Of a DNA stretch of 64,000 nt, positions 1 through 64,000 are shown piece by piece; position 1 is the first letter of the stretch; each line of letters begins with the position of its first letter. Under the pieces are notes generated by a model. The model was given only the letters and a program-made list of their open reading frames with translations, did not search any database and had not been told where the DNA came from. The position numbers and the translations under genes are program-made. Source of the DNA: Allopusillimonas soli (GTDB taxonomy: Bacteria; Pseudomonadota; Gammaproteobacteria; Burkholderiales; Burkholderiaceae_B); the NCBI RefSeq assembly GCF_004153445.1, contig NZ_SDQC01000001.1:1-64000 (forward strand), in the 5' to 3' direction.

Positions 1-54
1 GGTCTCGCGCAGGATCCGGACGATCTGCTCATCGTTGTATCGCGTCTTCTTCAT
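1..54 (-). CDS. IS3-family transposase OrfA, N-terminal 18 codons only
   Basis: The ATG is at 54 with a GAGAGG ribosome site just upstream. The visible residues MKKTRYNDEQIVRILRET match the N-terminal helix-turn-helix start that is typical of OrfA proteins of the IS3 family, where residues of the type KKxRYxxEQIVxILRE are common. OrfA is the DNA-binding part of the transposase and is normally joined to the OrfB catalytic part by frameshifting. The rest lies outside the window. Confidence 0.65.
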   Translation of the reverse strand, partial: MKKTRYNDEQIVRILRET

Positions 55-121
55 GTGCCTCTCGCTATCGAAGAGGCCATTGTCTCAAGTTACCTTGGAT
101 CGAAAAAGCCAGGACAGGTCA
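1..121 (-). mobile_element. End of an IS3-family insertion sequence, cut by window edge
   Basis: The minus strand carries the start of a transposase OrfA and, about 70 bases upstream of it, an element end beginning TGACCTGTCC at 121. Ends that start with TGA are usual in the IS3 family. Only this tip is in the window, so the subgroup and the intactness of the element cannot be judged. No target duplication can be checked because the other end is missing. It marks the left border of the low-GC accessory block. Confidence 0.6.
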
Positions 122-374
122 CTAATCAGCTCTGAAACGGCGATATACCACCTATATTTCCACAGGAGGAGGTTGGCTGTATTTGACGGCGTTCATAGAT
201 CTGCTTAGCCGACAATAGTGGGATGGAGCATGAGGCTCCGTATGCAGATCAGCTTGGTGAAAGACGCTATGGCCATGGGCCGCATAGCCCCCGAACTAAG
301 AGCTACAAAATTCAGGGGCAACATCAATCATATATGCCACTGCATGCTCTGAACTAAGGCATATATCCAACGCC

Positions 375-394
375 AATATCACCCTCTTGATATT
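375..394. promoter_or_regulatory. Palindromic operator upstream of the Bug receptor
   Basis: AATATCA (375-381), six bases, TGATATT (388-394): a perfect palindrome. The core ATATCA-N6-TGATAT recurs with the same spacing at 9042-9059, in front of the opposite-strand catabolic operon. Its centre is about 58 bases upstream of the predicted start of transcription, which suits an activator. The IclR protein encoded at 1464-2327 is the obvious candidate to bind it; that is inference. Confidence 0.5.
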
Positions 395-407
395 ACGAGC
401 CATATCC

Positions 408-436
408 TTGACCCTGTAAGACGCGGCTAGGATACT
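408..436 (+). promoter_or_regulatory. Sigma70 promoter of the Bug receptor gene
   Basis: TTGACC (408-413), a 17-base spacer and GATACT (431-436), giving 5/6 and 4/6 matches to the consensus. Transcription would start near 443, about 22 bases before the ATG at 465. Confidence 0.5.
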
Positions 437-460
437 ACCCTCCATCACAAATGGAGGTAG
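435..460. repeat. Inverted repeat including the Shine-Dalgarno of the Bug gene
   Basis: CTACCCTCCAT (435-445) and ATGGAGGTAG (451-460) pair over ten bases with one bulged C and a CACAA loop. The right arm contains the GGAGG ribosome site (453-457). If transcription starts upstream of 435 this would be an RNA hairpin hiding the ribosome site. If it starts at about 443, only a short CCAT/ATGG pairing remains and the repeat is better read as a DNA operator. Confidence 0.4.
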
Positions 461-464
461 GCAA

Positions 465-1433
465 ATGCGCTTTCTTAAACATGCAGTACTTTTATCAACT
501 CTTGCTTATGTCGCATATGTACCTGCATCGTATGCTGCAGATGATTATCCCAGCCAAAGTATACGCATGATAGTGCCTTATACGCCGGGGGGAGGTGCCG
601 ATACATTGGGCCGTTTGGTTGCCGACAAAATGGCAGAGGATCTAGGCCAAGCAATCGTTGTAGAAAACAAGCCCGGGGCAAACACGATGCTTGCAACGGA
701 TTATGTGGCTGGCCAGAAGAATGACGGCTATACGCTTCTATATGCCTCCAGCTCATTCACGATCAATCCCCACGTATATAAGACGCAATACAATCCAGAG
801 ACATCCTTTGAGCCCGTAGCGATTCTGTCCGAAATTCCGCTGGTCATGATCACGTATAAGGACTCGCCACTTAAATCGGTAAGTGATCTGCTAGCAGCAG
901 CTAAAGCCAAACCAGGTGCTATTTCTTTTGGGTCATATGGTGCGGGAAGTGCGGCTCACCTTGGAGGAGCACTGTTTGAAACCCTGAGCGGCGTTAAACT
1001 CCTACACGTCCCTTATAAAGGAAGTGCACCCGCCGTAAACGATTTGCTCGGGAAGCATGTCGACATTGCGATAGTCAGCCTCACTGCGGCATTACCCTTG
1101 ATGAAAGCTGGCGAGCTAAGGGCGCTTGGAATTTTTGATGGTGAACGCCTAAAGTCTCTGCCTGATGTCCCGACAGTGAGCGAAACAGTGCCTCATTGCG
1201 TGACTGTAGGCTGGAATGGAATCCTTGCGCCAAAGGGAACAAGTTCTGCCGTTATTAAAAGAGTCAATAAAGCAGCTAACTATGCTTTGACAACTCCGTT
1301 GCTTGTAGAGCATTTTGCTGGTCAAGGCCTGGAACCCAAGCCAAGAACGCCCGAAGCGTTCGCGAAAATCATCCATGATGATAATGAGCGTTGGGAACGC
1401 GTTGTCAAGGAAGCACAGATTAAGCTCCAGTGA
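465..1433 (+). CDS. Bug/TctC-family tripartite tricarboxylate transporter substrate-binding protein
   Basis: 322 residues, a normal length for the family. A Sec signal peptide covers residues 1-24 with likely cleavage after ASYA. The mature protein begins with the family hallmark DYPSQSIRMIVPYTPGGGAD, whose glycine-rich loop contacts carboxylate ligands in solved Bug structures. It would bind an organic acid in the periplasm. TctA and TctB membrane partners are not in the window, which is common for Bug genes in Alcaligenaceae. The start at 465 has GGAGG seven bases upstream. It converges on the iclR gene, and its promoter shares a palindrome with the catabolic operon at 2393-8924, so the ligand is probably that operon's substrate (inference). 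Confidence 0.9.
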   Translation: MRFLKHAVLLSTLAYVAYVPASYAADDYPSQSIRMIVPYTPGGGADTLGRLVADKMAEDLGQAIVVENKPGANTMLATDYVAGQKNDGYTLLYASSSFTINPHVYKTQYNPETSFEPVAILSEIPLVMITYKDSPLKSVSDLLAAAKAKPGAISFGSYGAGSAAHLGGALFETLSGVKLLHVPYKGSAPAVNDLLGKHVDIAIVSLTAALPLMKAGELRALGIFDGERLKSLPDVPTVSETVPHCVTVGWNGILAPKGTSSAVIKRVNKAANYALTTPLLVEHFAGQGLEPKPRTPEAFAKIIHDDNERWERVVKEAQIKLQ

Positions 1434-1444
1434 TCTCGTGACAA

Positions 1445-1489
1445 AGCCCTACTGGACGGGAGGTTAAAGTTTCCCCACCGAGTAGGGCT
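1445..1489. terminator. Possible bidirectional hairpin between convergent Bug and iclR genes
   Basis: AGCCCTACT (1445-1453) and AGTAGGGCT (1481-1489) form a perfect nine-base stem with a 27-base loop. It lies directly after the Bug stop codon and overlaps the last codons of iclR. There is no clear run of T on either side, so termination is uncertain. Confidence 0.3.
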
Positions 1490-2327
1490 GCCCCACTGGC
1501 GGCATCCACGAACGGCTAATGTCGTTTGCGATGCGCTCGGGATTGAAATGCTCCGCGAGTTCGGAAAGCAAGATTTTCTGTATATGTTCTTTAACCTGCG
1601 AGAACTCCCGCGCATGAACCCCTACTCCGATTGCCAGCGGAACACCGGCCACATCGACTGGGACACGCGTTGCAATGACAGAAGAACCCGGCGTCACATT
1701 TTCCTCGCTATAAGCAAAACCGGTACTGCGACAAATAGCGATTTCCTCAAGTAGCTTCTCTATATCAACAGGAGGAGCCAGAGAGACATCCATGGCATTT
1801 GCATTTCGCGCAATCCTGGAGATCTCTTGATCATTCATAGCACTTAAGAGCACCTTCCCGACCGCCGCGCGACAAATCGGGCGCATCAAGCCCGGCTTCA
1901 ATCCAACACGAGAAGATCGAGCTGAAACAATGTGCATATACTGGGCATAAAGCCCATTACGTATCGCAAGCAACACTACATGTCCTGTAATTTTGGCCAG
2001 GCTTTCCATTAGCTGGAGGAAACTACCCTCATGAAACAAGCGATTATGCATCCACATGCCGAGAAACGTAACGCGAACCGTTGGGTAGAAAGTCCGGTTG
2101 TGCCGATCATGGATCAAGTAGCCAAGATTATGAAGGCCATGCAACAACACTGATGTACTGGACTGAGGGTACCCGAGTTTGAGCGATATCTCATTAACAG
2201 TAAGTGGGCACTGCTCAACAGCGAAAAGCTCTAGAATCTCCAATCCCCGGTGGACAACACCCACCGACTTTCCATATGGTTCATTCGGAATGTAGGAAGT
2301 TAACGCAAAATCATCAGATGAGCACAT
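1464..2327 (-). CDS. IclR-family transcriptional regulator
   Basis: 287 residues. A winged helix-turn-helix lies at about residues 22-80 (GVVHRGLEILELFAV, then the recognition region around GYPQSSTSVLLHGLHNLGYL), followed by the IclR effector-binding GAF-like domain (about 95-265, with ISRIARNANAMDV and GFAYSEENVTPGSSVIATRV). IclR proteins bind short palindromes as dimers or tetramers and respond to small organic acids. The gene is last in the minus-strand catabolic cluster, 65 bases after the CoA-transferase, and convergent with the Bug gene. It is the most likely reader of the ATATCA-N6-TGATAT palindromes in front of both units. The exact start is uncertain. Confidence 0.9.
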   Translation of the reverse strand: MCSSDDFALTSYIPNEPYGKSVGVVHRGLEILELFAVEQCPLTVNEISLKLGYPQSSTSVLLHGLHNLGYLIHDRHNRTFYPTVRVTFLGMWMHNRLFHEGSFLQLMESLAKITGHVVLLAIRNGLYAQYMHIVSARSSRVGLKPGLMRPICRAAVGKVLLSAMNDQEISRIARNANAMDVSLAPPVDIEKLLEEIAICRSTGFAYSEENVTPGSSVIATRVPVDVAGVPLAIGVGVHAREFSQVKEHIQKILLSELAEHFNPERIANDISRSWMPPVGQPYSVGKL

Positions 2328-2392
2328 TTCGAAGCCTCGTATGCGCCGTTATGGAATCGTTGCCGGAAATTTTCAACGAACAGCAGTGAGCC

Positions 2393-3538
2393 TTAACACT
2401 TTAAGTATGCTTCTAGAACGCGCTCTGTGTCGACGCCAAGGGAAGGCGCCGGTGAACGGTAAGATGGCCGCTCCTTGTCAAAACGTATAGGCAAACCAAC
2501 GTGCTGCCGCCCCTGGCTCTCTTGAATTATACCGAGCTGTCGCGCATGCTCATCATTCACCAACTGCTCTACATTTTGCACTGGCGCGTTCGGGATAGAA
2601 GCCTCATCAAGAATTCTGGCCAAGGCTTCCCTCTCGTGTGAGGCGGTGAACTCCTCGATAACAGGTAGCAGCAGGTGTTGATTCAGTACCCGCTGACCAT
2701 TGGAAGAAAACCGCGGATCACCAGCCAATTCAGGCCGGCCTATAACATCGCAAAGCGACTTAAACAGCCTGTCGTTTCCTGCGGCGATAACCAGCCAACC
2801 CGTTTTGGTGCAAAACGCCTGATAAGGAACGATGCCAGCCGCACCGGAGCCATGAGGCGACTGCGATCCGCCTCCCATGAGATAACGAGATATTGGCGTG
2901 GCCATCCAGGCTACAGCCGTTTCAAACAGGGAGGTGTCAACACGGCAACCCTGCCCGGATTCCTTACGTGAAAGTAACGATGCAAGGATTCCTATCGCCG
3001 ACCACATACCGGCCCCCATATCCACCATGGAAACGCCAACACGCACGGGGGGTCGTTCGGAAGACTCCCCGGTTACGCTCATGACTCCACAATATGCCTG
3101 CATTAGGGGATCGTATCCTGGCTTACGCGACATGTGCCCGCCAAGGCCAAATGCGCCCAGCTCACAATAGATCAATGCCGGTTTTTCTGCCGTAAGTGTA
3201 TCTGCACCCAGACCGAGCTTGCCGGCCGCTCCCGACCGTAAATTGCATATAACAACATCAGCACGCTCGATTATGAGGGCCTTAAGAGCGTCCCTCTCTC
3301 GCTCGTTCGCCAGATTTACGGCCACGCTGGCCTTGTTGCGATTGAACGCACTGAAATGGGGACCCATGTCACCGGCAAAAGGCGGCCCCCATGCACGTGC
3401 GGAATCGCCGCCCGCAGGGTTTTCCACCTTGATGACCTCAGCCCCCAGCTCTGCCAGAATTAATCCAGCATATGGTGCGGCAACGCTGTGGCCGATTTCA
3501 ACAACAACATAGCCGGCTAAAGGCTGAGTAGAAGACAT
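2393..3538 (-). CDS. Class III (CaiB/BaiF) CoA-transferase
   Basis: 381 residues from the preferred ATG at 3538, which has AAGGA nine bases upstream; an ATG at 3559 lacks a ribosome site. Family features are clear: an N-terminal GAEVIKVENPAGGDSAR segment, the NKASVAVNL strand and GYDPLMQA, whose aspartate is the nucleophile that forms the acyl anhydride in formyl-CoA transferase. It would move CoA from a donor such as succinyl-CoA to a carboxylic acid in the cytoplasm. It follows the CitE-like gene closely, so in the pathway it most likely activates the acid that the hydratase and lyase then process. Substrate cannot be read from sequence. Confidence 0.9.
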   Translation of the reverse strand: MSSTQPLAGYVVVEIGHSVAAPYAGLILAELGAEVIKVENPAGGDSARAWGPPFAGDMGPHFSAFNRNKASVAVNLANERERDALKALIIERADVVICNLRSGAAGKLGLGADTLTAEKPALIYCELGAFGLGGHMSRKPGYDPLMQAYCGVMSVTGESSERPPVRVGVSMVDMGAGMWSAIGILASLLSRKESGQGCRVDTSLFETAVAWMATPISRYLMGGGSQSPHGSGAAGIVPYQAFCTKTGWLVIAAGNDRLFKSLCDVIGRPELAGDPRFSSNGQRVLNQHLLLPVIEEFTASHEREALARILDEASIPNAPVQNVEQLVNDEHARQLGIIQESQGRQHVGLPIRFDKERPSYRSPAPSLGVDTERVLEAYLKC

Positions 3539-3566
3539 CGGAAGCAATCCTTTTTCCATTCATTTA

Positions 3567-4457
3567 TCAAGACACGTTCTTTTGGGCATCCAATTGAGCG
3601 AGAAGGCGCCGCGCCCGCAAAACAACTGGACGATCAATCATTCGCCCGTCAAGCGCTGTCGCACCATCTCCCTTTTGCTCGGCACTCTCGTATGCCTCGA
3701 CGATACGCCGGGCCTGATCAACCTGAGCAGCACCGGGACTAAATGCCTGATTCAATAGCGGCACCTGCTTGGGGTGTACGCAAGTCGCTCCCGAAAATCC
3801 TAAGCTTCGTGAACGGGAAACCATACGGATATATGCCGAGTCGTCATTGCCAATGCCTGCAACACTAGCAAGCACACCAATGGGTAAAATGCCTGCAGCG
3901 CGGGCCGCCAGGACCCCTAACATCTTTGGCACATACAAGGCATCTGCTGTAGGCTCCGCGTCCAATTCCGTCGCGAGGTCCTCCCCGCCGACCGCCAGGC
4001 CTACGAGGCGATCGTCCGCACTTGCGATTGCGTTAATGCGTGTCATCCCGTCAGCGGTTTCGACAAGTGCCAATAGCCGTGTATGCCCAACCCGCATACC
4101 CAAATCCATTTCGCGAGAGGCAATCACTTCGGAAATGAGTTGAATGTGCTCAGGACCTTTCGTCTTGGGTACAACAAGAGCCGATACATCGGGAGAAACC
4201 GCACACCATATGTCCTGCACCGCAAGCTCCAACTCGCGATTGATTCGAACCAATACGTCTGCGCCCGAGGATTTGATGCGAACGGCCGCCGGCTGCCAAA
4301 GCGTGCGAGCGCGCTGCTTCTCGGATAGTGCTACTGAGTCCTCAAGGTCAAGGATGACTGCGTCAGCACCGCGCTCATGTGCTTTCTCAAGAAAGCGCAC
4401 GGAATTGGCGGGACAGAACATTAGTGATCGCCACAGGGGAAGTATGCGCTCATCCAT
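3567..4457 (-). CDS. HpcH/HpaI-CitE family CoA ester lyase (citramalyl/malyl-CoA lyase type)
   Basis: 296 residues from the ATG at 4457, which overlaps the end of the upstream hydratase gene by eight bases; a longer reading to 4517 adds a basic segment unlike the family. Conserved elements: RSLMFCPANSVRFLEKA, ILDLEDSVAL (metal site), VPKTKGPEHI, ALVETADGM and GGEDLATEL. The fold is a TIM barrel using magnesium. Members cleave citramalyl-CoA to acetyl-CoA and pyruvate, or malyl-CoA to acetyl-CoA and glyoxylate. Coupling to a hydratase and a CoA-transferase favours a citramalyl-CoA type reaction, by analogy with itaconate and mesaconate degradation. The exact substrate is inferred. Confidence 0.85.
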   Translation of the reverse strand: MDERILPLWRSLMFCPANSVRFLEKAHERGADAVILDLEDSVALSEKQRARTLWQPAAVRIKSSGADVLVRINRELELAVQDIWCAVSPDVSALVVPKTKGPEHIQLISEVIASREMDLGMRVGHTRLLALVETADGMTRINAIASADDRLVGLAVGGEDLATELDAEPTADALYVPKMLGVLAARAAGILPIGVLASVAGIGNDDSAYIRMVSRSRSLGFSGATCVHPKQVPLLNQAFSPGAAQVDQARRIVEAYESAEQKGDGATALDGRMIDRPVVLRARRLLAQLDAQKNVS

Positions 4458-5343
4458 TTCCAATGCTCCGCTTCTCAAAGAAAAGTTCTGCCGTCGCCGC
4501 TGTCGCGCCCGACCCACTGCGAGCCAGGGCTTTTATTGCCATACCGTCTTCAACGGGCTGTAGTGCAGTACCACCCAACTGGATTTTTTCGCCCATGAAC
4601 ATTGGACTGGAAAGGCGTGCCTTTATTCTCGTCAGAAACATGTCCTGACACTGGTTTAACGCCGCCCCAATGAGTAGGTGCAAAGTCAGGGCCCCATTAA
4701 CGACACAGGTGGGATAGCCTTCCTTATCACGGGCATAATCGCAATCGTAATGTATGCGATGCCCGTTCCATGTCAATGCGCTGTAGCGATAGAGCAGCAC
4801 AGGATCGATAATATGCTCTTCCGACCAAGCGGCATCAAGGCCGGGCGTACCCCCTGCTGCGACGACAGACGATTTCTCCGAAGCCGAAGCAGTGCTGGCC
4901 GATTTATAAACTACATTCTGCAACTCAACCAAAGCAGTGCGCCCGTCCTCCTTTTTCACTGTGTGCTTTATCTGCAGAAATACCAGCTTGCCCGAACGCC
5001 CTTCTTTAGGCGTAATAGACGCAATTTCCGATATCTTGTGCGCCTGCTCACCCACTACCAAGGGATGGAAAAATTCAACATCACGTCCCACGAACATGCG
5101 TCGCGGTAGCGGAATGGGAGGAAAAAAATCCCCCTTACGCGGATGCCCGTCATGTCCAATTTCGGATGCCCGGGCATTGGGTGTAAAGAACATTGAATAC
5201 CAATGTGGCGGCAGCGCATCGCCTCGACTGAAAGAGCCTGGATCCATGTCAACCATTGCTGCTGCGCGACGCACTAGAGTAAGCCCTATTTCATCCTCGG
5301 TAATTTGCTGCCTGCCTATCCAGTCGTAAATATTATCCTGCAT
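4450..5343 (-). CDS. MaoC/FAS1-like dehydratase (mesaconyl- or itaconyl-CoA hydratase type)
   Basis: 297 residues with two hot-dog halves. The N-terminal half (residues 1-150, including PIPLPRRMFVGRDVEFFHPL) is the FAS1-like dehydratase domain seen in mesaconyl-C4-CoA hydratases. The C-terminal half contains a hydratase-like stretch around SALTWNGHRIHYDCDYA followed by EGYPTCVVNG, matching the R-hydratase active-site region. It would add water to an unsaturated dicarboxylyl-CoA in the cytoplasm. GAGG lies nine bases before the ATG at 5343. The stop overlaps the start of the CitE-like lyase, which is strong evidence that the two enzymes act in sequence. Confidence 0.85.
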   Translation of the reverse strand: MQDNIYDWIGRQQITEDEIGLTLVRRAAAMVDMDPGSFSRGDALPPHWYSMFFTPNARASEIGHDGHPRKGDFFPPIPLPRRMFVGRDVEFFHPLVVGEQAHKISEIASITPKEGRSGKLVFLQIKHTVKKEDGRTALVELQNVVYKSASTASASEKSSVVAAGGTPGLDAAWSEEHIIDPVLLYRYSALTWNGHRIHYDCDYARDKEGYPTCVVNGALTLHLLIGAALNQCQDMFLTRIKARLSSPMFMGEKIQLGGTALQPVEDGMAIKALARSGSGATAATAELFFEKRSIGNG

Positions 5344-5417
5344 GTGAATTGGCCTCTACTACAGTAATGTGCGGTCTCAGCACTACAAGTTTTTAGAAAT
5401 AGATGTCATGAAGAAAG

Positions 5418-6617
5418 CTAGTATGAGCGTGGCAAGCCCAGTGTATGCTGGGCTATATTTGCCAGGATCAAATTAGTTGAGACGGGAGCGATGCGTGCCA
5501 AACGCGCTTCACGCCATTTGCGCTCAATGTGATATTCCCGTGCAAAACCAAAGCCGCCATGAGTTTGCATGCATGCCTCTGCTGCGTTCCACAGGCACTC
5601 TGCGGCTAGGTAGCGCGCCATATTTGCCTGAGCACCACAAGGAAGATTTTGCTCAAATAATGCGGTCGCCCGGCGAATCATCATGTCTACCGCATCGGCC
5701 TGGATGCGGGCCTGCGCCAATGGGAACTGTATTCCCTGGTTGGATCCGATCGGCCGACCGAACACCACCCGCTCATTCGCATATTGTGTAGCCGCATTCA
5801 GAAACCATCTTGTCGAGCCAAGGGCTTCGGCTGCCGTGATCATGCGCTCTGCATTCATTCCGTCGAGAATGTATCGAAAGCCCCGCCCTTCCTCGCCAAC
5901 CAGTGCATCGGATGGCACCTCAAGATTATCAAAGAAAACCTCTGTTGCATGATGGTTCACCATGGCCTTAATAGGCCTGATTTCCAGCCCCTTCCCCAAG
6001 CAAGCCTTGATATCGATAAGGAAAGTGGAAATCCCATCGACACGCTTTGGAACGTCTGATGCTGGTGTCGTTCTTGCCAGAACCAGCATCAAATCCGAAT
6101 GCTGCGCGCGCGACGTCCACACTTTCTGCCCATTAATTACGTATCCAGCATCAGTGCGGGTTGCGCGTGTCCTGAGCTGCGTCGTATCCGATCCCGTTGT
6201 TGGCTCGGTCACGCCAAAGGCTTGCAACCTTAGCTTGCCGGATGCAATGTCAGGCAAATATTTACGTTTCTGTTCGTCGTTACCATGCCGAAGTACGGTA
6301 CCCATGATATACATTTGAGCATGTCCGGCCGCTGCATGGCAGCCTGCAGCACATACCTCTTCCATGATCACGGCAGCTGCCCTTAATGGCAAGCCGGATC
6401 CCCCATACTCTTCCGGAATAAGCGCTGCGAGAAAGCCCGCCTGGGTCATAGCATCGATGAACTCCGTAGGATAGGCCTCCACTTCGTCCTTACTGGACCA
6501 GTACTCATTTGGAAAATCCGCACAAACGCGCTGAACCGATTCACGGATGTCTTTGTAGTCTTCACCGATGTCCATGAGTACTGCATCGTTTGTGTTGAAT
6601 GTTTCTTTTGACGCCAT
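5418..6617 (-). CDS. Acyl-CoA dehydrogenase, FAD-dependent
   Basis: 399 residues with the normal three-domain layout: helical N-terminus with LIPEEYGGSGLPL, the central FAD/acyl region with GVTEPTTGSDTTQLRT and VINGQKVWTSRAQHSDL, and a C-terminal helical domain with QTHGGFGFAREYHIERKWREAR. It oxidises a saturated acyl-CoA to the 2-enoyl form and passes electrons to ETF. At the place where most members carry YEGT with the catalytic glutamate, this protein has IAPVSTN, so the base must sit elsewhere, as known for isovaleryl-CoA dehydrogenase. In this operon it could convert a methylsuccinyl-CoA-like substrate to the substrate of the hydratase (inference). Confidence 0.9.
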   Translation of the reverse strand: MASKETFNTNDAVLMDIGEDYKDIRESVQRVCADFPNEYWSSKDEVEAYPTEFIDAMTQAGFLAALIPEEYGGSGLPLRAAAVIMEEVCAAGCHAAAGHAQMYIMGTVLRHGNDEQKRKYLPDIASGKLRLQAFGVTEPTTGSDTTQLRTRATRTDAGYVINGQKVWTSRAQHSDLMLVLARTTPASDVPKRVDGISTFLIDIKACLGKGLEIRPIKAMVNHHATEVFFDNLEVPSDALVGEEGRGFRYILDGMNAERMITAAEALGSTRWFLNAATQYANERVVFGRPIGSNQGIQFPLAQARIQADAVDMMIRRATALFEQNLPCGAQANMARYLAAECLWNAAEACMQTHGGFGFAREYHIERKWREARLARIAPVSTNLILANIAQHTLGLPRSY

Positions 6618-6720
6618 ATTTATTAACCTGAAATTTGTTTACTTAATAGGAGCTTGATCGCTTGCTTCCATTGGCAAGGATAAGAACGAAATAGCGGATA
6701 CGGAAGGTCAGTGCTTCTCG

Positions 6721-7581
6721 CTATGACAGAATTTCTTTGATAATCCGGTTCGTCAGTCGTCCCACCCGGGACACTTCCACCGATACCCGATCTCCTTGCT
6801 TCATGAAGAGGGGCGGGTTCCGTTTAAATCCCACCCCGCCCGGCGTTCCGGTCACAATCACATCGCCAGGAAGCAGTTCCGTGAAAGTCGATATATACGC
6901 AATCAATTCGGGGATGGGAAATATCAGCATGCTGGTATCCGCCTGCTGCACCACAACATCATTGAGCGTTGTTTTAAGCTCAATGATTTCATTCTCATCG
7001 AACAGGCCGATGCCAACCAGCGACGGTCCAAATGCACCTGTTGCAGGAAAATTCTTTCCAGGCCCCCACTGCGTGGCATGCGCCTGCCAATCACGTACAG
7101 ATGCGTCGTTGTAGGCCGATATGCCGAATATGTGGGACCACGCATGTTCAGGCTTGATACGCCGCCCTCGTCTTCCGATGACCAGCGCGATCTCTCCCTC
7201 GAAATCGAAGCTGTCTGATTCAGCTGGGCAGATTAAGGGTTGCCCGTGTCCCACCTGCGACTGGGGGAGGCGCAGGAAAATTGTGGGATGAGGAGTCCGT
7301 TCACGAACAGCCTCAATACGATGCGCTTCATAGTTGAGCCCGATACAGAAAATTCGCGCGGGATCTGGTATCACGGGCAGGTAGGAGACGATCGCAGACA
7401 TTGGAAGATCTGCTTGTTTCCCGGATGCTTGCTCCAGTATGTCACTGGCGCCCACGGTACGCAGGGCGTGCCCCAGCTCATGAATGTTCATGCGGCCTGA
7501 CAGATCTACTATGCCGTCATCTCCGCACACGGCGCAGAATGCAGATTCACTATGCACATTGGTATAACTGATCAACCGCAT
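6721..7581 (-). CDS. Fumarylacetoacetate hydrolase (FAH) family protein
   Basis: 286 residues from the ATG at 7581, preceded at a good distance by GGAG; an in-frame ATG at 7593 adds MEWT. The start overlaps the end of the MmgE/PrpD gene by ten bases. Family features: FCIGLNYEAHRIEA, DFEGEIALVIGRRGR (metal-binding glutamates), YNDASVRDWQ, and the C-terminal GDVIVTGTPGGVGF. Family members hydrolyse or decarboxylate acylpyruvates or hydrate 2-keto-4-pentenoates with a divalent metal. Its role here is not clear: it may handle a 2-oxo acid arising in the pathway. It is followed by a 103-base gap before the acyl-CoA dehydrogenase gene. Confidence 0.9.
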   Translation of the reverse strand: MRLISYTNVHSESAFCAVCGDDGIVDLSGRMNIHELGHALRTVGASDILEQASGKQADLPMSAIVSYLPVIPDPARIFCIGLNYEAHRIEAVRERTPHPTIFLRLPQSQVGHGQPLICPAESDSFDFEGEIALVIGRRGRRIKPEHAWSHIFGISAYNDASVRDWQAHATQWGPGKNFPATGAFGPSLVGIGLFDENEIIELKTTLNDVVVQQADTSMLIFPIPELIAYISTFTELLPGDVIVTGTPGGVGFKRNPPLFMKQGDRVSVEVSRVGRLTNRIIKEILS

Positions 7582-8924
7582 AGTCCACTCCATAGAGAGT
7601 CAATGTTTTCCTGCTCCAGATTCCAAAGCCTGTCCAATATCTCAACTGAATCTATTTCCATGGAACCCGCCCGTGCGCATGATGTGAATTTTTCATTAAG
7701 ATCCTCACGTGCCAATGGTCGGGAAGCATGTCCCGCAGCGTACACGACGGGTTCTGTTTCCAGCGTCCGTCCATCGGCAAGCAATATTTCTACCCAGTCT
7801 GCTTTGGCCGCACCTTGCCACTGCTCCGAGTATTCGGTTGCGTGGACAGTTTCAACACGGCTCATCAGGGCTTGCATCCTGGGATTAAGAACAACGGTGT
7901 CGGTGAGATCAGCCAGCGACACTCTACTGTGTAGCAGTGCACAAGCAGCGGCAAATTCAATACTGAATTTGGCTTCCAGGCCAGTCCGCGGCTGATGATT
8001 GCAAAGCACAGTGGCGTGTTCCGAACTTATATGAACCTTTACGCAGTTGATCATTTCCTCGGAGACATCAACGTCCTTTACCAGCGCTAATATCGAATCT
8101 ATCGTGCGATGCGTGTAGTAGCAGGTCGGATACTTCTTAATGCTCATTGGTTGGCTCTGAATGGTCCACTCTTTCCCTACTTCTGCAATTTCTGCGCTTC
8201 TAGTTACACGCCCAAATGGAGAAAACGCCTGCAAGAATCCTTGCGAATGATTCAACACATCGGCGCCAGCCGTGAACCCTTGCTGAGCAAGCTTCGCCGC
8301 CATGATTCCCGCCTGTGCTGCGCGACCTGCCTGAAAAGACTTGGCCATTGATCCAAAGTTAGCCATGAGCCCTGCGCTCTGAGTTGCACCAAGACCTATT
8401 GCGTGCGCAGCTGCGCCAGCATCCAGCCGAAGCAAGCGTGCGCAAGCGGCGGCGGCCCCTACAGAGCCAAATATGCCCGTGGGATGCCAGCCCTTCATGT
8501 GATGCATGTCCGATTCCCGCTGAGCCAGCTCACCCCATACTTGATATCCCACAACGTATGCGTCCAGCAATTCGCTGCCTTTTGCATTTCGCTCCTGTGC
8601 AAGGGCTAGCAACGCTGGCACCATAACCGCGCTAGGATGGCCTTTAAGCGAGACGTCGTCAAAATCGAGAACATGGGCCGCTGTTGCATTTATCAAGGCA
8701 GCGGCATCCGTGCCGACTAGATCGCACTCAAAAATCTCAATGGCATCACCTTTAGTAAAAGGCTTGTAAGCTCTGCTCAGTAGTGCAACAGCGTGCTCGA
8801 CGCGCCCTGCCATCATCGTTGCAATAGAATCAATGACCCCTCGCTTCGCGGCATCACGCGCAGATGAGTCGATTCCATACGCCTTGGTTGACGCAACGAG
8901 CTCGCCCAGATTTTGTGTCAGCAT
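7572..8924 (-). CDS. MmgE/PrpD family protein
   Basis: 450 residues from the ATG at 8924 (MLTQNLGELVAST), where family members usually start; an in-frame ATG at 8948 adds eight residues. The family shows in DSIATMMAGRVEHA, HVLDFDDVSLKGHPSAVMVPALLALA, GWHPTGIFGSVGAAAA and the lysine-rich SIKKYPTCYYTHRTIDS. Characterised members include 2-methylcitrate dehydratase, cis-aconitate decarboxylase (which makes itaconate) and iminodisuccinate epimerase, so the reaction cannot be named from sequence alone. It is the first gene of the catabolic operon, after the operator region at 8999-9076, and overlaps the FAH gene. Confidence 0.88.
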   Translation of the reverse strand: MLTQNLGELVASTKAYGIDSSARDAAKRGVIDSIATMMAGRVEHAVALLSRAYKPFTKGDAIEIFECDLVGTDAAALINATAAHVLDFDDVSLKGHPSAVMVPALLALAQERNAKGSELLDAYVVGYQVWGELAQRESDMHHMKGWHPTGIFGSVGAAAACARLLRLDAGAAAHAIGLGATQSAGLMANFGSMAKSFQAGRAAQAGIMAAKLAQQGFTAGADVLNHSQGFLQAFSPFGRVTRSAEIAEVGKEWTIQSQPMSIKKYPTCYYTHRTIDSILALVKDVDVSEEMINCVKVHISSEHATVLCNHQPRTGLEAKFSIEFAAACALLHSRVSLADLTDTVVLNPRMQALMSRVETVHATEYSEQWQGAAKADWVEILLADGRTLETEPVVYAAGHASRPLAREDLNEKFTSCARAGSMEIDSVEILDRLWNLEQENIDSLWSGLCG

Positions 8925-8998
8925 CCCGAATCCATTCCATGCATGCATCGAAGCACCAATAGCCCCCTGCTTTGGTCGCTGTCATGACATGCATAAGC

Positions 8999-9076
8999 AG
9001 GATAGGGGGGATGGGGCCATTAGGGAAGGCCCAAAGCGAAGATATCAGGTGGCTGATATTGCAGGTGCAGTATCAG
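8999..9076 (-). promoter_or_regulatory. Operator/promoter region of the catabolic operon
   Basis: ATATCA (9042-9047), six bases, TGATAT (9054-9059) repeats the palindrome found at 375-394. A second, imperfect palindrome overlaps it: CTGATATTGCAG (9053-9064) against GTGCAGTATCAG (9065-9076), ten of twelve bases matching. On the minus strand a weak promoter TTCCCT (9027-9022), 17 bases, TATCCT (9004-8999) would put the first operator about 58 bases upstream of the start, the same distance as at the Bug promoter. An alternative TTGAAA element further upstream cannot be excluded. Confidence 0.45.
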
Positions 9077-9157
9077 CCTTTCAACGCATGGATGATCAGG
9101 AATGGGGGCATCTGCTTTGACAACAATAACAGGCATCAATGCCTATCTGGTTGCCGC

Positions 9158-12100
9158 TCAAGGCGGTGGCTCCTTATCAGGCACCCTGTCTTTAGCTGGC
9201 GGTGTGGTTTCCTCGACCTTGGGCTCTTCCCATGTGCCGGTGATGTGGTATTGGGCAGTCATGGCTTCGGACAAGGGTGCCTGGAGGAAGAGTTGGGCAA
9301 GGAACGCGCCTATTCCGACTATGGGGTTGATGGCGATTCCGGCCGCGATCGCGGCGCCGCTGGCGTCGAGATCGGGGACAACGACGGCCTGCATATTGAG
9401 CGTTTCGTCGACAAGATTGGTATCGCCTTCGAGGACGATGGTGCCGGCGGGGCCAATGACGCGGTAGTCGTGCGTGGATAGCACACCGTCCGAGGCGACA
9501 AGGGTGCCGCGCAGGGTATCAAAAGGAAAACCCTCGCGCAGGAGACTGCCGGGACTGAAGTTCAATCGGGCAAGGCGCTTGACGGATTGCAGCGAAAGAA
9601 GTTCAAGAAGCCGGGCCGAGTATGAGTTGAGATTGCTGAAGCGGCCTTTGTCGAGCGCGATGTCCAGCGTGCCGCTGAGATCCTCGCGCTTGAAGGACCA
9701 GGGGATGTTCTTCCATTTGAATTCGCCGACCAGCGTGCCGTTTCCTCCTGAAAGAATATCTTTGTACTGAATGCGGTCCATGTAGGCTCCCATGTCCCGC
9801 ACGGTGGCGGCGGCCTTCAGGCTCAGGCCGCGCTGGGGCCCTGTGAGTTGCCAGGCACCCTGCCCGGTCAGTTGGGCCTCCGGTGTGCTCAACAGAATAT
9901 GATCCAGCCGCCAGCGCGTGCCGTGCGATTCTGCGCGTGCAGTCAGGCTCAGTGCGCCCACGTGGCGGCCATAGAGAGCAAGATCCTGCACGCGCAATGA
10001 AATGGGAGGAAGATCAAGGCCCTGATCCAGGTCGAGAGGCATCGATTTCTTTTCCTGCTCCGGCGCATCGGCGCTATGTGAGGCCGTTTTTGCCGGATGC
10101 GTGGCAAGTTGTTCGGGCGCATTGCCCAGGGCCAGGCGATTGAAGTCGGCTCGGATGGGTCCTTGGAGCTGGCCATGGTGTTCCTGCCAGCGTATGGTTC
10201 CCGCAGTGGTGCTTGCGCTGACGTCCGCCCGCCATTGTCCGGGTTCTGGCTGCAGTATGGTGAATGTAAGCTGGTCGAGCGCCATGCCGTGAAATTGTGC
10301 CGCATCACTTTGCAGGCGCAGCCGGGCCAAGGCAGGCATGAAGGGCTGGCCAGTGCCCGGCTTGGCATGTGCATTGCCTGGTGGCGGCTTGGCAGCTGCA
10401 CCGGAGGCGCCGTCCGACGACTGTCCGAGCTCCCGCCTCAACGCATTCCATTCATCCAGATTCACATCCGTAAAGCGTGCCTCGATGTTGAGGCCTTTGG
10501 CAGGCAGATCGGGATGCGCATATATGCCCAAGGCACCCGCCTGAAAAAAAGGCTGATCCGCCGCGCCTTCGCGATGAAGAAGACGGATGTCGACATCCGG
10601 CCCTATCTGCATGGCAAGCAGTCTGCCGGCGCCTTTGCGCTGCGGCGCCCAGACAGCCTTCACCTTGAGCGATTCCGCGGCGGCCTTACCCAACGGCGGC
10701 GGCATATCCGCCGAGAGGCCGCGCATATCTGTGCGGACAGTCAGTATGGCGGCGGCATCTGTTTTTCTCTGAAGAACAGCTGTGTAGGCGGCCTGGCCCT
10801 TGAGACGATCCACCGCTTTTATGGCGGCGTAGCTGGACAGCGCCTTGGCGGTCAGTGTGCCCCGCATGCGCAGGCCCTTGCCCTGGCCACCCAGTGCGCC
10901 GTCCATTTTCATGGCGCCGCCCAGCACCGTGCCCTTGATGCCCTGGGCTGTGGCGCCGTCCTGGGTAAATGCCAGCACGCCTTGCATCTGTTCGAATGCA
11001 GGCACACCTGGCATGAGATGCAAGGTATTGCCCTGAAAATGGATGGCGCCATCGACTTGCGTGTCGCTGGCATGCGTCAACGGTATAGTCAGCGCAAGAG
11101 GTACTTGCCAGTCGCCGCTTGCACGCGTGTCCTCGAACACATTGCCAAGCAGTTGCCCGAGCGGCGAGTGCGTCATCAGCCCCAGGTATGCGGTCGCGCC
11201 CCCCTCTGTTTCGCCCGAAATATCGAGAATGGGATCATGCTCGAGATCGGGAATGCGCGCGGCAAGCCGCGTGACCTGAACAGCCTGTCCTGGCGCGGGC
11301 TGCATGATCGCATGGTCTATATCCAGCCGCAGGTCGGCCCTGTGCAATAGCGCCCTGCCCTGCATGTCCTCGACGGCCGGCCATCCCTTTTCATTGCCAT
11401 GGGGTGGCAGATAATCGATGGTGGTATCGCTGAAGGCGCCCGCAATCCGAAAATCGCCCATCTCTGGCTGTTCCTGAAATGGGAAGTGCCGCAGGTTGCC
11501 GCGTAGTGTGAGCTCTGCGTCTTTAATGACGCCTTGAGTCAGCGCCTGGCTCATCCACTCTCGTGCGAGCTTGTTGACATGCTCCGGCAGGTAGTCGCCA
11601 ATGGCGGCGACCCGGGCATAATCCACCGTGCCGGTGATATCGGCAAGACCGGCCAGGCTACCGCCGCCTTGAGACCACCAGCCCTTCAGACGAGCTTGCG
11701 CATCGGTATTGGCCACGAACATTTGCGAGGCCGCGATGCGCAGTTGGCCATTGTCCTCCCGCTGCACCTGGCCCTGGCCCATGATGTGCTGGAGCGCAAT
11801 CGGTTGCGGGAAGGTGTGAGGATCAATGATCCGGACGCCTTGGCCGATCAGGCGATAGTTCAGGACACGGGAGCCGCCGGACTGCTTCTCGACGACCTGG
11901 CTGACCGGACCAGCCAGTTTTCCGACTCTGTGACCTTGAGCCAGGTGGGCATAGCCCCGGGCCGGACCGTCCAGGTATAGATGCAGCGCATCGCCGTCGA
12001 TGGTCAGGTTCTCGGTGGGATGCCAGCGCGGCGCCGCCATCTGGATATCCGTGGTCAGCCGGTTGTTTTCCGTCCCTGTCAGCGTCAATACTGCGCGCAC

Positions 12101-13036
12101 ATCCATCTGCCGGGCAGTCCAGCTTTCGGACGGCGTTATCCACGGTGCCCAGGCGGCGGGATGTATGGCCTTCAATCGCAGATAAATGCGGCCGTTCGCC
12201 TTGGCCGGAAGTGGCGGCAGGCGGCCAGAAGAGTCTATTTCGGCATGATGGGCCGAAGCCCCAAGCCCGTCTTGTCCAGCCTCGGAGGGCTGCGCGCTGC
12301 CAGAGGCGGACTCACTCACATGCTTGCCTATGCCGTCGGGCAACGCCAGCGTGGCGCGCGCATCGATCAGCGCGCCAAGCTCGGATGGGGGTGTGGCGGA
12401 AACAGAAATATTATGCTGACCCCCGTGATTTTCAACAACGACGCGAACTTCGTTGAGAGTCAGCGGTCGTGGGTCCCGGGTCTCGTCCGTCCAGCGCACA
12501 GTGGCATTGTCCAGCGTAATACGGCGCTGGCCACCCAGCCAACGCAGGAAATCCAACAAGCGTTCGGAGCGGGTGTCCTGCTCGCTGAAATCGATCGTTT
12601 GGCCCAATACATGCAGCTTGCCCTGCTCATCCCGGCGCAAATCGAGCACGATACCTGATGCCCGCAAGTCAAGAAACACAGGCCGCAAATGCAGCAGGCT
12701 GCGCCAATCCAGCCGGATGTCCAATCGCGATACGCGCAGGCTGTCATTTTGGGCCGCATTGTCGGCGCCGGGGCCTGATGCCGCGCCCGCCGGTGCGATG
12801 GTAACGCCGATCAGGCTAATGCGGGGGGCCAGGCCCGCCCACTCCGCCTGGATATGGTCCGCGCCGACATCGGTATTGAATCGCTGTGATACATATTGCT
12901 CTATCTGCGGGCGCCACTCGTCGATATGAGGCAGGATCCAGTAACGCACCCCCAACACACCCAGGCAGACCACGACATACAGCAGCAGCGCCAGGGCGCC
13001 TATGAGCTTGAGGATGTGACAGGTGAATTGACGCAC
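9158..13036 (-). CDS. yhdP: YhdP-type AsmA-like protein (DUF3971/AsmA2)
   Basis: 1292 residues, the expected size for the YhdP family (about 1270). One membrane helix at residues 10-33 (LIGALALLLYVVVCLGVLG) anchors it in the inner membrane; the rest is a long periplasmic beta-rich body. The start has the typical VRYWILPHIDEWRPQIEQYVSQRF segment, and the C-terminal AsmA2 domain runs through GGNGTLVGEFKWKNIPWSF and IAAGIAINPIVGIGAFLAQLF. In E. coli YhdP is one of the AsmA-like proteins that carry phospholipid to the outer membrane. It is divergent from glnE with about 130 bases between. The low-GC block ends at its 3' side. Confidence 0.85.
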   Translation of the reverse strand: MRQFTCHILKLIGALALLLYVVVCLGVLGVRYWILPHIDEWRPQIEQYVSQRFNTDVGADHIQAEWAGLAPRISLIGVTIAPAGAASGPGADNAAQNDSLRVSRLDIRLDWRSLLHLRPVFLDLRASGIVLDLRRDEQGKLHVLGQTIDFSEQDTRSERLLDFLRWLGGQRRITLDNATVRWTDETRDPRPLTLNEVRVVVENHGGQHNISVSATPPSELGALIDARATLALPDGIGKHVSESASGSAQPSEAGQDGLGASAHHAEIDSSGRLPPLPAKANGRIYLRLKAIHPAAWAPWITPSESWTARQMDVRAVLTLTGTENNRLTTDIQMAAPRWHPTENLTIDGDALHLYLDGPARGYAHLAQGHRVGKLAGPVSQVVEKQSGGSRVLNYRLIGQGVRIIDPHTFPQPIALQHIMGQGQVQREDNGQLRIAASQMFVANTDAQARLKGWWSQGGGSLAGLADITGTVDYARVAAIGDYLPEHVNKLAREWMSQALTQGVIKDAELTLRGNLRHFPFQEQPEMGDFRIAGAFSDTTIDYLPPHGNEKGWPAVEDMQGRALLHRADLRLDIDHAIMQPAPGQAVQVTRLAARIPDLEHDPILDISGETEGGATAYLGLMTHSPLGQLLGNVFEDTRASGDWQVPLALTIPLTHASDTQVDGAIHFQGNTLHLMPGVPAFEQMQGVLAFTQDGATAQGIKGTVLGGAMKMDGALGGQGKGLRMRGTLTAKALSSYAAIKAVDRLKGQAAYTAVLQRKTDAAAILTVRTDMRGLSADMPPPLGKAAAESLKVKAVWAPQRKGAGRLLAMQIGPDVDIRLLHREGAADQPFFQAGALGIYAHPDLPAKGLNIEARFTDVNLDEWNALRRELGQSSDGASGAAAKPPPGNAHAKPGTGQPFMPALARLRLQSDAAQFHGMALDQLTFTILQPEPGQWRADVSASTTAGTIRWQEHHGQLQGPIRADFNRLALGNAPEQLATHPAKTASHSADAPEQEKKSMPLDLDQGLDLPPISLRVQDLALYGRHVGALSLTARAESHGTRWRLDHILLSTPEAQLTGQGAWQLTGPQRGLSLKAAATVRDMGAYMDRIQYKDILSGGNGTLVGEFKWKNIPWSFKREDLSGTLDIALDKGRFSNLNSYSARLLELLSLQSVKRLARLNFSPGSLLREGFPFDTLRGTLVASDGVLSTHDYRVIGPAGTIVLEGDTNLVDETLNMQAVVVPDLDASGAAIAAGIAINPIVGIGAFLAQLFLQAPLSEAMTAQYHITGTWEEPKVEETTPPAKDRVPDKEPPP

Positions 13037-13165
13037 GTAGGAGTTCAGCCCGAGCAGTTATGATTTACAGTATTTCGTCATGTGCCCGGCGCCGGTAGCC
13101 ATGCCGCGCCGGATACGTGGAATCCGCGCCACATCCAGGCCTTGCTGACACAAAGTGATAGACCC

Positions 13166-15937
13166 ATGTCTCAACCCATTATATTAGAGTCGTCCCTGAG
13201 CTGGTCCGGCGCATTGCGACGCAAGCTGATGGCCGATGAAAGCTTTGCCTTGTGGCTGTCCAAGGCGGGGGGAGAGCCCGTGACGCGACGCGTCATCCAG
13301 GACTGGTTCGCGGAGCTGGGCGGAGGCGGCACACTGCCAGTAACAAACCTGCGGCATGTGCTGCGGCTGCTGCGCGCTCGGGTGTTTTATACGCTGATGG
13401 TGCGCGACATCAATGGCGAGGCCCCGCTGCACGAGGTCGTGGGTGCAATGTCGGCGCTAGCCGATCTGGCCGTGGCCGAAGCCTATAAAAGTGTGGTCAC
13501 CAGCCTCGTCGAGGTGCATGGCGTGCCGCGAGATCCGCATACCGGTCTGCCGCAGGAGATGCTGATTGTGGGCATGGGCAAGCTGGGCGGACGCGAGTTG
13601 AATGTATCGTCGGATATTGATCTCATCATGCTCTATGGTGAGGAAGGCGAGACCGATGGGCGCCGCAAGATCAGTCATCACGAGTTTTATGGCAAGGTCA
13701 CGCAGAGAATGATGCCTGTGCTCTCCGAGCCTGATGCGGACGGACAAGTGTTTCGCAGCGATCTGCGCCTGCGTCCGGATGGCGATTCGGGCCCACTGGC
13801 CTGGAGTCTGGACGCGCTCGAAAACTACCTGGTCGTGCAGGGGCGGGAATGGGAGCGCTACGCCTGGCTCAAGGGTCGTGTCATTCCCTGCAAGGCATTT
13901 GCCGACAGTGAAACAGCGGCCCAAAGAGAGCAACTTGAGCGGCTGCGCCGCCCGTTTGTTTACCGCAAATATTTCGATTTCGACGCACTGGCCTCTCTGC
14001 GCGGGCTGCGCGAGCGCATACGGCAAGACTGGGAACGGCGGGCATCGGCACGCAATGGGATAGACAGCATACACAACATCAAGCTTGGCGAAGGCGGTAT
14101 CAGGGAGATTGAATTCGTCGTGCAGTTGAGCCAGCTGATACGCGGCGGCCGGGCGCCCTCTTTACAACAGCGAACGCTGCTTACTGCACTGCACAAACAG
14201 AATAAGGCTGGCGTGATTGCGCCCGAAGTAGCGGAGAGCCTGGGCGCGGCCTACATCTTTCTGCGGCGGGTGGAGCATATGTTGCAGTATCGCGAGGACG
14301 AGCAGACGCATCTATTGCCGCGCGATCCTTCGCTATGCGAAGGGCTGGCGGCCGTCATGGGCATGTCGCGCGAAGAATTCGACCAGACCTTGGCCGATCA
14401 CCGCGCATTCGTGTCGCGCACCTTTCGTGATGCATTCCGCATTGCCGGCATGGGCGACGGCGAGGACAACGATCCGCCGCAACGCCTGCCTGAAGCACCC
14501 TGTGCGGATCTCGCCGATCACATCCGCCAAGTGCTGGGCGAGGACACGCCGCAGGCCAGCGATCTGTGCCGGCGCGTGGATTCGCTGCTGGAAAGCCACC
14601 GGATCCGCAGCTTGTCGGCATCCAGCCGCAAGCGTCTTGATGCGCTGCTGCCCGCCATCATGAGCGCATCGGCATCCACCGAGCAGCCTGCCATCACCGC
14701 GTCGCGCCTGCTGGAACTGGTAGAACAGGTTGCCCAGCGCAGTGCCTATCTGGCCCTGCTGGCCGAGTATCCGGAAACGCTGGCTCGGGTAGCGCGATTG
14801 GTAAGCGCCAGCCCCTGGGCCTCACAATACCTGCGCCGACATCCCATACTGCTGGACAGCCTGATCGAGTGGCGCACTCTGATGGCGCCCCCGGATTTTG
14901 AACAGATAGGCGCGCAACTGCGCAGCGAGCTGGACGCCTGTGTGCTGGCCGACGGGCAGGCTGACATGGAGCAGCAGATGAACCTGATGCGCGATACGCA
15001 GCATCAGGTCAGCTTTCAGCTGCTGGCACAGGATCTGGAAGGCGAACTGACGGTGGAGCAACTGGCCGACCGGTTGTCGGCGCTGGCCGATATGCTGCTT
15101 GCAGAAACCATTTCGCGGGTTTGGCCGCTGGTCCAGCCACGCGGGCAGCGGGACAACGTGGCGCCGCCCCGTTTCGCAATCATCGCCTACGGCAAGCTGG
15201 GCGGGAAGGAAATCGGCTATGCGTCCGACCTCGATCTGGTGTTTCTGTACGAAGATCCGAATACCGAAGCAAGCGAGCGCTATGCCAAGCTTGGCCGACG
15301 CATGGTGTCATGGCTATCGACTATGACCTCGTCCGGACGCCTGTATGAAATCGACCTGCGCCTAAGGCCCGACGGCGACGCGGGCCTGCTTGCGGTATCG
15401 CTGGAAGCATTCGAGCAGTACCAACTGAATCATGCCTGGGTATGGGAGCACCAGGCAATTACGCGTGCACGATTTGTGGCCGGCGACGCGCAGATTGGCC
15501 AGCGTTTCGAGCAAATACGCCGGCAGGTGCTGCTGGCGCCGCGAGAGGCTGGCAAACTCAAGGAAGAAGTGCGCGCAATGCGCGAACGCATCAGTGCCGG
15601 GCACCCTAATCGCAGCACGGACTTCGACCTGAAGCATGATAGAGGTGGCATGGTGGATGTGGAGTTTGTTACGCAGTACCTTGTGCTGCTGCACGCGCAT
15701 GAGCATGCCGCCCTGCTTGAAAACCTGGGCAACATCACCCTGCTGGGCATCGCAGCCAAGACGGGGCTGATTCCAGCCGACCTGGCCGAGAAGGCCGCAA
15801 ACGCCTACCGGGTGTTCCGCAAGCGCCAGCACGCCCTACGGCTGCAGGGCGCGCAAAAGGCGCGTATTCCCGATGATCAACTGGTGGAAGAACGCAACGC
15901 GGTAATGCAACTTTGGGATAAGGTGATAGGGGACTAA
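13166..15937 (+). CDS. glnE: Bifunctional glutamine synthetase adenylyltransferase/deadenylylase
   Basis: 923 residues from the ATG at 13166 ([10 protein letters not shown]); an in-frame GTG at 13082 would add 28 residues without a family match. Two nucleotidyltransferase domains are plain: the N-terminal deadenylylating one with [19 protein letters not shown], and the C-terminal adenylylating one with [20 protein letters not shown], each followed by RLRPDGD. Between and after them lie regulatory helical regions and the conserved [12 protein letters not shown]. GlnE attaches and removes AMP on glutamine synthetase in response to PII and glutamine. Ribosome site is weak. A single gene, followed by queH. 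Confidence 0.93.
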
Positions 15938-15991
15938 AATAGACGTCATTCGCTGATTTTCACCGGCGCGCCGGCAGGCGCGTCCATTGCC

Positions 15992-16672
15992 ATGACAGAT
16001 ATTCAACGCCCTACGCTCGTACTCCCCGACAACCGCAAGAAGGTGCTGCTGCACTCCTGTTGCGCGCCCTGCTCCGGCGAAGTCATGGAAGCCATGACGG
16101 CTTCGGGCATCGATTACGCCATCTATTTCTACAACCCCAATATCCACCCTGATCGCGAATATGAAATCCGCAAGAACGAGAATATCCGTTTTGCGGAACA
16201 GCACGGCATTCCCTTCATCGATGCCGACTATGATCGCGACAACTGGTTCGAGCGTGTAAAGGGCCTGGAAAACGAGCCGGAACGCGGCCAGCGCTGCACC
16301 GTGTGCTTCGACATGCGCTTTGAGCGCACCGCGCTGTATGCGCACGAGCATGGTTACGACACCATCACCAGTTCCCTGGGTATATCGCGCTGGAAGAATA
16401 TGGCGCAGATCAATGATTGTGGTGAACGTGCCGCCGCTCGCTACCCCGAATTGATCTACTGGACCTACAACTGGCGCAAGGGCGGAGGTTCCGCACGCAT
16501 GATCGAGATCAGCAAGCGCGAGAATTTTTATCAGCAGGAATACTGCGGATGTGTCTATTCACTGCGTGATACAAACCGCCATCGTCGTGCCCAGGGGCGT
16601 GAGCGCATCAAGATCGGCATCAAGTTCTATGGCAAGGATGAGCTCGAGTTCAATCCGCCGCCGCAGTCCTGA
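15992..16672 (+). CDS. queH: Epoxyqueuosine reductase QueH
   Basis: 226 residues. QueH carries out the last step of queuosine synthesis in tRNA, the reduction of epoxyqueuosine, using an iron-sulfur cluster and a second metal. The key cysteines are present: [12 protein letters not shown] near the N-terminus, [12 protein letters not shown] in the middle and [11 protein letters not shown] near the C-terminus. [16 protein letters not shown] is also conserved. The cobalamin-dependent enzyme QueG is the usual alternative. queF, an earlier pathway gene, lies 12 kb away. The gene ends about 100 bases before the terminator it shares with clpB. Confidence 0.93.
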
Positions 16673-16770
16673 TTCCCATTCTCCACAGCAAACGCCAGAT
16701 GCCTCAAGGCCAGGCGCTTGCAGCAAGAGGCAAGCCCGGCCATACGCCATAACTGGGCCGCATAATAAGA

Positions 16771-16803
16771 AAACCCCGCAGCGAGGCCGTCACCGCGGGG
16801 TTT
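16771..16803. terminator. Rho-independent terminator between queH and clpB
   Basis: AAACCCCGC (16771-16779) and GCGGGGTTT (16795-16803) form a nine-base stem with a 15-base loop. On the minus strand it is followed by TTTTCTTATT, a good T-rich tail after clpB; on the plus strand the tail is short, so it may work in both directions less efficiently for queH. Confidence 0.8.
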
Positions 16804-16846
16804 GAACGAGGGCTGGCCATCGTGCAATGGCCTATATGCCGTCGGT

Positions 16847-19441
16847 TTACTGCAGAGTGCGCGAGAACACGTACTCGTCGTTGTCCCAGTCGACAGGCAC
16901 GACATCGTTGGGCCCGAATTTGCCCTCGAGAATAAGCCGGGCAATGGGATTCTCGATATTCTGCTGTATGGCCCGCTTGAGCGGCCTTGCGCCGAACACC
17001 GGATCGAACCCTGCGCGCGCAAGCTGTGCAAGCGCGGCATCGCTGACCTCGAGGCGCATGTCCTTCTGAGCAAGCCGCTCGGCCAGGCGCTGCAACTGAA
17101 TGCGGGCGATGGACTCGATGTGCTTGGCTTCCAGGCCATGAAACACCACGACCTCGTCGATGCGGTTGAGGAACTCCGGACGGAACGATTGTTTCAGTTC
17201 GCCCCAGATAACTTCCTTGACCACGTCGTAAGGCTGCCCCGCCATGTTCTGGATGTGCTGCGAACCGAGGTTGGATGTCATGATGATGACCGTATTGCGG
17301 AAATCGACGGTACGCCCCTGGCCATCGGTAAGGCGGCCATCGTCCAGCACCTGCAGCAGCACGTTGAAGACATCGGGGTGCGCCTTTTCAACCTCGTCGA
17401 GCAGAATCACGCTGTAAGGCTTGCGCCGCACGGCTTCGGTAAGGTAACCGCCCTCTTCGTAGCCCACATATCCGGGCGGCGCGCCTATCAGGCGGGCAAC
17501 CGAATGCTTTTCCATGAACTCGCTCATGTCGATGCGGATAAGATGGTCTTCTGAATCGAACAGAAAGCTGGCCAGCGCCTTGGTGAGCTCGGTCTTGCCG
17601 ACGCCTGTCGGCCCCAGAAACAGGAAGGAGCCATAAGGCCGGCTCGGGTCGGCCAGACCCGCACGCGAACGCCGGATGGCATCGGCCACCAGCATGACGG
17701 CCTCATCCTGCCCCACGACGCGCTTGTGCAGATATTCTTCCATTTGCAGCAGCTTGTCGCGCTCACCCTGCATCATCTTGGACACGGGGATACCCGTGGC
17801 CCGGGAAACCACTTCGGCGATTTCCTCGGCGCCAACCTGGGTACGCAGCAAACGAGGCCGATCAGGCTGGTCGACTTCCTGCTTGCCCACTTCGGCATCC
17901 TTCAGGCGCGCCTCAAGCTCCGGCAGCTTGCCGTACTGAAGCTCGGCGAGTTTGTCGTATTGGCCCTTGCGCTGCAGCTCGCCCATTTCGGCGCGCACAC
18001 GGTCGATTTCTTCCTTGATGCTTTGCGAGCCTTGTACTGCGGCTTTCTCGGCCTTCCAGACCTCTTCATAGTCGTTGTACTCGCGCTGCAGGGACACCAG
18101 CTCGTCTTCTATGGCTTTCAGCCGGCGCTGCGAGGCTTCGTCGGTGTCTTTGTTGACCGCTTCGCGCTCAATTTTGAGCTGGATAATGCGGCGGTCCAGC
18201 CTGTCCATGACTTCGGGCTTGGAGTCGATTTCCATCCGTATACGGGCAGCGGCCTCGTCGATGAGGTCGATGGCCTTGTCCGGCAGGAAGCGGTCGGTGA
18301 TGTAGCGGTTGGAAAGCTCGGCTGCGGCCACGATGGCGGGGTCGGTGATGGCTACCCCGTGGTGCAGCTCGTAGCGCTCCTGCAGGCCGCGCAAAATGGC
18401 GATGGTGGACTCGACGTTGGGCTCGTTGACCAGCACTTTCTGGAAGCGGCGTTCCAGCGCGGCGTCCTTTTCGATGTATTTGCGGTACTCGTCAAGCGTG
18501 GTGGCGCCGATGCAGTGCAGTTCGCCGCGCGACAGGGCGGGCTTGAGCATATTGCCGGCATCCATGGCGCCCTCGGCCTTGCCGGCGCCCACCATGGTGT
18601 GCAATTCGTCGATGAAGACTATGGTGCGGCCTTCGTCCTGGGAGAGCTCCTTGAGCACGGCCTTGAGGCGTTCCTCGAACTCGCCCCGGAACTTGGCGCC
18701 CGCCAGCAACGAAGCAAGGTCAAGCGACAGCACGCGCTTGCCCTTGAGTGTTTCGGGCACCTCGTTGTTGACGATGCGCTGGGCCAGGCCTTCGACGATG
18801 GCCGTCTTGCCCACGCCAGGCTCGCCGATAAGAACGGGGTTGTTCTTGGTGCGGCGCTGCAAAATCTGTATGGTGCGACGGATTTCGTCGTCGCGGCCTA
18901 TAACGGGGTCAAGCTTGCCCTGCGCGGCGCGCTCTGTAACATCGGTGGTGTACTTGGCAAGCGCCTCGCGGTTGGACTCTCCCTCGGCATCGCCAACACT
19001 GGCGCCGCCGCGTACGGCCTCTATGGCTGCCTCGAGCGCCTTGCGCTGGAGGCCCGCCTCGCGCAGGATGCGGCCCGTTTCGCCTTTATCGTCGGACAGG
19101 GCGAGCAGAAAAAGCTCGCTGGCGATATAGGTGTCGCCACGCTGGGTGGCCTCTTTGTCAGTGCGCGCCAACACGGCCTGGAGGTCGCGGCTGACCTGGA
19201 GGTTGCCCTCGGAGCCCTGTACTTGCGGAAAACCGCTGATCTGCGCATTGACGGCACTCGTAAGGCGATTTACCGACACGCCGGCGCGCGCAAGCAGGCT
19301 GGACGCACCGCTGTCGCGGTCGGACAGCAAGGCGGCCAGCACGTGGGCGGGTTCTATGTACTGATTGTCATTCGCTACAGCCAGGCTTTGCGCATCTGCG
19401 ATCGCCTGCTGGAACTTGGTGGTGAGTTTATCGAATCGCAT
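16847..19441 (-). CDS. clpB: ATP-dependent disaggregating chaperone ClpB
   Basis: 864 residues, the standard length. Order: Clp N-domain (1-145), first AAA+ module with Walker A GEPGVGKT and Walker B VFIDELH, the middle coiled coil that separates ClpB from ClpA/ClpC (about 410-525, charged and heptad-like), second AAA+ module with [14 protein letters not shown] and [15 protein letters not shown], and the C-terminal sensor-2 region [10 protein letters not shown]. ClpB hexamers with DnaK pull proteins out of aggregates in the cytoplasm. A heat-shock type promoter is visible upstream at 19491-19519. Divergent from fnr. Confidence 0.97.
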
Positions 19442-19490
19442 AATTTCTTTTTCACAGTGGATCAGGGGGAGCTAGGCTCGGATATGTGTT

Positions 19491-19533
19491 ATGTGCGGGC
19501 AATATCCGCGGATTTCAAGCCCCTGGGCTTGAA
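19491..19533 (-). promoter_or_regulatory. Sigma32-like promoter and palindrome upstream of clpB
   Basis: On the minus strand, CTTGAAA (19519-19513), 13 bases, CCCGCACAT (19499-19491). The -35 part is a perfect match to the RpoH consensus and the -10 part is partial. The start would fall about 45 bases before the clpB ATG. A 20-base palindrome, TTCAAGCCC-CT-GGGCTTGAA (19514-19533), overlaps the -35 and may be an extra operator. Confidence 0.55.
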
Positions 19534-19732
19534 CAAGGCGGGAATCGAAGGCCTTGCCGGGGCCGACGCCGCCCGGCGCGAAGATGCCATATTTGATACT
19601 ATTCTCCGTACAGGCCAAGCCCTCTCGGAGATTAGCCTTCCAGCTGCTGTCGGCGCCTTCCGAAGGGGCAAGCTGCTCGCGTTTGCAGGGCCTCCCGGCC
19701 GCTATGCCATCATGCGCCTGCGGGGCGATACT

Positions 19733-20461
19733 ATGCAAAGAACAATAGCCATCACATCTGAATCCACACGCTGCTCCACCTGCATGCTCAGTGATATCTG
19801 CCTGCCTGTAGGCATGGCGCCGGATGAGGTGGAAAAGCTGGATGAGCTTGTGAAGGAGCGCATCCGCGTAAGCAAGGGCGCCACGCTGTTCAGCCTGGAC
19901 GATCCGGCCGATGCGGTATATGGGATACGGTTCGGGTCCCTGAAGACGCAACTCGAAGACGCCTCGGGGCACATGCAGATTACTGGGTTTCTTCTTCCGG
20001 GAGAAATCCTCGGCATGGACGGCCTGCTGGAAAACCGGCATGTCTCCAATGCGGTCGCACTGGAAGACAGTGAAGTGTGCGTCATCCGCATCCAGGACAT
20101 CGACCATCTGTCGCGTCTCCTGCCTTCGCTGCAGCAGCAGTTCCGGCGCTTCATGAGCAAGGAAATCAACCGTTCCCACCAGCTTGTGATGTCCCTGGGT
20201 TCACTGCGTTCGGAGCAGCGCCTGGCGGCCTTTCTGATGAATATGTCCCAAAGGCTGACAGCGCTCGGATATTCGTCCACGGAGTTCCTGCTGCGCATGA
20301 GCCGCGAGGAAATTGGCAATTATCTGGGACTGACGCTGGAGACGGTCAGCCGGCTCTTTTCCCGTTTTGCCAGGGAAGGCCTGATTCGCATCCAGCAGCG
20401 CGAGGTGCACCTGCTGGACTTGCCGGCCTTACTTGCCCTGTCGGGCGGCGATTGCGACTGA
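19733..20461 (+). CDS. fnr: Crp/Fnr-family oxygen-sensing regulator (FNR)
   Basis: 242 residues from the ATG at 19733; an in-frame ATG at 19712 is possible. The N-terminal cysteines CSTCMLSDIC and a further cysteine in SEVCVIRI match the four ligands of the oxygen-labile 4Fe-4S cluster of FNR. A cyclic-nucleotide-binding-like beta barrel follows (LFSLDDPADAVYGIRFGSLK), then a dimer helix and a C-terminal HTH. The recognition helix LETVSRLFSRF has the E..SR pattern that reads TTGAT-N4-ATCAA. Such boxes exist in this window in front of the cco operon (27134-27147) and within the paaA promoter (43474-43487). It converges on the cco operon. Confidence 0.93.
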   Translation: MQRTIAITSESTRCSTCMLSDICLPVGMAPDEVEKLDELVKERIRVSKGATLFSLDDPADAVYGIRFGSLKTQLEDASGHMQITGFLLPGEILGMDGLLENRHVSNAVALEDSEVCVIRIQDIDHLSRLLPSLQQQFRRFMSKEINRSHQLVMSLGSLRSEQRLAAFLMNMSQRLTALGYSSTEFLLRMSREEIGNYLGLTLETVSRLFSRFAREGLIRIQQREVHLLDLPALLALSGGDCD

Positions 20462-20512
20462 GCGCCCGCAGTCGCTGCAGCCGTCGCGGCGAAACGCAGC
20501 CCGCCGACTGCG

Positions 20513-20767
20513 TCAATCCTCTTCCTGGCCGCTGAGTTCGTCGCGGATCCGCACACGCGGCGCCATGTGCAGGGTCAGTGCGCTGGACAGCGCCGCCATC
20601 AGCCAAAAGAAAAAGAATCCGCCTGCGTACACGAGCTGGCGGCCGGCTGTCACGTGCCCGAAAAACGCGATGTCCAGGGGATCGACCAGGGCAAATACGG
20701 TGGCGCTGGCCGCCGCCGCCACAAGAAAGGGCGGCCAGAGTATCCACATCCATGCATGGTTGCGCAT
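20513..20767 (-). CDS. Small inner-membrane protein at the end of the cco operon
   Basis: 84 residues from the ATG at 20767, which has GGGAG five bases upstream. Two membrane helices are evident: residues 6-28 (WILWPPFLVAAAASATVFAL) and about 46-67 (LVYAGGFFFFWLMAALSSALTL), joined by a short loop with LDPLDIAF-like sequence, then a charged C-terminal tail. It follows ccoH by about 40 bases on the same strand and is the last gene before the convergent fnr. I do not recognise a named function. Its place suggests a role in cbb3 oxidase assembly or function. Confidence 0.75.
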   Translation of the reverse strand: MRNHAWMWILWPPFLVAAAASATVFALVDPLDIAFFGHVTAGRQLVYAGGFFFFWLMAALSSALTLHMAPRVRIRDELSGQEED

Positions 20768-20806
20768 GCGGTCTCCCATTTCAGAAAAAAAGATCCATGG
20801 CTGACG

Positions 20807-21067
20807 TCAACCGCCCTGCCCCTGCGACGTGCCAGGCGCTTGCGGGACGGCGATGGGCGCAACCTGCTCCATGGATACGATCAGGCCGCGCTTAACGCCG
20901 CCGTCGTGAATGGCTTGGTCGGAAAAATGCGTTATGGCTATCACAATTGTGATAATACAGCCTATCACAGCCAAAGCAGGGCCGGCCATGAGTATCCAGG
21001 GCCAGGGTTCACGCCACCATGGGCGCACCACCCTCGGCGTATCGGAACAGCGCGCGTTTTCAGACAT
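20807..21067 (-). CDS. ccoH: FixH/CcoH-like cbb3 oxidase accessory protein
   Basis: 86 residues from ATG 21067 (MSENARCSDT). It starts with the CcoH-type PWWREPWPWILMAGPALAV, running into a single transmembrane helix (about 20-43, IGCIITIVIAITHF), then a short periplasmic segment containing GLIVSMEQVAP. This is shorter than FixH of rhizobia (about 160 residues) and resembles the compact betaproteobacterial form. CcoH associates with and stabilises the cbb3 oxidase. It lies 17 bases after ccoG. Confidence 0.75.
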   Translation of the reverse strand: MSENARCSDTPRVVRPWWREPWPWILMAGPALAVIGCIITIVIAITHFSDQAIHDGGVKRGLIVSMEQVAPIAVPQAPGTSQGQGG

Positions 21068-21084
21068 GAGCACCTCGCACGCCC

Positions 21085-22581
21085 CTAGCGGGGCACAAAG
21101 AAACTGGTTTTCTCCAGGACATGGATCTCGCCGCCTTGCGGGTAGTGGCCGGCGCCAGAGAGCGCGATATTGTGCAGCCCCGGCGGCGCCTGGGCGGCGG
21201 GCGCCTTCACTACCACCGGAATCAGTGTGTTGGAGGCCGCCTCCAGCCTCACGATCGACGACCCGGTGCCGGTATCCTCGACAGAAAGACCGGGCATGCC
21301 CACTGCGGACAGTTCAAGCACAAGATCCGACTCGGCGGTATTGATGAACTGCAGGCGGTAGACGTTTTCTATGATCCCCCCTGGCACCTCGCGGCCCAGC
21401 GTGCCGCGATCCCGGATGATGTCCATGCGCAGGGTGCTGCGCGTGCTCAATGACACGACGAAGGCAACGGCGATGGCCAGCAAGATGGCCCAGTAGATCA
21501 GGACGCGCGGTCTCAGAAGCCGCCGTCGCGCCTGTTGTTGCGTCAGTCTTTGTGTGATGGCACGCCCGGAGGTGTAGCGTATGAGCCCCTGGTCGTAACC
21601 CATCTTGTCCATGACCTGGTCGCAGGCATCCACACACGCGCCGCAACCGATGCACATGTATTGCAGTCCATCCCGGATATCGATGCCGGTGGGGCAGACC
21701 TGGACACACAGGCTGCAGTCCACGCAGTCCCCCATGCCGGCTTCCTTGTGGTCTATCTTGCGCGACCGGCCGCCGCGCGGCTCACCGCGTACATGATCAT
21801 AGGTGACCACAAAGGTGTCGTCGTCGACCATGACGCTCTGGAAGCGCGCGTACGGGCACATGTACTTGCACACCGCTTCGCGCATGAATCCGGCATTGCC
21901 CCAGGTTGCGAAGGAGTAGAACACCATCCAGAACCATTGCCACGGCCCCAGCGTGAAAGTGATCAGCCCCATGCCCAGCTCGCGAATCGGGGCGAAATAG
22001 CCTATGAAGGTCGAGCCGGTCCACCACGCGATGAATATCCAGACGATGTGCTTGGTGGCTTTGATGCGCAACTTGCGCCAGCTCCAGGGTGCTTCGTCCA
22101 AACGGATGCGCTTGATCCGGTCTCCTTCGATCTTGCGTTCAACCCACATGAAAATCTCGGTGTACACCGTCTGCGGACAGGCATAGCCGCAAAACAGGCG
22201 GCCAGCCATGGCGGTAAACAGAAACAGTGACAAGGCCGAAAGCACCAGCAGGACCGCAAGATAGATGACATCCTGCGGCCAGAGCACCATGCCGAAGATG
22301 TAGAACTTGCGCGCGGCCAGATCGAACAACACGGCCTGGCGGCCGTTCCATTGCAGCCAAGGCAGGCCATAGAAGACGGCCTGGGTGACAAACACCATGA
22401 TGATGCGCCAGTGCGCATAGATGCCGGAGACCGAACGCGGGTAGATCTTGCTGCGCACATCGGAAAGCGCCTGCTCTACCTGAGGAGAGGGGCCGCCCTT
22501 GCCCAGCCGGGGTGGCTGCCATACGGGAGTGGGCGCCTTGTCCTCCCCGCGCGCTGGCCGGGTGATCGATTCGCTTTTCAT
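21085..22581 (-). CDS. ccoG: Cytochrome c oxidase accessory protein CcoG (copper reductase)
   Basis: 498 residues from ATG 22581; a start at 22623 or 22635 would overlap ccoP. Several membrane helices in the first half enclose CGYACPQTVY and CKYMCPYARF. The centre carries two 4Fe-4S ferredoxin motifs, CVDCSLCVQVCP and CIGCGACVDACD. A last membrane helix near 385-405 is followed by a periplasmic immunoglobulin-like domain. In Rhodobacter CcoG reduces Cu(II) to Cu(I) for cbb3 assembly and works with CcoI. Finding an intact CcoG next to a CcoI without ATPase domains is notable. Confidence 0.92.
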   Translation of the reverse strand: MKSESITRPARGEDKAPTPVWQPPRLGKGGPSPQVEQALSDVRSKIYPRSVSGIYAHWRIIMVFVTQAVFYGLPWLQWNGRQAVLFDLAARKFYIFGMVLWPQDVIYLAVLLVLSALSLFLFTAMAGRLFCGYACPQTVYTEIFMWVERKIEGDRIKRIRLDEAPWSWRKLRIKATKHIVWIFIAWWTGSTFIGYFAPIRELGMGLITFTLGPWQWFWMVFYSFATWGNAGFMREAVCKYMCPYARFQSVMVDDDTFVVTYDHVRGEPRGGRSRKIDHKEAGMGDCVDCSLCVQVCPTGIDIRDGLQYMCIGCGACVDACDQVMDKMGYDQGLIRYTSGRAITQRLTQQQARRRLLRPRVLIYWAILLAIAVAFVVSLSTRSTLRMDIIRDRGTLGREVPGGIIENVYRLQFINTAESDLVLELSAVGMPGLSVEDTGTGSSIVRLEAASNTLIPVVVKAPAAQAPPGLHNIALSGAGHYPQGGEIHVLEKTSFFVPR

Positions 22582-22603
22582 GTCGTGCGCCGCCCGTCGT
22601 GAA

Positions 22604-23524
22604 TTATCGTCCGCCTTCGCCATCGCGGCGGCCAAGGCCCCAGACCCAGGCGGTCAACATGCGGATCTGATCCTCGGTAAGGACGCCCTCCTGCGCCGGC
22701 ATGATGTTCTCCCGCCCTTTCAGGATGGTCTCCACGATGGCCGCCTCCGAGCTGCCGTAGAGCCAGACGCGGTCGGTCAGATTCGGCGCGCCGACGGCTT
22801 GGTTGCCCTTGCCGTCCACGCCATGGCAGGCAACGCAGAAATTCTGAAATCCTTCCTTGCCAAGCACGACGCGCAAGGGATCGCTGGCCAGCCCCGAGAG
22901 CGAGCGCACATACTGCGCGATGTTGCCCGCCTCATCGGGCTTGATGGCTGCGGACCAGGCGGGCATCATGCCGTGGCGGCCCTTGGCAATGGTCTGCATG
23001 ATTTGCGCAGGCTCGCCGCCATGCAGCCAGTCGTTATCCGTGAGGTTGGGAAAACTGGCCGCGCCGCGCGCATCGGAACCATGGCATTGCGCGCAATTAT
23101 TGAGAAACAGCCGCTGCCCGATCTGGCGTGCGCTCTCATCCCCGGCGATGGCCTCAATGGGCATTTCGCGGTAGCGCGCATAGAGCGGCTCGATCTGCCG
23201 CCGCAAGGCCTCTTGCTGATCCTTGACCTGCTGTGCGCTGGTATAGCCCAGCGTCCCCCGGTAATCACCCAGGCCGGGGTAGAGAAAAAGAATGCCCAGA
23301 GCAATCACGCACAGGCCGATGTAAAAGACGGTCCACCAGCGCGGCACCGGCGTGTTCAGTTCAGTCAGGTCGCCATCCCATACGTGGCCGGTGTCCTGAG
23401 CCTGGGGCACGGTGCGGCCCAGCCAGGCGCGCTGGGTAAACAAAAGCCAGAGACAGAACGCAATACCGCCGAGCGTGATGATGGCGATGAAATAGCTCCA
23501 GAAGCCGCTGACAAAATGGCTCAT
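22604..23524 (-). CDS. ccoP: cbb3-type cytochrome c oxidase subunit III, dihaem CcoP
   Basis: 306 residues. Two N-terminal membrane helices (about 8-30 and 64-85) are followed by two cytochrome c domains, with haem motifs CAQCH and CVACH in the periplasm. Methionine ligands are likely in HGMMPAW and ENIMPAQ. CcoP takes electrons from soluble cytochrome c or bc1 and passes them to CcoO. The ATG at 23524 overlaps the ccoQ stop (ATGA), so the two are translationally coupled. Confidence 0.96.
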   Translation of the reverse strand: MSHFVSGFWSYFIAIITLGGIAFCLWLLFTQRAWLGRTVPQAQDTGHVWDGDLTELNTPVPRWWTVFYIGLCVIALGILFLYPGLGDYRGTLGYTSAQQVKDQQEALRRQIEPLYARYREMPIEAIAGDESARQIGQRLFLNNCAQCHGSDARGAASFPNLTDNDWLHGGEPAQIMQTIAKGRHGMMPAWSAAIKPDEAGNIAQYVRSLSGLASDPLRVVLGKEGFQNFCVACHGVDGKGNQAVGAPNLTDRVWLYGSSEAAIVETILKGRENIMPAQEGVLTEDQIRMLTAWVWGLGRRDGEGGR

Positions 23525-23706
23525 GACGGGTTTCCTTCATTCTTCTTGCGCTGGGTATCGGACACAGGCTCGTCCGGCAGTGCGAAAGGCAGCATGGATG
23601 CTTCGTGATTGGCCCTGGCTCGCCCTGCGGACCAGGCCCACCAGACTATGCCCAGAAAAGTGGCAAGGGCCAGCAAAGTGGCAACGCCGTTTACGATTGC
23701 CATCAT
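23521..23706 (-). CDS. ccoQ: cbb3-type oxidase subunit CcoQ/FixQ
   Basis: 61 residues from the ATG at 23706, which overlaps the ccoO stop as TGATG; a second ATG follows at 23703. A single membrane helix spans residues 4-26 (VNGVATLLALATFLGIVWWAW), then a charged tail with FALPDEPVSD. CcoQ stabilises the association of CcoP with the core complex. Position between ccoO and ccoP is the conserved place. Confidence 0.9.
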   Translation of the reverse strand: MMAIVNGVATLLALATFLGIVWWAWSAGRARANHEASMLPFALPDEPVSDTQRKKNEGNPS

Positions 23707-24365
23707 CACAACGCCCCCTTAACCACAGCCCGAGCCGCCTCATCACGGCCCGCCACGCCCAGGCCTTGCAGGAAGGCCACCAGCGCGTCTTCTTCGGTCT
23801 GCCCCTTCAGGGCCTCGGGCGCCTTCTCGATTTGCTCGTCGATATAAGGCACGCCCAGCTTGCGCAGCGCGCGCATGCGCTCGCGCACGTCCGTCTTCTC
23901 GACAGAGCGGTCCTGCAGCCAGGGATAGGCCGGCATGTTCGACTCCTTGACGACGTCACGCGGATTGCGCAGATGCACGCGATGCCAGTCATCCGAGTAG
24001 CGTCCGCCCACTCGCGCCAGATCGGGTCCGGTGCGCTTGGAGCCCCATAGAAAGGGATGGTCGTAACGCGACTCGCCTGCCAATGAATACGGACCGTAAC
24101 GCTGCACTTCCGAACTGAGCATGCGTATTTGCTGCGAATGGCAGCTGACACATCCTTCTCGGATGTAGACGTCCCGCCCGACAAGGCGCAAGGGCTCGTA
24201 GGGCTGCACGCCTTGCACCGGGGCGGTGGTCGAATGCTGAAAGAACAGCGGCACGATCTGCACCAGCCCTGCGAAGGATATGACGAGTATGCTCAGGATG
24301 ATGAGCAGGGCCACATTGGTTTCTATCAGCTTGTGGGAAAAGCCGGTGGTCTTGCGATTGGCCAT
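23706..24365 (-). CDS. ccoO: cbb3-type cytochrome c oxidase subunit II, monohaem CcoO
   Basis: 219 residues from ATG 24365, preceded by GAGGAG; a longer reading to 24422 lies inside ccoN and is not family-like. An N-terminal membrane helix (about 15-37) is followed by a single cytochrome c domain with haem motif [11 protein letters not shown] and methionine ligand in [11 protein letters not shown]. CcoO passes electrons from CcoP to the haem b/copper site of CcoN. Ten bases separate it from ccoN. Confidence 0.96.
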
Positions 24366-24375
24366 CTTGTTCTCC

Positions 24376-25860
24376 TCAAGCAGCGGCAGGCGCCGGGACG
24401 GCGTAGTCCGGATCGCGCGCATCGGGGCTGTATAGCGGGACAGCGGGATTCACTTTGGACTGGCCCCGCACAGTGAGCCAGGTATTGAAAGCCATGAGAC
24501 ACATGCCGGACAGGAAAAGCAGGCCGCCGGCCAGCCGTATGGCATAGAACGGATACGTTGCCTTCACCGCCTCGACAAAGCTGTAGGTGAGTGTGCCGTC
24601 CGGTTCCGTAGCACGCCACATCAGGCCTTGCATGACGCCAGCAATCCACATCGAGGCGATGTAGAACACCACGCCCAGCGTGGCGACCCAGAAGTGCAAC
24701 TCGACCAGCTGCATGTTTGCCATGGATTTGCGGCCATATAGCCGGGGAATCATGTAGTACAGCGACCCGAAGGTGATCATCGCCACCCACCCCAGCGCGC
24801 CGGAATGCACGTGGCCCACGGTCCAGTCGGTATAGTGCGACAGCGCGTTGACGGTCCGGATCGACATCATCGACCCCTCGAATGTGGACATGCCATAGAA
24901 AGACAGCGCCACCACCAGAAACTTCAAAATGGGGTCGGTTCGCAGCTTGTGCCAGGCGCCCGAGAGCGTCATGATGCCATTGATCATGCCGCCCCAGGAT
25001 GGCGCCAGCAGTATCAGCGACAACGCCATGCCCAGAGACTGCGTCCAGTCGGGCAAGGAGGTGTACAGCAGGTGGTGCGGCCCCGCCCACATATAGGTGA
25101 AGGCCAGCGCCCAGAAATGAACGATGGACAGGCGGTATGAATAAATGGGCCGCTCGGCCTGCTTGGGCACGAAGTAGTACATCATGCCCAGGAAGCTTGT
25201 GGTCAGGAAAAAGCCGACGGCGTTATGGCCGTACCACCACTGCACCATGGCATCCTGCACGCCTGCGTAGATGGAATATGATTTCCATAGCGACACCGGC
25301 AGCTCCAGATTATTGAAGATGTGCAGTACGGCGATAGTCAGGATGTACGAGCCAAAAAACCAGTTGGCAACATAGATGTGACGCACGCGCCGCCGGGCAA
25401 TGGTGCCGAAGAATACGACGGCGTAAGCCACCCATACCAGCGCTATGAGAATGTCCAGCGGCCATTCGAGCTCTGCGTATTCCTTTGTGCTGGTATAGCC
25501 CAGGGGCAGCGTGATGACCGCACCCACCAGTACGGCCTGCCAGCCCCAGAATGTAAATGCGGCCAGCTTGTCGGAAAAAAGCCGTGCCTGACAGGTACGC
25601 TGCACGACATAATAGGATGTGGCAAACAATGCGCTGCCGCCGAAAGCGAAGATGACGCCATTGGTGTGCAGCGGACGCAGCCTCCCGTAGCTGAGCCAGG
25701 GCGTGTTGAAGTTCAGCTCGGGCCAGATGAGCTGCGCGGCGATCAGTACGCCAACCGCCATGCCGACAACTCCCCAGAATACGGTTGCAATAGTGAATTG
25801 CCGCACAACGCCGTAGTTGAAGATTTCGACCTGCCCCGCGGCAGTATCGGACGCGTTCAT
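24376..25860 (-). CDS. ccoN: cbb3-type cytochrome c oxidase subunit I CcoN
   Basis: 494 residues from ATG 25860 ([10 protein letters not shown]), with GAGGGG six bases upstream; a start at 25890 is possible. Twelve membrane helices are expected. Haem and copper ligands are visible in [37 protein letters not shown] and [12 protein letters not shown]. It is the catalytic subunit that reduces oxygen to water with high affinity and pumps protons. Part of the operon preceded by ccoI-like and ccoS genes. Confidence 0.97.
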
Positions 25861-25899
25861 GTGTTTCCCCTCAGGATTGAATGCATTCATAAGAATCTG

Positions 25900-26130
25900 T
25901 CAGGCTTGCTGTTGGTCTGGGTTGCAATGGGCCGCCTCATGCACGCACGTGCAAGGCGGTGCGGTACCTGCCGGCTGCCTGTGCGTGCTGTCGTCGTCCA
26001 GGAGAATGCCTCCACCATCGCCGCCCGCCTCGTCGAATTGCCCAGCGAAGATGGCCCACCAGAAAGCGATGCCTATCAGTGCAGCCATCAGAACGGAAAT
26101 CGGCAGAAGCAAAAGCAGGGAGGCGGTCAT
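25900..26130 (-). CDS. ccoS: cbb3 oxidase maturation protein CcoS
   Basis: 76 residues. The N-terminal part is a clear CcoS: a membrane helix (ASLLLLLPISVLMAALIGIA) then FWWAIFAGQFDEAGG and ILLDDDS. The C-terminal tail is unusual: about 25 residues after ILLDDD contain CTCVHEAAHC, with three cysteines and two histidines, a possible metal-binding patch. CcoS is needed for haem/copper insertion into CcoN. The gene starts three bases after the ccoI-like stop and lies 39 bases before ccoN. Confidence 0.85.
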   Translation of the reverse strand: MTASLLLLLPISVLMAALIGIAFWWAIFAGQFDEAGGDGGGILLDDDSTHRQPAGTAPPCTCVHEAAHCNPDQQQA

Positions 26131-26133
26131 GCT

Positions 26134-27099
26134 TCAGCTCCTGGCGGGCGCCACCGGCCAATGGACGGCGCAGATACGTGTCTCGCGCCTGAAAAAACGC
26201 CAAGCGTTGCCCGCGACGGCCAGCGAGGAAATCAGCATGGTGAGCGCGGCGACCCAGGGGGCCACCAATCCGGCCGCTGCCAGCGGTGTCATGAGCAAAT
26301 GCCAGGCTATTGATCCGTAAAGGTTTTGCCGGGCAACGACGCTCGCCGCAGCGGTGAGCGGGTGCACGTGCGCGGGCGCTGCATCGCCCTGCACAGACAA
26401 GGTTGCATGAACGGCCGCCGTCACCGTGGGCACGGCCATGGCCATGGCACAGGGGCAACTCATGACCAGCAGCGCCACCACGACGGCGATCGCGCGTTCG
26501 GGCGCATACAGCATCCAGACGCCGCCGGCCGCCAGCGCCAGGAGCAACTGGATCGCGACAAACCACAAGGCCAGTCGATTGGCGTGAGCGGACATCACAT
26601 CGCGAAAGCGCTCAATGGCCTGAACGTCTGTACCAACGAAAATCGATTGGCGCGCGCACAGAGCCAGATAGCGCGCGGTAAGCAGAAAGGCCACGAACAT
26701 GGTGACCGAATCGAAATACACCTCCCCCCGCCCCGCCAGTGTGGCGTGCGCGCTGGGGATGAAGGCGGCGGCAATGCCCAGGGCCACAGGCACATCCATG
26801 CCGACGCGGCCACGCTTCAATTGGGCAAATGCCCCGCGCCATACGGGCGAGGCGCAGTAAAGCGCAACCGGTAGGGTCAACGCGAGGCTGACCCAGTTCA
26901 TCATGTAAATGGCCTGATCGAGCAGTGCGGGATTATCCGTACCCATACCTGCGGAGCGCAGATAACCCGGGAACGCAAACATCATGACCTGCATCATGCC
27001 GAGCCAAGCCAGCCCCAGGCGCGCAAGCAGGCGACGCCGGGCCATCCTGTCCGCTACGGATAGGATTTGTGGTGTGGAAAATAGAGAATACGGGCGCAT
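26134..27099 (-). CDS. CcoI-like P-type ATPase membrane domain without cytoplasmic domains
   Basis: 321 residues. Segments of a FixI/CcoI copper ATPase are clear: RRLLARLGLAWLGMMQVMM (helix 1), MDVPVALGIAAAF (helix 3), RGEVYFDSVTMFVAFLL (helix 4), the metal-site motif SCPCAMAMAVPT in helix 6 and ARQNLYGSIAWHLLMTPLAA running into helices 7 and 8. CcoI proteins are normally about 750-830 residues. Missing here are the N-terminal HMA metal-binding domain, the actuator domain with TGE (only about 25 residues join helices 4 and 5), and the phosphorylation and nucleotide domains with DKTGT and GDGxND (about 25-30 residues join helices 6 and 7). The frame is open with no stops and sits first in the cco operon, so it is not an obvious decaying pseudogene. 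It cannot hydrolyse ATP in the usual way. The ATG at 27099 has no ribosome site and may be leaderless. Confidence 0.85.
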   Translation of the reverse strand: MRPYSLFSTPQILSVADRMARRRLLARLGLAWLGMMQVMMFAFPGYLRSAGMGTDNPALLDQAIYMMNWVSLALTLPVALYCASPVWRGAFAQLKRGRVGMDVPVALGIAAAFIPSAHATLAGRGEVYFDSVTMFVAFLLTARYLALCARQSIFVGTDVQAIERFRDVMSAHANRLALWFVAIQLLLALAAGGVWMLYAPERAIAVVVALLVMSCPCAMAMAVPTVTAAVHATLSVQGDAAPAHVHPLTAAASVVARQNLYGSIAWHLLMTPLAAAGLVAPWVAALTMLISSLAVAGNAWRFFRRETRICAVHWPVAPARS

Positions 27100-27105
27100 G
27101 CCCGG

Positions 27106-27147
27106 ACTATAGATGTCCGGGTTTACCCGAGTATTGATTTAAATCAA
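27106..27147 (-). promoter_or_regulatory. FNR-activated promoter of the cco operon
   Basis: A perfect FNR box, TTGATTTAAATCAA, at 27134-27147. On the minus strand a -10 element TATAGT lies at 27111-27106, six bases before the ATG at 27099. With a start at 27099 the box is centred at -41.5, the exact class II activator position. The -10 overlaps a small hairpin, CCCGGAC (27101-27107) with GTCCGGG (27115-27121). Confidence 0.8.
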
Positions 27148-27208
27148 AGGAGATGGTTTGTGGTCGCGGCGGCCGGCGCCGCAGGCCATGCACGGTGGCC
27201 GCATGGGC

Positions 27209-27240
27209 CGCGCGCCATCCTGGAGCCCGGATGGCGCGCG
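27209..27240. terminator. GC-rich hairpin between aceA and the cco promoter
   Basis: CGCGCGCCATCC (27209-27220) and GGATGGCGCGCG (27229-27240) form a perfect 12-base stem with an eight-base loop, 38 bases after the aceA stop on the minus strand. No T-run follows, so it may be a weak terminator that insulates the FNR promoter from aceA transcription, or a transcript-stabilising hairpin. Confidence 0.4.
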
Positions 27241-27277
27241 CGGTGCCTGCAAGAGACCAGCCGTTGGCCTCTTCTGC

Positions 27278-28603
27278 TCAAGCGGCGTGCAGCTTGGCCT
27301 TGGCCTCCTCGTCGAACTGCGCCTCCTCGGTGGAGCCGGTCAACGCTGTGGTCGATGAGCGCCCGCCCTCTATGGTTTGAGTGACGGCGTCGAAATAGCC
27401 CGTACCCACTTCGCGCTGGTGCTTGACGGCGGTGAAGCCCAGGTCGGCCGCGGCAAACTCCTTCTGCTGCAGCTCCACAAAGGCGCTCATCTGGCGGCGT
27501 GCATAGCCGTGGGCCAGCTCAAACATACCGTAATTGAGCGCATGGAATCCGGCCAGGGTGATGAACTGGTACTTGTAGCCCATGGCGCCCAACTCGCGCT
27601 GGAACCTGGCCACGGTATCGTCGTCCAGATTCTTCTTCCAGTTGAAGGATGGGGAGCAGTTATAGGCCAGCAGCTTTCCGGGGAACTGGCGGTGTATGGC
27701 CTCGGCGAACTTGCGCGCGTACTCCAAATTGGGCGTGGAGGTTTCGCACCAGATGAGGTCGGCATACGGCGCATAAGCCAGCCCTCGCGCAATGGCCTGA
27801 TCGATGCCGGCACGGGTACGGAAAAAGCCTTCGACAGTACGATCGCCGGTGATGAAGGGATGGTCGTTGGGATCGATGTCGCTGGTCACGAGGTCTGCCG
27901 CATCGGCATCGGTGCGCGCCAGCAGGATGGTGGGCACCCCCATGACATCGGCTGCCAGCCGCGCCGATACCAGCTTGGCCACGGCTTCACGGGTAGGCAC
28001 CAGCACCTTGCCGCCCATATGGCCGCATTTCTTCACCGACGCCAATTGGTCCTCGAAGTGCACGCCCGCTGCACCAGCCTCTATCATGCTTTTCATGAGT
28101 TCGAAGGCATTGAGTACGCCCCCGAAGCCTGCCTCGGCATCGGCCACGATGGGCGCGAAATAATCGACATATCCATCGTCGCCAGGATTGCGCCCTTCCA
28201 TCCACTGGATCTGGTCGCAACGTGTAAGGGCGTTGTTGATGCGACGAACCACCGTGGGTACGGAATTGGCGGGATACAGCGATTGGTCGGGATACATTTC
28301 ACCAGCGATATTGGCGTCGCCTGCCACTTGCCAGCCGGACAGATAGATGGCCTTCAGGCCCGCCTTCACCTGTTGCATGGCCTGGTTGCCCGTGAGCGCA
28401 CCCAGACAGTTGATGAAGTCTTCCTCGTGCAGCAGTTTCCAGAGCTTTTCAGCGCCGTGGCGCGCCAGCGTATGTTCCACGGCGATCGAACCGCGCAGCC
28501 GGATGACTTCGTCGGCGCCATAGCCTCGCTTGATGCCCTGCCAGCGCGGATCCTCCGCCCAGGTACGCTGCAGATTGCGGATTTCAGTTTCGCGCGTCGT
28601 CAT
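27278..28603 (-). CDS. aceA: Isocitrate lyase
   Basis: 441 residues from the ATG at 28603 ([15 protein letters not shown]), which has GGAG seven bases upstream. The catalytic [14 protein letters not shown] motif is intact, as are [19 protein letters not shown] and [11 protein letters not shown]. It splits isocitrate to succinate and glyoxylate in the glyoxylate shunt, allowing growth on acetyl-CoA-yielding substrates such as those made by the catabolic operons in this window. Malate synthase is not in the window. The upstream region is very AT-rich and carries a palindrome at 28684-28699. Confidence 0.97.
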
Positions 28604-28683
28604 GTATATCTCCAATAAGTAGAAAAAAACCGTTAGCCGTTGGAGAAAAGTCTACCTGTATGCTGCGATGCACGAACGCACTA

Positions 28684-28706
28684 TGTCTTATATAAGACAA
28701 ATTATA
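28684..28706 (-). promoter_or_regulatory. Palindromic operator and -10 of the aceA promoter
   Basis: TGTCTTATATAAGACA (28684-28699) is a perfect 16-base palindrome. On the minus strand TATAAT (28706-28701) lies one base upstream of it, so a protein bound there would cover the transcription start. About 100 bases beyond, to 28790, are strongly AT-rich. The regulator is not known from sequence. Confidence 0.55.
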
Positions 28707-28867
28707 TTTCTATTATTTTTCAATATATTATGATATTTGTTTTGCATTATGAAATATATTTTCCTGCTATGAAATCATAGAGAAAGCGGCGCAGCATGGA
28801 TTTTCCATATGGCAAAATACGCATTTCACGATATGGGATAGCAGTGCCAGCGCGCTACAATATTGCC

Positions 28868-29683
28868 ATGCATATCATCGGCTCTCCTCTGGGGCGCGAA
28901 GTCGCCTATCCGCAACGCTATGACCCGGCGCTGCTTTTCCGCATAGACCGGGCAGCGAACCGCAGCGTCCTGGCTATTCCCGACGCATGGCATGGCGCGG
29001 ATATCTGGAATGCCTATGAGCTGTCATGGCTGAATGCGCGCGGCAAGCCCGTGGTGGCAGTGGGACGCTTTGTCGTTCCATGCTCCAGCCCACGGCTGGT
29101 GGAGTCCAAGTCGTTCAAGCTGTATCTGAACAGCTTCAGCGAAACACGGCACGACAATGCGCAAGCGGTGCAGACGCTCATGGCTCGCGATCTGTCTGAG
29201 GCTACCGGCGCACCCGTAGACGTGACGCTCACGCCTCTGGGCGAAAAGAACAGCCTGGCCTTCCAACCCATGCCGGGCATCTGCATCGACGATCTCGATA
29301 TCGAGATTCATCGCTACGATCCCGCACCCGAACTGTTGCGCTGTCTGCCCGACGCCGCAATAGTGAGTGAAACGCTGGTATCCAATCTGCTCAAGTCCAA
29401 TTGCCCCGTTACCGGCCAACCCGATTGGGGCAGTGTGCTGATACGCTACACCGGGCCCGCAATCGACCGGGCCGCGCTGCTGGGCTACGTGGTGTCGCTG
29501 CGGCGGCACACAGAGTTTCATGAGCACTGCGTGGAAAAAATGTACTGCGACATCTGGCACGCATGCAGGCCCGCGCAATTGATGGTGCATGCATGCTATA
29601 CGCGGCGAGGCGGGCTGGACATCAATCCGTGGCGCGGCAGCGACCTGGAGGGGCCGCCAGCGATCAGGACAATCCGCCAATAA
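28868..29683 (+). CDS. queF: NADPH-dependent 7-cyano-7-deazaguanine reductase QueF (long form)
   Basis: 271 residues from ATG 28868 (MHIIGSPLGREV), where family members start; an in-frame start at 28796 adds unrelated sequence. Long-form QueF has two tandem T-fold halves. Visible motifs: SPLGREVAYPQRYDPALLFRI, WNAYELSWLN, ESKSFKLYLNSF (NADPH/substrate region) and, in the second half, LLKSNCPVTGQPDWG, whose cysteine forms the thioimide with preQ0, and EFHEHCVEKMY. It makes preQ1 for queuosine. A -10-like TACAAT (28856-28861) lies six bases before the ATG and there is no ribosome site, so the message may be leaderless. Confidence 0.92.
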   Translation: MHIIGSPLGREVAYPQRYDPALLFRIDRAANRSVLAIPDAWHGADIWNAYELSWLNARGKPVVAVGRFVVPCSSPRLVESKSFKLYLNSFSETRHDNAQAVQTLMARDLSEATGAPVDVTLTPLGEKNSLAFQPMPGICIDDLDIEIHRYDPAPELLRCLPDAAIVSETLVSNLLKSNCPVTGQPDWGSVLIRYTGPAIDRAALLGYVVSLRRHTEFHEHCVEKMYCDIWHACRPAQLMVHACYTRRGGLDINPWRGSDLEGPPAIRTIRQ

Positions 29684-29699
29684 TCAGGGCTATCCGCCA
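29663..29699 (+). repeat. Tandem 17-base repeat around the queF stop codon
   Basis: ATCAGGACAATCCGCCA (29663-29679) is followed three bases later by ATCAGGGCTATCCGCCA (29683-29699), 15 of 17 bases equal, period 20. The queF TAA falls in the short spacer. It looks like a local duplication at the 3' end of the gene. Confidence 0.5.
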
Positions 29700-29796
29700 G
29701 CCGAGACGCCCCGGTGCGACAAAACCCCCGCGAATAATCTTCTGACCATCCGCGAGCCCTCCCCGCAGATCGCGCAAACAGGGTGGAGGAGGCGGA

Positions 29797-31110
29797 TCAG
29801 GCAGCCACGCCCTGGCTCGCGGATCTGCTTCCGCGGCTGGCGGCGCGCGCCACCTGCAGCGCCAGCAAGGAAGCAAGCACAAAGCCGGCTGCGGCGCCAT
29901 ACCATGGGCCCTGCGAGTAACCCACGTCGATAAGCAGGCCGAAGCCCACCGGCGCCAGCGAAGAGCCGACATCCATGCCGGAATAGACCAGGCCGTATAC
30001 GGTGCCGGTGGCGCCCTTGGGTGTCACCCGCCTGATCAGCATGTCGCGCGAGGGCGCGGAAACGCCCGAGCAAAATCCCGCCAATGCCACGAGTGCGATG
30101 GCAAAGGCGGGAGGCACCGCCCCCAGCGCCAGCACCACCAGCAACGCACCCGCCAGAATCAGGGAAATGGCGACGGTGCGTTCGGTGTTTGGCGTGGCGC
30201 CGACCAGAAAGCCGCCGGCAACCATGCCCAGCGCCGCAGAAACCATATAGGCCGACAGGGTGGTGCCGGCGATGACCTTGTCGATATGATAGATATCGCC
30301 GAGCATGGGGATGGTGTAGTTCTGCACGGCGGATGTGGCCATGGTGGTGCAGGCAAAGAACAGGAATGCCCCCCATAGCGCGGGCTGCACCAACAGAATG
30401 GCCAAGGTTTGCCGGACCGATTTATGAGCCAGACTGGTGGAGGCGGCCGTGTCGCTTCGGGCTGCGGCCTCCTGCGGCTTGTCCGCGGCCTCGAAGGCAT
30501 CGTCGCGGCCCGCCAGCAGCCGGCGCCCCGCCACGGTCAGCAGCAGCACCACGCCGACCAGGGCCGCAGCGGAAAAGGTGGCAATGCGCCAGTTGGCAAT
30601 ATGGATGATACTCGCCATGAAGATGGGCGTAAGCGCCCACCCAAGGTTGCCGGTAAGCCCATGCGCGCTGAAGGCATGCCCCAGCCTTTCCGGGCTTACA
30701 CGGTGATTGATGAGCGAGTAGTCGACGGGATGAAAAATGGAGTTGCCTGCACCGCCTATGACTGCGGCCAGCATGAGCATCCAGTATCCGTTGGATGCGC
30801 CGATGAGTATGCCTGCCACCACAAAAGCCGCCAGGCCGAAGCGCAAGACCGGCGCGGGGCCGATGCGGTCGACTACGAAACCCGAGGAAGCCTGTCCCAG
30901 ACAGGACACCAGGTAGAAGGTGGACGCCAGCAGGCCCAGCTGAGCGAAATCGTAGCCATATTCATGCGCAAGCGACAGGTACAGTGTTGGGAAAACCAAC
31001 TGAAAGAAGTGGGAGCAGGCGTGGGCCGAGCTGATCAGGCTGATGAGCTTCCAGTCGCGGTGACGAACCGCGCGCGCTTCCTGCCCCAGGGCAAGACTGT
31101 TCGTAGACAT
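29797..31110 (-). CDS. Major facilitator superfamily transporter
   Basis: 437 residues from ATG 31110 (MSTNSLALGQE). About twelve membrane helices in two halves with a charged cytoplasmic loop at about 200-235 (RRLLAGRDDAFEAADKPQE). The MFS loop 2-3 signature appears as GFVVDRIGPAPVL. Family features around SAHACSHFFQLVFPTLYLSL recall fosmidomycin-resistance-like and related MFS exporters, but the substrate cannot be told. It is the last gene of the acpS-nagZ-uvrC-pgsA run, 19 bases after pgsA. Confidence 0.85.
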   Translation of the reverse strand: MSTNSLALGQEARAVRHRDWKLISLISSAHACSHFFQLVFPTLYLSLAHEYGYDFAQLGLLASTFYLVSCLGQASSGFVVDRIGPAPVLRFGLAAFVVAGILIGASNGYWMLMLAAVIGGAGNSIFHPVDYSLINHRVSPERLGHAFSAHGLTGNLGWALTPIFMASIIHIANWRIATFSAAALVGVVLLLTVAGRRLLAGRDDAFEAADKPQEAAARSDTAASTSLAHKSVRQTLAILLVQPALWGAFLFFACTTMATSAVQNYTIPMLGDIYHIDKVIAGTTLSAYMVSAALGMVAGGFLVGATPNTERTVAISLILAGALLVVLALGAVPPAFAIALVALAGFCSGVSAPSRDMLIRRVTPKGATGTVYGLVYSGMDVGSSLAPVGFGLLIDVGYSQGPWYGAAAGFVLASLLALQVARAASRGSRSASQGVAA

Positions 31111-31129
31111 GGCTGGCTTGCGGGCCGCT

Positions 31130-31711
31130 TTAGGGCGACCTGTCCGATTTGTTGCGAATTTCCGGCCATGCGCGCCGCAGGTAATAGCACATGGACCACA
31201 CAGTAAGAATAGCAGCGATAACGATGAGCACCTGCCCCACCCATTGGACGGGTATGCCATACAGCGGTTGCCAGAAAAGCAGGCAAGGTATGGCCACCAT
31301 TTGCGCCGCTGTCTTGAATTTGCCCAGACGATGCACCGCCACGCTGCCGCTGGCGCCGATCTTGGCCATCCATTCGCGCAATGCGGAAATGGTGATTTCA
31401 CGCCCTATGATGATGAGTGCAATAAAGGAGTCGACGCGGCCCAGGTCCAGCAAGATGAGCAACGCGGCGCAAACCATGAGCTTGTCGGCCACGGGATCGA
31501 GAAAGGCGCCGAATGAGGATGTCTGATTCCAACGCCGAGCCAGGAAGCCATCGAACCAATCAGTGAGCGCGGCCACAATAAAGGCCAGCGCCGCCACGGC
31601 ATCGCGAACCGGAAGCGCCAGCCATCCGTGCGGCACGTAGAAAAGCCCCACGACCAGTGGAATCATGGCTATGCGCAACCAGGTCAGGGCAATGGGCAGA
31701 TTGATAGGCAT
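31130..31711 (-). CDS. pgsA: CDP-diacylglycerol-glycerol-3-phosphate 3-phosphatidyltransferase
   Basis: 193 residues with four to six membrane helices. The CDP-alcohol phosphotransferase signature D-x2-DG-x2-AR-x8-G-x3-D-x3-D is complete: DWFDGFLARR, then FGAFLDPVADK. It makes phosphatidylglycerophosphate, precursor of phosphatidylglycerol and cardiolipin, in the inner membrane. It follows uvrC by 21 bases, the classical uvrC-pgsA pairing. No ribosome site is obvious in front of the ATG. Confidence 0.95.
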   Translation of the reverse strand: MPINLPIALTWLRIAMIPLVVGLFYVPHGWLALPVRDAVAALAFIVAALTDWFDGFLARRWNQTSSFGAFLDPVADKLMVCAALLILLDLGRVDSFIALIIIGREITISALREWMAKIGASGSVAVHRLGKFKTAAQMVAIPCLLFWQPLYGIPVQWVGQVLIVIAAILTVWSMCYYLRRAWPEIRNKSDRSP

Positions 31712-31732
31712 AGGTGAATACTACCCTATCGG

Positions 31733-33559
31733 CTATCGAAGCGCATGGTAGATGCGCTCGGCCAACTCGTCGGATATGCCTTCCACCGAACGCAAGTCGT
31801 CGATGCTGGCATCAACCACGCCGGAAAAGCCGCCGAAACGCGCCAGCAGCCGCTGACGCCGCCTGGCGCCCACGCCCTCTATTTCCTCGAGCCGCGACAC
31901 AGTCCTGGCCTTGGCGCGCTTGGCACGCATGCCGGTGATGGCAAAGCGGTGCGCCTCATCCCGGATCTGTGCCACCAGCATGAGGGCCGCCGACTCTATG
32001 CCCAGCGCAACGGACGGCCGCTCATCGGCAAATACAAGCGTTTCCAGCCCCACCTTGCGCCCTTCCCCCTTCGCCACACCCACAATGGTATGCGTATCCA
32101 GCCCCAGTTCGACAAAAACCTGCCGCGCGATCTCGACCTGGCCTTTGCCGCCATCGATCAGCACCACGCCCGGCAGTTCCGCATGACCATCGGCCACGCG
32201 GCTGAAGCGGCGCGTGAGCACCTGGCGCATGGCGGCATAGTCGTCTCCCGGCGTGATGCCCGCAATGTTGTAGCGGCGGTACAACGACGGCTGCATGTCG
32301 TGATGCTCGTACACCACACAGGAGGCCTGGGTGGCCTCGCCCGCGGTATGGCTGATGTCAAAGCATTCGATATGCAATGCGTCGAGCGCGGCCTCATCGG
32401 TGTCCAGGTCCAGCGCGGTGGCAAGCGCCAGCGTACGCTCCACCCGTGCTGTGGACTCCGAAAGCATGCGCGTCAGGGCCAGTTCGGCATTGCGCACCGC
32501 CTGCTCGAGCCAGGTGCGACGCAGACCTTGCGGGCGCACGAGCACGCGCGCCCGGGTGCCTGTCTGCTCACCGAGCAGACGCATCAACCCCGCATCGGGA
32601 AGCGGATGCGAGCACACGAGCACGGGCGGCATGCCGCCATCGGTGTAATGCTGGGCCACGAATGCAGCCAGGACATCGCCTGCGCTGTCATCCTCATGGA
32701 TATGCGTGGGAAAAAAAGGCTTGTCGCCCAGGTGCCTGCCCCCTCGCACCATGGCCAGATTCACGCATACCCGGCCGCCCGCATTGGCAACAGCGATAAT
32801 GTCCACATCGTCGTCGCCGACTTTTTCCATGGACTGTTGCTGCAGCACTTTGGCCAAGGCGCCCATCTGGTCGCGCAGCACAGCGGCAAGCTCGAAGTCC
32901 AGCGCCTTGGAAGCCTGGCGCATGCGCGCCTCGATATCGCGCAGCACGCTTTCCGCCTCGCCATCCAGGAAACGGATGGCCCGGTCGACGTCGGCCTGAT
33001 ACGCCGCGGTGTCAATAAGCCCGACACAGGGGGCGGAGCAGCGCCCGATCTGATGCAGCAGACAGGGACGGGAGCGATGCGCGTAGACGCTGTCCTCGCA
33101 GGTGCGCAGGCGAAAAACCCGCTGGAGTATCTGTATGGTTTCCCTGACGGCCCAGGCATTGGGATAAGGCCCGAAATACCGACCCTTGCCGCTCGTGCTG
33201 CCGCGGTAGTAGGCGATGCGCGGCACTTCATGGCCGCTGAACATCAGGTAGGGATACGATTTGTCGTCGCGAAAGAGAATGTTGTAGCGAGGCTTCAGGC
33301 GCTTGATCAGGTTGTTTTCAAGCAGCAACGCCTCAGCTTCGGATCGCGTGACGGTAACATCCACGCGCGCAACGCGCGCAACCATGTGGCTGATGCGTGG
33401 GCTGGGAAGGTTCTTCTGAAAATAGGATGTCACCCTTTTCTTCAGATCACGCGCCTTCCCGACGTACAGAATCTCGTCCTGTGCGTCGATATGGCGGTAT
33501 ACCCCCGGCAGGTGCGGCAGATCAGCCAGGAATGATTTGAGATTGAAGTCGTCGGGCAT
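31733..33559 (-). CDS. uvrC: Excinuclease ABC subunit C
   Basis: 608 residues from ATG 33559 ([15 protein letters not shown]). Order: GIY-YIG nuclease domain ([20 protein letters not shown], residues about 15-95), the cysteine patch [13 protein letters not shown], a UVR motif ([17 protein letters not shown]), the RNase H-like C-terminal nuclease ([11 protein letters not shown]) and two helix-hairpin-helix motifs at the end. It makes both incisions in nucleotide excision repair. The start codon lies inside the end of nagZ, overlapping it by 38 bases. Confidence 0.96.
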
Positions 33560-34580
33560 ACTGATAGCGTTCGTCAGCCTGGAGAGCGTCCCAGTCGGGC
33601 GCGACTGTGCGCGGCATGAGCCGGCGGATGCGCTGCACGGACGCTTCGCTGTGCGGGAAGTCGAGACGGGCGAGCAAGTCGTCGGCCAGGTCGGGGCGGT
33701 TGCACACCAGCACCATGTCGCAGCCTGCGCCCAAAGCCGCCTGCGCACGCGCCAGGATATCGCCGGCCACGGTGGCGCCCTCCATGGTGAGATCGTCGGA
33801 GAACACAACGCCGTCGTAAGCCAGGTCCTGGCGCAGCACCTGCTGTATCCAGTGGCGTGAAAAGCCGGCGGGCTGGCTGTCGACTTTGTTGTAAATGACA
33901 TGGGCGGGCATGACGGAAGGCAGCACCATGTCGCCCAGCCAGCCATAGGGTGCGGCATCCTCTTGCATGATGTCTTCGAAGCTGCGCTCGTCCACCGGAA
34001 TGGCATGGTGGGAGTCCGCCTCGACGGCGCCATGGCCTGGAAAGTGCTTGCCGCAGGCCGCCATGCCCGAAAGCGCCAGGCCCTGGATGAGCGCGCGAGC
34101 AAGCAATGCCACAACACGCGCGTCACGGTGAAAGGCGCGGTTGCCGATAACCTGGCTGACGCCGTGATCCAGATCCAGCACAGGTGTGAAACTGAGATCC
34201 ACGCCGCAGGAACGCAGCTCCGCCCCCAGGACGTAGCCTGTTTCCGTAGCCAGCCGCATGGCGGCAAGTGAATCTTCCGACCATAGCTCGCCAAATACGC
34301 GCATTGCGGGAATCGAGGTAAAGCCGTCGCTGCGAAAGCGCTGCACGCGGCCTCCCTCATGATCGACCGCGATCAGCAAGGGTTCCGCGCGCTCGGCATG
34401 GATTGCGCGGCACAGCTGCGCGAGCTGGCCACGGTCCTCGAAGTTGCGCGCAAACAGAATGACGCCCCCCACCATGGGGTGGTGCAGCCGCTCGCGTTCA
34501 TGCGCCGTAAGCGAGGTGCCTTCCACGTCGACCATGACGGGGCCGGGCGGCAAGGAAAGACCTGTTTGTTTGTGGTTCAT
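33522..34580 (-). CDS. nagZ: Beta-N-acetylhexosaminidase NagZ
   Basis: 352 residues, glycoside hydrolase family 3. Signature elements: [12 protein letters not shown], the catalytic loop [18 protein letters not shown] with the histidine acid/base, and [10 protein letters not shown] with the aspartate nucleophile region. It removes N-acetylglucosamine from recycled muropeptides in the cytoplasm. The start overlaps the acpS stop (ATGA), and the 3' end overlaps uvrC by 38 bases, so translation of the three genes is probably coupled. Confidence 0.95.
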
Positions 34581-35047
34581 TCAGTGTGATCCGGTTTTGG
34601 CTGGTCTGCGGATGCCATGGTCTCAACGACGACAAACGCCACCACCATGTCGGTTTCGTCGGTAATGGAAACATGCGCTGCGCCAAAACGCGCCGCATAC
34701 CAAGAAGAAAGAGGTTCGGAAAGCACGACAACGGGTCGGCCGCCAGGCGCGTTCAGCGTCTGCATGCGGGACCAGGCCATGGGGCTGCGCATGCCCAGCC
34801 CCACGGCCTTGGAAAAGGCTTCCTTGGCGGCAAACCGCGTTGCCAGAAAACGCAGGCCTCGAGCCGGGTCGCGCCGTGAACGAGCATGGAACTTGGCGAT
34901 TTCCTGTTCACCCAGGACGCGGGCCACGAATTTCTCGCCATACTTGCCATATACGCGCTCCAAGCGCGCAAGCTTGAGGATATCGACCCCGATGCCCGCG
35001 ATACGGGCCGGGGTGCCGGTGAGCCAGGTCGTTCCATCGGTGTTCAT
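34577..35047 (-). CDS. acpS: Holo-[acyl-carrier-protein] synthase
   Basis: 156 residues from ATG 35047 ([11 protein letters not shown]). It has the phosphopantetheinyl transferase motifs [13 protein letters not shown] (magnesium aspartate) and [18 protein letters not shown]. It moves the 4'-phosphopantetheine arm of CoA onto acyl carrier protein. In many betaproteobacteria pdxJ stands before acpS; here the gene before it is paaK, 70 bases upstream, so the phenylacetate cluster joins the core operon at this point. Confidence 0.93.
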
Positions 35048-35117
35048 GATGGAATGATACCCTGCCCGACCGCCTTCCACATGGGATGGCCACCGGGGTG
35101 TTCAAGCCATGGGCGGG

Positions 35118-36434
35118 CTATCGCGGACGCTGGTCGAACACGCGCTTGGCCTTGCCGGTGAGCGTGCGCTCGACCTGGCCGCTGCGGCGCACCGTTACGG
35201 TGGTGGAGACGCCAATATGGCTCTTGACGGCCTGGCGCAGCTTGGCCTGCACCGCTTCGCGCGCCGCCTCGCTGAGATGGTCGTAGTCGGGCCGCAGCTC
35301 GGTCACGATTTCCAGCGCATCCAGATTTCCCTCCCGGGTCAGTACAAGCTGGTACTGGGCCGCCAGTTCGGGAATGGCGAGGATGAGTTCTTCAACCTGG
35401 GTGGGAAAGAGGTTCACGCCACGAACGATCAGCATGTCATCGCTGCGCCCGGTAATCTTGCCGATGCGTCGCATGCTGCGCGAAGTGGGAGGCAGCAGGC
35501 GCGTGAGATCCCGGGTGCGATAGCGCACCACAGGCATGGCTTCGCGCGTCAACGATGTGAACACCAGTTCGCCCTCTTCGCCGTCCTCGACCGGCTCGCC
35601 AGTAACCGGATCGATGATTTCCGGATAGAAATGGTCTTCCCACACCACCGGACCATCCTTGGACTCCACGCACTCCATGGCTACGCCGGGGCCCATGACT
35701 TCGGACAGGCCATAGATATCGACCGCATCCATGCCTGCGCGCGCCTCGATATCCTCGCGCATGCGGCCCGTCCAGGGTTCTGCACCGAAAATGCCGATGC
35801 GCAATGAACTCTGCTTCGGATCCATGCCCTGCCGCTCCATTTCTTCCAGAATATTGCAGAAATAGGATGGCGTCACCATGATGACTTTGGGTTCGAAATC
35901 GCGAATCAGCTGAACCTGCTTCTCGGTCTGGCCACCCGACATGGGAACCACGGAACAGCCCAGCCGCTCCGCGCCATAATGGGCGCCCAACCCGCCGGTA
36001 AACAGTCCGTAGCCGTAGGCAACATGCACGATATCGCCTGGGCGCGATCCAGCCGCCCACATAGAACGGGCCACCAGATCGGCCCAGATGTCGATGTCCT
36101 TGGCGGTATAGCCAACCACCGTGGGCTTGCCGGTGGTGCCGCTTGATGCGTGTATGCGCAACACCTGTTCCCGCGGCACGGCAAACATGCCAAAAGGATA
36201 GTTGTCGCGCAAATCCTGCTTGGAGGTCAAGGGGAACCGCGCGATATCCCGCAGCGCCTTCAGGTCGCTGGGATGCACCCCGGCCGCATCGAAGGCCTTG
36301 CGGTAATGTGGCACATTCTCGTAGGCGTGTTTCAGTGTCCACTTCAGGCGCTCCAACTGCAATGCCTGCAGTTCGTCTCGGCTGGCGTGTTCTATGGGCT
36401 CGCGCCCGGCTTGGCTTGTGGTTTGAGATGACAT
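35118..36434 (-). CDS. paaK: Phenylacetate-CoA ligase
   Basis: 438 residues, the family length. Adenylation motif SSGTTGKPTVVGYT is complete; YGLSEVMGPGVAMEC and GRSDDMLIVRGVNLFPTQVEE near the end match the ANL fold. It activates phenylacetate to phenylacetyl-CoA with ATP in the cytoplasm, the entry step of the pathway encoded upstream. It is the last paa gene of the minus-strand cluster, 48 bases after paaI. Confidence 0.97.
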   Translation of the reverse strand: MSSQTTSQAGREPIEHASRDELQALQLERLKWTLKHAYENVPHYRKAFDAAGVHPSDLKALRDIARFPLTSKQDLRDNYPFGMFAVPREQVLRIHASSGTTGKPTVVGYTAKDIDIWADLVARSMWAAGSRPGDIVHVAYGYGLFTGGLGAHYGAERLGCSVVPMSGGQTEKQVQLIRDFEPKVIMVTPSYFCNILEEMERQGMDPKQSSLRIGIFGAEPWTGRMREDIEARAGMDAVDIYGLSEVMGPGVAMECVESKDGPVVWEDHFYPEIIDPVTGEPVEDGEEGELVFTSLTREAMPVVRYRTRDLTRLLPPTSRSMRRIGKITGRSDDMLIVRGVNLFPTQVEELILAIPELAAQYQLVLTREGNLDALEIVTELRPDYDHLSEAAREAVQAKLRQAVKSHIGVSTTVTVRRSGQVERTLTGKAKRVFDQRPR

Positions 36435-36482
36435 GATCGAGTCTCCTGCTTGAATTCTTATTGGGCGCGCCGCATTACCGCA

Positions 36483-37064
36483 TCAATCGGCCGCGTCGGC
36501 CTGCGTGGCGACCTGGCCCTTGATGCGGTAGGAACGGCCACGGAACATGGCGATCAGCTTGGCGTCCTGGTTTTCCACCCGGATGTCGTAGACGCCGGTG
36601 CGGCCAGCCAGCGAGGTTTCTTCCGCATAGGCGGTCAGGACGTCGCCTTCGAAGGCAGGCGCCACAAAGTCAATGGTGGCCCCCGAGGCCACCGTGACCG
36701 CGTTGCGCGAGTTGCAGGCAAACGCAAAGGCGCTGTCGGCCAGCGTGAAGATAAACCCGCCGTGACAGGTCTGATGGCCATTGAGCATGTAGTCGCGCAC
36801 GGTCATTGACATCGCCGAGCGGCCCGGTGCAACCTGCTCGATACGCATGCCCTGAGCCTGGCTGGCCGGATCACGCGCATACATGACGCGCGCCGTGAGT
36901 TCGGCCAAGGCCTGAGGATCTTCGGGCAGCGCGCCCTGGCCTGATTGCGCCGGCAGACCTTCTTCCGCCGCCAGGCCTGCCTGATTTTCGGCATCGGCAC
37001 GCAAGGATGCTTCCGCCCTGGCCTGCATGGAACCCTGTGTTTCCGCTTGTTTCGTGGACCGCAT
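36483..37064 (-). CDS. paaI: Hydroxyphenylacetyl-CoA thioesterase PaaI
   Basis: 193 residues. The C-terminal 140 are a single hot-dog PaaI domain with the conserved NGHQTCHGGFIFTLADSAFAF and ASGATIDFVAPAFEGD. The first 50 or so residues are an extra, low-complexity, alanine- and glutamate-rich extension; PaaI proteins are usually about 140-150 residues. An internal start is possible, but the ATG at 37064 overlaps the paaG stop as TAATG, which favours the long form. It frees CoA from dead-end acyl-CoAs of the pathway. Confidence 0.92.
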   Translation of the reverse strand: MRSTKQAETQGSMQARAEASLRADAENQAGLAAEEGLPAQSGQGALPEDPQALAELTARVMYARDPASQAQGMRIEQVAPGRSAMSMTVRDYMLNGHQTCHGGFIFTLADSAFAFACNSRNAVTVASGATIDFVAPAFEGDVLTAYAEETSLAGRTGVYDIRVENQDAKLIAMFRGRSYRIKGQVATQADAAD

Positions 37065-37852
37065 TACTTCCCCTTGAATTCCGGCGTGCGCTTGGCGAGA
37101 AACGCGGCGACGCCCTCGGCATAGTCCGCGCTTTGCCCCAGCTCGCGCATAAGCTCGCCCTCCAGGGCCAACTGCGCCGCCAGCGTGTTATCGAGACTGC
37201 TTTCCAGCGCCTGTTTGGTGCGCGCCAGTCCGAGCGTGGGTGCGGATGCGAAATGCTGAACCAGCGCTTCCAGCCTGGCCTCGTATTCGTCGTCGGCCAC
37301 GCATTCCCAGATCATGCCCCATTGCGCGGCCTGCTCGGCGCTGATGGCGTCGCCCAGCATGGCCAGGCCGCGTGCGCGCGCCAGGCCCACCAGCCGCGGA
37401 AGGAAATAGGTGCCGCCCGTGTCGGGGATTAGCCCGAGGCGGCAAAAAGGCTGAATGAAACGCGCGGATCGCCGGGCCACCACGATATCGCCCGCAAAAG
37501 CCAGATTGGCGCCCGCGCCGGCGGCAACACCGTTGACACCCACGACCACAGGCAGCGGCAGCGCCCTGAGCCGCTTCACCAATGGCGTATACAACGAGGA
37601 CACGACCTCGCCCAAGTCCACCGGCCCCTCGCTGCCATTCATCTTGCCTTCGGAGAGATCCTGGCCAGCGCAAAAGGCCCGGCCGCTGCCTGTCAGCAAC
37701 AGTACGCGGGCGCCGGACTGCTCGATCTCGCCAAGCGCGCCGGCAAGCTCGCGATGCATGTCCGTCGTGAAGCTGTTGAGCTTGTCGGGGCGGTTCAACA
37801 CGATACGTGCCACGCCGTCCTGCTGCTCGAAAAGAATCGTCTCATACGTCAT
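37064..37852 (-). CDS. paaG: Ring 1,2-epoxyphenylacetyl-CoA isomerase PaaG
   Basis: 262 residues, crotonase fold. GSGRAFCAGQDLSEGK and AAGAGANLAFAGDIVVAR supply the oxyanion hole; an aspartate in the LIPDTGGTYFLPRL region is the usual PaaG base. It turns the ring epoxide into the oxepin and shifts double bonds later in the pathway. The gap to paaN upstream is 112 bases, larger than elsewhere in the cluster. Coupled to paaI by overlapping stop and start. Confidence 0.92.
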   Translation of the reverse strand: MTYETILFEQQDGVARIVLNRPDKLNSFTTDMHRELAGALGEIEQSGARVLLLTGSGRAFCAGQDLSEGKMNGSEGPVDLGEVVSSLYTPLVKRLRALPLPVVVGVNGVAAGAGANLAFAGDIVVARRSARFIQPFCRLGLIPDTGGTYFLPRLVGLARARGLAMLGDAISAEQAAQWGMIWECVADDEYEARLEALVQHFASAPTLGLARTKQALESSLDNTLAAQLALEGELMRELGQSADYAEGVAAFLAKRTPEFKGK

Positions 37853-37964
37853 CGGTCTTTCTCCTGGCCGCCGAAGAGCGGTTGTTCGCTGCCCGGCCTT
37901 GTTTTCCCGTCATGCCACGTCGCGCCCGCGCATGCCCCGTCCGTACATGGGACGGACTGCTCAT

Positions 37965-39632
37965 CTAGACATGCCAGCGCGTCTGCACCACCCGGAATCG
38001 GTTCGAGACATAAGCGGCGTCCGACAGCGCCGCATTGGCGGCCGGGTTGGCGCCGGTGCCGTGATAGTCGCTGTAGGCAGCGGTCTGGTTCACGAACACC
38101 GGCCCACACAGGTTAAGCGATAGCGCCACGCCCGAGCGCTCCGCGGCGCGCCGCGCCTGGCGGGCCACGGCGTCATCGGTGGTGTAGCAGGCCAGGGTCA
38201 GTGCGCCACGCTCGCGCACGGTCTGCGCCGCAAGGGCGATGCTGTCGTCGGTGGAATCCGTGGCGACCACGAAGACAATGGGGCCAAACCACTCGCGCAA
38301 TATGACATCGCGATCAGTTTTCGCATCGGCCTTGAGCAGTAGCGGCGTGCGGGTGCGCGCTTGGGGAAATGCCGGATGCGCCAGGGGGCGGCTGTCGCAC
38401 AGCACCGGCAGGCCCAGGGCCCGGGCCTGGTCTATGCGCTGCAGCACCGATCCGCTCTGGATGGCGCCGGTGATTTCCACCGCCCGCGCCGGATCGGCGA
38501 TCAGTTTTTCCACGGCCTGGGCCAGTGCCGCGGCCACCTCGTCGAAAGCAAGATGGCCGTCATCGGACGCAATGCCGCCGCGAGGCACATAGATGTTCTG
38601 GGGTGCCGTGCACATCTGCCCGGAATACAGGGCAAAGGAAAAAGCAAGATTGCGCGCCACGGACTTGATATCGTGGACTGAATCAATGATGACCTGGTTC
38701 ACCCCCGCTTTCTCGGTATAGACCTGCGCCTGGCGCGCGTGCGTTTCAAGCCAGTTGCCGTGCTCGCTACTGCCCGTAAAGTCGATGAGACGCACCGCCG
38801 GGTCCAGCGCCAGTCGCGCGGGCATGTCGTCGCGTGCTTCGTGCGCGGCCAGCAGGACGGTATCAGGGTCCTGGCCGGCCTCGGCCAGCACGTCGCGCAG
38901 GATCTGCACCGTAATGGCCAGCGGCAACGTGGCCCCAGGGTGCGGCTTGACGATCACAGTATTGCCTGTTGCCAGACTGGCAAACAGACCCGGATAGCCG
39001 TTCCATGTCGGAAAGGTTGCGCAGCCTATCACCAGCGCGACGCCGCGCGGAACAATAGTGAAACGCTTGGCCATACGGATGGGATCATGCTTGCCTTGCG
39101 GCTTTTCCCATTGCACCTCGGCGGGGACGCATTGCATGGCCTGCCATGCGTAGGCAACGGCCTCCAGGCCGCGATCCTGCGCATGTGGTCCGCCTGCCTG
39201 GAAGGCCATCATAAAGCCCTGCCCTGTCGTATGCTGAACAGCATGGGCAATTTCCATGCTGCGCCGGTTCAGGCGCTTGAGCGCCTCCAGGGCGACACCC
39301 ACCCAGACACGCGGCCCCGCATCGCGCCATTGGCCCAGCGCAGCCTCCGAGCGTGCCACCAGATCCGGTGCCGCGATATGAGGATAACGCACGCCCAGCG
39401 CATCGCCATAGGGAGACACTTCCTCGCCCACGCGCCGCGCACTCTGCTGATCGGGCATGAAATCGCTGTTGCGATGGCGCGCAAAGGCGGCTCGGCCTTC
39501 TTCCTGCGCCGACTCCCCGTAGACACGCGGACTGGGCGATTCGGGGAAAGGTGTCCAGTAGCCGCGATGCGCGATGGCAGCCAGCGCTCCGTCCAGCATA
39601 TCGTGGTTGGCGGTAAAGAAATCGGTAGGCAC
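37965..39632 (-). CDS. paaN: Phenylacetate degradation aldehyde dehydrogenase PaaN
   Basis: 555 residues, of the PaaN type found in Bordetella and Ralstonia relatives rather than the fused PaaZ (about 680 residues). ALDH features: CATFPTWNGYPGLFASLATGNTV spread over the cofactor pocket, VRLIDFTGSSEHG, and GQMCTAPQNIYVPRGG with the catalytic cysteine. It would oxidise the ring-opened semialdehyde. The C-terminal enoyl-CoA hydratase domain of PaaZ that opens the oxepin is absent, so a separate hydratase must do that step. It follows paaE by 48 bases. Confidence 0.9.
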   Translation of the reverse strand: MPTDFFTANHDMLDGALAAIAHRGYWTPFPESPSPRVYGESAQEEGRAAFARHRNSDFMPDQQSARRVGEEVSPYGDALGVRYPHIAAPDLVARSEAALGQWRDAGPRVWVGVALEALKRLNRRSMEIAHAVQHTTGQGFMMAFQAGGPHAQDRGLEAVAYAWQAMQCVPAEVQWEKPQGKHDPIRMAKRFTIVPRGVALVIGCATFPTWNGYPGLFASLATGNTVIVKPHPGATLPLAITVQILRDVLAEAGQDPDTVLLAAHEARDDMPARLALDPAVRLIDFTGSSEHGNWLETHARQAQVYTEKAGVNQVIIDSVHDIKSVARNLAFSFALYSGQMCTAPQNIYVPRGGIASDDGHLAFDEVAAALAQAVEKLIADPARAVEITGAIQSGSVLQRIDQARALGLPVLCDSRPLAHPAFPQARTRTPLLLKADAKTDRDVILREWFGPIVFVVATDSTDDSIALAAQTVRERGALTLACYTTDDAVARQARRAAERSGVALSLNLCGPVFVNQTAAYSDYHGTGANPAANAALSDAAYVSNRFRVVQTRWHV

Positions 39633-39680
39633 GCGTTCCGCTCCTCTGGCAATGGCCGGCTCCAGCCGGGCCGGGTAAAT

Positions 39681-40766
39681 TCAGGTTTCCTGATCGAAAT
39701 CGATAACCAGTCTGTCGGTTACCGGAAAACTCTGGCAGCACAGCACGAATCCGCGCGCCACTTCATAATCCTCGAGCGCGAAATTGGCATCCATGTCTAC
39801 TTCGCCTTCCACGACCTTGCAACGGCAGGTGGAACAGACGCCCCCTTTGCACGAATAAGGCAGCTCTACGCCTTGGGCAAGGGCTGCATCCAGAATGCTG
39901 TCGCGATTCTTGTCTATGGTCAGCGTGCGCGTCAGGCCATCCTGCACGACAGTCAGTTCGCATTGCTGCCTGCCCGGCGCCTTACGCGCCTCATGACCGG
40001 TGCGCAATGCGCGCGGGCCGCGCGGCGAGCCGAACAGTTCGAACTTGATGCGATCCGGCGTCATGCCTGCATCCTTGAGCGCCTGAGTCACGGATTCGGT
40101 CATATCCTGCGGGCCGCAGACAAAGGCCGCATCCAGCCCGACCGGATCGACCCAGCTTGCGAGCAGTTGCCTGACTTTGTCGCCATCAAGGCGTCCATTG
40201 AAGAGCTCAATCTCCTGGTGCTCCCGGCTCATGATGTAGACAATGGAAAACCGTTCCATGTAACGGTTCTTCAGGTCTTCGATTTCCTCGCGGAACAGTA
40301 CCGCCGACGAGGCGCGATTGCCAAAGAACAACGTGAAGCGGCTTGCCGGTTCGGTGTCGAGCGCCGTCTTGATAAGCGAGATGATGGGGGTAATGCCGCT
40401 GCCCACCGCGAATGCCGCATAGCGGCGCGCGGCGCCGGGCTCGAAATCGTAGGTGAAGTGCCCATCGGGCGGCATGACATCGAGCGTCTGGCCACTAGCC
40501 AGGGCCTCGTTCGCCCACGATGAAAACACGCCGTCATCCATGCGCTTGATCGCCACGCGCAGCAAGCCGTCCCCCGGTGCGGCGCAGATCGAATAGGAAC
40601 GTCGCAGTTCTTCACCATCTTGGCGGGTGCGCAGGGTGAGATACTGGCCCGGCCGAAAGGCGAAGGCTTCGCGTAGCGCATCGGGAACATCGAAGGTCAC
40701 GACGACCGCATCGCGTGTATTGCGCGCAACGGATGCGACTTTCAGAGGGTAAAAAGAAGCAGCCAC
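39681..40766 (-). CDS. paaE: Phenylacetyl-CoA epoxidase reductase subunit PaaE
   Basis: 361 residues from a GTG at 40766, one base after the paaD stop; this gives the family length. Domains: FAD-binding ferredoxin reductase (RPGQYLTLRT, RRSYSICAAP), NAD-binding (AVGSGITPIISLI) and a C-terminal plant-type 2Fe-2S ferredoxin (PYSCKGGVCSTCRCKV, then a distant cysteine in LCCQSFP). It feeds electrons from NADPH to the di-iron PaaA/PaaC oxygenase. Confidence 0.95.
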   Translation of the reverse strand: MAASFYPLKVASVARNTRDAVVVTFDVPDALREAFAFRPGQYLTLRTRQDGEELRRSYSICAAPGDGLLRVAIKRMDDGVFSSWANEALASGQTLDVMPPDGHFTYDFEPGAARRYAAFAVGSGITPIISLIKTALDTEPASRFTLFFGNRASSAVLFREEIEDLKNRYMERFSIVYIMSREHQEIELFNGRLDGDKVRQLLASWVDPVGLDAAFVCGPQDMTESVTQALKDAGMTPDRIKFELFGSPRGPRALRTGHEARKAPGRQQCELTVVQDGLTRTLTIDKNRDSILDAALAQGVELPYSCKGGVCSTCRCKVVEGEVDMDANFALEDYEVARGFVLCCQSFPVTDRLVIDFDQET

Positions 40767-40767
40767 G

Positions 40768-41289
40768 TCAGTGCGCCTTGAAATAATCAAAGGGTTCGCC
40801 ACAGGCATTGCAGCGGTACAGGGCCTTGCATGCGGTCGAGCCAAAGGCGCTGATCAGCCGCGTGCGCATGGAACCGCACTGGGGGCAAGGAACGTCGGGA
40901 TCGGCGCGGCGCACAATACCCGAGATGTCCACAGCGCGCTCGCGCGGCGGCGCAATGCCGTAGTTGCGCAGTGCCTCGCGGCCGCGCTCGCTCATCCAGT
41001 CGGTTGTCCACGCCGGCGCAAGGCGGGTGACGACGCGCACCTGTGTCATGCCGTGCGCCTTCAGCACGTTGACGATGTCGTCTTCAATGGCTCGCATGGC
41101 TGGGCATCCCGAGTAGGTGGGGGTGATGGTCACTTCACATACGCCGTCCTCGCAATGCACGGCACGCACGATGCCAAGATCCACAATGGAGACAACGGGA
41201 ATTTCTGGATCGGGCACACGCTCCAGCCATGCCATGACGCGATCGGCGAGCGCAGGGCTTTCCCCCGGCTGAATGGCCACGGCGCTCAC
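40768..41289 (-). CDS. paaD: Phenylacetyl-CoA epoxidase Fe-S maturation subunit PaaD
   Basis: 173 residues from a GTG at 41289 that overlaps the paaC stop (GTGA); a GTG at 41292 is equally possible. The N-terminal MIP18/DUF59 domain shows VPDPEIPVVSIVDLGIVR and TPTYSGCPAMRAIEDDI; the C-terminal part is a zinc-ribbon-like CPQCGSMRT ... CKALYRCNACGEPF. PaaD is thought to load the iron-sulfur cluster of PaaE. It sits in the standard place between paaC and paaE. Confidence 0.95.
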   Translation of the reverse strand: MSAVAIQPGESPALADRVMAWLERVPDPEIPVVSIVDLGIVRAVHCEDGVCEVTITPTYSGCPAMRAIEDDIVNVLKAHGMTQVRVVTRLAPAWTTDWMSERGREALRNYGIAPPRERAVDISGIVRRADPDVPCPQCGSMRTRLISAFGSTACKALYRCNACGEPFDYFKAH

Positions 41290-42050
41290 CACGATGCTCC
41301 CGGATAGGCGCGCTGCAGGAATTGCATCTCCGCCAGCAGATAGCCCAGGGCTTCCGTGTGCCGGCCGGCAATGCCGCCGGCGTAGGCGGGGTGGCGGCTT
41401 TCCTGCACTGGCGGCAGGGACAAGGTCGCCTCCTCGATCACGCCGCGCACGTGGTTTTCCCAATGCGGCGCCAGTTCGGCGTGCAGCGGCACGATCCCTT
41501 GCCCGGCAAGTTGCCGTGTCACCGCGTCGTCATGGAACAATTCGCCCGCGAAGCGCCAGGCGCCCTCAAGCGCCGCCTGCATGCGGGCATGGCTGTCGTC
41601 TGTGCCGTCGCCCAGTCGCACGATCAGATCCGCGGAACGGCGCGCATGGTAGGCGACTTCCTTCAAGCCTTTGGCTGCAATCGCCGCGACACGCTCATCC
41701 GTGGACGCCGACAGCTTCTCCAGCAGAAAGTAATGCCAGGTATCAAAAAGGAACTGGCGTGCCATGGTATCGCCATAATGGCCATTGTCCTGCTCCACAA
41801 GCAGATAGTTGCGGTATTGCGGCGCATCGCGCAGATAGGCGAGCTTGTCCTCGTCCCGCCCGCGGCCTTCGATGTCACCGGCCAGGGTGAGCCACATGCG
41901 CGCCTGGCCGAGCAGGTCCAGCGATACGTTGCTCAGGGCCAGCTCCTCTTCCAGCACGGGGCCATGGCCTGTCCACTCGGACAGCCGATGCGAAAGCACC
42001 AATGTTGTGTCGCCCATGCGCAGCGCATATTCAAACAAAGCGTCGTCCAT
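41286..42050 (-). CDS. paaC: Phenylacetyl-CoA epoxidase structural subunit PaaC
   Basis: 254 residues, ferritin-like fold. Conserved LGDGTDDSHARMQAALE and LSHRLSEWTGHGPVLEEELALSN. PaaC pairs with PaaA and keeps the oxygenase stable but has lost most iron ligands. The gene starts eight bases after the end of paaB and overlaps paaD. Confidence 0.95.
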   Translation of the reverse strand: MDDALFEYALRMGDTTLVLSHRLSEWTGHGPVLEEELALSNVSLDLLGQARMWLTLAGDIEGRGRDEDKLAYLRDAPQYRNYLLVEQDNGHYGDTMARQFLFDTWHYFLLEKLSASTDERVAAIAAKGLKEVAYHARRSADLIVRLGDGTDDSHARMQAALEGAWRFAGELFHDDAVTRQLAGQGIVPLHAELAPHWENHVRGVIEEATLSLPPVQESRHPAYAGGIAGRHTEALGYLLAEMQFLQRAYPGASW

Positions 42051-42058
42051 GCGGCCTC

Positions 42059-42346
42059 CTACATGTGCTTGATTTCGTCCGGCATGGGAAAGAAGGTGGG
42101 ATGCCGGTATATCTTGCTGCGCGCTGGCTCGAACAGGGGCTCCTTGTCACCCGGGCTGCTGGCGACGACATCGGCTGACCTCACAACCCATATGCTGACA
42201 CCCTCGTTGCGCCGGGTATATACGTCGCGCGCATTATTGATGGCCATCTCGGCATCACAGGCATGCAGGCTGCCAACGTGCTTGTGCGCCAAGCCATGCT
42301 GGCTGCGAATAAAGACCTCCCACAGGGGCCATGCTTTCTCGTTCAT
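42059..42346 (-). CDS. paaB: Phenylacetyl-CoA epoxidase subunit PaaB
   Basis: 95 residues, typical of PaaB. Conserved WPLWEVFIRSQHGLAHKHVG and NARDVYTRRNEGVSIWVV, and the C-terminal RHPTFFPMPDEIKHM. PaaB bridges PaaAC trimers in the epoxidase complex. It lies 30 bases after paaA and eight before paaC. Confidence 0.95.
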   Translation of the reverse strand: MNEKAWPLWEVFIRSQHGLAHKHVGSLHACDAEMAINNARDVYTRRNEGVSIWVVRSADVVASSPGDKEPLFEPARSKIYRHPTFFPMPDEIKHM

Positions 42347-42376
42347 GATATGGTTTCCTGGAGTGATTGCCGGACG

Positions 42377-43369
42377 CTAGGCCACCTTGCGCCGCGCCGC
42401 CTGCTTGGCCGCATGGGCCGAGAAGGCCTCTCGCACCCAGGCACCCGCCTCATGCGCGTCGCGGCGCGCCTGCAGCCGCTCCCGGTTGCAGGGGCCGTTG
42501 CCCTTGATCACGGCATGGAATTCGTCCCAGTCGATTTCGCCGAAGTCGTAATGCCCACGCGCCTCATTCCATTTGAGATCTGGATCGGGAACGGTCAGGC
42601 CCAGATATTCGGCCTGCGGCACGGACTGGTCCACCATCTTCTGGCGCAGTTCATCGTTGGAGAAGAGCTTGATGCGCCACTGCATCGACTGCGCACTGTT
42701 GGTGGAAGCGGCGTCGGGCGGCCCGAACATCATGAGCGACGGCCACCACCAGCGGTTCAGTGCATCCTGGCACATGGCTTTCTGCTCGGGTGTGCCGTGG
42801 CGGCACATTTGAATAAGCAGGTCATAGCCCTGGCGCTGGTGAAAAGACTCTTCCTTGCAAACCCGCACCATGGCGCGCGCGTAGGGGCCATAGGAACAGC
42901 GGCACAGCGGGATCTGGTTGATGATGGCCGAGCCGTCCACCAGCCAGCCTATCATGCCGATATCGGCCCAGGTAAGCGTCGGATAGTTGAAGATGGTGGA
43001 ATACTTGGCCTTTCCGCTCAGCAGGTCGTCAACCATTTCCTCGCGCGAAACGCCCAAGGTTTCGGCGGCGCTGTACAGATAGAGTCCGTGCCCGGCTTCG
43101 TCCTGTATTTTGGCCTGCAGTATGGCCTTGCGCTTGAGTGTGGGCGCACGCGTAAGCCAGTTGCCCTCGGGCAGCATGCCAACAATCTCTGAATGCGCAT
43201 GCTGGGAAATCTGCCGGACCAGCGTCTTGCGATAGGCCTGCGGCATCCAGTCTTTGGGTTCGATGCGAACCCCGTCGTCGACGCGCTGCTGGAATGCCTG
43301 CTCCGGCCCGCTGAGTTCCTCGGCGGAGCGTACGCGCTTGACGCCGGTGTCTACAAGCTGAGCATACAT
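42377..43369 (-). CDS. paaA: Phenylacetyl-CoA epoxidase catalytic subunit PaaA
   Basis: 330 residues from ATG 43369 ([13 protein letters not shown]), with AGGAGA upstream. Ferritin-like di-iron oxygenase: the ligand pairs are in [18 protein letters not shown] and [14 protein letters not shown]. It uses oxygen to epoxidise the ring of phenylacetyl-CoA, which makes the whole pathway strictly aerobic at this step. First gene of the cluster, with a leader of about 78 bases after the promoter at 43455-43483. Confidence 0.97.
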
Positions 43370-43454
43370 GTCGGTCTCCTGTATCGATGCCGCCAGGAGG
43401 CTTGGCAAAGCCCCTTGGCGAGGCCTGTGCGGCAATCTTCCATCTTATGGCTTC

Positions 43455-43487
43455 ATTATTTAATACAAAAATATTGATGTCAATCAA
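43455..43487 (-). promoter_or_regulatory. paaA promoter with an overlapping FNR box
   Basis: On the minus strand TTGACA (43483-43478), 17 bases, AATAAT (43460-43455): a near-consensus sigma70 promoter. The -35 lies entirely inside a perfect FNR box, TTGAT-N4-ATCAA, at 43474-43487. Bound FNR would be centred near -32 and block RNA polymerase. The 141-base paaA-paaX gap must also contain the PaaX operator, which I could not locate with confidence. Confidence 0.65.
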
Positions 43488-43510
43488 ATTTTAGTATCAA
43501 ATAGGCAACC

Positions 43511-44458
43511 ATGATTCAGGAAAAACCGTCCCTGCCCGCCCTGATCCAGGCCCTGCTCGAGCGAGACCCGCCGCGCGCCAAGTCGCTGTGCGTCACGCTG
43601 CTGGGCGATGTCATCCAGCCGCATGGGGGCAAGGTATGGCTTAGCGACCTCATCAGCCTTGTCACGCCACTGGGCATCAACGAGCGCCTGCTGCGCACCA
43701 GTGTGTTCCGGCTGGTGGCTCAGGACTGGCTGCAGTCCGAGCGGCATGGCCGACGCAGCCTGTATCAGTTGAGTCCGCGCGGTGCAGCACTGACGCTACA
43801 GGCGTCCACCCGCATCTACGACGGCGATGCGGCAGGATGGAACGGCGACTGGACGCTCGTGGTGGTGCCGCGATTTGGCAACAGCAGCCTGGACAGGCGC
43901 GGCGAGCTTAGACGACAGCTGGTGTGGGCGGGCTTCGGGGTCATTGCCCCCGGCGTTTTTGCCCTGCCCCGCAACCACGCTGGCGCAGCGCGGGAGATAC
44001 TGGACGAGCTGGGGCTTGCTCAGCATGCACTGGTGCTCGGCGCCGGCGATCTGAACGAAGGCCATGGCGCAAACCGCCTGCTTATCCGGTCGCTGATTTC
44101 ACAGTGCTGGGATCTGGAAGGGTTGGCGCGGCAGTACCAGATGTTCTCCGCCACGTTCAAGCCCATGCTTCAGGCGATGGACGTGCTCGCGCCCACGCCC
44201 GAACAGGCTTTCGCGGTACGCGCCCTGACGCTGCATGAATGGCGCCGCATTGTGCTGCAGGATCCTCAATTGCCGGGCGAAATGCTGCCGGCGGACTGGC
44301 CAGGCCGAACTGCCCGGGCGTTGTGCGGCGAGCTGTACTGGGCCGTGTTCGACCAGGCCGAAACCCACCTGCTGAATACGCTGGGTGCAGACAGCGTGCA
44401 CTTCCAGGCGCTGCCCGCGCCCTATGCAAGCCGACGTTTCGGCGGGCGGCCGGCATAG
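43511..44458 (+). CDS. paaX: Phenylacetate operon repressor PaaX
   Basis: 315 residues. An N-terminal winged helix (SLCVTLLGDVIQPHGGKVWLSDLISLV, then LLRTSVFRLVAQDWLQ) is followed by the PaaX central and C-terminal domains with GDWTLVVVP and RRIVLQDPQLPGEMLPADWPG. PaaX represses paa promoters and is released by phenylacetyl-CoA. Divergent from paaA. A ribosome site such as TAGGCAAC is weak. Confidence 0.95.
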   Translation: MIQEKPSLPALIQALLERDPPRAKSLCVTLLGDVIQPHGGKVWLSDLISLVTPLGINERLLRTSVFRLVAQDWLQSERHGRRSLYQLSPRGAALTLQASTRIYDGDAAGWNGDWTLVVVPRFGNSSLDRRGELRRQLVWAGFGVIAPGVFALPRNHAGAAREILDELGLAQHALVLGAGDLNEGHGANRLLIRSLISQCWDLEGLARQYQMFSATFKPMLQAMDVLAPTPEQAFAVRALTLHEWRRIVLQDPQLPGEMLPADWPGRTARALCGELYWAVFDQAETHLLNTLGADSVHFQALPAPYASRRFGGRPA

Positions 44459-44599
44459 GCCCGCGCATGCGTGACCATGGTCGTAGCTCGCACCTGCCAC
44501 GTGGCATAGGTCGCAATCCATGGGCGTGGCGGCAGACTGGACAAGCCTTCGGCAGCCCGGCGGCGGAAACCCACTCACCGCACCGCCGGCCTCCTGGCG

Positions 44600-45145
44600 T
44601 TATAGCCGTATAAAGTGTTCGCGGTAATGTTTGAGCTCGTCTATGGACTCATAGATATCCGCAAGCGCCTCATGCTTGCTCTGCTTGACGAAGCTGCGGT
44701 ATACCTCGGGCTTCCAGCGCAGCGAAAGCTCCTTGAGGGTGCTGACATCCAGATTGCGGTAGTGGAAAAACGCCTCGAGCCGGGGCATGTACTTGACCAT
44801 GAACCGCCGATCCTGGCTTATGGTGTTGCCGCACAAGGGCGATTTTCCCGCCGGCACATAGGCGGAAAGAAAATCCAGCAATCGGGCTTCGGCCTCGGCC
44901 TCGGTCAGGGTGGATGCACGCACCTTGTCGATGAGGCCGCTCTTGCTGTGGGTGGATGTGTTCCATTTGTCCATGGCGTCGAGCAGCGCATCACGCTGAT
45001 GAATAACAAGTACCGGACCTTCGGCCACAAACGAGAGATCTGCCTCGGTGACAACCACCGCCACTTCGATAATGCGTTCTTTTTCTGGGTCCAGACCGGT
45101 CATTTCCATATCCAGCCAGACCAGACGCTGGTCATTCACCGCCAT
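44600..45145 (-). CDS. orn: Oligoribonuclease
   Basis: 181 residues from ATG 45145 ([20 protein letters not shown]). DEDDh exonuclease: DMEMTGL (first Asp/Glu), the middle [15 protein letters not shown] aspartate, and the final [11 protein letters not shown] histidine and aspartate. It degrades 2-5 base RNA fragments and pGpG. Divergent from the M48 protease gene with about 45 bases between, and convergent with paaX. Confidence 0.97.
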
Positions 45146-45190
45146 ATAATTCTTCCTTAAAAGAGTCATTTTCGCATACCGCGCCATTCC

Positions 45191-46435
45191 ATGTTCACTG
45201 TACTGTTTTCCCTCTTCCTCCTGGCCGACATTCTGCTGCGCCTCTGGCTGGCCGCGCGCCAGATACGGCACGTGCGCCTGCACCGCGACCAGGTACCCGG
45301 TGCATTCGCCGACCGCATCCGGCTGTACAGCCATCAACGCGCCGCCAATTACACCGTGGACAAAATGCAGTTCTCCATGATCGAACGCATTGTCGACGCC
45401 GCCGTGCTCGTGATGCTGACCTTCATGGGCGGGCTTCAGGTGCTCGATTTTCAGCTGGGCCGCCTCATCGACAACGAAATGCTGCGCCAGTTGGCCCTGC
45501 TCGGCGCCGTACTGGCTATCATGGGCCTGACAGGCCTGCCGTTTTCAATCTGGCGCAAGTTCAAGCTGGAGGCGCGCTATGGCTTTAATCGGGTGACACC
45601 TGCTCTGTTTATGCAGGACACGCTCAAGGGTCTCGCATTGGCGCTGATCCTGGGCACACCCTTGGCCGCCTGTGTGCTCTGGATCATGGGCAGCGCCGGG
45701 CCGTCGTGGGTATGGTGGGCCTGGGCGGCCTGGGTGGTGTTCAATTTCCTGGTGATATGGCTGTTCCCCTCGGTCATCGCGCCCATGTTCAACCGCTTCA
45801 CGCCGCTGGCCAATCCGGAGATCTCGGCGCGCATCCACGCGCTGGCCAAGCGCTGCGGCTTCGCCCTGGGCGGGCTTTTTGTCATGGATGGCTCGCGCCG
45901 TTCGGCTCACGGCAACGCCTACTTCACGGGCTTTGGCAAGACCCGGCGTATTGTGTTCTTCGATACGCTGCTGTCACGCCTGGACGTCGATGAAATCGAA
46001 GCAGTGCTGGCGCATGAGCTGGGCCATTTCCATCACAAGCACATCGTTCGCCGCATGGTGGTCAGTTTCGCGGCCGCCCTGGTTTTCTTCCTGGCGCTGG
46101 GCTGGCTGTCGCAGCAGGTCTGGTTCTACACTGGTCTGGGCGTCATCCCCCAGCTGGGCCGCCCCAACGATGCACTGGCGCTGGTGCTCATGTTCCTGGC
46201 CATGCCCGTGTTCACCTTCTGGATCACGCCTCTGGCGAGCTGGCTGTCGCGCCGCGATGAGTTCCAGGCCGACCGTTATGCAGCCAGCCAGTGTCCGCCC
46301 GAGAAATTGGTGTCCGCGCTGGTGAAGCTGTACGATGACAACGCCGCCACATTGACGCCCGATCCAGTACACTCTGCTTTCTACGACAGCCATCCTCCCG
46401 CCGTGTTGCGCATACAAAACCTGAAGCATGGATAA
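45191..46435 (+). CDS. M48 family (Ste24/CAAX-type) membrane metalloprotease
   Basis: 414 residues with about seven membrane helices. The zinc motif HELGH (in [14 protein letters not shown]) and the distal glutamate in [11 protein letters not shown] are present. The N-terminal domain with [15 protein letters not shown] matches the bacterial Ste24 homologues (peptidase_M48_N), not the shorter HtpX. Bacterial members are thought to act in membrane-protein quality control; substrates are unknown. Its last eight bases overlap rsgA. Confidence 0.9.
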
Positions 46436-47333
46436 ACGCATGCCCCTCCAGGGGCGCATTGTCGCCGCCCATGGCCGCCACTATACGGTGGAGATGCCAG
46501 ACGGCGCGTTGCTCAAGTGCTTCCCGCGCGGCAAGAAGTCGGAAGCCGCTGTGGGCGACAAGGTGGAAGTTGCGGTACACGGCAACGACGAAGGCGTGAT
46601 CCACCGCATTCTGGCGCGCCGGAACCTGCTGTACCGTTCCGACGACATGCGTGTCAAGCAGTTTGCCGCCAATGTCGATCAATTGCTTATCGTCATCGCG
46701 CCCGAGCCTCCGTTTTCCGACGATCTGCTGGGCCGTGCGCTGGTAGCCGCACGGGCCATAGACCTGAAAGCCACGATCGTGCTCAACAAGGCCGATCTGG
46801 GCGACGTGTTTGAGCAGGCCCGCGCCCGCCTGCAGGCCCTGGAAACGGCCGACACGCCCGTGGTGAGCGTTAGCGCGCTGTCGCCTCAAAACACCCGTGA
46901 CACGCTCATGCCCCTGATAGCACATCAATGCAGCCTGCTGCTGGGTCAAAGCGCCATGGGCAAGTCCACCTTGCTCAATGCCCTGGTTCCTGATGCCCGC
47001 GCGGCCACGCAAGCGCATTCGCAGGCACTGGGCGCCGGACGGCACACCACCACCAGCACCCGCCTGTACCATCTGCCTGATGGCCAGGGCGACCTCATCG
47101 ATTCGCCCGGCTTCCAGGCGTTCGGCCTGCTTCATCTTGAGCGCGAGGACATCGTGCGCGGGTTTCCAGAGTTCGAACAAGCGGTGAGGGAGTGCCGCTT
47201 CTACAATTGCAGCCACCGCCATGAGCCGGGCTGCGGCGTACTGGCTGCGGTCGAGCGCGGAGAGATTTCGCCGGAGCGCCATGCGCTCTATATGCGAATT
47301 CTGTCTGAGAACGAAGGGCAGCGACGCTATTGA
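46428..47333 (+). CDS. rsgA: Ribosome small subunit-dependent GTPase RsgA
   Basis: 301 residues. OB-fold N-domain (GRIVAAHGRHYTVEMPDG), then a circularly permuted GTPase with G4 NKADL before G1 GQSAMGKSTLLNAL and G3 DSPGFQAFGL, and a C-terminal zinc site from CRFYNCSHRHEPGC. It helps late maturation of the 30S subunit. Overlap with the protease gene suggests coupling. Convergent with the Nudix gene, 19 bases apart. Confidence 0.95.
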   Translation: MDKRMPLQGRIVAAHGRHYTVEMPDGALLKCFPRGKKSEAAVGDKVEVAVHGNDEGVIHRILARRNLLYRSDDMRVKQFAANVDQLLIVIAPEPPFSDDLLGRALVAARAIDLKATIVLNKADLGDVFEQARARLQALETADTPVVSVSALSPQNTRDTLMPLIAHQCSLLLGQSAMGKSTLLNALVPDARAATQAHSQALGAGRHTTTSTRLYHLPDGQGDLIDSPGFQAFGLLHLEREDIVRGFPEFEQAVRECRFYNCSHRHEPGCGVLAAVERGEISPERHALYMRILSENEGQRRY

Positions 47334-47352
47334 CCGGTAGCCGCCGGCGCGC

Positions 47353-48117
47353 TTACCGCGGCCTCGCGGCCGGTTTTCGATCCGTCTCGCCCAGCGTCAG
47401 CTCAGCGGCAGCCAGATAATGATAGAAATTGCGAATGAGGGCGGCCGTGGCCCCCCATATGAAATGAGACTGCCAGGTAATGGAAAAATAAAACCGGTGC
47501 CCTCCCCCAGGCAGCGACGCGCGATGCAGGCGATGGCGTCGGGTGTCCATCAAGACCGAGAGCGGCACCTCGAAAACCTCGGCCACCTCTGACGGATCCG
47601 GCGCCAGGGTATAGCCTGGCAAAATAACGCCGATGACGGGCTTCATGGTGAATCGCGTGGAGGTCAGAAAGGCGGGTTGGGTGCCTATAAGCTGAATGAA
47701 TTCCGCACCCACGCCAATTTCCTCGTGGGTTTCACGCAATGCGGCGGCAATGACGTCTTTATCGGTGGGCTCGATGCGGCCACCCGGAAAGCTGACCTGT
47801 CCGGCATGATTGCTGAGATGAGAGGCGCGCTCGGTAAACAGGACATGCAGGCCATCCTGCCGCTGCAGCAAGGGGAAAAATACGGCTGCCTGGCGCAGGT
47901 CTTTGCCACGCATGGCATCAGCCTGGAAGGAGCGAGAAAATAGCGGCTCTACATTCCAGTCTATGGTGCAGCCAAAGGCAGCTCGGATGAAATCCAGCTG
48001 CAAACTCTGGGAAAGCAATGGAGGAAGGGTTTCAGCCGGAACGACAGGCTGCTGCTGCGGATCGAAACCCGATGACGCCAAAAGCGTGCGTCGAGGAGGA
48101 GATAGACTGTCCGGCAT
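47353..48117 (-). CDS. Nudix hydrolase, CoA pyrophosphatase type
   Basis: 254 residues from ATG 48117 with GGGA upstream; a GTG at 48126 is an alternative. The Nudix box is complete: GGRIEPTDKDVIAAALRE then THEEIGV, preceded by the UPF0035 signature VLFTERASHLSNHAGQVSFP that marks CoA pyrophosphatases (NudL). It would split CoA or acyl-CoA into 4'-phosphopantetheine and 3',5'-ADP. It lies after the rplS terminator, so it probably has its own expression signal or depends on read-through. Confidence 0.9.
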   Translation of the reverse strand: MPDSLSPPRRTLLASSGFDPQQQPVVPAETLPPLLSQSLQLDFIRAAFGCTIDWNVEPLFSRSFQADAMRGKDLRQAAVFFPLLQRQDGLHVLFTERASHLSNHAGQVSFPGGRIEPTDKDVIAAALRETHEEIGVGAEFIQLIGTQPAFLTSTRFTMKPVIGVILPGYTLAPDPSEVAEVFEVPLSVLMDTRRHRLHRASLPGGGHRFYFSITWQSHFIWGATAALIRNFYHYLAAAELTLGETDRKPAARPR

Positions 48118-48135
48118 GTGTCCCACAAAGACAAA

Positions 48136-48153
48136 GGCACCCGACCGGGTGCC
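48136..48153 (-). terminator. Terminator of rplS
   Basis: GGCACCC (48136-48142) and GGGTGCC (48147-48153) form a seven-base stem with a four-base loop, about 30 bases after the rplS stop on the minus strand, followed by TTTGTCTTTG. It lies just before the start of the Nudix gene. Confidence 0.75.
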
Positions 48154-48183
48154 TTATTGCCTGCCGAGCAGGGAAACCGCTGA

Positions 48184-48567
48184 TCAGGCAGCGGTTTTGG
48201 CCGACTTGCGAACCAGTTTTTCCTTGATGCGGGCAGCCTTACCCGAGCGGCTACGCAGATAGTACAGTTTAGCACGGCGCACATCGCCACGGCGCTTGAC
48301 TTCGATGCTGGCGATCTGGGGCGAGTAAAGCTGGAATGTACGCTCGACGGCTTCACCAGAGGAAATCTTGCGAACAATGAATGAGGAGTTCAGGCCGCGA
48401 TTGCGCTTGGCAATGACGACACCTTCATAGGCCTGCACACGCTTGCGGCTGCCTTCAACCACATTGACATTGACGATAACGGTATCGCCGGGGTTGAATT
48501 CAGGGGTGGATTTGCCTTCGGTAAGACGGGCAATTTCCTCTTTTTCGAGGGTTTCGATGAGATTCAC
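48184..48567 (-). CDS. rplS: 50S ribosomal protein L19
   Basis: 127 residues from a GTG at 48567, which has GGAG six bases upstream and gives the family start [15 protein letters not shown]; an ATG at 48585 has no ribosome site and adds six residues. Conserved [31 protein letters not shown] and [22 protein letters not shown]19 sits at the subunit interface. In most proteobacteria it ends the rpsP-rimM-trmD-rplS operon; here none of those genes precede it, and it has its own promoter at 48685-48713. Confidence 0.96.
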
Positions 48568-48684
48568 AGTGGACTCCAGGTTCATCGTATTCGGGTTTTA
48601 TAACGCGGCAAATTGCCTTGAATTTTGCGCAGTGACGACAAGCCCTGCGCCAACCCGCCAGAGGATGAGTTAGCAAAGCCTTAA

Positions 48685-48713
48685 ATTATACAGCGAACAC
48701 CACTTTGTGAAAA
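48685..48713 (-). promoter_or_regulatory. Sigma70 promoter of rplS
   Basis: TTTTCA (48713-48708), 17 bases, TATAAT (48690-48685) on the minus strand. The start would be near 48678, giving a leader of about 110 bases to the GTG. Confidence 0.6.
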
Positions 48714-48781
48714 GCTGCATCTTGCGGCTGCAAGCATGGCACCCTGGCTTGGCCAGCTTGCGCACACACTGCGCATGGGCA

Positions 48782-48973
48782 TCAAAAGCCACTGGCGACC
48801 CCAAGCCACATAAGCCCCGGAATGGTAGCCCCCCAGGCCAGCACCAGGCAGACATCGACCACCATGGCGCCACGAGAAAGCCCGGGATTGCCACGCGGGC
48901 GCCCACCCTGCCCCTTGCGTGCCGGGAAAGGCCATTTGGCGGGGGTGTTGCTGGATACGGCGGAAGTTTTCAT
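48782..48973 (-). CDS. Candidate small single-helix membrane protein, possibly SOS-controlled
   Basis: 63 residues from ATG 48973, with GAGG about seven bases upstream. Residues 1-36 are basic and proline/glycine-rich (MKTSAVSSNTPAKWPFPARK, then GRPRGNPGLSRG); residues 37-62 form one hydrophobic helix (VVDVCLVLAWGATIPGLMWL). The layout (ribosome site, short leader, promoter region) is coherent. I do not recognise the protein. The upstream tandem boxes of LexA type suggest damage-induced expression, as for small SOS membrane toxins such as TisB, but no sequence likeness to TisB is claimed. It could also be a chance reading frame. Confidence 0.5.
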   Translation of the reverse strand: MKTSAVSSNTPAKWPFPARKGQGGRPRGNPGLSRGAMVVDVCLVLAWGATIPGLMWLGVASGF

Positions 48974-48991
48974 GATGAGCCTCGCGATAAA

Positions 48992-49029
48992 CAGTGTTTG
49001 TATAAACAGTACTGTATATAACAACAGCT
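48992..49029 (-). promoter_or_regulatory. Two tandem LexA-like boxes
   Basis: Box 1, plus strand 49010-49029, contains CTGT-N8-ACAG exactly and matches 15 of 20 bases of the E. coli LexA consensus. Box 2, read on the minus strand over 49011-48992, is CTGT-N8-ACAC and also matches 15 of 20. They abut, sharing two bases. A -10-like TATACA (49004-48999) lies inside box 2, 25 bases before the small ORF. Confidence 0.5.
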
Positions 49030-49091
49030 TCGTTTGCAAGGCTTTTTTTAGCTGTGTGGATCGCAGGCAGGATGACGGCCATGAATGAAAA

Positions 49092-49132
49092 CACCCCAGA
49101 AGGTTGGAGATTGATGTCCAACTTCTGGGGTG
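49092..49132 (-). terminator. Terminator of the peroxiredoxin gene
   Basis: CACCCCAGAAG plus TTGGA (92-108 of this hundred, one bulged G) pairs with TCCAA plus CTTCTGGGGTG (49117-49132): 16 pairs with an eight-base loop. On the minus strand the tail is TTTTCATT. The stem sequence also resembles terminal repeats of some IS3-family elements. Confidence 0.65.
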
Positions 49133-49261
49133 CAGCGCATTCCAGCCCTGGGGACCTGGACTTGATTTTCGTCCGTCCAGGTGTGTCGCCAGCGCCCTCG
49201 CGGGGCGCGGCAAGCCCGGAAGGCAGGCGCGCCAGCGCGCTCCGCCCTGGGGGGAAACACG

Positions 49262-49903
49262 TTAGTTATTGGGCTGAGGCGTGATGCGCAGGTAGGGACG
49301 CACCTCCTTGTAGCCCTTGGGGAACTTGGTTTTAAGCTCGGCTTCGTCGGTGATGGAAGGAACGATGATGACGTCTTCGCCAGCCTTCCAGTTCACGGGC
49401 GTGGCCACGCTGTAGTTGTCGGTAAGCTGCAAGGAATCCAGCACGCGCAGAATCTCGTCAAAGTTACGGCCGGTGCTGGCGGGGTAGGTAATGATCAGGC
49501 GCACCTTCTTCTTCGGGTCGATAATGAACACCGAACGCACCGTGGCAGTGCTGCTGGCGTTCGGATGGATCATGTCGTACAGGTCAGCGACCTTGTGGTC
49601 CGCATCGGCCAGGATGGGATACTCGACCTTGCAGTTTTGCGTGTCGTTGATATCGTTGATCCAGTTGCGGTGCGACTCGGCATCATCCACCGACACGGCA
49701 ATGACCTTGGCATTGCGTTTGGCGAATTCGCCGGCGGAAATGGCGGTGTAGCCCAGTTCAGTGGTGCAGACGGGGGTGAAATCGGCGGGGTGCGAGAACA
49801 ATACGCCCCAGCTGTCTCCAAGGAAATCGTAGAAGCGGATTTTCCCGATGGAGGAATCCTGCTCGAAATCAGGGGCGGTGTCGCCCAAGCGCAATGTCGT
49901 CAT
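49262..49903 (-). CDS. 1-Cys peroxiredoxin (Prx6 type)
   Basis: 213 residues, the Prx6 length. The peroxidatic cysteine is in SHPADFTPVCTTELG; the C-terminal domain with YPASTGRNFDEILRVLDSLQ and PVNWKAGEDVIIVPS is the Prx6 hallmark. There is no resolving cysteine in the 2-Cys position, though one more cysteine occurs in TQNCKVEYP. It reduces hydrogen peroxide and organic peroxides in the cytoplasm. Single gene with its own terminator and 95 bases from the acyl-CoA dehydrogenase upstream. Confidence 0.95.
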   Translation of the reverse strand: MTTLRLGDTAPDFEQDSSIGKIRFYDFLGDSWGVLFSHPADFTPVCTTELGYTAISAGEFAKRNAKVIAVSVDDAESHRNWINDINDTQNCKVEYPILADADHKVADLYDMIHPNASSTATVRSVFIIDPKKKVRLIITYPASTGRNFDEILRVLDSLQLTDNYSVATPVNWKAGEDVIIVPSITDEAELKTKFPKGYKEVRPYLRITPQPNN

Positions 49904-49998
49904 GGCTGCTCTCTTCTAAGAAATGATGAACAAAAAGCGATTTGCCATATATTGTGTCAGCATAAACAGGGCATTGGAAATATGATTTACATATAACC

Positions 49999-51822
49999 TT
50001 ATGTCGCCAGGGCGCTGGCTGCATAGCGGTTCGCCAGTTCTCCTTCGACGATGCTTGCACACAGGGCACCGGCGCGCGGCAGGATATACGCGGCATAGAA
50101 CACGCAGGTGGCAAACTTCTGTTCGTGAAAGCCAGTGGCGTCGCCTTTTTGGGTGTGCGCCTGGCAGGCCAGCGACGCCCGCGCCATCTGCCAGCCCGCA
50201 TGCGCCACGCCCGCAAGCTTCAGATACGGCACGCTGCCCGTGAAAACCCCACGCAAGCCATCGCGGGCGTGCTCAAGAATATAACGCGTGGCTTTTTCAT
50301 AAGCATCCGTGGCCGCGTCCAACTGCCGCGCGATGAGCGCCAGGCCATCGGCGTTCTGGCCGGCGCCCGCGGCCGCCTCATCAACCTGCCGGGCAGTGGC
50401 CCGCATATCGGCAGCAAGCTGGCTGGCGACCTTGCCGCCGTCGCGCAATACCTTGCGGCCGACGAAATCGTTGGCCTGAATGGCGGTGGTGCCTTCGTAA
50501 ATAGGCAGGATGCGCGCATCGCGGTAGTACTGGGCAGCCCCGGTTTCCTCAATAAAACCCATGCCGCCATGCACCTGCAGGCCCAGCGTGGCCACCTCCA
50601 CCGACAGTTCTGTGGAAAATCCCTTCACCACCGGCACCAGGTACTCGTACATGGCCTTGTTGCGGCTACGTTCCTGTTGATCTGGATGATGCCGGGACAC
50701 ATCGTTGGCGGCAGCGGCAACGTACGCCAGAGACCGTGCGCCTTCCGTCAAGGCCTTCATGGTCATGAGCATGCGCTGCACATCCGGATGGTTGACGATG
50801 GCGACGGGACCGTCGGACCCTTCCAGCGCCTGCCCCTGCAGACGTTCACGGGCATACTCAAGCGCGTGCTGCAGGGCACGCTCGGACACCGCCACCCCCT
50901 GTATCCCCACGGCGAAACGGGCGGCGTTCATCATGATGAACATGTACTCCAGCCCGCGGTTTTCCTCGCCGACGAGATAGCCGACAGCGCCCTCGCCCAC
51001 TTCTCCCTTGCCGGAGCCATAGAGCAGCACGGCAGTGGGGCTGCCGTGGATGCCCAGCTTGTGCTCCAGCGAGGCGCACCACACGTCGTTGCGCGCACCC
51101 GTGCTGCCATCGTCGTTTACAAGAAACTTGGGCACAATGAAAAGGGAGATACCCTTGACGCCCTTAGGTGCGTCAGGCGTGCGCGCCAACACCAGATGAA
51201 CGATGTTCTCCGCCATGTCGTGTTCGCCGTAGGTAATGAATATTTTCTGGCCGGACAGGCGATAGCTGCCGTCGTCTTGGCGTACCGCGCGCGTAGCCAC
51301 CTGGGCCAGATCAGAACCGGCCTGCGGCTCGGTCAGATTCATGGTGCCCGTCCAGCGCCCCTGGAGCATGGGCGGAATATAGCGTTGCTGCTGGGCCTCG
51401 GTACCCACGGCAGTAAGCGCCTCGATGACGCCATCCGTGAGCAGGGGGCACAGCGCGAAGGCGAGGTTGGCAGCATTGAGGTTTTCGCCGGCACTGGCGC
51501 CCACAAGCTTGGGCAACCCTTGCCCGCCTATGGACTGTTCGTGCAGCAAGCCTTGCCAGCCGCCATTGGCAAACTCGCCAAAGGCCGCCTTGAAGCCCGG
51601 CGAGGTCTTGACTGCGCCATCGGCCCATTGGGCCGGCTGTGTATCGCCCACACGGTTGAGCGGGGCAATGGCCTGCTCCACGAAACGGGCATTCTCCTCC
51701 AGCACGGCCTCAACCAGGTCGGGAGACAGCTCTTCGAAGCCCGGCAACTGCAAAAGTGCTTCCAGGCCGGCCAGTTCGTTCATGACAAAGCGGATATCCT
51801 GCAGGGGTACGCGATAGTTCAC
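49999..51822 (-). CDS. Large acyl-CoA dehydrogenase (DmdC-like, about 600 residues)
   Basis: 607 residues from a GTG at 51822 (MNYRVPLQDIRFVMNELAG), with GGAG five bases upstream; nothing upstream of it in frame resembles the family. Core motifs: MNLTEPQAGSDLAQV, ITYGEHDMAENIVHLVLAR, QVHGGMGFIEETGAAQYYRD and the catalytic ILPIYEGTTAIQAND. The extra C-terminal helical domain (about 460-600) is shared with 3-methylmercaptopropionyl-CoA dehydrogenases and VLCAD-like enzymes. It oxidises an acyl-CoA and passes electrons to ETF, which is encoded immediately upstream. Substrate unknown. Confidence 0.9.
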   Translation of the reverse strand: MNYRVPLQDIRFVMNELAGLEALLQLPGFEELSPDLVEAVLEENARFVEQAIAPLNRVGDTQPAQWADGAVKTSPGFKAAFGEFANGGWQGLLHEQSIGGQGLPKLVGASAGENLNAANLAFALCPLLTDGVIEALTAVGTEAQQQRYIPPMLQGRWTGTMNLTEPQAGSDLAQVATRAVRQDDGSYRLSGQKIFITYGEHDMAENIVHLVLARTPDAPKGVKGISLFIVPKFLVNDDGSTGARNDVWCASLEHKLGIHGSPTAVLLYGSGKGEVGEGAVGYLVGEENRGLEYMFIMMNAARFAVGIQGVAVSERALQHALEYARERLQGQALEGSDGPVAIVNHPDVQRMLMTMKALTEGARSLAYVAAAANDVSRHHPDQQERSRNKAMYEYLVPVVKGFSTELSVEVATLGLQVHGGMGFIEETGAAQYYRDARILPIYEGTTAIQANDFVGRKVLRDGGKVASQLAADMRATARQVDEAAAGAGQNADGLALIARQLDAATDAYEKATRYILEHARDGLRGVFTGSVPYLKLAGVAHAGWQMARASLACQAHTQKGDATGFHEQKFATCVFYAAYILPRAGALCASIVEGELANRYAASALAT

Positions 51823-52147
51823 GATTGCTCCATGTAATTGTCGTTTTGTGGTGCGCGGGCGCCCACGCCTGCCGTTGCGGCCGGGCCGCCACGGCATGCC
51901 GTCCATGCATTTTGCCACACGAAAACGGCGCAGGCTGCATGGGCGGCGAAGGCCGCGGCAGGCATGACGGCGGACGCATCGCTCCGCGCCTGTCACGCCC
52001 TCGCACCTCGCGGTCTGTGACGCCTCGTGCTGCGCAAGTGCCATGACCGGCGACAGCCTTTAACCCGCTTTCGCCAACGAAAAGGCCCGCGGGCATCAAG
52101 CCGGCGGGCCGGGATGGCGCGGCGCCCGCAGGCACCGCCAGCGCGTG
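51823..52147. other. Intergenic region between etfA and acyl-CoA dehydrogenase
   Basis: 325 bases, GC-rich. It contains the etfA terminator at 52084-52110. I see no gene and no strong sigma70 promoter in the rest, although the dehydrogenase must be expressed from here or by read-through. Confidence 0.5.
52084..52110 (-). terminator. Terminator of etfA
   Basis: GGCCCGC-g-GGC (52084-52094) pairs with GCC-g-GCGGGCC (52100-52110): ten pairs, one mismatch, five-base loop. On the minus strand it is followed by TTTTCGTT. Confidence 0.75.
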
Positions 52148-53077
52148 CTACAGCGCCTGGACGAGTTCCGGCACAGCCTGGAACAGATCAGCCACCAGGC
52201 CGTAGTCGGCCACGCCGAAGATGGGCGCCTCGGCGTCCTTGTTGATGGCGACAATGACCTTGGAGTCTTTCATGCCGGCCAGATGCTGGATGGCGCCCGA
52301 AATACCGATCGCCACGTATAGCTGGGGCGCAACAATCTTGCCCGTCTGGCCTACCTGCCAGTCGTTGGGCGCATAGCCCGCATCGACAGCCGCGCGCGAA
52401 GCGCCCAGGGCCGCGCCCAGCTTGTCCGCCAAGGGGTCAAGCAGCTTGAAGTTCTCGGCGCTGCCCATACCACGCCCGCCGGATACAACCACCGCTGCAC
52501 CAGCCAGCTCGGGGCGGTCGCTCTTGGCGACTTCACGGCCCACAAAAGACGACAGGCCGGAGTCGGCAACGGCTTCGGCCTTGTCGATTGCGGCACTGCC
52601 GCCTTCGGCCGCCACCGCATCAAACGCTGTCGTGCGCACTGTGATGACCTTGATCGCGTCCGATGACTGGACCGTCGCGATGGCATTGCCCGCATAGATG
52701 GGCCGCTCGAAGGTGTCGGCCGACTCGACGCCGATGATGTCGGAAATCTGGGCGACATCAAGCGTGGCTGCCACGCGCGGCGCAACATTCTTGCCCGAGG
52801 CAGTGGCCGGGAAAAGGATATGGGAGTAATCCTTGGCCACAGCCAGCACCTGGGCGGCAATATTTTCCGCCAGGCTGTCGCCCAGTTGCGCGCCATCGGC
52901 CAGCAGCACCTTGGCCACGCCGGCGGCCTTGGCGGCCTGCTCCGCCACGGTGTCTGCGCCACTGCCCGCCACCAGCACATGGATATCGCCGCCGATCTTC
53001 TGAGCAGCCGCGATGGTGTTGAACGTGGCGCCCTTCAGCTCGGCATTGTCGTGTTCAGCAATTACCAATATCGTCAT
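52148..53077 (-). CDS. etfA: Electron transfer flavoprotein alpha subunit
   Basis: 309 residues. The FAD-binding C-terminal part is clear: [62 protein letters not shown] and [20 protein letters not shown]. With EtfB it accepts electrons from acyl-CoA dehydrogenases, including those in this window, and passes them to ETF-quinone oxidoreductase. Its ATG follows the etfB stop directly (TAA then ATG). Confidence 0.97.
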
Positions 53078-53827
53078 TTAGATCACCTTCGCTTCATTCT
53101 TGAGTTTGTCGACCAGCGTGGCAACATCGGGAACGATGATGCCCGCCGAGCGCGCGGGCGGCTCCGCAACCTTGAGCGTCTTCAGGCGCGGTGCGACATC
53201 CACGCCCAGGTCGTCGGGCGTAAAGGTGTCCAATTGCTTTTTCTTGGCCTTCATGATGTTGGGCAAGGTGACATAGCGCGGCTCGTTCAGGCGCAGGTCG
53301 GTCGTGACGATGGCCGGCAGCTTGAGCGCAACCGTTTCCAGGCCGCCGTCGACCTCGCGGGTGACAGTGGCCTTGCCGTCGGCAACGTCGAGCTTGCTGG
53401 CGAAGGTGGCCTGGCCCCAACCCAGCAGCGCAGCCAGCATCTGGCCGGTCTGGTTGGCGTCGTCATCGATGGCCTGCTTGCCCAGAATGACCAGCTCAGG
53501 CTGTTCTTTGTCCACCACTGCCTTGAGCAGCTTGGCCACGGCCAGCGGCTGCAGCTCGGCGTCTGTCTGGACCAGGATGGCGCGATCGGCGCCGATGGCC
53601 ATGGCTGTGCGCAAGGTTTCCTGGCATTGGGTCACGCCGCAGGAGACAGCGACGACCTCGGTGACGGCACCCTTTTCCTTGAGACGGGTGGCTTCCTCGA
53701 CGGCAATTTCGTCAAAGGGATTCATGGACATTTTCACATTGGCGATGTCCACGCCACTTTGATCTGATTTCACGCGCACCTTGACGTTGTAGTCAACCAC
53801 GCGCTTGACGGGTACCAGCACCTTCAT
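53078..53827 (-). CDS. etfB: Electron transfer flavoprotein beta subunit
   Basis: 249 residues. [20 protein letters not shown] at the start, [20 protein letters not shown], and the AMP-binding [24 protein letters not shown] are conserved; the recognition loop around [15 protein letters not shown] docks on dehydrogenases. First gene of etfB-etfA. Confidence 0.97.
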
Positions 53828-53880
53828 CGAGCTTCCTCCGCGGAGATTTTAAGAAATGGCTAAATCACAAACCCTTGATT

Positions 53881-54804
53881 CTACAACGAGGCGAGCGCCC
53901 TGATATGGGCGACCGCGCTGCGGCCCAGGGCGGACAGCGCATAGCCACCTTCCAGAAAGCTGACGACGCGCCCGCCGGCGGTTTGTCCGGCCAGGGCCAC
54001 AACCTGCTGCGTAATCCAGGAAAAATCGGCTTCCACCAAGCCAAGCTGGCCCATGTCGTCTTCACGATGACCATCGAAACCCGCGGAGATAAGCACAAGT
54101 TCAGGGCTGAATGCCCGAAGACGCGGCATCCAGAGATCGCTGACCACCTGCCGCAGCTCATCGCCCCGTGTATAGGCGTCGACGGGTATGTTTACCATAT
54201 TTTCCGGGCAGGGTCGGCGCCAGGTGCCCGGAAAGATGGAATTCTGAAAAAAACTGCACATGAGCACCCGGTCGTCTCCCGCGAACATATCTTCCGTGCC
54301 GTTGCCGTGATGCACGTCGAAATCGACGATGGCAACGCGCGACAGCCCGTGACTGTCCAGGGCGTACGCCGCAGCGACCGCCAGATTGTTGTAGAAGCAG
54401 AAACCCATGGCTTGCGCCGGACGCGCATGATGCCCGGGCGGACGAACGGCGCAGAAGGCGGTCTGGTGTGAGCCTCCCAGGACCGCGTCCACCGCGGCAA
54501 TGCCGGCGCCCGCCGCCACAGCGGCCGCTTCCAGCGTATGCGGATTCATGATGGTGTCCGCATCGATGGGAAAATATCCCTGTTTGGGCGCGTGTGAGCG
54601 TAGATAATCCAGATGCGCTGCAGTGTGTACACGCAACAGATCGGCCTCGGCGGCCACGGGCGCTTCGGCCTCGTCCAGGAAATCGAGCAAGCCGCTGGCC
54701 ACCAACTGGTCGTGGATGGCATCGAGGCGCGCCGGGCATTCCGGGTGCCAATCGCCCATTTCATGCAGCTTGCATGCCGGGTGGGTAATATAGAGTGTCT
54801 CCAT
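53881..54804 (-). CDS. Histone deacetylase-like amidohydrolase
   Basis: 307 residues of the arginase/deacetylase fold. Active-site motifs are complete: RPPGHHA (tandem histidines), DFDVHHGNGTED (zinc Asp/His), ISAGFDGH (zinc Asp) and FLEGGY. The start METLYITHPACKLHEMGDWHPE is family-like. Bacterial members deacetylate small substrates such as acetylated polyamines, or proteins. The ATG has no ribosome site; a -10-like CATAAT (54818-54813) stands eight bases before it, so the message may be nearly leaderless. Only five bases separate it from the first possible start of mltB, which is divergent. Confidence 0.92.
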   Translation of the reverse strand: METLYITHPACKLHEMGDWHPECPARLDAIHDQLVASGLLDFLDEAEAPVAAEADLLRVHTAAHLDYLRSHAPKQGYFPIDADTIMNPHTLEAAAVAAGAGIAAVDAVLGGSHQTAFCAVRPPGHHARPAQAMGFCFYNNLAVAAAYALDSHGLSRVAIVDFDVHHGNGTEDMFAGDDRVLMCSFFQNSIFPGTWRRPCPENMVNIPVDAYTRGDELRQVVSDLWMPRLRAFSPELVLISAGFDGHREDDMGQLGLVEADFSWITQQVVALAGQTAGGRVVSFLEGGYALSALGRSAVAHIRALASL

Positions 54805-54818
54805 AAAGGATGATTATG
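54805..54818 (-). promoter_or_regulatory. -10 element of the deacetylase-like gene inside mltB 5' end
   Basis: CATAAT (54818-54813 on the minus strand) would start transcription one or two bases before the ATG at 54804. The -35 is weak (TTGCGC, 18-base spacer). It overlaps the first codons of mltB. Confidence 0.35.
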
Positions 54819-55988
54819 TTCACACCCGTTCGTATTGCGCAAGCGGCCTCTGTTTTTCTCGTGCTGGCGGGCTGCGCCTCCCAACCCCACACCACGCTGT
54901 CGGACACGGCGCCCGCACAGCCTGCCCAGCCTCAGACAAGCGGCGCGCTGTCGCTGACGGCGCCACCCGAGCCGCCGTCCGTCCAGGCCGGTCAGTCGTT
55001 TGCCAATGGCGGGCCGCTGTTGCAGCCGGGCGGAACGCTGTCTCCCGAGCTCGAGGCCTTTGCGCGCGGCGTAGCCCGGACGCGCGGCGTGCCCCTGGCG
55101 CATGTCGAAAAACTGCTGCAGTCCGTTAGCTACAACGCAACGGCGGTGCGCCTCATGAAACCCAGCAAGCGCCGCATCCGGCGCAGTTGGACGGTCTATC
55201 GCAAGCGTTTCATCGAACCCGTGCGCATCGAGGCCGGGCAGCGCTTCTGGTCGGAAAACAAGGCATTTCTGGATGCCACGTCGCAGCAGTATGGCGTGCC
55301 ACCCTCCATCATCGTCGCCATCATCGGCGTGGAAACCATCTATGGACGCATCACGGGCAACTTCCGCGTGCTCGATGCGCTGGCCACCCTGGGTTTTCGC
55401 TATCCCGACGCATCCCGCCCGGAACGCAGCCAGATGTTCCGCGATCAACTGGCGGACCTGATCCAGCTCGATTACGAAGGCAAGGTGGATGCCATGCAGG
55501 CAACAGGTTCTTATGCCGGCGCCATGGGCCTGCCCCAATTCATGCCGGGGAGTCTGATGCGTTTCGCCGCCGATGGCGATGGAGACGGCCACATCGATGT
55601 GCTCAACAGCACGCGCGATGCGATCGCTTCCGTGGCCCGCTTCCTGCGCGTGCATGGATGGGTACCCGGCCTGCCGGTATTTGCACCGGCCACGTTGCCG
55701 CGCGACCCCGCCGGCTTGGTGGACGGTGGGCTGCAGCCCACCCTGAGCTGGGCAACGCTACAGTCGCACGGTGCGGTCATCTCGCCCCATGCCGGCAATA
55801 CGGCCTGGACTGCCTACAAGCTGGGTGTGGTGGACTTGGTGGACGAATCACGCAACCAGGCGGAATATCGCCTGGGCACGCCGAATTTCTTTGCCATCAC
55901 GCAGTACAACCACAGCTATTTCTATGCCACTTCGGTTGCAGATCTGGCACGCATTCTTGCCGACAACATGGGCTATGGATGGCCCTGA
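54816..55988 (+). CDS. mltB: Lytic murein transglycosylase B
   Basis: 390 residues from ATG 54816, with AAGGA six bases upstream; an ATG at 54810 is too close to it. A lipoprotein signal ends in VLAGCAS (lipobox cysteine). The catalytic domain has IIGVETIYGRITGNFRVLDA with the catalytic glutamate, then SYAGAMGLPQFMPGSLMRFA, DGDGHIDVLNSTRDAI and NHSYFYATSVADLA. It cleaves peptidoglycan with formation of 1,6-anhydromuramic acid and is anchored to the outer membrane. Confidence 0.95.
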   Translation: MFTPVRIAQAASVFLVLAGCASQPHTTLSDTAPAQPAQPQTSGALSLTAPPEPPSVQAGQSFANGGPLLQPGGTLSPELEAFARGVARTRGVPLAHVEKLLQSVSYNATAVRLMKPSKRRIRRSWTVYRKRFIEPVRIEAGQRFWSENKAFLDATSQQYGVPPSIIVAIIGVETIYGRITGNFRVLDALATLGFRYPDASRPERSQMFRDQLADLIQLDYEGKVDAMQATGSYAGAMGLPQFMPGSLMRFAADGDGDGHIDVLNSTRDAIASVARFLRVHGWVPGLPVFAPATLPRDPAGLVDGGLQPTLSWATLQSHGAVISPHAGNTAWTAYKLGVVDLVDESRNQAEYRLGTPNFFAITQYNHSYFYATSVADLARILADNMGYGWP

Positions 55989-56082
55989 CCGCGCACCAGC
56001 GCTGCGGTGATCAAGGGTTTTCGTCCGAAGGCGGGGCCGGGCTGCATCACGGGCGCGCCGGCCCCCATGGACCAGGCGCCTG

Positions 56083-56988
56083 TCAGTTGAACACGCCTGT
56101 GGACAGATAGCGGTCGCCGCGATCGCACACAATGAAGGCGATCGTGGCGTTTTCGACACGCTGCGCCACGCGGGTGGCGGCAACCAGCGCACCCGCCGAC
56201 GAGATGCCGCCGAATATGCCCTCTTCGGCCGCCAGGCGGCGTGCCATGTCCTCGGCCTGCGATTGCTCGATCAGTTCGAACTCATCGACCTGGTCGGGAT
56301 GATAGATGCTTGGCTGATAGGCTTCGGGCCATTTGCGTATGCCCGGAATCTGGGAGCCTTCGGCCGGCTGAGCGCCCACCACACGAATATTCTTGTTGCG
56401 TCCGCGCAGATAGGTGCCCACGCCCATGATGGTGCCGGTCGTGCCCATGGCGCTGACGAAATGCGTGATGGCGCCATCCGTTTGCGCCCAAAGCTCTGGG
56501 CCGGTGGTTTCGACATGGGCGCGCGGGTTGTCGGCGTTGGCGAATTGATCGAGCACCCTGCCCTTGCCTTCGGACTGCATCTTCATGGCCAGGTCGCGCG
56601 CGTACTCCATGCCGCCTTGCTTGGCGGGCGTAAGAATGAGTTCCGCGCCGTAGGCCGTCATGGAAGCGCGGCGCTCGACTGAAAGGTTGTCGGGCATGAT
56701 GAGCACCATCTTGTAGCCACGTATGGCTGCGGTCATGGCCAGTGCAATGCCCGTGTTGCCGCTGGTGGCTTCGATGAGCGTATCGCCGGGCTTGATCTCG
56801 CCGCGTTCCTCGGCGCAGCGTATCATGGAACTGGCGGCCCTGTCCTTGACGGAACCGGCAGGATTGTTACCTTCGAGCTTGGCGAGAATGACATTGCCGC
56901 GCGGTTCGCCGAACTCTCCTGGGATGCGTTGCAAGCGGACCAAGGGCGTGGCGCCGATGGTGTCTTCGATAGTGGGATATTTTTTCAT
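56083..56988 (-). CDS. cysM: Cysteine synthase B
   Basis: 301 residues from ATG 56988 (MKKYPTIEDTIGATPLVRL). The PLP lysine is in NNPAGSVKDRAA, the substrate loop is EATSGNTGIALAM, and GTTGTIMGVG binds the phosphate. AQPAEGSQIPGIRKW is typical of CysM, which can use thiosulfate as well as sulfide with O-acetylserine. Convergent with mltB; the 94-base gap contains a GC-rich imperfect hairpin but no clear terminator. Confidence 0.95.
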   Translation of the reverse strand: MKKYPTIEDTIGATPLVRLQRIPGEFGEPRGNVILAKLEGNNPAGSVKDRAASSMIRCAEERGEIKPGDTLIEATSGNTGIALAMTAAIRGYKMVLIMPDNLSVERRASMTAYGAELILTPAKQGGMEYARDLAMKMQSEGKGRVLDQFANADNPRAHVETTGPELWAQTDGAITHFVSAMGTTGTIMGVGTYLRGRNKNIRVVGAQPAEGSQIPGIRKWPEAYQPSIYHPDQVDEFELIEQSQAEDMARRLAAEEGIFGGISSAGALVAATRVAQRVENATIAFIVCDRGDRYLSTGVFN

Positions 56989-57051
56989 GGGGAAAATCAT
57001 ACACCCATCTGAATTTCCGGATGGCGCCGCGCCGGCCTGGAAGGAAATTTC

Positions 57052-57474
57052 CTAGTCGCGCCGTGCCCATGCCGGTGCGGGATGCGCAGATTGGCCGCCT
57101 CGTGCCGCGCCGACGCGCAAACCCGACTGGGCCAGCGCCTTGGCCTTGCGGGGCCCTATGCCCCGGACACGATCGGAGAGGTCCTCCATAGACAGATAAG
57201 GCCCCGCGCGGCGCCGCTCCTGCACGATGATTTGCGCCATGCGCGGACCGATGCCGCGCACTGCCTGCAGTTGCTCCACGGTGGCGATATTGGCATCCAC
57301 GCCTTCCGCCTGCACGCGGGTCGCGGCGGCGGCAAGCAGGCCCAGGGCGGCGCCGAGCAGGCGCCTGCGCACGGGACTTGCGGTGTCGGCTTGCGCGTGG
57401 GCCGCTGGCGCGTGCGATGCCAGCGCGGCTGGCTCAAGAGGCTGTGCGACCGTGGCGTGGAGAAATGGATTCAT
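57052..57474 (-). CDS. ComEA-like helix-hairpin-helix protein
   Basis: 140 residues from ATG 57474 (MNPFLHATVAQPL); an in-frame start at 57516 is possible. An internal hydrophobic segment after paired arginines (RRRLLGAALGLLAAAATRVQA) looks like a signal or anchor. Two helix-hairpin-helix motifs follow: ANIATVEQLQAVRGIGPRMA and LSMEDLSDRVRGIGPRKAKA. Such proteins bind DNA non-specifically in the periplasm and serve in natural transformation, though many bacteria carry them for other purposes. Between hldD and cysM on the same strand. Confidence 0.82.
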   Translation of the reverse strand: MNPFLHATVAQPLEPAALASHAPAAHAQADTASPVRRRLLGAALGLLAAAATRVQAEGVDANIATVEQLQAVRGIGPRMAQIIVQERRRAGPYLSMEDLSDRVRGIGPRKAKALAQSGLRVGAARGGQSAHPAPAWARRD

Positions 57475-57585
57475 GACGAGGCTCCCAAAAGCTGGATGAA
57501 ACGAAGCCTTGATCATGCCCGCCAGGCATCAGGCGGGACAGCTGTCTGGAACGGGAGCGCCCATGGGTATTTCTACGCGACCCAC

Positions 57586-58581
57586 CTAGATCTGGCCGCG
57601 TGCAAGCAGCGCACGCGCATACTCAGCCACGCCACTCTGCACGTTGCGGAAGGGCTTGTCGTAGCCCGCCGCGCGCAGACTGGCCAGGTCGGCCTGGGTA
57701 TGGCTTTGATAGCGCCCCTTCAGGTCTTCAGGGAAGGGAATGTAGTGGATGAACTCCTGCTCGATCTGCTCCTGAAGAGACAGTGGCTCCTTCCCCTCGT
57801 GTTCGCGCAGCGTGTTGACGACGGTCTGGGCGACATCGTTGAAGGGCTGGGCCACGCCAGTGCCGCAGTTGAATATGCCCGATACCTGGGGATGATCGAG
57901 AAAATGCAGATTGACGTCGACCACGTCGTCGATATACACGAAATCACGCATCTGGCCACCGTCCGAATAGCCATCCCAGCCGCCAAAGAGGCGTACATGT
58001 CCTTCCGCGCGAAACTGGTTCATGTTGTGGAACGCCACAGAAGCCATGCGCCCCTTGTGCTGCTCCCGAGGTCCGTACACATTGAAGTAACGCAGGCCCA
58101 CCACGGGCGCGGCCAGATTGTCGAGATGACGGCGCAACACCTGATCGAACAGGAACTTGGAGTAGCCGTAGACGTTCAGCGGCGCCTCGTGCTCCGGCGA
58201 CTCGATATAGTTTGGCCCCGCTCCGTACACAGCCGCCGAAGAGGCATAAACGAGGGGCACCCGCGCAGCCTGGCAGTATCGGAACACTTCCAGTGTGTAG
58301 CGGTAATTGTTGTCGAGCATGTATTGGCCATTGCGCTCTGTGGTATCCGAACACGCACCTTCGTGAAAAATGGCCTCGATACCCGCCAACCGGCCTTCGT
58401 CCAGGTGCTTGCGGAACGCATCCTTGTCTTGATAATCCGCGATCTGGCTGTCCACAAGATTAACGAACTTATCGCCCTCGGTGAGATCGTCAACAACCAG
58501 GATGTCGGTATGGCCGCGCGCATTCAGCCCGCGCACGATATTGCTGCCGATAAAACCGGCGCCGCCGGTAACGATGATCAT
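57586..58581 (-). CDS. hldD: ADP-L-glycero-D-manno-heptose 6-epimerase
   Basis: 331 residues, short-chain dehydrogenase fold: [16 protein letters not shown] (NADP), the YGYSKFLFD catalytic Tyr-Lys pair, and [20 protein letters not shown]. It makes ADP-L-glycero-D-manno-heptose for the lipopolysaccharide inner core. Its ATG overlaps the hldE1 stop (ATGA). Confidence 0.96.
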
Positions 58582-59507
58582 GAAAGTTCTCCTGCCGTAA
58601 CGATGGATGTGCCCAACTTGCCGACCACGATACCGCCAGCACGGTTGGCCCAGCGCATTGCATCCGTCCAGCCGAGCCCCGCGGCGCGCATGACGGCCAG
58701 CGTAGCCAGTACGGTGTCGCCCGCGCCGGATACATCAAAAACCTCATGGGCATACGCATCCACATGCTCGCGACCTGCCGCGGTAAACAATGTCATGCCC
58801 TGCTCGGAACGGGTCACAAGCAGCGCTTCGAGTTCAAGATGCTCACGCAGCGCCTGCGCGCGCTGCATGAGTTCGTTTTCGTCCTGCCAACGGCCCACAG
58901 CCTCCTGCATTTCCGCGCGATTGGGCGTAATGAGGGTCGCACCGTGGTAGCGCTGGTAAAGGTGGCCTTTCGGATCCACCAGTATGGGTACGCCGGCGTC
59001 ACGCGCGGCGGCGATCAGCGCCTGCACGCCGCCCAGGGCGCCTTTTGCATAGTCGGACAGCACAAGAAGATCGTGCTGAGCCAGCAGTTCGCGTGCACGC
59101 GCCTCGATCCGGGACAGGCAGGAGGCATCGGGCCCCTCTTCGAAGTCCACGCGCAGCAACTGCTGCTGGCGCCCAAGCACACGCATCTTGAGCGTGGTGG
59201 GTGTGGCTGGATCCTGGACCAAGCAGGCAATGATGCCCGCCTCGTTCGCCATGCGCTCGACTTCCGCGCCGGCCTCGTCGGCGCCCACCACGCCAAGCAG
59301 GCTAGCCTGGGCGCCCAACGCCACGATATTCCGCGCCACGTTGGCTGCGCCGCCAAGCCGGTCTTCCCGGCGCATGACCCGTACGACAGGCACGGGCGCC
59401 TCGGGGGAAATGCGCTCCACCTCGCCAAACCAGTAGCGATCGACCATGATGTCGCCTGCCACCAGAATGCGTGCGGCGCGGACAGCCGATGTCGGAAAAG
59501 GCATCAT
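58578..59507 (-). CDS. rfaE1: D-glycero-beta-D-manno-heptose-7-phosphate kinase (HldE kinase part only)
   Basis: 309 residues from ATG 59507, overlapping the lapB stop; a second ATG follows at 59504. PfkB-type sugar kinase: [16 protein letters not shown] near the N-terminus and [18 protein letters not shown] with the catalytic aspartate near the end. The nucleotidyltransferase half of the fused E. coli HldE is missing, so a separate RfaE2 must exist elsewhere. It phosphorylates heptose-7-phosphate at position 1 before the epimerase step. Confidence 0.95.
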
Positions 59508-60781
59508 TTGAGCTCCTCGAGACGCCTGGGTTGATAGGTTTCCCAGGCATTGCAGCCCGGACATTGCCAATAGAAATGCCGAGCCTCGAAGCCGCACACA
59601 TTGCAAGCATAGCGGTCAAGCCGCTGTGTATGGCGATGAATGAGCGACCGCAGCAAACCCAGGTCGGCGCCGCTGGCCTGTTCGCCAAACGGTACGCCGC
59701 CGGGCAGCGAGGCAGGCGTGGCTGATTTCGCGTCGCCCCCCTGTCCTTCGGCCTGGCCATCGCGCGTTGCCAGCTCTGCTTCGAGCAGCCGGTCCAGGCC
59801 GAGCAAGGTAGGATGCGCGCGCAGCGACTCCCTGGCAAAAGCCCAGGCGGGTCCGAGACCCTGCTGGGTCCGCAGCTCACGAAAAACCACGTTGAAAGTA
59901 TCCAGTGAAGGATAGCGCTGATAATGCGTCATCAACAGCGAAAGCCCCTCCTGTTGCTGCCCTAGGCGCCGGTAACTCTCCAGCAGCGACGGGGCCACCA
60001 GACTGGCATACTCGGGCGCGATATCCAGGACACTGGCGAGATAGGCACGCTCGGCCTCGGGTTTGCCATCCATGCGCGCCAACTGGGCGCGCAGCATGGC
60101 AATGCGGGCCTCGGAAGCCTGTCCCGCCTTCTGGCCTCGCAGCGGAGCCGCCGCATGATCGGCCGCATCCAAAGCGGCGCCGGCCGCATCAAGCCTGGGC
60201 GGGTTCGCGGACAGGGCCGCCACCGCCTGCTCGCACTGGTAGTGAGCCAACTGCGGCACCGGCTCGTCGACCAAGGCGCGCAGCTTCTTGACGGCCTCGA
60301 TCGCGCGCGGCCAGTCATGCTCGGATTCGTAGATGCGGATCAAGGCGCGTACCGCCGGGACGGCAAAGCGGGTGTCCAGCACCTGTTCGTAGGCCTGCTC
60401 GGCCCGATCCAGCATCCCCGCCTTCAGATAATCTTGCGCCAGCTCGTGCTGCGCGCTTTCGCGGTCGGCGTGCGGCAGGTCGGCGCGCGAAAGCAGGCTT
60501 TGGTGCACGCGTATGGCACGCTCCATTTCGCCGCGTCGGCGAAACAGGCTACCCAGGGCAAAGTGCAGCTCGGTTGTTTCAGGATCGAGCTTGGCCACTT
60601 CGACAAAAGCGTCAATGGCGCGGTCGGGCTCCTCGTTGAGAAGGAAATTCAGACCCTTGAAATATGAGTTGGGCAGAGTCCGTGTCTCAGACAGCATCTG
60701 CCTGATGTCCACGCGCGAGGCTATCCACCCCAGCGCGAAGACCAGCGGTACGAATATCAGCCACCAGGTTTCGAAATCCAC
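59504..60781 (-). CDS. lapB: Lipopolysaccharide assembly protein LapB
   Basis: 425 residues. An N-terminal membrane helix (WWLIFVPLVFALGWIASRV), then about nine TPR repeats (for example LNFLLNEEPDRAIDAFVEVA and AQDYLKAGMLDRAEQAYEQV), and a C-terminal rubredoxin-like metal site from CNVCGF and CPGCNAW. A glycine/alanine-rich insert at about 350-375 precedes the metal domain. LapB presents LpxC to FtsH and so limits lipid A synthesis. Lies 20 bases after lapA. Confidence 0.95.
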   Translation of the reverse strand: MDFETWWLIFVPLVFALGWIASRVDIRQMLSETRTLPNSYFKGLNFLLNEEPDRAIDAFVEVAKLDPETTELHFALGSLFRRRGEMERAIRVHQSLLSRADLPHADRESAQHELAQDYLKAGMLDRAEQAYEQVLDTRFAVPAVRALIRIYESEHDWPRAIEAVKKLRALVDEPVPQLAHYQCEQAVAALSANPPRLDAAGAALDAADHAAAPLRGQKAGQASEARIAMLRAQLARMDGKPEAERAYLASVLDIAPEYASLVAPSLLESYRRLGQQQEGLSLLMTHYQRYPSLDTFNVVFRELRTQQGLGPAWAFARESLRAHPTLLGLDRLLEAELATRDGQAEGQGGDAKSATPASLPGGVPFGEQASGADLGLLRSLIHRHTQRLDRYACNVCGFEARHFYWQCPGCNAWETYQPRRLEELK

Positions 60782-60801
60782 AGATCCTGCTCCCGCCCCG
60801 T

Positions 60802-61128
60802 TCAGAGAGGCGCCATGGGCGCGACGGTCTCGGGCGCCATGGCCTCGGCCGGCGCAGCCGGCAGTTGCCGGTTCTTTTCCTCAAGCCGGGCAATATCGCG
60901 GCGCAGACGCGCCTTCTCGCGCCGAGCGCGCAGCACTGCCGGCGCCGCGATAAGCAGGCCCAAGGCGATGCCCAGCACAAATACCACCAGCATGACCACG
61001 ATGAGAGGCACATCGGTTACCACGTGTCCGGCGAAGAAATTGATGTCGACCGGGCCTGTGTTCTTCAGGGCAAACAACAGCACGATGATAAATACCACCA
61101 GCCGCAAGAGCCAGACGAGATAACGCAT
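60802..61128 (-). CDS. lapA: Lipopolysaccharide assembly protein LapA
   Basis: 108 residues from ATG 61128 (MRYLVWLLRLVVFII). Two membrane helices (about 4-22 and 40-65) around NTGPVDINFFAG, then a basic coiled coil (RARREKARLRRDIARLEEKN) and a proline/alanine tail. Partner of LapB. Confidence 0.93.
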   Translation of the reverse strand: MRYLVWLLRLVVFIIVLLFALKNTGPVDINFFAGHVVTDVPLIVVMLVVFVLGIALGLLIAAPAVLRARREKARLRRDIARLEEKNRQLPAAPAEAMAPETVAPMAPL

Positions 61129-61185
61129 GACGAAGCACTCCAATAAATCGGGAATCTGCTAATTGTAAGGGGAATCAGCAAAAAG

Positions 61186-61211
61186 ACAGGCCCTCGAGAA
61201 CGAGGGCCTGT
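61186..61211 (-). terminator. Terminator after ihfB
   Basis: ACAGGCCCTCG (61186-61196) and CGAGGGCCTGT (61201-61211) form an 11-base perfect stem with a four-base loop, followed on the minus strand by TCTTTTTG. It stands between ihfB and lapA, so lapA is transcribed by read-through or from its own promoter. Confidence 0.85.
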
Positions 61212-61249
61212 ATCGACTTGTGTACCAATGCGGGGGCAACGCGAAACAG

Positions 61250-61606
61250 CTAGCCGTGCATGATGTCGGCGTCGAGCTGGGAGCGGAAGGCGGTTTCATC
61301 CGACCCCTTCCGAACCTGCGCATCGTAGGCCGAATCCACACGCTCGCGCAATTCCTTGCCCGGCTTGAAGTGCGGCACCTGTTTTCCTGGCACCATCACC
61401 TTTTCGCCTGACTTGGGATTGCGACCGACACGCGGCAGCCGCTCGGACAAGGAAAAGCTGCCAAAACCGCGGATCTCGATACGTTGGCCGTTGGCAAGCG
61501 CCTGGGCCATGGCATCGAGCACCGTCTTGACGGCATAATCGATGTCGCGGGCGGCCAGCTGCGGATAGCGGCTGGCCAGACTCGCGATGAGTTCCGACTT
61601 GGTCAC
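61250..61606 (-). CDS. ihfB: Integration host factor beta subunit
   Basis: 118 residues. [17 protein letters not shown] at the start and the DNA-bending arm [18 protein letters not shown] with [26 protein letters not shown] are typical. The C-terminal 20 or so residues (after ELRERV) extend beyond the E. coli protein (94 residues), as is usual in Alcaligenaceae relatives (recalled, not checked). With IhfA it bends DNA at specific sites. Two bases after rpsA. Confidence 0.96.
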
Positions 61607-61608
61607 AA

Positions 61609-63321
61609 TCAGTTGTCGCGCTGCTGGTCGAGCTTGGCCTTGAGCAGAGCGCCCAGGTTGGTCGTGCCCGACGAAGCGCTGGCTTCGGACATGCGTTGAA
61701 TGGTATCGGCGGTCTCTGCATTGTCGCGCGCCTTGATCGACAACTGGATCGAACGCGCCTTGCGGTCGATGTTGATGATCATGGCATCGACGGAATCGCC
61801 GACGTTCAACACGGTGGAGGCGTCCTCGACGCGGCCGGCGGAGATTTCCGAGGCGCGCAGATAGCCTTCCACGTCGACAGACAGCGTGACAACCGCGCCC
61901 TTGGCTTCGACAGACTTGATCGTGCCCTGCACCACGGCGCCCTTGTCGTAGGTGGCCACGTAGTTGTTGAACGGGTCGCCTTCAAGCTGCTTGATGCCCA
62001 ACGAGATGCGTTCCTTGTCGGTATCGATGCCAAGCACCACGGCGTCGATCTCGTCGCCCTTCTTGAAGTTGCGGACAGCCTCTTCGCCGGTTTCCGCCCA
62101 CGAGAGGTCGGAAAGGTGAACCAGGCCGTCGATGCCGCCAGGCAGGCCGACAAACACGCCAAAGTCGGTAATGGACTTGATCGCACCGTGAACCTTGTCA
62201 CCGCGCTTGAAGTTCGTGGCGAACTCTTCCCAAGGATTGGGACGGCACTGTTTCATGCCCAGCGAGATGCGGCGACGGTCTTCGTCGATTTCCAGGACCA
62301 TGACTTCGACCTCTTCGCCCAGCGTAACCACCTTGCGCGGATCGACGTTCTTGTTGGTCCAGTCCATTTCGGAGACGTGCACCAGGCCTTCGATGCCGGC
62401 CTCGACCTCGACGAACGCACCGTAGTCGGTAAGGTTGGTGACCTTGCCGAACAGGCGGGTGCCTTGCGGATAGCGGCGGGCCAGGCCGATCCAGGGATCT
62501 TCGCCCAGCTGCTTGACGCCCAGCGAGACACGGCTCTTTTCCTGGTCGAACTTGAGGACCTTGGCTTCGACTTCCTGGCCAACCTGCAGTACTTCGGAAG
62601 GATGGCGGACGCGGCGCCAGGCCATGTCGGTGATGTGCAGCAGGCCGTCGATGCCGCCCAGGTCGATAAACGCGCCGTAGTCGGTGATGTTCTTGACGAT
62701 GCCCTTGACCACCGCACCTTCGTGCAGCGTCTCGAGCAGCTTCTGGCGCTCTTCGCCCATGCTGGCTTCGAGCACAGCGCGGCGCGACAGCACGACGTTG
62801 TTGCGCTTGCGGTCGAGCTTGATGACCTTGAACTCGAGCGTCTTGCCCTCGTACGGGGTGGTGTCCTTGACGGGACGCAGGTCGACCAGCGAGCCGGGCA
62901 GGAAGGCGCGGATGCCGTTGGTCATGACCGTGAGGCCGCCCTTGACCTTGCCGGTGATGGTGCCATTGACCAGATCACCGGATTCGAGTGCCTGTTCGAG
63001 CTGCAGCCATGCCGAGAGGCGCTTGGCGCGATCGCGCGACAGGATGGTATCGCCGTAGCCGTTTTCGAGCGAGTCGATGGCGACCGAAACGAAATCGCCA
63101 GCTTCGACTTCAAGTTCGCCCTGGTCGTTCAGGAATTCTTCCAGGGGAATGAGGGCCTCGGACTTGAGGCCGGCGTTGACCACGACGAAGTTGTGATCGA
63201 TACGAACCACTTCGGCAGAAATGACTTCGCCGGACTTCATGTCCTGGCTCTTGATGCTTTCTGCGAAAAGGTCGGCGAAGCTTTCGCCGCCAGTGGGGTT
63301 GGAGGTTGCTATTGTGGACAT
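61609..63321 (-). CDS. rpsA: 30S ribosomal protein S1
   Basis: 570 residues from ATG 63321 ([19 protein letters not shown]); the frame upstream is not family-like. Six S1 RNA-binding repeats can be followed, for example [39 protein letters not shown] and [20 protein letters not shown]1 brings mRNA to the ribosome, which matters most for messages with structured leaders. Standard place between cmk and ihfB. Confidence 0.98.
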
Positions 63322-63439
63322 TACTGTATCCGTAGGCCGCAGTGGCCATTGATAAAAACACACCAGGGTGGGCAGGCCGCCCCAGCGGAGTGAAAAAAAT
63401 TCCGGCCCAGGAAATTACCGCGCCAGCGCGGTATCACTG

Positions 63440-64000
63440 CTACTCCTGTGGCTGGAACCCCAGACTCGACCAGAGGTCGAGTACGACACGGACCGTTTCG
63501 TCTATGGTAAGCGAGGACGAATCGACCGTTCGGGCATCGGCCGCCGCAACCAGCGGGGCGTTCGCCCTTGTGCGATCGCGCTCATCGCGCGCGCGCATAC
63601 TTTCCAACAAGTCCGCAAGATTAGCAGAAAATCCCTTTTCCTTCAACTGCTTAGAACGCCTTTCGGCGCGCGCCCGAACATCGGCCACCAGGAAGATTTT
63701 CAAGGGTGCATCCGGGAACACCACCGTGCCCATATCACGGCCGTCCGCCACCAGGCCCGGCGCCATCCGGAAGGCCCTCTGCCGCTCCAGCAGGGCCTGG
63801 CGGACGGGGCCATAGGCGGCCACGCGCGACGCCAGATTGCCCACCTGCTCCTGACGTATCAGCGCAGCCACATCCCTGCCTTCCAGCAGGACCTGTTCGC
63901 CCTGAAAGGCCACATCCAGTTCCTGCGCCACGCGGGCCACGGCCATCTCGTCGTCCGGGTTCGTTCCATTTTGCTGCACGGCCAGCGCCGTCAGGCGATA
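63440..64000 (-). CDS. cmk: Cytidylate kinase, 5' part outside window
   Basis: 186 codons are visible, reading from the window edge as [12 protein letters not shown]. Conserved: [38 protein letters not shown] and [10 protein letters not shown] with [16 protein letters not shown]. It phosphorylates CMP and dCMP. The N-terminal ATP loop lies beyond 64000. Confidence 0.95.

Follow-up and report, generated by a model that had tools for sequence, protein, structure and literature searches.

The closest described system is CcoI (FixI), a CopA2-type P1B-ATPase that serves the maturation of cbb3 oxidase. Passages of one report (PMC8475189) describe CcoI as the central ATP-driven hub for copper delivery to the oxidase. 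In these passages, the R. capsulatus protein moves Cu(I) using ATP; a strain without ccoI has under 10% of cbb3 activity, or ~30% with copper, and a CPC mutant has 2%, or ~10% with copper. In C. jejuni, according to PMC8267372, cbb3 activity disappears when ccoI or ccoS is lost, and copper brings part of it back. We recognised no description of a CcoI without its cytoplasmic domains, or of any membrane-only P-type ATPase, in the openly accessible journal literature that was covered.

We analyzed a stretch of 64,000 nucleotides from Allopusillimonas soli, hereafter the window, in which a cco operon on the minus strand begins with a domainless ccoI, here called mini-ccoI. The features of the operon and its promoter are the following.

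27134..27147, minus strand: FNR box TTGATTTAAATCAA, perfect, centred at -41.5 relative to the A of the ATG
27106..27111, minus strand: TATAGT, a -10-like element six bases ahead of the ATG, which would imply a leaderless or near-leaderless mRNA
26134..27099, minus strand: mini-ccoI, 321 aa from the ATG, with eight TM helices, CPC at 215–217, H267, M288 and S291
25900..26130, minus strand: ccoS, 3 bases past the mini-ccoI stop; over the cut-off of PF03597 / TIGR00847
24376..25890, minus strand: ccoN, the catalytic CuB subunit; TIGR00780, 765.6 bits, over cut-off
23706..24422, minus strand: ccoO ORF, by conserved synteny; judged by eye, the true start is probably ~18 codons downstream
23521..23709, minus strand: ccoQ, by synteny; PF05545 below cut-off (19.9 of 29 bits)
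22604..23524, minus strand: ccoP, by conserved synteny and position; two CxxCH haem motifs
21085..22635, minus strand: ccoG, cupric reductase family; TIGR02745, 500.6 bits

A preliminary description of the sequence had placed the gene first in an FNR-box cco operon together with ccoS and ccoG. This was borne out: curated cut-offs were passed and the FNR box upstream is perfect. The slot of mini-ccoI is that of the full-length gene in Cupriavidus and Ralstonia, where the order is ccoI-S-N-O-Q-P-G.

The frame of 321 residues had been read as carrying CcoI helices 1–8 and the CPC motif, with which the ORF call, the alignment and the eight helices predicted by AlphaFold agreed. By Pfam, alignment and predicted structure, the actuator, P, N and metal-binding N-terminal domains are absent, and the motif search and Pfam confirmed that the window's gene has no TGE, DKTGT, GDGxND or HMA domain. 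Pfam recognised the tail of E1-E2_ATPase alone (residues 163–232, 36 bits), with no match to the HAD hydrolase or HMA domains, and the NCBIfam Cu-ATPase models gave partial matches far under their cut-off (62 of 397 bits for TIGR01511). When the PDB was searched by sequence, residues 68–150 and 172–227 matched CopA as separate pieces, the actuator domain being missing between them.

For comparison, we used full-length CcoI from Cupriavidus, Ralstonia and their relatives, 32 sequences of which entered the residue counts. The alignment shows that three blocks are gone: the N-terminus, the actuator domain and the P/N domains. The lost N-terminus comprises ~190 residues, an approximate figure, since the start codons of the full-length frames are uncurated. 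Between the alignment anchors, the actuator region is reduced to 24–41 residues, compared to 125–132 in full-length CcoI, and the P/N region to 31–39, compared to 215–341, in keeping with the short stubs noted at these places beforehand. The idea that the stretch HVHPLT is a relic of the HP motif is not supported, because H246 and P247 are variable in the 58 sequences and HVHPLT falls, in the alignment, in the lead-in to TM7 rather than in the N domain.

To see how far the form extends, the best 80 loci were taken from a scan of a collection of species genomes. In 58 of them (L010–L067) the gene has CPC, with DKTGT in 0/58 and GDGxND in 0/58; the remaining 22 come from other Burkholderiales and from Rhodocyclaceae and hold CcoI in full length or as cut pieces. 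Counting the window, CPC is present in 59/59 sequences. A TGE string occurs somewhere in the open frame at 4 of the 58 loci, and no HAD domain is among the Pfam matches listed for the 58 aligned domainless members. The domainless proteins measure 318–341 aa in 58 of 59 sequences, L063 being cut by a contig end; because each open frame was defined from one stop to the next, intactness is not a separate test. Apart from nine MAGs labelled Burkholderiaceae or beta proteobacterium only, the 58 loci carry labels of Alcaligenaceae or its genera; Achromobacter, Bordetella and Pusillimonas are among the record labels of carriers. The form is thus conserved in related genomes, where all 58 loci are equally domainless, and the deletions are neither confined to this genome nor an assembly error, dozens of species having full open frames.

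Within the GTDB family of the window, the profile finds a match at E 1e-20 in 202 of 268 genomes, 184 of them with the domainless form and 18 with full-length CcoI. A genome was classed as domainless by a contiguous match of ~300 positions among the matches listed, or otherwise by an E-value of 1e-118 or better, the best full-length match being at 1.6e-50. Four genomes with partial, interrupted or long-linker matches (G066, G083, G243, G251) were rechecked and are counted within the 184. In G066, the match (L104, 3532–4263) is without model positions 124–171 and lies near a contig end, and may represent a shorter form or an assembly fault. One genome, G238 (L103, on G238:C9), has a full-length CcoI operon though the other matching genomes of its genus are domainless; this CcoI forms a long separate branch in the tree and may be a retained ancestor or a horizontal replacement. 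Outside the family, no domainless CcoI was found among the matches listed for 399 genomes of the order, nor at E 1e-40 in 369 genomes of the class, a search that a distant one could escape.

A full-length CcoI was sought in the window's genome and none was detected at E 1e-20; nor did any stand beside the domainless form among the matches listed for carriers at that threshold. G041 has a second profile match, outside the matches listed. The divergent full-length CcoI of genus g22 scores 1e-21 to 1e-27 only, and two genomes of this genus (G153, G156) have ccoN, yet no profile match at E 1e-20. Because these forms score near or beyond the threshold, a divergent second copy of CcoI could escape. 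PF12156, the N-terminal metal-binding domain of CcoI, occurs in 8 of the 268 family genomes, all of them carriers of full-length CcoI, and in 0 of the 184 domainless genomes. It is a weak test for a hidden full-length copy, because 10 of the 18 full-length genomes are without it too.

A tree of 93 sequences over 301 aligned positions, with the two CopAs of the window's genome as outgroup, placed mini-CcoI within CcoI, not CopA. The 58 domainless proteins (the window's and 57 others) form one clade with support 100 on a long stem of 0.79 substitutions per site, and this clade groups with full-length CcoI of Ralstonia with support 85. In the 25 closest pairs, dN/dS (NG86) was 0.045–0.299; these pairs do not include the gene of the window, and the purifying selection is that found in other species. 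For the 428 pairs whose dS was below 1.5, the median was 0.28, a value inflated by saturation. The core had a pN/pS ratio of 0.36, both former-domain linkers one of 0.79 and the tail one of 0.92. The core is constrained, while the two linkers and the tail are nearly free; selection on the helices is evident from this constraint and from dN/dS well below 1. A pseudogene was ruled out by dN/dS together with the open frames of 318–341 aa. The gene in the window is a CcoI of which the eight membrane helices are left. It is neither a pseudogene nor the product of a local deletion. As evolutionary facts we consider it firmly established that mini-CcoI is real, family-wide and under selection, that it descends from a P-type ATPase and that it has no ATPase part.

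In G083 (4.04 Mb, probably B. pertussis, a name that we assigned by inference), mini-ccoI is interrupted by an element of ~1.05 kb (L102, 8050–9108) with 31-nt inverted ends, which we take to be IS481. The ccoN gene of this genome lies in two frames, and ccoN of B. pertussis is given as a pseudogene in a section of PMC13038864. Because the G083 ccoN is also broken, matching the published gene, the decay of mini-ccoI here accompanies loss of the oxidase. The broken G083 gene would suit a reading of mini-CcoI as a decaying remnant, or as an annotation or assembly artefact, but this is extremely improbable given that full open frames occur in dozens of species under purifying selection and that ccoN is broken in G083 as well.

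AlphaFold, run with the 58 sequences, predicted eight long helices and an amphipathic helix at 84–95 (mean pLDDT 85.9, pTM 0.80), the latter corresponding to the "platform" of CopA. By VIA-align, the predicted fold is that of the P1B-ATPase membrane domain, with Z 17.1–23.0. The best match was ATP7B (7si7; Z 23.0, rmsd 5.1, 282 residues), along with 4bbj (Z 21.9; 3.8, 272), 7r0g (Z 21.6; 3.8, 285), a Zn P1B-ATPase (4umw, Z 19.5) and two ATP7B mutant entries (Z 17.1–17.6). The next P-type ATPase was a Ca pump at Z 8.6, amid unrelated helical proteins. Foldseek put the same Cu-ATPases on top, with moderate query TM scores of 0.45–0.53 and three matches at E 0.001 or better.

The CPC, TM7 YN and TM8 M/S positions are the copper ligands in CopA. 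In TM8, M288 and S291 are invariant in the domainless proteins (58/58) and also in full-length CcoI. In TM7, H267 is present in 58/58 domainless proteins, where full-length CcoI has Asn (32/32); the preceding residue is W (56/58) or F (2/58) rather than the Y of full-length CcoI (31/32). Both CopAs of the window's genome keep TM7 YN. Further switches between mini- and full-length CcoI occur at L30, N68, P115 and G262.

The columns of M101, E146 and D174 form the cytosolic copper entrance in L. pneumophila CopA, and both CopAs of the window's genome have the entrance residues in the same alignment columns. In the domainless proteins the entrance is mostly kept: M101 is found in 58/58, and E146 in 53/58, compared to 30/32 in full-length CcoI (p 1.0). 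For D174 the counts are 43/58 and 31/32 (p 0.008, kinship ignored). The window's own mini-CcoI is without the usual E146 and D174. The kept entrance residues would fit entry of copper from the cytosol. With the path M101, D/E130, CPC, M288 and S291 retained and the gating domains gone, mini-CcoI could also be a passive channel or carrier that lets Cu(I) run down its gradient across or into the membrane, for example from the periplasm towards CcoN. We regard this as improbable: a free copper leak would be expected to be toxic, and the change of Asn to His should make the site tighter.

Among the 184 domainless carriers, 181 have a ccoN match, counting the broken or partial ccoN of G047, G074 and G083. 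True ccoN was judged by E-value; nine matches at 1e-71 to 1e-80 were set aside, and ccoN was kept for G034 (1.6e-80), G047 and G213. In the three carriers without a match (G019, G066, G251), mini-ccoI lies at a contig end: in G019 the contig stops shortly past the gene, with the beginning of ccoN visible; in G066 it stops inside the gene; and in G251 the mini-ccoI match starts at contig base 3. All 18 full-length genomes have ccoN, and seven genomes have ccoN with neither form of CcoI (G034, G096, G130, G153, G156, G166, G168). The co-occurrence of mini-ccoI and ccoN has a Fisher p of 2e-45, with kinship ignored; it is phylogenetically non-independent. In G047 (L106), mini-ccoI is intact and ccoN is split over several frames, which either speaks against a strict coupling of the two genes, or is recent, or is a sequencing fault. 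The co-occurrence, like the unchanged operon slot, would also suit a copper-independent scaffold that holds CcoS and CcoN in assembly. Such a role has little probability in our view, as CPC, H267, M288 and S291, the positions of the copper ligands, do not vary.

Since CcoI of R. capsulatus transports Cu(I) with ATP, its replacement by a protein that does not pump requires another exporter. The window's genome encodes two full Cu-ATPases, one with an HMA domain and one with YHS/HMBD domains. The two DKTGT-coding sites of this genome both lie within them, and for this genome a split ATPase with its catalytic domain in trans was rejected, there being no further such site. We searched 24 small or special genomes, 22 of which have a Cu-ATPase over cut-off. 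In G180, one of the two under it, a full-span match reaches 373.6 of 397 bits, and the other, G067, has a completeness of 78%. None of the 24 is therefore clearly a domainless carrier without a full Cu-ATPase, a finding that would have spoken against any partner. The Cu-ATPases retained by the small genomes fall into groups 32–48% identical; in G217, G218, G221 and G077 the sole one is of a group with 32–36% identity to the sole one of G163, and their neighbourhoods differ. At five g39 loci (L117, L118, L119, L121, L123), a full Cu-ATPase gene adjoins a Sco gene. A gene with a multicopper-oxidase domain also lies beside the Cu-ATPase in L117 and L119, the two examined by Pfam, and in L121 a PCuAC gene is its neighbour. 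Each of the 34 genomes checked, 24 domainless ones and 10 with full-length CcoI, has both Sco and PCuAC. With ordinary Cu-ATPases and Sco/PCuAC present, copper has other ways into the periplasm, and pumping by mini-CcoI is not required.

The presence of these full Cu-ATPases, together with the predicted platform helix and the persistence of most entrance residues, would also be consistent with mini-CcoI acting as a regulatory or structural subunit in a hetero-oligomer with a full CopA-type Cu-ATPase, directing copper to cbb3 oxidase while the ATP work is done in trans. We consider this unlikely. The retained Cu-ATPase varies from genome to genome, which speaks against one fixed partner, and P-type ATPases normally function as single chains.

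The FNR box is a frequent feature of the locus: 51 of 59 loci have a box that matches 9/10 or better and sits between -41.5 and -45.5 relative to the ATG, and a Shine–Dalgarno-like word was found at 1 of 59. In a class II FNR promoter with this spacing, transcription would start at the ATG or within ~4 bases of it, and judging from the box positions, the cco operon mRNA is probably leaderless. The box lies 57.5–59.5 bases from a candidate start at 13/13 Cupriavidus loci, and 44.5–45.5 bases from one candidate start at three Ralstonia loci with full-length CcoI. Because of this similar spacing at the Ralstonia loci, the short distance may predate the loss of the domains. A second FNR-like site, TTGATGTCAATCAA, is present in the window at 43474–43487, and inverted repeats (CGGGT/ACCCG and CCCGGAC/GTCCGGG) were seen by eye around the -10 element, at 27100–27131.

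The preliminary description had proposed an ATP-independent membrane component, and this is the natural reading, because a conserved, selected, domainless CcoI keeps the first cco slot behind an FNR box. More specifically, we hold it to be reasonably probable that mini-CcoI serves the assembly of cbb3 oxidase as a copper-binding membrane factor that works without ATP, and that other Cu-ATPases export the copper. We infer from the comparative data that it binds copper, serves cbb3 maturation and works independently of ATP in the cell, and the direction and source of the copper are proposed on the same basis. Points against this reading are the kept entrance residues, the need for another exporter, the intact mini-ccoI beside a broken ccoN in G047, the moderate Foldseek scores and the co-occurrence with ccoN, which would fit a scaffold as well. 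Mini-CcoI descends from CcoI, the Cu(I) P-type ATPase specific to cbb3, whose gene lost its three cytosolic parts in an ancestor of most Alcaligenaceae and kept its operon slot. Alone, mini-CcoI is incapable of ATP hydrolysis. The CPC cysteines, H267 in place of the Asn of the pump, and M288/S291 would hold Cu(I) within the helix bundle, and the protein, beside CcoS, would pass it to CuB of nascent CcoN, either directly or with periplasmic Sco/PCuAC. Whether a P-type ATPase has in this way become an ATP-free membrane metallochaperone for copper, in which a site retuned by the Asn-to-His change hands Cu(I) to CuB and which has replaced the pump in most of the family, we put forward tentatively, with not quite even confidence.

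Most genomes of the family have no pump in the operon, but its membrane half with an altered copper site. With only the membrane part in the pump's place, copper probably reaches the cbb3 oxidase by a way that has not been described. This raises the questions of whether the membrane domain of the pump has a second role, in copper hand-over or assembly, that is separable from ATP-driven transport, and of where the copper of CuB comes from. For structural work, mini-CcoI also provides a minimal Cu-ATPase membrane domain of natural origin.

Among known systems, CcoI/FixI is the nearest, sharing with mini-CcoI its descent, operon position, eight-helix membrane domain, CPC, the helix A motif MMQVMM and the TM8 M and S. 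Mini-CcoI differs in having ~320 residues instead of ~850, in being without the ATPase, actuator and metal-binding N-terminal domains, and in having WH for the TM7 YN. The P1B Cu(I) exporter CopA (3rfu, 4bbj, 7r0g) has the membrane fold in common with mini-CcoI (Z 21.5–21.9), whereas the latter is without the catalytic cycle and its gene has a different neighbourhood. The periplasmic chaperones Sco/SenC and PCuAC have folds unrelated to CcoI; what they would have in common with mini-CcoI is the proposed role, the ATP-free hand-over of copper to the oxidase. Soluble P-type ATPase-like HAD proteins, which consist of a catalytic domain without the membrane part, are likewise products of a P-type ATPase dismantled in evolution, but they are the reverse case of mini-CcoI.
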